DNA from: a virus
Direction: 5' to 3' (one strand)
DNA: 20,450 nt
Virus record (IMG/VR): IMGVR_UViG_3300046532_000954
Coordinates: 1 to 20,450 of that record
The notes beneath the pieces are model-generated. The model made no database searches. It saw only the letters and a list, made by a program, of their open reading frames with translations, and had not been told where the DNA came from. Positions within the stretch are counted from its first letter, which is position 1, and every line of letters starts with the position of its first letter. A program made the translations under genes and the position numbers. This document shows positions 1-20,450 of this stretch, piece by piece.

Positions 1-100
1 AGAAGCTACTTGCCAGTGGAAAGCTCCAGTAGACTACCCTAGTGATGGGGAGATGTACACTTGGAATGAAGACACAACTGCTTGGGATGCTTCGGAATAA
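1..100 (+). CDS. C-terminal end of a probable tail/fibre protein (partial)
   Basis: An open frame (codons from position 2) enters from the left edge and stops at TAA 98-100, giving the last 32 residues of a protein. The end is rich in Trp, Asp, Glu and Thr, with the pieces YTWNEDTTAW and DASE. Short acidic endings with this Tyr-Trp-x-Glu-x-Thr-Thr-x-Trp look are familiar from C-termini of phage tail-associated proteins, so tail or fibre is the best guess, but 32 residues cannot prove it. The position just before a lysis block fits a late structural gene. The start lies outside the window. Confidence 0.5.
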   Translation, partial: EATCQWKAPVDYPSDGEMYTWNEDTTAWDASE

Positions 101-103
101 TGA

Positions 104-418
104 ATGGAAAAGATATTAGAAAGTGCATGGGCTTTATTTGTTGCCATAGGATGGTTCTTTATCAACCGTATCACTGCTAAAGTAGATGCGTTAGAGAAAG
201 ACAAGGCCGATAGCTCGTCTGTTAGTGCTCATGGGAAGCTAATCCATGATACTGACCGTAGAATAGACCGCCTTGAGAACACAACAGTCCCAAGGCAAGA
301 ATACAAATCAGATATAGCGGGGCTGCACGTTAGGGCTAATGAGCTAGAGCGATCTAAGGAAGACAAAATTCAAGACATTAGAGTTTTGAGCAATGACACT
401 TCAAAGAAAGGTAAGTAG
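104..418 (+). CDS. small membrane-anchored coiled-coil protein, lysis region
   Basis: 104 residues. One hydrophobic segment at about residues 5-24 (LESAWALFVAIGWFFINRI) is followed by a charged, heptad-like region with several Glu-, Asp- and Lys-rich stretches, as expected for a coiled coil facing the cytoplasm or periplasm. The architecture resembles XhlA/haemolysin-type small phage proteins that sit next to holins; this is by architecture, not by a diagnostic motif. It begins 3 bases after the upstream stop, with no strong Shine-Dalgarno site, so translational coupling is likely. The next ORF has the same layout (membrane segment, then coil), so the two may be a paralogous or heteromeric pair. 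The specific function is unknown. Confidence 0.7.
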   Translation: MEKILESAWALFVAIGWFFINRITAKVDALEKDKADSSSVSAHGKLIHDTDRRIDRLENTTVPRQEYKSDIAGLHVRANELERSKEDKIQDIRVLSNDTSKKGK

Positions 419-420
419 CT

Positions 421-639
421 TTGGACAAAATTACTGAGATATACATAGCTATAACTGGTGGTCTAGTCGCTATAGGGTTGTGGCTGTTTAAAATATTATT
501 CAAATCTATTGACGGAGCACATGAACGGATAGATAAGCTTGAGTCTAAAATAGTGGATCGTAGATACCTAGAGAACCAATTAGCCCCTATCAGGAAAGAC
601 TTAAATATAATACTTAAGCACTTGCTAGAGACTAAATAG
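421..639 (+). CDS. small membrane-anchored coiled-coil protein (TTG start)
   Basis: 72 residues starting at TTG 421, two bases after the previous stop. AAAGG lies about 10 bases upstream and no suitable ATG exists near the N-terminus. A hydrophobic segment covers residues 5-27 (EIYIAITGGLVAIGLWLF and following). It is followed by a short charged helix with IDKLE and IRKDLN-type heptads. The layout repeats that of the gene at 104-418. Placement ahead of a holin-like gene suggests a lysis or membrane role, perhaps as an accessory or antiholin-like protein, but there is no diagnostic motif. Confidence 0.7.
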   Translation: MDKITEIYIAITGGLVAIGLWLFKILFKSIDGAHERIDKLESKIVDRRYLENQLAPIRKDLNIILKHLLETK

Positions 640-660
640 AAAACCCATAAGGAGAACAAA

Positions 661-915
661 ATGGAAAAGATGATAGCCCCAATGATTAAAGCAATAGATG
701 GATTCATGCCGGGGTATAAGACCTATGCAGTTATGGTAATGGGACTTGGTATGATGTATTGTCAAGGTGGTGGACATCATATGTTTAGCCCTGAGACATG
801 GGCAATGGTTACAACTGTTGGCGGTATGACTTGGAAGATGGGTAGTGACCGTAAGGCTCCTGAAGTAATTGAGGTTGAGGTTACTGAAGTGGTGGAAGAC
901 GAAGTGGAGAAGTAA
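661..915 (+). CDS. holin-like small membrane protein
   Basis: 84 residues with a clear AAGGAG site 8 bases before the ATG. After a short N-terminal helix comes GYKTYAVMVMGLGMMYCQGG (about residues 18-37), a second hydrophobic Met/Gly/Thr-rich stretch (about residues 44-60), and an acidic Val/Glu-rich tail. The GxKTY beginning of a hydrophobic helix, followed by a second short helix and a charged tail, is a recurring layout among small phage holins. The neighbours (two membrane-coil proteins upstream, a spanin pair downstream) support a lysis role: a holin would permeabilise the inner membrane so that the endolysin can reach peptidoglycan. The family call is by layout and context only. Confidence 0.6.
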   Translation: MEKMIAPMIKAIDGFMPGYKTYAVMVMGLGMMYCQGGGHHMFSPETWAMVTTVGGMTWKMGSDRKAPEVIEVEVTEVVEDEVEK

Positions 916-1130
916 TGCCAATATTCTCATTAGTCAAAACAGTGCTTGGAATACTTTTACACTTTCTTAAGCGTAGAGATCCTAAATCTAAAACAGAGTG
1001 GAAGAATGATCTTAAAGACATGGACAAAGCATTGGCTACTGGCGATGACAATCTTATTACCCTTGGGTTTGAACGCCTGCGCCAGCAGTCCAATCATAAT
1101 CAGTCAGGAAAGAACGATAAAGTGTCCTGA
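915..1130 (+). CDS. small N-terminally anchored protein, possible inner-membrane spanin
   Basis: 71 residues. The ATG overlaps the upstream stop (TAATG) and GGAGAAG lies just upstream. A hydrophobic N-terminal stretch (PIFSLVKTVLGILLHFL) precedes a strongly charged region (KRRDPKSKTEWKNDLKDMDK). A reading frame for a lipoprotein lies inside and beyond this gene in another frame (1006-1227). That nesting is the classic layout of Rz/Rz1-type spanin pairs, in which the inner-membrane subunit carries an N-terminal anchor and a periplasmic helix. At 71 residues it is shorter than typical Rz proteins, so the i-spanin role is an inference from the overlap. Confidence 0.6.
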   Translation: MPIFSLVKTVLGILLHFLKRRDPKSKTEWKNDLKDMDKALATGDDNLITLGFERLRQQSNHNQSGKNDKVS

Positions 1131-1227
1131 TGATGTGAATAAACCTTGCGAAGTCACACGTGCATGGTTAAAGGAACGCTACGAAGTTGAACGTGGTTTC
1201 CTTAAGCAATTGGAGGAACGTAAATAA
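1006..1227 (+). CDS. outer-membrane lipoprotein, o-spanin (Rz1-like)
   Basis: 73 residues from ATG 1006. The N-terminus has a textbook lipoprotein signal: basic residues (KTWTKH), a hydrophobic core (LLAMTILLPLG) and a lipobox LNAC, with Cys25 as the expected lipidated residue. The mature part is short (48 residues) and ends in a charged helix. The frame is also open upstream to ATG 946, but that would put about 20 extra residues before the signal peptide, so 1006 is preferred. It overlaps the preceding gene by 125 bases in another frame and its stop overlaps the next start (TAATG). Known o-spanins join with an inner-membrane partner to fuse inner and outer membranes at the last step of lysis. 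The presence of one implies a Gram-negative host. Confidence 0.75.
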   Translation: MILKTWTKHWLLAMTILLPLGLNACASSPIIISQERTIKCPDDVNKPCEVTRAWLKERYEVERGFLKQLEERK

Positions 1228-1649
1228 TGGGAATGGGAACACCGAATCAGTTTGAGAAGATAGCGGTTGATGCCAAAACAGATATGGATAACAATATCAC
1301 ACCTAGTGCTAGTGGCAAGGGGCCAACTAACCCCGTTACTGGGCAAAGAGAGTCTGATAAGAAGGGTGTTGAAAGTCCTTTTGGGCAAGCCAAGGATAGG
1401 CGGTCACAAGAGCAGTTAGACTTTAATGCTGGCTTTGATTCTAACGCAGTCAATCCATCATCAGGATTTGCACAAGCACAGGATAGTTTGTCAGGAGTAT
1501 TGGTCAATGACCTACCATCAGAAGGGGCTAGCAACAAGTTGTTCCAAGACGTTGAACTCTTAGACGAGCCAGTATCAGACGCAACATTAGCAGCTGCATC
1601 AATGGGGGCAGGCGGGGATGACAAGCAGAGTATTAGCCAACTAAAATAA
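1227..1649 (+). CDS. hypothetical low-complexity protein with NAGFD motif
   Basis: 140 residues, hydrophilic, rich in Gly, Ser, Asp, Asn and Gln, with no membrane segment or recognised domain. GGAGG lies about 10 bases before the ATG, which overlaps the previous stop. Residues 59-74 contain a RSQEQ..FNAGFD..AV pattern that reappears in the protein at 2901-3527 (RSKEQ..FNAGFD..SV), suggesting a shared interaction peptide. The position between lysis and ejection-protein genes suggests a virion or assembly role, but nothing in the sequence defines it. Confidence 0.75.
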   Translation: MGMGTPNQFEKIAVDAKTDMDNNITPSASGKGPTNPVTGQRESDKKGVESPFGQAKDRRSQEQLDFNAGFDSNAVNPSSGFAQAQDSLSGVLVNDLPSEGASNKLFQDVELLDEPVSDATLAAASMGAGGDDKQSISQLK

Positions 1650-1652
1650 ACT

Positions 1653-2372
1653 ATGTACATTCCAGATAAGCTGGGTAGGGTAGCAATAGGTAAGGATACA
1701 TTCTTAGCACCGTTTGGTTATTTTGAAGAAGACTATAAGTTTGTGGTTAATTTCTTGCGTAGCCCATGGGTAGCTAAGAGAACGTTCCATGATAACTTTG
1801 ATGAGAATGCATTACTTGGGTGCTATTCGGATTACTTAAAGAATGGGATTGGTTGGATTGCATTCCATAAGAACAAACGATGTGCCTTCATTATCTTAGA
1901 GCTAGTATCAAGCTCACCACTTATTTATTCGATGCATGGTGGGCTGAGTAGAGCGTTATACGGTAATGGGCAAGCTAAGATGGCAATAGATTTTATCAAG
2001 TACTACGTCTTTGATGTGATGAATGGGCATAAACTTGAAGCTTACGTGTTGAGGCCTAACAATCTATTGAGTGGTTACTACGCTAGATCAGGCTTAGTAA
2101 AAGAATGTGAGATGCAGGACAGGATCATGCTGAATGGTGTACCTAGTCCCATTACTATTTACGGGTTAACAAAGGAGACAGAATATGGGCGGAGGCGGAA
2201 GCAAGGGGCCATCAGGGCCAACACCAGCACAACAAGCAGCAGCGCAGGTACAGGCACAGGCAGCAGAAACAAGAAGAATTCAAGCAGAAAGAAACGTAAG
2301 AGCAGATCAGTTTCTCGCAGACAACGCAATAAACCAAACGTTCAGAGATCAAATTCTGTCCCAGTCAAATGA
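1653..2372 (+). CDS. GNAT-like acetyltransferase-fold protein with overprinted basic tail
   Basis: 239 residues. The first ~175 residues have a GNAT-like pattern: a hydrophobic strand (AFIILELV, 78-85), a HGGLSRALYGNGQA loop-helix (95-108) in the place of the acetyl-CoA binding loop, and LEAYVLRPNNLLSGYYARSGL (128-148), which matches the late GNAT strand with its Asn-x-x-Ser-x-x-x-Tyr/Phe and Gly elements. The strand ITIYGLTKE ends the domain. Acetyltransferase-like genes of this kind occur beside virion genes in some podoviruses; the substrate is unknown. After residue 177 the frame runs on for 62 residues while overlapping the next gene. That tail has about 20 Lys/Arg and no Asp/Glu. There is no strong Shine-Dalgarno site; the ATG lies 3 bases after the previous stop. 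Confidence 0.65.
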   Translation: MYIPDKLGRVAIGKDTFLAPFGYFEEDYKFVVNFLRSPWVAKRTFHDNFDENALLGCYSDYLKNGIGWIAFHKNKRCAFIILELVSSSPLIYSMHGGLSRALYGNGQAKMAIDFIKYYVFDVMNGHKLEAYVLRPNNLLSGYYARSGLVKECEMQDRIMLNGVPSPITIYGLTKETEYGRRRKQGAIRANTSTTSSSAGTGTGSRNKKNSSRKKRKSRSVSRRQRNKPNVQRSNSVPVK

Positions 2373-2901
2373 TGCAGCACAACGACAGATTGATGTACTT
2401 GGTTCGCAGTCAGGTGGGACACTACAAGACATACGACAGCGTAATGCTGGTCGTGGTCTTAGTCAATCAAGCTCTGGTGCAGGTTTAACTAATGAAGCTA
2501 AATCTCTAACTCAAGCTAGCAGTGATGACATCTTTAGTAATGCTGGGTTGAGGGCTACTGACAGGGTTAACTCTCAACAACGTTTCTTAGATAGCACAGC
2601 TAGTGACATCAGAGGCGGTAGGGATATTAATTCAGCACAGGTTTCTTTTAAGAATGATATTACTTCTGCTAATGCAGCGTTCGAGAAGGCTCTAGCTGGT
2701 GCAGCTACTGGTGACCAGCGTAATGCAGCCTTCAAAGGCTTTGAGTCTGACCGTAGATTAGCAGCTGGAAGATTTAATGAATCAGTTAAACAGTTCCAAC
2801 AACAAGGATCGCAAGCAGCTGTAGCAACTGCAGGTGGAGGTAAAGAAGATGACGGCCCAGTTGGTCAAGTAGGTGGAGCATTCGGTGGAGGCTTAGCTTA
2901 A
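2185..2901 (+). CDS. probable virion/internal-core protein, Gly-Gln-Ala rich
   Basis: 238 residues from ATG 2185, with AAAGGAG 8-14 bases upstream. The start lies inside the preceding gene in another frame (188-base overlap). A MGGGGSKGPSG leader is followed by an Ala/Gln-rich helix (residues 14-60), a Gly/Ser-rich middle and a helical C-terminal part. Short proteins with a Gly-rich start and Gln/Ala helices are often internal or neck-region virion proteins (T7 gp14-like position). Residues 78-206 share a pattern with the protein at 3537-4628: GTL..(I)R, then after ~90 residues GA.T.DQR..AF..F.SD. They are therefore probably paralogues. The role is inferred from context and composition only. 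Confidence 0.7.
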   Translation: MGGGGSKGPSGPTPAQQAAAQVQAQAAETRRIQAERNVRADQFLADNAINQTFRDQILSQSNDAAQRQIDVLGSQSGGTLQDIRQRNAGRGLSQSSSGAGLTNEAKSLTQASSDDIFSNAGLRATDRVNSQQRFLDSTASDIRGGRDINSAQVSFKNDITSANAAFEKALAGAATGDQRNAAFKGFESDRRLAAGRFNESVKQFQQQGSQAAVATAGGGKEDDGPVGQVGGAFGGGLA

Positions 2902-3527
2902 TGGGCGGTAGGACAGCAATGATGATTGGTATGGTGGTACTCGCTGTAGCTGCACCTTATGCAGCTGCTGCGTTTGCCCCTGCTGCTACAGGTGGAGCAG
3001 TTGTCGCTGCTGCTGGTGGTGGATTAACAGCAACAACTGTTGGTATTTCAATGGGTGCTCAAGCAGCACTCGCTGTAGCTAATATAGGATTTGCTACATC
3101 AGTCGCTATTGGTATGGCTGCCGGAAACTTGGCAACAGGACAGGGGGTATTTGGCTCAGCCCCGCAACAAGGCACGTTTAGCTACTCCCCGCTTTCTTCA
3201 GGAGCGTTCGGTAGCGAACAACCGAGCTTTGGTGAGGAAGAAAGATCAAAGGAGCAGGAAGCTTTTAACGCTGGCTTTGATCCTAATAGCGTTGCAGCTT
3301 TTGATGTAAAAGAAACCAACGCATTACTGACCACTGATAATGACGGGGATGATGACGAAGAGGAATTTGGTTCTAGCCAGCTAGGTACATTTGGTAATGT
3401 AGAGCTTGCATCTTTCGAGTCTAATGAATTTGAATCATTTGGTGCTGGCGATTTGTCATCCTTTGGGGATGATGGGTTTAGTACGTTCGGATCAAAATTT
3501 GAAACTTTTGAAGGTAGCTTAGTTTAG
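2901..3527 (+). CDS. hydrophobic N-terminus plus FG-rich acidic tail; virion-type protein
   Basis: 208 residues. The ATG overlaps the previous stop, with GGAGG ~10 bases upstream. The first ~75 residues are Ala/Gly/Val-rich and hydrophobic (for example MMIGMVVLAVAAPYAAAAF), with capacity for two or three membrane-inserting helices. From about residue 76 the protein becomes acidic and disordered-looking with eight Phe-Gly dipeptides, mostly in (S/T/A)FG contexts, and a DNDGDDDEEE run. Residues 112-130 contain the NAGFD motif also seen in the protein at 1227-1649. A membrane-active N-terminus suits a virion protein that inserts in the host envelope during DNA ejection, but this is inference. 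Confidence 0.65.
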   Translation: MGGRTAMMIGMVVLAVAAPYAAAAFAPAATGGAVVAAAGGGLTATTVGISMGAQAALAVANIGFATSVAIGMAAGNLATGQGVFGSAPQQGTFSYSPLSSGAFGSEQPSFGEEERSKEQEAFNAGFDPNSVAAFDVKETNALLTTDNDGDDDEEEFGSSQLGTFGNVELASFESNEFESFGAGDLSSFGDDGFSTFGSKFETFEGSLV

Positions 3528-3536
3528 GAGAAAATT

Positions 3537-4628
3537 ATGGGTGACAATGTGCAACAAATGATTCTTCCTGCAGCTCTTGGCATAGGCATGGGATACCTTG
3601 CTCCAGCCGCAGGGATTGGTGGGCCGGGGACTACAGAAGGTTTCCTTGGTAGCTTTGGAGCTTTCAATGGAACAGCTGCACTCGTAGGTGGGGGGCTACT
3701 ATCGTCCATTATGGCACCAACCCCGCAGGTACCAGACTTTAGTTCTAATTTTGCTGAACAATCTCAGTTCATAAATCAACAGCAGTCTTTCTCTAGGCAA
3801 GGTGATGCTCAATTGGAAAGCCTGTTAGCTAGTGGTACTGAGTTTGAAAAGAATCAGGCGTTTGATGAGCTGCGTAGGCGTGGAGCAGATGAGAATAGAT
3901 TGGCTGAAATTTCAACAGCTCAAGGGCGTAGTGCTGAGAGGCAGGCTGAGCTTGACCAATTCACTACTGACAACGCTCCTCCTTCTACTGAAGAGATTGA
4001 GTTATTAGCTCAAACATTGGCAGCTGAAAGACAATCTGGCTTTGATGAAGACATGGATCTTGAGCGTACGCGGTTGAAACAGATTAGTGCTCAACGTGGA
4101 ACACTCGACAGTAACAGGAACGATGATCTTAATTTACGCTTAGCATCCATTGGGGCACAGAACAGAAGTAATATAACCAATGCAGCACTAAAGACAGCTA
4201 CAGGGTTTCAGTCTGACATTCAAGGTATTGCTAACCAAGGGTACAATAGATTATTAAAGGGTTCTAGCTTAGCAGAAGAACAGAGTAGGTTTGACCTTGG
4301 ACTAACTGAGTCAGAGCGTAGATACCAAGAAGCATTACGCGGTGCCAGAACATCAGACCAACGTGATGTGGCATTTAGAAACTTCCAGTCTGACCTTGAT
4401 AGGCAGATTGCTGTGTTCCAACAGAGAAGTCAGGATAGTAGATCAACAGCACAGCTTGGCCTAGGCATAGCACAGGCGGGTATGCTCCAAAAGAATGGCC
4501 CTTTAAAAATTAAGCCAACTGGGACTACAGCTACTGGGACAGCCCTTAATAGTTATAACCCATGGCAGAATCATGCTGATCCGCTTAACCTTCCAAATAC
4601 CCAAAGAAATGGTTTAACGCCATCATAG
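3537..4628 (+). CDS. probable virion/internal-core protein with coiled-coil body
   Basis: 363 residues with TAGGAG before the ATG. An N-terminal hydrophobic, Gly/Ala-rich region (residues 7-60, including ILPAALGIGMGYLAPAAG and ALVGGGLLSSIMA) precedes a long Gln/Glu/Arg-rich helical region (about 70-305). Residues 188-286 share the GTL...R and EALRGARTSDQR..AF..F.SD pattern with the protein at 2185-2901. The C-terminal ~50 residues are Pro/Asn/Thr-rich. The layout (membrane-active start, then Gln-rich helices) and the large ejection-type genes that follow suggest an internal virion or ejection protein. No diagnostic domain was recognised. Confidence 0.65.
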   Translation: MGDNVQQMILPAALGIGMGYLAPAAGIGGPGTTEGFLGSFGAFNGTAALVGGGLLSSIMAPTPQVPDFSSNFAEQSQFINQQQSFSRQGDAQLESLLASGTEFEKNQAFDELRRRGADENRLAEISTAQGRSAERQAELDQFTTDNAPPSTEEIELLAQTLAAERQSGFDEDMDLERTRLKQISAQRGTLDSNRNDDLNLRLASIGAQNRSNITNAALKTATGFQSDIQGIANQGYNRLLKGSSLAEEQSRFDLGLTESERRYQEALRGARTSDQRDVAFRNFQSDLDRQIAVFQQRSQDSRSTAQLGLGIAQAGMLQKNGPLKIKPTGTTATGTALNSYNPWQNHADPLNLPNTQRNGLTPS

Positions 4629-4657
4629 GCTAGCTTTTTAACTTATAGGAATATATA

Positions 4658-6835
4658 ATGGTAGAAAATCCTAGTACAAATTTAAGATTGGTGGATCACG
4701 CTATAAGGAGTCCTTTGGTGGATCATGCTTTAAGGGATCCAACATCTAGTGTTGGGGCAACGTTCTTAGGGGATCAACAGCAGCTTATTGCTAACCCCAA
4801 AGGGTTGGATAATACTGCTAGGCTAGCTGAAGGGCAGATCAAATCTAATAACGCTAGAGCACAAGCGTTGACTGATGCATTGCCTAACAGCCCACTTGCT
4901 TCAATACTAACGGTGCTTAATGCTAGCCAGACGAATGATATTCGTGGTCAGTTAAATGACCTACGTGGGCTAGAGAAGAAAAGACTCAGTGATGAAAAGA
5001 AAGCTGCAGGTGAAGACGCTAGAATGACATCATTGATTAAAGATCTTAAGGACACGGGTAGAATTAAAGATGCTCAACGTGTTGCTGACCGTGATTACGA
5101 AGGTGATATACGCGCAACATTGAGAGACCCTAAGCTTAATCAAAAAATCATTGGGTTGCCATTATCAATACAGCAGAAGGCGGATTTTCTTAAAGACATC
5201 ATTGCAGCTGAAGAGGTGTTTGCTGGCGTTGGTGTGAACACAGTGGAAAATACCCCACAGATTAAAGCCTTACGCATAGTCGTAGAAGAGATGGCAGCCT
5301 TGATTCGTGGGGGTCGTGACATATCTAAAGGGGTATACAAGAAATCGATAAGGGAACTGGATGTTGCCATATCTAAAGCTAATGATTCAAAGTCTGCGCG
5401 ACAGAATCCAGATGCAGCTAAAACCACATCTCCAGCCCCTCTATCTCCTACTGGTCAGGTGACACTTGGCAAGCTAAGGGCTACGCAAAGTCCTAGGCCT
5501 AATCCTAAAGTTCCAGCTCAGTCATTCATGCAGAAATTAGTTGAGCCTGAAGGGAAGCCAACGTTTGCTGGCTTTCTATTAAATTCAGGGAATAGAGTAT
5601 TGACTGCTTTTGAAAAGGCTGGGCAAAGATTAGCTAAGGAGCTTCCAATAGGTGAATGGCTATATGAACAAACCAATGATGGCAGGGGTGTGCTCACTGA
5701 TAATAATACTGGCAAGAGAATAGTTGAAAGATCAGACGGGACTGTTGTTATTCAGGATCCAAGTAATGTTGAGCAGGTTAAAAAGGTTAAGACTCTTAAG
5801 GAGGCTGTTGATGAAGTAACCAAGAAGTCTACTTCAGGATCTTTTAGTGCAACTAAAAAGGAACTTAAAGATGTTAGATTGGATGACGCTGGGAGGAAAA
5901 GGCTTGCAGATACTCCTACTAGTTTTAACGTTCCAGATGGTGGCTTTACTCCCGGTGGGGCAGGGACTGACATTGGGGGAGTACCAGACGGTGGCGTAAG
6001 CTTAAGCATTAATCCCGACACCGGACTACCTGACCTTGACTTGCCAGAGCAAGGGGAAAGGGAGCCTGTAGATGATGGGTTGCGTCAGATAGGTGATCCG
6101 GCTACTGAAACAGCACAGATGCCTAGTGGAGCAGACTTCGCATTAGATGCATTAAAGAAACTTAGCAAGACTGAGTTTGGTCAGTGGGTGCAGTCTTTAC
6201 CTTCAAGATATAAGGCTTCATTAATATCTGAACTTGGCACATTAAAAGGTATCACTGCTGAAAAGGCAGCACCTATACTTAAGAAGATTAAAGCTTCCAC
6301 TGTCGGCAACAACGTATCTAGCAGTAGGGATAAGCAGCTTGACTTTATAAGGACTGTTGAGACTGGTGGGGCAAAAGATCCAATCAATGCCACTTCTTAT
6401 AAGCTAGATAAAAAGACAGGGAAAGAGATCAGAGATAAAAATGGGAAAAGAATTCCTCAAGCATATGGCCCGTATCAAATAATAGTATCAACGGCTAGGA
6501 ACTTACCTAGTGGTAAGACTAAATTTAAAGGCAAGTCAGATAGTTTTGTTATTAAGAGCCTGAAGTCAGAAGACAGTAGAAAGCTTGCAGGAGAACTGAT
6601 GGATGAGCTTACTGCTACGGCATCTAGGAATAAATACGTACAGAATTTTAGTGACAAGGACAAGGAGGTAGTCATAGCTGCCGCTTACAATAATAGAGGC
6701 TCTGGTTTCTTTTCAGGGATTATAGACAAGTACAAGCCTGCTTCTATAGATGACCTATTATCTAAGAACGTATTAGATAAACAAACTGTTAGGCAAATTA
6801 CAGAATACAGACGGCAACTTGTTGGAGATAATTAA
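4658..6835 (+). CDS. internal virion protein with C-terminal lytic transglycosylase-like domain
   Basis: 725 residues. The first ~500 are hydrophilic and helical, with Pro/Gly/Asp-rich linkers at about 425-475. The C-terminal domain (about 555-725) carries signs of an SLT/lysozyme-like fold: FIRTVETGG with candidate catalytic Glu568, AYGPYQI (602-608) in the place of the Gly-x-Met-Gln-Ile element, and AAAYNNRG (674-681) in the place of the Ala-Ala-Tyr-Asn-x-Gly element. Such domains in virion proteins cleave peptidoglycan locally so that ejected DNA can cross the wall. In T7 the domain is at the N-terminus of gp16; here it ends a gp15-sized protein. A GAT-like insert (TSYKLDKKTGKE) lies between the first two motifs. 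The Shine-Dalgarno site is weak (TAGGAA). The stop overlaps the next ATG. Confidence 0.8.
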   Translation: MVENPSTNLRLVDHAIRSPLVDHALRDPTSSVGATFLGDQQQLIANPKGLDNTARLAEGQIKSNNARAQALTDALPNSPLASILTVLNASQTNDIRGQLNDLRGLEKKRLSDEKKAAGEDARMTSLIKDLKDTGRIKDAQRVADRDYEGDIRATLRDPKLNQKIIGLPLSIQQKADFLKDIIAAEEVFAGVGVNTVENTPQIKALRIVVEEMAALIRGGRDISKGVYKKSIRELDVAISKANDSKSARQNPDAAKTTSPAPLSPTGQVTLGKLRATQSPRPNPKVPAQSFMQKLVEPEGKPTFAGFLLNSGNRVLTAFEKAGQRLAKELPIGEWLYEQTNDGRGVLTDNNTGKRIVERSDGTVVIQDPSNVEQVKKVKTLKEAVDEVTKKSTSGSFSATKKELKDVRLDDAGRKRLADTPTSFNVPDGGFTPGGAGTDIGGVPDGGVSLSINPDTGLPDLDLPEQGEREPVDDGLRQIGDPATETAQMPSGADFALDALKKLSKTEFGQWVQSLPSRYKASLISELGTLKGITAEKAAPILKKIKASTVGNNVSSSRDKQLDFIRTVETGGAKDPINATSYKLDKKTGKEIRDKNGKRIPQAYGPYQIIVSTARNLPSGKTKFKGKSDSFVIKSLKSEDSRKLAGELMDELTATASRNKYVQNFSDKDKEVVIAAAYNNRGSGFFSGIIDKYKPASIDDLLSKNVLDKQTVRQITEYRRQLVGDN

Positions 6836-9800
6836 TGGCTGAGTTTCAGTTTAGCAATGACGACATACAACGATTTAGTTCCCTAGGACTTGATGTTCAA
6901 GGGGCATTAGATTCTGGTTCAACTCCAGAAGATATATCATTAGCTGCAAAGCATATTGAGTATGAGGAACAAGCTGCTCTAGCACCAGTAGTAGCAGAGC
7001 AGTCACGTCCTGTCATACCAATTCCACAACAACCTTTGCAAGAACCTGCGGGTGATACCGACAGGCTTAGTCTAGAGGGCTATGGGGCAGAGGATTCCCT
7101 AAGCACAATAGCTGCTGCTGCTAACAATACTATATCAGCTGTATTCGGATTTGGTATTGAGAAGCTTGGAAACGCTATTGGGATGCCTGAAGTCAGCGCA
7201 TTAGGCACAAAGATTAAAGAGTTTGCAAATGAAGGGGAACGTATATCAAGAGAGAACATGTCTCCGCAGGGACAAGTACCTGCGTCACGTAGTTATACTA
7301 GAGATGCCCCTGAGAATCTATTTGGTGTTGGGCTAGGTGATTTTAACCTTGGCACCGTAGCAAATACTATATCAAGTGCAATCGGATCAAGTGTTCTCCC
7401 GCTAGCTGGAGGTAAGGGACTATCTGTTCTCGCAACTAAGTTAGGTGCTGGTGCTAAGACAGCTGGTGCATTCGGTATCAGTACAGCATCAGGTCTTACT
7501 GAAGGTTTAGCTACAGCTCAAGACGTATTCAATGACGTACAAAATACACCTGATGATGTAATTATTAACTCACCATTGTATGCACAGTTTGACAAAGTAA
7601 TATCACAACAGTTCCCAGAGTCTCAAGGCTCAGAGAAGGTTGCGTTTGTTCGTAGAGCTATTGCTAACCAAGCATCCTTTGAAGCTGGCTTCATAGCTGG
7701 CCCATTGATTGCTGCTACATCCCTACCTATAGGTGGATTGCTTGGTCAACTTGGGATAGGTGGCAAAGGTGGGGCTGAAGTATTCAGAAAAGGATTTGGC
7801 TCTACATTATTCAAGGGTGCAATGTTTGAAGGTGGACAAGAGTTTGGGCAGGAAGCATCACAACAGGTAATACAGAACTACGGTAACTTCTTGGCTGGTA
7901 AACCAGTGCAACCGTTGGCTGGCAGTTTAGAGGCTGGTGTTCAAGGTCTTGTAGGTGGTAGTGCTATAGGTTCAGTGGCAGCAACAGCACAGAATCAATC
8001 TTTGCCTGTAGATAATGTCCCAGTAGTAGACCCCCTTGAGGAAGTAATCGAATCGGTTGACTCTGTAGATCTTGATGGATCGGATCCAGATGTAGTTGGG
8101 ACAGAGGACTTAATCTCCTCACCAACAGTTAATCTTGACCCTGATCCCAAAGGAGATCCGCCACCACCAGCACCACCAGCAGCTGGAGCAAGAACAATTG
8201 TCAGAGATAAAGATGGGTTCTTCATTGACGGAGAAGGGTTGTCTGATGCTGAGGTTAATGAGTTAAAGGCTGACCTTAAGAGGATAAGAGTAAAGAACAC
8301 TGCCCCTGATGCAGCTCCACTGGTGAATGAATTTGACAATTCAAAACGTGATCCGAAAGGGGATCCACCTCCACCAGCAGCAGGTTCTGCAGAAGAGTTA
8401 TCTAGGGAGCTGACTGATGAAGAGATAGACGCTATCATTGATGATGAATCACTTGACGAGCATGTGTCTAGGAAGAGCGATAAGGCAGATAAGATTGGAC
8501 TAAAAGGAATACGCATAGATGATCCAAGATTAGATGGCGTGTTCTCACGTAAGAGTGTGGAAGCTGACGAGTTATTTCTTGCTGATGCTGTTCAGAAAAA
8601 TAATAAGGGAAATGATTCAGATGAGGTAGCTGAGAGGCCTGAAGCTGTACTTATGCTCGACAAATATAAAGATGGGCCTTCTCTGACGAAGTCTAAAGAC
8701 TTCACAGCCACACAATTGAGGGCTAAGGCTAAAGAACTTGGTATAAAAGTTAAGTCTAACGCTCCTAAGCATGTAGTAGCCAACAAGATTATAGCTCTTG
8801 GTCAAGAGCAGGCTAAGACTGCACCTAAAGTTGGGCTGAAGAAGGCACAGGCTGAGGCTAAACTTGAGACTTCTAAGAAAGCTTCTACTGTTAAGGGCAA
8901 GGCTGTAACTGAAGAAGAGGTTGATGCTTCTATTAGGTTAAACACTCCAGCTCTCGACATATCAATAGAGAAGAGACAGAAGTTAAAGACTGACATTGAA
9001 GCGTTACAAGCTAAGCTTAAGAAGAATGGCAAGCTTGATAATAAAGATCAAACTTCACTTGATGTTCTACTAGAGACACGTAAGGTTGTTGAGGGTAATG
9101 AGTTCGTTGGCTTTGCAGACAAAAAGAAATACCTAAGAGATCAGGCTAAGCAAAAGAAGAGGAAGATCTCTCGTTTGTTCGCTAGTAACTTTGGTATAGG
9201 TGAGCTGCTAGCTGACCCTGCTACTAGACAAGAAGCTATTGAAATGTTAGCTGCTGAGAACTTGAGCAACACGTTACCTAAGTCAACTGAAATTACAGAT
9301 GACACTAAAGTTACTAAGCTTCCAGCTGAAACATCTGAAGGATCTATTCAGGTTACTAAGAGTGAGGCTGTTGATAAACATGACAAGAAGATTAGGAATT
9401 TACAGAAGGCTATTGATAATAAGACTGCATCTATGCAGAGAGGGTTGGATACGTTTGGTAGGAAGGTGGATGCCAGAACTAAACTAGACCCAACCAATGC
9501 TAGGTTCTTAACACAGACTGAAGCCTCAGCTATGAAGCAGGCAGAGGAAGAAAAATCTATAGCTACACTTAAAGACTTTAGTAAGGCGCAAGGAGATAAG
9601 ATAGACAAAGAGGTGCAATCGTTTAGAGCGTTAGCTAAGAAAGAAGGGTTTGATGTCGATGACGTTATCCCTCAGATAGCAGAAGATGCCGATGAAACAG
9701 ATATCTCCTTTGCTAGAGAAGACAGGGCTAATATTAAACGTGACCTTACCAACAGGGTTAGAGGGTTAGAGAAAGATGGTCAAGTGATCGGCCCTGTTGG

Positions 9801-11118
9801 ACGTAAGATTGCAAGCGGTGAAACCATTGATGATGGTGGTGATTTTGATGACTTGGTTGCTGATGCCCTTAGCGTTACTGACCAAGAGCTTAGCGCATCA
9901 GAGCTACGTGAGATCAATGACCTTAAGAATGAAGCTGATGTAGAGGCTGAAAGGATAGAGAATGACCCAGCTATACTTGATGCACAGGCCAGAAGTAATC
10001 TAAGAGAGAGGGCTGACCGTCCTGAAGTTACCAGCTTTCCTGATGGGCCTAGACAGAGTGAACAGCGTAGACAGTTACAGCGTACATTCTATAGAAATGG
10101 TAAGATAGTTAAAGCTCCACCGTTGACACTTGAAGGATCAATCAAACCTGTCACTGCACAGAGAGTTCCGGTTAATACACCTAGGATTTCTCCACTGTCA
10201 GACAAACATAAGGACGCAGCAGGTCAGCGTGATAACTTAGGGAGAACTAAGACTGCCCTAAAGTTAACGGAAATAAAGTCATTGACTCAAGAGCGTGGTT
10301 TAATTGGAGAGTCAAGTAATATCGGCAGTGATGCGAACCCAACACTAGGCAGTATAAGTAATGAATCAGCAGGGGATGTAAGACTTGTTATGGTTTCAGA
10401 GGGCAACAGTAAATTCATTGAGGTTGTTGTCGATGATGGATCGTTTGAAGGTGAGTTCATAGGCGGGGTTGAACTACTACATGATGCGGTTGTCGATTCA
10501 TACTTTCTTCCAGATGCTAAGATTAAGTACAAGCTTGGTGGTGAACAGATAGCTGAAATCATTGGCAACATAACTGGCACTGCACTTGTTAGTGACATGC
10601 ATAAGAAGATGGGGGCTGACTACTTGCAAATTAATGAGCGTGTTAAACGTGGACTTTCAGCTGGCCAACGGGTTGGCTACGAGAAAGTTGAATCACTTAA
10701 CAAAACTATTAAAGAGTTTGAAGCCTTCCAGATGGACGCAGAGGAGAGAGCTAAGAACCCAACACCTACTCCAGAGCAAGCTAAGAAGAGTAGTGACAAG
10801 ATAAAAGAACTAAAGAAAGATAACGGTAAGGCTGAGCCTAAGATCACTATAGACCTAGGCTTTTCCCCAGACGTAACAGAAGAGAATGATTCATTCGTTG
10901 ATGAGATTAAAGAATCACAAGCCATGCTTGATGAGTTAGCTGAGAGTGAAGCATTCTTTGCTGAGCATCCAGAGCTAAAAGATTCTCCTCACATCAGCGA
11001 AGAAGAGTTGGCTAGTACAGCTCAATACAATTTTGATGGTACTTCTAATGCTGAGGCTCAGGGCAGGACTGATGAGACCACAGACGATGACTTTGAACAC
11101 TGTAAGGTGGACTTCTAA
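6835..11118 (+). CDS. giant ejection-type virion protein with SAP-like motif
   Basis: 1427 residues. The start overlaps the previous stop (TAATG) with GGAG upstream. Residues ~85-385 are Gly/Ala-rich with hydrophobic stretches and a FEGGQEFGQEASQQ piece, typical of very large phage virion or polyvalent proteins. Two Pro-rich repeats follow (DPKGDPPPP at 437 and 506). Residues 623-657 (FTATQLRAKAKELGIKV, then K..VANKIIAL) resemble a SAP/Rho-N-type helix-turn-helix that binds nucleic acid. The remainder is charged and coiled-coil-like, with an acidic C-terminus (ETTDDDFEHC). The most likely role is a protein packed in the particle and ejected with DNA. Together with the next gene it occupies the place of a T7 gp16-like protein. 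No enzymatic motif was seen. Confidence 0.7.
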   Translation: MAEFQFSNDDIQRFSSLGLDVQGALDSGSTPEDISLAAKHIEYEEQAALAPVVAEQSRPVIPIPQQPLQEPAGDTDRLSLEGYGAEDSLSTIAAAANNTISAVFGFGIEKLGNAIGMPEVSALGTKIKEFANEGERISRENMSPQGQVPASRSYTRDAPENLFGVGLGDFNLGTVANTISSAIGSSVLPLAGGKGLSVLATKLGAGAKTAGAFGISTASGLTEGLATAQDVFNDVQNTPDDVIINSPLYAQFDKVISQQFPESQGSEKVAFVRRAIANQASFEAGFIAGPLIAATSLPIGGLLGQLGIGGKGGAEVFRKGFGSTLFKGAMFEGGQEFGQEASQQVIQNYGNFLAGKPVQPLAGSLEAGVQGLVGGSAIGSVAATAQNQSLPVDNVPVVDPLEEVIESVDSVDLDGSDPDVVGTEDLISSPTVNLDPDPKGDPPPPAPPAAGARTIVRDKDGFFIDGEGLSDAEVNELKADLKRIRVKNTAPDAAPLVNEFDNSKRDPKGDPPPPAAGSAEELSRELTDEEIDAIIDDESLDEHVSRKSDKADKIGLKGIRIDDPRLDGVFSRKSVEADELFLADAVQKNNKGNDSDEVAERPEAVLMLDKYKDGPSLTKSKDFTATQLRAKAKELGIKVKSNAPKHVVANKIIALGQEQAKTAPKVGLKKAQAEAKLETSKKASTVKGKAVTEEEVDASIRLNTPALDISIEKRQKLKTDIEALQAKLKKNGKLDNKDQTSLDVLLETRKVVEGNEFVGFADKKKYLRDQAKQKKRKISRLFASNFGIGELLADPATRQEAIEMLAAENLSNTLPKSTEITDDTKVTKLPAETSEGSIQVTKSEAVDKHDKKIRNLQKAIDNKTASMQRGLDTFGRKVDARTKLDPTNARFLTQTEASAMKQAEEEKSIATLKDFSKAQGDKIDKEVQSFRALAKKEGFDVDDVIPQIAEDADETDISFAREDRANIKRDLTNRVRGLEKDGQVIGPVGRKIASGETIDDGGDFDDLVADALSVTDQELSASELREINDLKNEADVEAERIENDPAILDAQARSNLRERADRPEVTSFPDGPRQSEQRRQLQRTFYRNGKIVKAPPLTLEGSIKPVTAQRVPVNTPRISPLSDKHKDAAGQRDNLGRTKTALKLTEIKSLTQERGLIGESSNIGSDANPTLGSISNESAGDVRLVMVSEGNSKFIEVVVDDGSFEGEFIGGVELLHDAVVDSYFLPDAKIKYKLGGEQIAEIIGNITGTALVSDMHKKMGADYLQINERVKRGLSAGQRVGYEKVESLNKTIKEFEAFQMDAEERAKNPTPTPEQAKKSSDKIKELKKDNGKAEPKITIDLGFSPDVTEENDSFVDEIKESQAMLDELAESEAFFAEHPELKDSPHISEEELASTAQYNFDGTSNAEAQGRTDETTDDDFEHCKVDF
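8143..8385 (+). repeat. two-copy proline-rich coding repeat
   Basis: Inside the 1427-residue gene, codons for DPKGDPPPPA occur at 8143-8172 and again at 8350-8379, 207 bases (69 codons) apart. Both are followed by Ala/Gly codons, and the copies differ at synonymous positions. They flank a ~50-residue charged helical unit and look like rigid linkers on both sides of a small module. Confidence 0.6.
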
Positions 11119-14100
11119 ATGGGTGCTTGCGATAAATACAATAAAAAGAATGCTGATGCTGATGTCAGGGCTGTTAAGAAATCATTTCTTAATAACAATA
11201 AAGCTTTCGAGGATAAAGAAAAGCTAGAACGTGGAAAGTTCTGGGAGAACGCACACAAACAAATCTTTGACAACACTGGCAAGCTTAAGAGGCAGATGAG
11301 AAAACAGCTGGGTGCTAGAGGTGAGATATTAATTAGAAACCTTGAGCTGTCAGCTGGTGGTTCAGCTATTGGGGACGTGCAATTTCAGAACGCTTTCGCT
11401 AAGGTATTTTCTGGGCTAAAGAAGAATGAGTACGAATATCTGAATGAGATCATTCAGGCCAGACGTAACATAGCACTTGAAACTAACAGAGTTGTTGTGG
11501 CTAGACAGTTCCTTAATGACAATGCTATTGGTACAGTGTTTGACTTAAGCAACCAAGACCATGTAAGCGTACTCAACGCTAAGTATGGTGAGGCAAAGAT
11601 AAAGAAGTTTCTTGGTAAACAATTCGTTACCATACAGAAGAAGAATGCCGACACTAACAACAGCGAAATAATATTACAAGCCCACATATCAGCAAATGTT
11701 GCTACTAAGTTTGCTGACATACAGGTGCGTAAAGTCCTAGCATCAGCAGACATACTTAACCCTGATGGACTGTCAGCTGCCCAGTATCAAAAGTTCCTAG
11801 ACCATGCTAAGAAATTTGATGGTACAAATTTTGACAGGCTCAATGGGAAGGCCGACAATTACTTTGCAGTATTCAAGAGTCAGCTGGGACACATGCGTAG
11901 AGCTGGCCTGATAGATGAGAAAACATTTAATCATATGCGTAAGGTAGGTGACTACTCACCACGTAGGTACATACAATTCTTTGACCCAGACATTACCTTC
12001 AACAACCTTGAGCCTATCACTACTGGTAGTACCCAAGCATTGATGATGGACTCAGCAGTATTGATGCGTGATTACATAGTAAGATTACATGAAAGGATAG
12101 CAAAGAATGAAGCTAACGTTAGTCTCTATAACTTTGCTAAAGATAATCCCGGCAATGGTATCGCTGAAGTAGTTGGTGTTGATGATATACCAAGGGCTAA
12201 TACAATTAGAAACAGCGCATTCATTGATGGTAATAGAGTCGCAGTAGTCATGCCACTTGAGCTTGGCAAGGAGTGGGGCGGTATTGATAGCGGGATGGAT
12301 AAAGAACTTGCAGACATGTTATCTAAATATTCTGGATCTAAATTCGTTAGGGTGCTGGCAACTGGTGCTAACCCTGAGTTTGCATTAACTAACTTTCCGC
12401 GTGATATAATGTTCTCATGGTTCAGGACACGTGAGTTCAGTGATGCAGCACCAATAGCATTAGGGCAGATGGTAAAACAATTTGCTTCCACGTTCAAAGA
12501 TGTATGGCATACAGGGGCAACACCTATTGGTAAAGCTAAAGACTTCCTTGAAGATGGGGGCATGATGGAGTTCATGACCACACAGGGTGCTCTTGAAAAG
12601 AACTTTAGGTCGCAGAGCGTTGTCATGGATCCAAGACTCAGAGCAATTGAAAAAGCTCTGTCCTTCTTAGGGCAGAAGACTGAGCTATGGGTTAGGTTAG
12701 CACTGAGGCAGCAGGCACTTGACAATGGGAAGAGTCGCAAGGATGCAACATGGATTGCACGTAGCTACCTAGACTTTTCACAAGGTGGTAAGGCAGTCAA
12801 GGTTGCAGACAAGGCACTACCATATCTTAATGCAGGGTTGCAGGCTACACGTGGGATGTTTGGTTCACTGTTACTTGGTGACACATCTGGGGCTAAAGAG
12901 TTTGACAGAAAGAAACTAGCCAAGAACAAGGCAGCTGCTATGTTTAAATTCTTTCAGTTCGGATTGCTGTTCTCATCAGTAATGATAAACAATATCCTTC
13001 ATCACCCTGAAGCATGGGATAAAACTGACGATCAGGATAAGACTAAGAACTTGTTACTGTATACAGGTCTGTCACATAAAGCTGCCAATGGTTCCGATGT
13101 ATATTCATACGTTAAGATTCCACTGGATCAGGGACAGTCAGGTGTGGGTAGCTTCTTCGGTTCAATCATAACTAAATTTCTTAAGGAGACCATTGGCACT
13201 GAAGGTGATACTGTATTCCACAAGATTGCTGGCACACGCCAAGAGGTATGGAACAATGGTATGGCAAACCTCGTACCATTCTCTAACTTTATTCCTCCTA
13301 CATTGAAGGCTGCAATTGCAACACAGAATATAGATACATACATGTGGAGGGAGATTTCACACAAGGGTGAGCTGAATGATAACACGTTAGAGCAGACACC
13401 TTTTACCCACCCATTCTTTGTCATGTCAGCTGAGAAGTTAAACGACATGTTCGGTGTTGTTACTGATAGCAAACCTTTCTCTCCTGAAAGGATGCGTGTC
13501 ATGGCTGACTCGCTGATCCCTTCATCTAACTCAATGATTAAAGTATTAGGTGGCCTTGGTAGGATAGGCACAGACTTAATCAACGGTGACCCACAAGAGC
13601 AAGCTATTAAAGCTGAGATAGAACAATCATGGAGACAGGCCATTAAGTCTATCCCCGGTGCTGATAGAATCTTTGAGTACACTAATGATGAGAGCATTGA
13701 GGTTCGTGCTCAAGCTGATAAGGCTAAGGTTAAGAGTAGGACTACGGAAATTCGTGTGAAAACATTAAAGAATAAGTGGATGAATCATCTCAATGGATTG
13801 GATGATAAAAATACTAAAGCGCAAGAGAAGGTAGTTAGAACTGCTGCTACTAAGATTAGAGACATGGAAGCTAAGGGAGACATCTCTAGGGACAGCATGA
13901 ATCGACACATCGAATCTGTTAATAGGTCATGGGCTATCAAGAAACGTTTTGGTAAGATCAAAAACCCTAGGCTGTGGAGAAATGTATCATTTGCCCCAAG
14001 TGGTGAGCCTAGGGCTTCTATGATATTTGCAGCTATCAAGGCTGGCAATGAGAAACAGAAACAAGAACTGCTTGAACAGTTTAGACGGTTCAAGTTCATC

Positions 14101-14160
14101 GGTAACAAGAAGACTGTTAAAGAATTAACTAAACTACTGAGGGAAGATGCAAGGAATTAA
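11119..14160 (+). CDS. large ejection/polyvalent-type protein with LPD38-like region
   Basis: 1013 residues. The ATG directly follows the previous TAA, and AAGGTGG lies 9 bases upstream. The N-terminal half is helical and charged, with GDYSPRRYIQFF at about 274-285. Around residues 409-432 is FVRVLATGANPEFALTNF, and around 545-585 comes RSYLDFSQGG followed by LPYLNAGLQATRGMFG. The 'LDFS-x-x-G ... NA-x-x-Q' pattern after an alpha-helical block is characteristic of the large polyvalent-protein-associated domain LPD38, seen in T7 gp16-like ejection proteins and in polyvalent proteins of phages and plasmids. A mildly hydrophobic segment (KFFQFGLLFSSVMINNIL) lies near 614-631. The last ~200 residues are basic and helical. 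It is probably ejected with DNA. The domain assignment is from memory of the pattern. Confidence 0.75.
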   Translation: MGACDKYNKKNADADVRAVKKSFLNNNKAFEDKEKLERGKFWENAHKQIFDNTGKLKRQMRKQLGARGEILIRNLELSAGGSAIGDVQFQNAFAKVFSGLKKNEYEYLNEIIQARRNIALETNRVVVARQFLNDNAIGTVFDLSNQDHVSVLNAKYGEAKIKKFLGKQFVTIQKKNADTNNSEIILQAHISANVATKFADIQVRKVLASADILNPDGLSAAQYQKFLDHAKKFDGTNFDRLNGKADNYFAVFKSQLGHMRRAGLIDEKTFNHMRKVGDYSPRRYIQFFDPDITFNNLEPITTGSTQALMMDSAVLMRDYIVRLHERIAKNEANVSLYNFAKDNPGNGIAEVVGVDDIPRANTIRNSAFIDGNRVAVVMPLELGKEWGGIDSGMDKELADMLSKYSGSKFVRVLATGANPEFALTNFPRDIMFSWFRTREFSDAAPIALGQMVKQFASTFKDVWHTGATPIGKAKDFLEDGGMMEFMTTQGALEKNFRSQSVVMDPRLRAIEKALSFLGQKTELWVRLALRQQALDNGKSRKDATWIARSYLDFSQGGKAVKVADKALPYLNAGLQATRGMFGSLLLGDTSGAKEFDRKKLAKNKAAAMFKFFQFGLLFSSVMINNILHHPEAWDKTDDQDKTKNLLLYTGLSHKAANGSDVYSYVKIPLDQGQSGVGSFFGSIITKFLKETIGTEGDTVFHKIAGTRQEVWNNGMANLVPFSNFIPPTLKAAIATQNIDTYMWREISHKGELNDNTLEQTPFTHPFFVMSAEKLNDMFGVVTDSKPFSPERMRVMADSLIPSSNSMIKVLGGLGRIGTDLINGDPQEQAIKAEIEQSWRQAIKSIPGADRIFEYTNDESIEVRAQADKAKVKSRTTEIRVKTLKNKWMNHLNGLDDKNTKAQEKVVRTAATKIRDMEAKGDISRDSMNRHIESVNRSWAIKKRFGKIKNPRLWRNVSFAPSGEPRASMIFAAIKAGNEKQKQELLEQFRRFKFIGNKKTVKELTKLLREDARN

Positions 14161-15025
14161 TGATTACGTAACAAGTGATGGTGTAAGGGTGCTACGCATT
14201 CATTACACTGCAGATCCTGACAAGGATATTACAACTCCGAATGGTAAGCAGTGGATGGCCAAGTCACTGGTAGGCTATCCCGGTGGTGTGATAGGTGCTA
14301 AGTGGCGAAGAGAAATGGAGATTGATTTCGATGCACAGGGTGGACAGCTAGTGTTCCCTGACATGTTGAAGCATAGGCCACGCATTGAGATCCCTGTATG
14401 GAAATCAATACCTGAAGACTGGAAGTTGTATGGTGGATTCGATTATGCTGGGCGTGGTATCACAGCGTTTGTGGTGATAGCGCATGACACTAAGGTTGAT
14501 GACTACTATGCTGTCTTTGAATTTTACAGGAAGAAGTCAGGGTACATCACCACATCAGAGGCTATCCTAGATTGTAAATACTTTGATAGGTTGGAATGGA
14601 TAGTAGCAGATCCAAGTATGTGGACAGCTACTCAAGAGAAGGGTGACGGAGGTGACCTAGTTAGTCCAGCATCTTTATTTGCTGAGCAAGGTGTTCACTT
14701 TATCAAGGGCACTAGGGGAGGAGACGTACAGTTTGCTGAGATGGTGAATGAACAGTATTGGGGTGGGTTCAACGGGAAGGATAAGGATTGGCAACCAAGG
14801 TATAGAATTACAAAGTCATGTCCCAATCACTATAAGGAGATGAGTCAGTGGAGGTATAACGAGTGGAGTAACAGCACTGGGCAGAGTAGAAACGTAAAGG
14901 AAACTATGATTGACAAGAATAACCATAGCATTGATGCAGTTAAGTATTTATTCAAGATGCTTTCATCTAATTGGATGGCTGATAAGGTGGATAGCTTTGA
15001 TACCTCACGCCACATAGTATACTAG
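14147..15025 (+). CDS. terL: terminase large subunit, C-terminal nuclease half (separate ORF)
   Basis: 292 residues. The protein starts at what would be the interdomain linker of a normal TerL: MQGIN, then VLRIHYTADPDKD, YPGG and WRREMEIDFDA.GGQLVFP, a conserved run in TerL of this type. The RNase H-like nuclease motifs follow: YGGFDYAG (Asp99), VADPSMW (Asp155) and NNHSIDAVKYLF (Asp263), the three expected metal-binding aspartates. There is no Walker A or B. The start is fixed: an in-frame TGA lies at 14138-14140, two codons upstream, with GAGGG just before the ATG. It overlaps the end of the preceding gene by 14 bases. The missing ATPase half is encoded downstream at 16585-17265. The predicted role is cleavage of concatemeric DNA during packaging, presumably with the ATPase half as partner. 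Confidence 0.85.
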   Translation: MQGINDYVTSDGVRVLRIHYTADPDKDITTPNGKQWMAKSLVGYPGGVIGAKWRREMEIDFDAQGGQLVFPDMLKHRPRIEIPVWKSIPEDWKLYGGFDYAGRGITAFVVIAHDTKVDDYYAVFEFYRKKSGYITTSEAILDCKYFDRLEWIVADPSMWTATQEKGDGGDLVSPASLFAEQGVHFIKGTRGGDVQFAEMVNEQYWGGFNGKDKDWQPRYRITKSCPNHYKEMSQWRYNEWSNSTGQSRNVKETMIDKNNHSIDAVKYLFKMLSSNWMADKVDSFDTSRHIVY

Positions 15026-15033
15026 GAGAGCTA

Positions 15034-15201
15034 ATGGCAACAAAAGCGGAGACAAGGAGATCGAACGAGATTGCAACTGATTCAGTCCTTACCAAAGCTA
15101 ATAAGTCTGAGCCTTCTGCACCTAAGAAGGCCACTTTCAATGTCATGAAATCACTAGAGCTAAGGAAGAGTAAGCCTTTCAGAGCACACGGAAGCCCTTA
15201 A
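15034..15201 (+). CDS. small basic hypothetical protein
   Basis: 55 residues (ATG 15034, TAA 15199-15201), with TAGGAGAG immediately upstream at a good distance and only 8 bases after the terminase nuclease half. It is rich in Lys, Ser, Ala and Arg (MATKAETRRSNEIA at the start, ELRKSKPFRAHGSP at the end), with no hydrophobic segment. Its good ribosome site and tight spacing make it a likely real gene despite its length. The function is unknown; in an ordinary gene order it could be the gene that follows terL. Confidence 0.6.
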   Translation: MATKAETRRSNEIATDSVLTKANKSEPSAPKKATFNVMKSLELRKSKPFRAHGSP

Positions 15202-15290
15202 GGTGAGCCAAGGCTGGCGCGGGATGTAGACGCGCCCTCCTGTAAGCCAAGTACAGCAAGGGTATTAGACACTAACATAAGGAGATAGTT
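15202..15290 (+). other. short intergenic gap with GC-rich hairpin
   Basis: This is the only gap of note in the + strand part. GGCGCG (15216-15221) can pair with CGCGCC (15231-15236) around a 9-base loop, a GC-rich stem in an otherwise AT-rich window. No T-run follows, so a standard intrinsic terminator is not supported. It could be a weak terminator, an mRNA processing structure or a scar. The gap ends with AAGGAG, the ribosome site of the next gene. Confidence 0.4.
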
Positions 15291-15485
15291 ATGCCGGGAG
15301 AGTTATACACTGAGGAAGAACTGGGGGATGATTACAATAAGCTGATGGATAATCCTATTTTGACAGCGGATTTAACTGACGCATTAAATGGTAAGGAAGG
15401 ACGTAAGCATGCAGACGACTATGTATGTAACGTAGTTGAGTCTTCGATGCTTACGTTGAATAAACATAATGGAATTGACGGGTAA
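15291..15485 (+). CDS. small acidic hypothetical protein
   Basis: 64 residues with AAGGAG 7-12 bases before the ATG. It is acidic and helical (YTEEELGDDYNKLMD, then LTADLTDALNG), with no membrane segment and no recognised domain. The end overlaps the next gene by 17 bases in another frame. It lies between the two terminase halves, ahead of the small-subunit gene, so a packaging accessory role is possible but unsupported by motif. Confidence 0.65.
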   Translation: MPGELYTEEELGDDYNKLMDNPILTADLTDALNGKEGRKHADDYVCNVVESSMLTLNKHNGIDG

Positions 15486-16038
15486 GATAAAGCATGTAGG
15501 TGCTGGCATTGCGTTGAAACATGAGGGCAAGTTCAGGCTGTGTCATCTAACGATGGCATGCCTGTTTCTTGGCACTGATGACCATAGTAATGCATACTGT
15601 GTAGTAGGCACCAAGATGGAGATGAAGGATGGCATTGAGTACCACCTCTTTGATGAGGCAATAGGTAGGATGTCACCTGAGTTTATGTCAGAAGTAAAAG
15701 AGATGTTGCATCAGGATATGGTTGAGCGTTTGATAGTTGTGTCAAATGATGAGGACTTACGTAGCCGTATCAAGAAAGAACTCGGTGTACGTGTGATGTT
15801 TGAGGATGAGAAGCGCAGGAATAATGCCTCCGTTATCATGAGAGAATGGTTCTCAAGGAACAAGCCGGGGAGTGACAAGGCTCTACTAAGGCTATGGGGT
15901 GGATGTAAAGAAGCGGTCAAGTCTAACTACCCACCAGTGCGTGATTGCATGGTACGACTATTAGACTTCTATGATAAACGCAGCAGAAAAAAGGCAGCTA
16001 GACCAGCAGGTATTGGTGGTCGAGCTGGATATGGATGA
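15469..16038 (+). CDS. hypothetical protein upstream of terminase small subunit
   Basis: 189 residues. The ATG at 15469 lies inside the previous gene and lacks a clear Shine-Dalgarno site, so coupling is likely. The N-terminal part has alternating hydrophobic and charged strands (KIKHVGAGIALKHEGKFRLC), followed by helices (SPEFMSEVKEMLHQ, EDLRSRIKKELGV). The C-terminus is Arg/Lys/Gly-rich (KRSRKKAARPAGIGG) and could bind nucleic acid. It overlaps the terS start by 4 bases (ATGA). The family is unrecognised; co-transcription with terS/terL is certain from spacing, but a packaging role is only an inference. Confidence 0.75.
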   Translation: MELTGKIKHVGAGIALKHEGKFRLCHLTMACLFLGTDDHSNAYCVVGTKMEMKDGIEYHLFDEAIGRMSPEFMSEVKEMLHQDMVERLIVVSNDEDLRSRIKKELGVRVMFEDEKRRNNASVIMREWFSRNKPGSDKALLRLWGGCKEAVKSNYPPVRDCMVRLLDFYDKRSRKKAARPAGIGGRAGYG

Positions 16039-16691
16039 TGGGGTCTAAACTATTATCAGGTGTACATAAGAACAAAGAGTTGTTGAAGAACCCTGAAGCT
16101 AAGAAGCTTAAGGCGGTAGTCGATACTGGATACAAGACAGATAAGCAGGACATTTTTATTGAGCAGCTTATCATGAACCCAACTAAGAATAAGATTGGGT
16201 TGGCTATCAAGTCAGGCTATGCCATGAAGTCAGCTGATAAGGTAGTTCAGAGGCTGATGAAAGATGATAAGTTCTTGGCTAGAGTAGAAGCTAGGAAGTT
16301 TGAACTACAGGATAGGCTGAATGTATCACTAGACAGGGTGGCTGAGGAGTATGCACGTATTGCATTCCTCAACCCAGCTGACTATGTGAAGTACAACAAG
16401 GACGGGGATATAGAATCCAAAGCATCAGACATCGTTGACCTCAAGCCAGTCATTACTATTAACAAAGGTAAGTATGGCAAGGGCGTTGACCTAACATTCT
16501 ACAGTAAGATGGATGCTTTGAAATCATTAAGGGACATGTTCGGATATGACAAACCAGCTAAACACGCTCACCTCATTGCGGGGAATGGACAAGGACTTAC
16601 TAACGAAGGGCTTGAGTCGGCTATCTTCGGACTCATTACAGGAACTCCACAAGCTCCTGTTACTAAAGGATTGGATAGCCCACCCAAATAA
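16035..16691 (+). CDS. terS: terminase small subunit
   Basis: 218 residues, ATG overlapping the previous stop (ATGA). Residues 39-85 (DIFIEQLIMNPT.NKIGLAIKSGY, then a helix ending in a KDDKFLARVEAR stretch) match the N-terminal helix-turn-helix of Terminase_2-type small subunits, normally 'N-x-T-x-A-A-x-x-A-G-Y'. Residues 95-120 (LNVSLDRVAEEYARIAFLNPADY) and 157-171 (SKMDALKSLRDMFGY) match the second conserved part, 'v-l-x-E-l-A-r-i-A-f-x-d-p' and 'K-x-x-A-L-x-x-L-G'. TerS recognises the phage DNA and regulates the TerL ATPase and nuclease. The C-terminal third overlaps the start of the ATPase half by 107 bases. Confidence 0.85.
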   Translation: MMGSKLLSGVHKNKELLKNPEAKKLKAVVDTGYKTDKQDIFIEQLIMNPTKNKIGLAIKSGYAMKSADKVVQRLMKDDKFLARVEARKFELQDRLNVSLDRVAEEYARIAFLNPADYVKYNKDGDIESKASDIVDLKPVITINKGKYGKGVDLTFYSKMDALKSLRDMFGYDKPAKHAHLIAGNGQGLTNEGLESAIFGLITGTPQAPVTKGLDSPPK

Positions 16692-17265
16692 TTTCATCTT
16701 CTCTGGCTATGTCATGACAAAGGATGAGCATGACACTGACTCACCGATGAAACCTTTCCCTGATAAGCCTTACTTGCGTAAGATCATAGAAGTTATCCAT
16801 GAATCGGATCGACTGTTCATACCTAAGAGCAGACAGATCATGATGTCATGGGTAGCTGTGCTCTATTCGTTATGGCTATGCCTATTCCACCCACATCAGG
16901 CTGTGTTCATACAGTCAAAGAAGGAGGAGGATGCTGCAGCCCTAGTGTTTGATAAGAAGATGGAGAATGCTAGGATGTCATTCGTATACCACCATCTACC
17001 TGATTGGTTAAAGGAGATGGTACCAGTTGATACTAGTTATGCTAAGATGAGATTCGGGAATGGAAGTATTGCTCATGGAATACCGGAAGGAGCACACATC
17101 ATTCGCTCACGTACTGCTAGCTTAGTGGTATCAGATGAGTGCGCCTTCCAGCCTGAGTTCGAGGAAGCCTATACTGCTGCCGTACCTATGGCAAAGAAGA
17201 TAGTAGGCTTAAGTTCTGCTTGCGGTGGGACATTCTTCGGGGATATATGCTGCGAGGTGATATAA
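16585..17265 (+). CDS. terL: terminase large subunit, N-terminal ATPase half (separate ORF)
   Basis: 226 residues from ATG 16585 (an in-frame ATG at 16546 would add 13). It has the N-terminal TerL signature GYVMTKDEHD...PMKPFPDKPYLR, then the deviant P-loop region IPKSRQIMMSW (residues 79-89), FIQSKKEEDA, Walker B with catalytic acid LVVSDECAF (Asp184, Glu185) and the coupling motif SSACGG (210-215). It ends at FFGDICCEVI with TAA 17263-17265, exactly where the linker to the nuclease domain should begin, and no nuclease motifs follow. The nuclease half is at 14147-15025. The two halves together are about 518 residues, a normal TerL length. Predicted to power DNA translocation into the capsid. 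It ends 2 bases from the stop of the convergent gene. Confidence 0.85.
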   Translation: MDKDLLTKGLSRLSSDSLQELHKLLLLKDWIAHPNNFIFSGYVMTKDEHDTDSPMKPFPDKPYLRKIIEVIHESDRLFIPKSRQIMMSWVAVLYSLWLCLFHPHQAVFIQSKKEEDAAALVFDKKMENARMSFVYHHLPDWLKEMVPVDTSYAKMRFGNGSIAHGIPEGAHIIRSRTASLVVSDECAFQPEFEEAYTAAVPMAKKIVGLSSACGGTFFGDICCEVI

Positions 17266-17267
17266 TC

Positions 17268-17531
17268 TCATTGCTTTCTTCTATCAAACCTAGCACTACC
17301 AACAGCATAGCTCAACCATAGTGTAGCACGATACTCTATACTCCTAGGTGACCTGCGTTCTTTATTGGTAAGCCTACGTTCTATAGGCTTGATTGATTCT
17401 GGAGGAGAAAGCATAGACAAACTTATTAGTTGGTCAAGCTTATCCTCTAACCTAGATACCCAGAAGGGTTCGTACAGTGTACGCTCCCCTGATATTCTTT
17501 CTTTACTTGAAGATACTGTATACTCCTTCAT
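17268..17531 (-). CDS. small hypothetical protein after endolysin
   Basis: 87 residues. The ATG (17529-17531) has GGAGAC about 8 bases upstream and follows the endolysin stop by 14 bases on the same strand, which argues for a real gene. It is rich in Ser, Arg, Glu and Leu; the middle (SRLEDKLDQLISLSML) could form a short coiled coil and the end is basic (RFDRRKQ). No domain was recognised. Its stop faces the stop of the terminase ATPase half with 2 bases between. It could be a remnant or a true accessory gene. Confidence 0.5.
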   Translation of the reverse strand: MKEYTVSSSKERISGERTLYEPFWVSRLEDKLDQLISLSMLSPPESIKPIERRLTNKERRSPRSIEYRATLWLSYAVGSARFDRRKQ

Positions 17532-17545
17532 TAGACTGTCTCCAT

Positions 17546-17944
17546 TTAGTCTACCAACTCAAAGTGAGGAAGGTCATCAAAGCCATTGTCATTCACTAGC
17601 CAATCACCATCCCAGTCACCACCCCATCTAAGTTTAACATCCATGCTTGCTGCAACGCCCATCACTAGGCCAGCAAATAAAGAGAAGCGTTCCCTGTCAT
17701 TCCAATCAATAGGGTAGGGTGCCACGTCTACAGCTAGCGATGGGTTAGTGTTGTGCTTACTATGTGGATGCTTTATGCGTGACTTCCCTGTATGAAACAT
17801 ATCATCCTGTCTGGTACGACTACGGTGTCCTTCTAGTACGGTGCAGTCACAAACTTTCAGCACCTTCTTTAATATTTTTTGTATTCTTTTATCACATGTC
17901 TCTAGTTTAGACTTAGACTTCTCACTAAATTTGTTTACGTCCAC
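17546..17944 (-). CDS. M15-type peptidase endolysin (L-Ala-D-Glu / D-Ala-D-Ala type)
   Basis: 132 residues from a GTG start (complement of 17942-17944) with GGAGAAG 5 bases upstream. The zinc-peptidase pattern of M15 phage endolysins is clear: LEGHRSRTRQ (38-46), FHTGKS (50-55), SKHNTNPSLAVDVAPYPIDW (62-81) with His64 and Asp73 as metal ligands, then RWGGDWD (107-112) and DLPHFEL (124-130) with His127. It should cut peptide bonds of peptidoglycan. No signal peptide is seen, so it depends on a holin such as the one at 661-915, encoded on the other strand 17 kb away. It overlaps the previous gene by 10 bases. Confidence 0.9.
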   Translation of the reverse strand: MDVNKFSEKSKSKLETCDKRIQKILKKVLKVCDCTVLEGHRSRTRQDDMFHTGKSRIKHPHSKHNTNPSLAVDVAPYPIDWNDRERFSLFAGLVMGVAASMDVKLRWGGDWDGDWLVNDNGFDDLPHFELVD

Positions 17945-18147
17945 GTTTTCTTCTCCATTGATTTAAGTTTCTTCTCAAGGTAGAGAATGTATTCCTCCAC
18001 CGCCAACAAACATTCCACAACCTTAGTCTTACTACGTGATACCTTATGCTCTTCAGTGTATAAAAAGTTAAGCTCTTCGTCTGGTCGCTGCACTCTTGTT
18101 CTCAAGTCTGCCCCCGTAGGACGTTCGACTGGTATACCTTTTACCAT
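17935..18147 (-). CDS. small hypothetical protein
   Basis: 70 residues from the ATG complementary to 18145-18147, which overlaps the upstream stop by one base (TGATG) and has GGGAGG 6 bases before it. A GTG at 18150 would add one residue. It is basic and helical: RPDEELNFLYTEEHKVSRSK, then VECLLAVEEYILYLEKKLK, probably a short coiled coil. The end overlaps the endolysin start by 10 bases. The family and function are unrecognised. Confidence 0.65.
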   Translation of the reverse strand: MVKGIPVERPTGADLRTRVQRPDEELNFLYTEEHKVSRSKTKVVECLLAVEEYILYLEKKLKSMEKKTWT

Positions 18148-18542
18148 CACAATCCTCCCTTAGCTTTTAGTTGGCTATAGAATTGGGTGAACTGCGTAAC
18201 TGACATGAGTGAGTAATGATTGTCCATGGGTAGCGTGATCCAATTCATAAGCGTGAACGTTGGTACAGCCACCGTCCATTCTTCACTGTTGCGCCTAAAG
18301 AATAACACTGGCAGTGCACTAACATCCTTAGCCTGAGTTACTGTTTGCTTCCACCACTTTTCTAATGCTAACTTCTCACATCGTTTCACTTCAATAGCAC
18401 AGCCATCCAAGCCCAACACATCATGCCCACCTTCAGCTGTCTGCATTAGGTTACGCTTGAATGCTATACCTAAGTGGCCCTCTAATAGTTTGCATACTTC
18501 ACGCTCACCACGCTGACCCTTATCTCTACTGGCTTTGCTCAT
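18147..18542 (-). CDS. PD-(D/E)XK nuclease, Holliday-junction-resolvase-like
   Basis: 131 residues. The motif order matches a small phage/archaeal resolvase-type nuclease: GQRGEREV (helix Glu13), GGHDVLG (Asp41), AIEVKR (Glu51-x-Lys53) and a helix with KWWKQTVTQAK (Gln70), then PVLFFRRN. These are the metal-binding and Lys residues of the PD-(D/E)XK fold. The likely substrate is branched DNA formed in replication or recombination, which would be resolved before packaging. Exact specificity is not visible. GGAGGAG lies about 10 bases before the ATG and the gene starts 3 bases after the preceding stop. Confidence 0.8.
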   Translation of the reverse strand: MSKASRDKGQRGEREVCKLLEGHLGIAFKRNLMQTAEGGHDVLGLDGCAIEVKRCEKLALEKWWKQTVTQAKDVSALPVLFFRRNSEEWTVAVPTFTLMNWITLPMDNHYSLMSVTQFTQFYSQLKAKGGL

Positions 18543-18545
18543 ACT

Positions 18546-19028
18546 TTAGTTTCTCCTCCGAATGACCATCCATTCTTTCCACCCAGCAACACGACTAAAC
18601 TGATCGGGAACTATCATTACGCATGGTTCAACATCACCATCATGCCCACGATCATTGCGTCCTTGAAAGGATAGCGGTTGTTTGTTGTCACTTCTAACAG
18701 TATGGTAGAACAACCCATCATTAAATAGCACAACAAACTGTGATGGATTCCCAGTGAACATTGAGTACTCTCTCAGCCGTAGATATTTGTGCAATGAAAG
18801 TATGGTGCCTTCTGGATATTGATCGTGGTTAATATGTCTGCGCTTAAATTCTGAAAACCAATACTTAGTCTCATTAATATTAGAACAGAACCAGTCAGCA
18901 TAATACATGCGTTCATATAGGTCGTGTATCTTACAGACTTGATCTTCCATCAAAAATTTTTTCACTAAATTTTTAATGTCAACATCTGATTGAGTCTCTA
19001 GCTTAGGCTTACTATTAACTGCGATCAT
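18546..19028 (-). CDS. PD-(D/E)XK-like phage nuclease-fold protein
   Basis: 160 residues with GAGAGGAG upstream of the ATG. The middle matches a recurring small phage protein that I associate with the PD-(D/E)XK superfamily: FSEFKRR (Glu60-x-Lys62), DQYPEGTILSLHKYLRL, MFTGNPSQFVVLFNDGLFYH and QGRNDRGHDGDVEPCVMI. Asp45 could be the preceding acidic ligand. Family members usually have an EVK-type motif, a 'TG-x-P...V-x-W-x-DG' strand pair and 'GGR-x-DR-x-D-x-x-D-x-EP'. Here all are present in slightly altered form. A DNA nuclease or DNA-binding role is expected. The substrate is unknown. Confidence 0.6.
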   Translation of the reverse strand: MIAVNSKPKLETQSDVDIKNLVKKFLMEDQVCKIHDLYERMYYADWFCSNINETKYWFSEFKRRHINHDQYPEGTILSLHKYLRLREYSMFTGNPSQFVVLFNDGLFYHTVRSDNKQPLSFQGRNDRGHDGDVEPCVMIVPDQFSRVAGWKEWMVIRRRN

Positions 19029-19185
19029 CAGGGACTCCTCTCTCTAATTCCTCTTGGAAGAAATACAACTGATCCTCCTGCATCTTCAACGCCTTAGATT
19101 GTTCTTGAGTAGAGTACAGCAAAGCAGACACCATGTTCCTTAGCTTATCAATTGCCCCTTGAACTTCTTCCCTAGATGAATCCAT
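19015..19185 (-). CDS. small hypothetical coiled-coil protein
   Basis: 56 residues (ATG complementary to 19183-19185, TAA at 19015-19017) with an excellent AAGGAGG 7 bases upstream. It overlaps the previous gene's end by 46 bases and the next gene's start by 14 bases, both typical of this operon. It is helical and acidic: SREEVQGAIDKLRNMV, then KALKMQEDQLYFFQEELERG. No domain was recognised. The ribosome site and packing between two genes make it likely to be translated. Confidence 0.6.
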   Translation of the reverse strand: MDSSREEVQGAIDKLRNMVSALLYSTQEQSKALKMQEDQLYFFQEELERGVPDDRS

Positions 19186-19601
19186 TTCACATCCTCCTTA
19201 GTCAAAGTTTTTAAATGCTTTAATTCATCTGCGCTATAAGCGATCAACTCTTTGTCAATTATATCTACACTGTCACCACCCTTGTTGACAAAATTGAATG
19301 CGTTGTCATCCTTACATAAGTAGAAGCACTCTCCTAACAATGGTGAAAACATTTTAACATACCCATCACGTTCAAGATCCCTGCGCCACTCATCAATATG
19401 AGTTACGTTGAGACTCTTAAACGTTTTGTCTAATGCTATGCGCTGCCTATCTGCAATCGTCCTACTCTTATCATTATCATCCGCAAAGTTATCATACACC
19501 TCATTGACAATCCGCCCTAATAATTGTAACACAAGTGGACGTTCGGGTGCAACACCTTTCCCTTCTAAGATTTCCTCTGCGTCCTTAGTGAATCGACCCA
19601 T
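19140..19601 (-). CDS. hypothetical protein of the replication operon
   Basis: 153 residues with GGAGAAAG upstream of the ATG. It is hydrophilic and mixed helix/strand: ILEGKGVAPERPLVLQLLGR near the start, IDEWRRDLERDGYVKMFSP in the middle, and a Lys-rich end (LTKEDVKWIHLGKKFKG). No motif was recognised. The start overlaps the upstream membrane-protein gene by 37 bases. The position behind a DnaB-type helicase suggests a replication-linked accessory gene, without direct evidence. Confidence 0.75.
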   Translation of the reverse strand: MGRFTKDAEEILEGKGVAPERPLVLQLLGRIVNEVYDNFADDNDKSRTIADRQRIALDKTFKSLNVTHIDEWRRDLERDGYVKMFSPLLGECFYLCKDDNAFNFVNKGGDSVDIIDKELIAYSADELKHLKTLTKEDVKWIHLGKKFKGQLIS

Positions 19602-19810
19602 TGCTTTCTCCTTATTTCTCTAAGCCAAATGGCAGTGAACATCAAGTCACCTACCAAGAAGCCATGTTGTTGAGTGAATATCCACCATGCTATGAAGCAT
19701 AGGTTACTAGACATCCCTATGTACAGTGCATACTTATACTGCCTAGCAACTAAGCTAACGCTTATAGCTGCCCATACACATAGGATTAGTTGTATTGCGT
19801 AGTGGATCAT
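19565..19810 (-). CDS. small multi-span membrane protein
   Basis: 81 residues. Three hydrophobic segments are visible: about 3-22 (HYAIQLILCVWAAISVSLVA), 27-45 (YALYIGMSSNLCFIAWWIF) and 51-63 (FLVGDLMFTAIWL), followed by a basic end (REIRRKQW). The ATG overlaps the helicase stop (ATGA). The function is unknown; small three-span proteins of this kind occur in phage replication and middle operons, and a transport or signalling role cannot be read from the sequence. Confidence 0.75.
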   Translation of the reverse strand: MIHYAIQLILCVWAAISVSLVARQYKYALYIGMSSNLCFIAWWIFTQQHGFLVGDLMFTAIWLREIRRKQWVDSLRTQRKS

Positions 19811-20450
19811 ATCTCGCCTTCCGTTATAAGTTGTGTACGTTCATTGTAGTTAAGCTTGATGATGCGAGGAGCTGGCCCGTTGCGGTTCTTCCTCAAGTTG
19901 AGGAGGTATTGCTTATACTTATCGGGTGCTCCCGGTTCTTTGTCAACGTTAGTTATCCACTCATAGTATAGGATCATGAAGATGTCAGCATCTTGTGCTA
20001 GTTGATAACACTCACCTATATTATACATCTCTGCTTCCTTCTCACCTTCTCTATTCATCTGGGCTACGATGACCAGCTTGATACCCAGCTTAGTGCATGC
20101 ATTCTTTAATGCTTGGCTATACCTACCAAGGGTGATACGTTTATTGTTCTCCTTAAAAGCTAGCCTGTCATCAGAGATATGGCCAATGTAATCAATCACT
20201 ACTACCTTGATGTCATGCTTAGCATGATACTTGTTAATCATACTGATGATATGATCTATAGTCTTAGGCTTATTGTCTGACATGTAGAGTGAACGTCTCT
20301 CTAATTCTTCAGCAAACCTAGCGACAAGTTGGAAGTGTTCAGGGTTTTCCCCGTAATCACCCGTTGCAATCTTATCCATCTCTACCCCTGATAGTATAGA
20401 TAGGATACGTGTTACGATCTCATCTATATTCATCTCAAGGTTGACGTATA
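19807..20450 (-). CDS. DnaB-type replicative helicase, C-terminal part (partial)
   Basis: The frame runs in from the right edge without a stop, so the ATG at 20431-20433 is internal: the codons before it continue VNLEM, equivalent to the 'SLEM' motif of DnaB-family helicases. Next come LSGVEMDKI, the Walker B strand KVVVIDYIGHI, a helix-strand VIVAQMNREGE with the conserved Gln-x-Asn-Arg, and DADIFMIL with a following RKNRNGP, the usual DnaB end motifs. The Walker A and N-terminal domain lie outside the window. It unwinds the fork as a hexamer during phage DNA replication. 'DYIGHI' replaces the more common 'DYLQL'. Confidence 0.85.
   Translation of the reverse strand, partial: YVNLEMNIDEIVTRILSILSGVEMDKIATGDYGENPEHFQLVARFAEELERRSLYMSDNKPKTIDHIISMINKYHAKHDIKVVVIDYIGHISDDRLAFKENNKRITLGRYSQALKNACTKLGIKLVIVAQMNREGEKEAEMYNIGECYQLAQDADIFMILYYEWITNVDKEPGAPDKYKQYLLNLRKNRNGPAPRIIKLNYNERTQLITEGEI

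What the first reader, a model, noticed from the sequence alone, without database searches (positions are those of the whole stretch)
14147..17265. Terminase large subunit split into two ORFs in reversed (permuted) order
The nuclease half (14147-15025) lies upstream of terS and the ATPase half (16585-17265). The motifs are complete in sum: P-loop region, Walker B DE and SSA in one, and Asp99, Asp155 and Asp263 in the other. The break is at the interdomain linker. Each half is closed: an in-frame TGA stands two codons before the start of the nuclease half, and TAA follows the ATPase half. Both have their own starts. Split TerL genes usually keep linear order around an intron, intein or endonuclease gene; here the order is swapped. 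A tandem duplication of a terS-terL unit, with loss of opposite ends from the two copies, would give exactly this layout. If real, the motor must assemble its ATPase and nuclease from separate polypeptides.
Basis: partly seen in the sequence, partly recalled or inferred. Interest (0 to 1): 0.9.

Follow-up and report, generated by a model that had tools for sequence, protein, structure and literature searches.

The report
Swapped two-gene phage packaging motor
A family of uncultured phages encodes its DNA-packaging motor protein, normally one chain, as two separate proteins cut through the ATPase part, and in the window's branch the two genes have also traded places; the layout recurs in 31 distinct contigs, so it is not an assembly error.

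Summary
The window has one TerL ATPase ORF (16546-17265) and, upstream of terS, one TerL nuclease ORF (14147-15025). The same swapped order occurs in 31 distinct loci forming one supported clade, so it is not a chimera. Both halves are under purifying selection (dN/dS about 0.02-0.07), keep their motifs, fold as TerL domains, and are single-copy in the longest related records.

Corrections: (1) The split is wider than the swap: 53 related loci also have two ORFs, in normal order; seven have one fused ORF. (2) The break is not at the interdomain linker. In all 80 complete split loci the ATPase ORF ends 12-25 residues after motif III, so the nuclease protein also carries the last ATPase strand, lid and linker. 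(3) The ATPase start is 16546, not 16585, and its Walker A is deviant (KSRQ, no GK).

Best reading: two polypeptides reassemble non-covalently into a TerL motor, the lid riding on the nuclease chain. Linear two-gene TerL is published (Arthrobacter cluster AY, apparently broken at the linker); I found no report of this break site or the swapped order. Protein assembly is inferred, not shown.

The parts
14147..15025 (+). NUC: TerL lid + linker + RNase H-like nuclease, 292 aa, own ATG with GAGGGA upstream; 14-nt overlap with the preceding gene
16546..17265 (+). ATP: TerL ATPase (ASCE) core without its last strand and lid, 239 aa; starts inside terS (146-nt overlap), TAA stop
16035..16691 (+). terS, terminase small subunit (Pfam PF03592 Terminase_2, E 1.5e-14)
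15469..16038 (+). o189: conserved gene of unknown function between NUC and terS; found in the permuted clade, not in the linear or fused loci searched
15291..15485 (+). o64: small ORF upstream of o189, found in the closest relatives only
11119..14160 (+). large gene of 1013 aa immediately upstream of NUC; its stop overlaps the NUC start. No family; relatives in Desulfofustis and Cellulophaga phages
17546..17944 (-). endolysin; first family-assigned gene of the convergent lysis/replication block, marks the end of the late operon

Best explanation
These phages make the large terminase from two separate proteins. ATP carries the nucleotide-binding ASCE core (Walker A variant, Walker B, C-motif). 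NUC carries the last strand of that core, the lid (transmission) subdomain, the linker and the nuclease. The most likely mechanism is that they bind each other non-covalently to rebuild one TerL protomer, five of which (by analogy with known motors) form the ring on the portal. ATP is translated together with terS (overlapping genes), NUC with the upstream gene. The split arose in a wider lineage that keeps the order terS-ATP-NUC-portal; later, once, the nuclease gene came to lie upstream of terS-ATP. Shown: the two conserved ORFs, break site, swapped order and its single clade, selection, fold assignment. Inferred: that both proteins are made, that they assemble, and how the rearrangement happened.
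For: 31 distinct permuted, 53 linear-split and 7 fused loci. The permuted loci are one clade in the joint tree (SH-aLRT 100) and in each half's tree (99); distances in the two half-trees correlate, r=0.92 within the clade. Break site: ATP ends 14-18 residues after motif III in 28 complete permuted and 12-25 in 52 linear loci, against 327-347 in fused ones. The NUC start codon is ATG/GTG at the same place in all complete permuted loci; ATP stops are TAA, TGA or TAG. dN/dS 0.02-0.07 in both halves. AF2 plus Foldseek: ATP to T4 gp17 (E 2.8e-11), NUC to D6E TerL (E 1.6e-9) over lid and nuclease. The same profiles match solved TerLs by sequence. Break mapped on T4 about residue 300 and D6E about 180-190, upstream of the D6E linker 230-241. 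One ATP and one NUC in the 39.5, 35.3 and 52.5 kb permuted records; the last also has terS, portal and major head protein.
Against: No protein, transcript or complex has been observed and no cultured member of the permuted clade was found. The longest related records lack exact end repeats, so a TerL outside them cannot be wholly excluded. External outgroups are too distant to root the tree, and two fused members (L156, L160) fall near linear ones, so fused-to-split polarity rests on parsimony.
Confidence: 0.85

Rival explanations
1. Chimeric or misassembled contig: the real gene is ATP joined directly to NUC.
For: Single metagenomic record of 20,450 bases; reads not available.
Against: The same order with the same neighbours (1013-aa gene, NUC, o189, terS, ATP, convergent block) in 31 distinct loci from many metagenomes, down to about 50-55% identity. 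An error cannot recur with diverged sequence.
Confidence: 0.01
2. The two halves are joined after transcription: permuted intron-exon back-splicing, trans-splicing group I/II introns, or a split intein.
For: The permuted layout is formally that of a permuted intron-exon gene; TerL genes of other phages carry introns and inteins (PMC11878797, PMC3322345, PMC7156551).
Against: No Rfam match in 13600-17700 even at E up to 1, nor at gathering level in the window. Sequence upstream of NUC is coding up to and past its start codon. No room for intein halves: ATP ends at CEVI-stop, NUC begins MQGI. In linear relatives L020/L021 the start of NUC overlaps the stop of ATP (ATGTTAg), leaving no intron. 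Start codons conserved, stop identity free.
Confidence: 0.04
3. Decaying remnants, with a functional TerL elsewhere or supplied in trans.
For: Window is a partial genome.
Against: dN/dS 0.02-0.07 in both halves; catalytic residues conserved across 58 sequences; no second TerL found in long related records.
Confidence: 0.03
4. The two proteins do not form one protomer: ATP (with an unknown partner) translocates and NUC only cuts as a separate enzyme.
For: Separate genes with separate translational coupling could give unequal amounts.
Against: NUC carries the lid and last core strand that TerL ATPases need, and ATP lacks them; the lid portion is conserved (W36, Y44, W53, E56, E58); the trees of the halves agree, although vertical inheritance alone would also give that.
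Confidence: 0.07

Closest known systems
Arthrobacter phage cluster AY two-gene TerL (BillyTP PP978841, BlueShadow)
   Same: ATPase and nuclease domains of TerL encoded by two overlapping ORFs next to terS (PMC11920828, PMC12820723).
   Different: Linear order terS-ATP-NUC-portal. Nuclease protein of 198 aa whose likely first catalytic Asp is about residue 16, so the break appears to lie after the lid (read from sequence; alignments to D6E/T4 not significant). No detectable sequence relation to this family.
Canonical single-chain TerL (T4 gp17, D6E TerL)
   Same: Same two folds, same motifs in sum, next to terS; significant fold and sequence matches.
   Different: One polypeptide; T4 has a canonical P-loop SRQLGKT, here SRQIMMS with an invariant upstream Lys94.
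Fused members of this family (L064, L072, L075-L077, L156, L160)
   Same: Homologous over both halves; portal found downstream in four of them.
   Different: One continuous ORF.
Linear-split members of this family (e.g. L020-L027, L071, L143)
   Same: Same split point and two ORFs.
   Different: ATP upstream of NUC, from overlapping start/stop to 2 kb apart; portal downstream where it was found.
Intron- or intein-interrupted TerL (Bastillevirinae, Campylobacter phage IBB_35, Mic1)
   Same: TerL coding sequence is discontinuous (PMC11878797, PMC3322345, PMC7156551).
   Different: Linear order, joined at RNA or protein level; no intron or intein found here.

Membership tests
Large terminase (TerL) | ASCE ATPase core with Walker B DE and C-motif | tested here: met
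Large terminase (TerL) | Canonical Walker A with GK | tested here: not met
   PKSRQIMMSW; invariant Lys94 N-terminal of the motif instead; resembles the lambda-type deviant Walker A (from memory, not tested). Deviant forms are known within TerL, so this does not exclude membership.
Large terminase (TerL) | Lid subdomain between core and nuclease | tested here: met
   Present, but on the nuclease polypeptide
Large terminase (TerL) | RNase H-like nuclease with three catalytic Asp | tested here: met
   D99, D155, D263
Large terminase (TerL) | ATPase and nuclease on one polypeptide | tested here: not met
   Two closed ORFs in swapped order
Large terminase (TerL) | Adjacent terS | tested here: met
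   terS overlaps ATP
Large terminase (TerL) | Assembles as a ring on the portal and packages DNA | not testable with these tools
   Needs biochemistry
Cluster AY type two-gene TerL | Consecutive genes in ATP-NUC order | tested here: not met
   NUC lies upstream of terS-ATP
Cluster AY type two-gene TerL | Break after the lid, at the linker | tested here: not met
   Break here is after motif III; the AY break itself was read from sequence only
Cluster AY type two-gene TerL | Sequence homology to AY genes 2 and 3 | tested here: not met
   No significant profile match
Intron/intein-interrupted TerL | Intron or intein at the break | tested here: not met
   sequence at both ends

The most novel reading that the evidence does not exclude
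A packaging motor in which force transmission crosses a non-covalent interface: the ATP-hydrolysing core is one protein and the moving lid plus nuclease another, so the lid-nuclease subunit could be exchanged or regulated between translocation and cutting, perhaps with o189 as an assembly factor that goes with the swapped order.
Probability: 0.3. Interest if true: 0.85.

Novelty: new variant of a known kind. Interest (0 to 1): 0.72.

Why it matters
Models of viral packaging disagree on whether force comes from lid movement coupled to ATP hydrolysis or from attraction between ATPase and nuclease domains (summarised in PMC5727402), and they describe a covalent core-lid-nuclease chain. A natural lineage in which core and lid-nuclease are separate proteins would allow each part to be titrated or mutated alone. 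It also warns annotation pipelines: a nuclease-only TerL upstream of terS is easily missed, and general profiles score both halves weakly or not at all.

Tried and rejected
Rfam searches for introns or other RNAs at the breaks: nothing. Repeats at the two ends that could mark a recombination junction: only short chance-like matches. Isolated-phage relatives of NUC: one distant hit with a fused TerL. A relative of the 1013-aa neighbour (Desulfofustis phage) has an ordinary terS-terL that my profiles do not match. Rooting with T4, D6E and MW202795 failed through long branches. Apparent end repeat of the 52.5 kb record: 126 of 130 identical, inside a tail-fibre-type gene with repeated matches, so not taken as proof of completeness. 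Function of o189: no Pfam match above cut-off; its best PDB match is a short stretch of a designed protein. One prokaryote genome contig (Omnitrophota MAG) carries a linear-split member. Of 144 loci with both halves, 53 were repeat fetches or identical copies and were removed.

Full report
Observation. The window is a 20,450-base virus record. ORF 14147-15025 (NUC, 292 aa) and ORF 16546-17265 (ATP, 239 aa) match PHROGs terminase large subunit families on complementary parts; terS (16035-16691) lies between and overlaps ATP by 146 nt.

Recurrence. Scans of IMG/VR with each half, then with alignments of each half, gave 144 loci with both halves, 91 after removing repeats: 31 permuted (including the window), 53 linear-split and 7 fused. 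All permuted loci keep the order NUC, o189, terS, ATP, with the 1013-aa gene upstream and a convergent lysis/replication block downstream in most that reach that far. A chimera is excluded.

Phylogeny. On ATP+NUC the 26 permuted rows are one clade (SH-aLRT 100); ATP alone and NUC alone give 99 each. Distances in the two half-trees correlate at r=0.92 within the permuted clade and 0.86 over all, so NUC was not recruited from an unrelated phage; vertical descent alone also gives this correlation. Linear-split loci show that the split is shared by a wider set of phages than the swap. Where terS or portal was found in linear and fused loci, the order is (terS)-ATP-NUC-portal. In the 52.5 kb permuted record the portal lies some 19 kb beyond ATP. 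The root is not resolved by external TerLs.

Break site. In 28 complete permuted loci the ATP ORF ends 14-18 residues after motif III, in 52 linear loci 12-25, against 327-347 in fused loci. NUC begins about 98 residues before its first catalytic Asp. Profile alignment of the concatenated family to T4 gp17 and D6E TerL puts the break near T4 residue 300 and D6E residue 180-190. In D6E the linker is 230-241 and lid residues 213-224 lie before it (PMC5727402). So lid, linker and the strand before the lid are all on NUC. AF2 models (ATP pLDDT 89.7, NUC 82.5) agree: NUC starts with a strand pair and two helices before the RNase H core, and Foldseek aligns it to D6E TerL over up to 284 columns with domain movement, or about 215 columns at 3.4-3.7 A. 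ATP aligns to T4 gp17 over 217 columns.

Function retained. Across 58 sequences K94, S95, R96, D197 and E198 in ATP and D99 and D263 in NUC are invariant; S223, S224 and D155 are at least 90% conserved. dN/dS is 0.02-0.07 for permuted pairs (synonymous sites are near saturation in several pairs, so values are approximate). The NUC start codon is ATG or GTG at one position in all complete permuted loci; the ATP stop varies among TAA, TGA and TAG. The window NUC start has GAGGGA just upstream and overlaps the 1013-aa gene stop. In linear relatives L020 and L021 the NUC ATG overlaps the ATP stop (ATGTTAg/ATGTTAa). This is the pattern of ordinary translational coupling, not splicing or frameshifting. 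No intron or other RNA family was found. The 39.5, 35.3 and 52.5 kb permuted records each hold one ATP and one NUC and no further TerL.

Mechanism. Most likely the two proteins dock to form a TerL protomer, the first NUC strand completing the ATP core sheet and the lid closing over the nucleotide. That is inference from anatomy; no protein data exist. The Walker A is deviant: the GK of T4 SRQLGKT is MM, RM or ML here, and Lys94 just before SRQ is invariant, which recalls the lambda-type motif (from memory).

Comparison. Two-gene TerL in linear order is published for Arthrobacter cluster AY (PMC11920828, PMC12820723). There the nuclease protein is 198 aa and starts close to what looks like its first catalytic Asp, while the ATPase protein contains the apparent lid, so the break seems to differ; sequences are unrelated by profile. 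TerL interrupted by introns or inteins is known. I found no description of the swapped order or of a break before the lid in the papers searched; subscription papers and preprints were mostly not covered.

Origin of the swap. Because the split exists without the swap, relocation of an already separate nuclease gene is the simpler account; duplication of terS-ATP-NUC followed by loss is possible and leaves no visible trace here.

Noticed in passing
15469-16038: o189, 189 aa, conserved between NUC and terS in all 30 other permuted loci and not found in linear or fused loci by an iterated profile; no known family.
   Followed up: partly
15026-15290: About 265 bases without a listed ORF between NUC and the next small ORF; no Rfam match.
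   Followed up: partly
16546-16691: 146-nt overlap of terS and ATP in different frames, also present in most of the permuted clade.
   Followed up: partly
16822-16851: Deviant Walker A PKSRQIMMSW without GK; Lys94 invariant across 58 relatives.
   Followed up: partly
4658-6835: 725-aa protein whose C-terminal part (RTVETGG...AYGPYQI) looks like a virion lysozyme/transglycosylase; no PHROGs or Pfam match.
   Followed up: no
6835-14160: Two very large genes (1427 and 1013 aa) without family; they differ strongly from L002 (31% and 55% identity) although NUC and the genes downstream are 84-100% identical, suggesting recombination just upstream of NUC.
   Followed up: no
1653-2901: ORFs 1653-2372 and 2185-2901 overlap by 188 nt on the same strand in different frames.
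   Followed up: no
L162: A linear-split member lies on a contig binned to a Candidatus Omnitrophota MAG, a weak host hint for the wider family.
   Followed up: no
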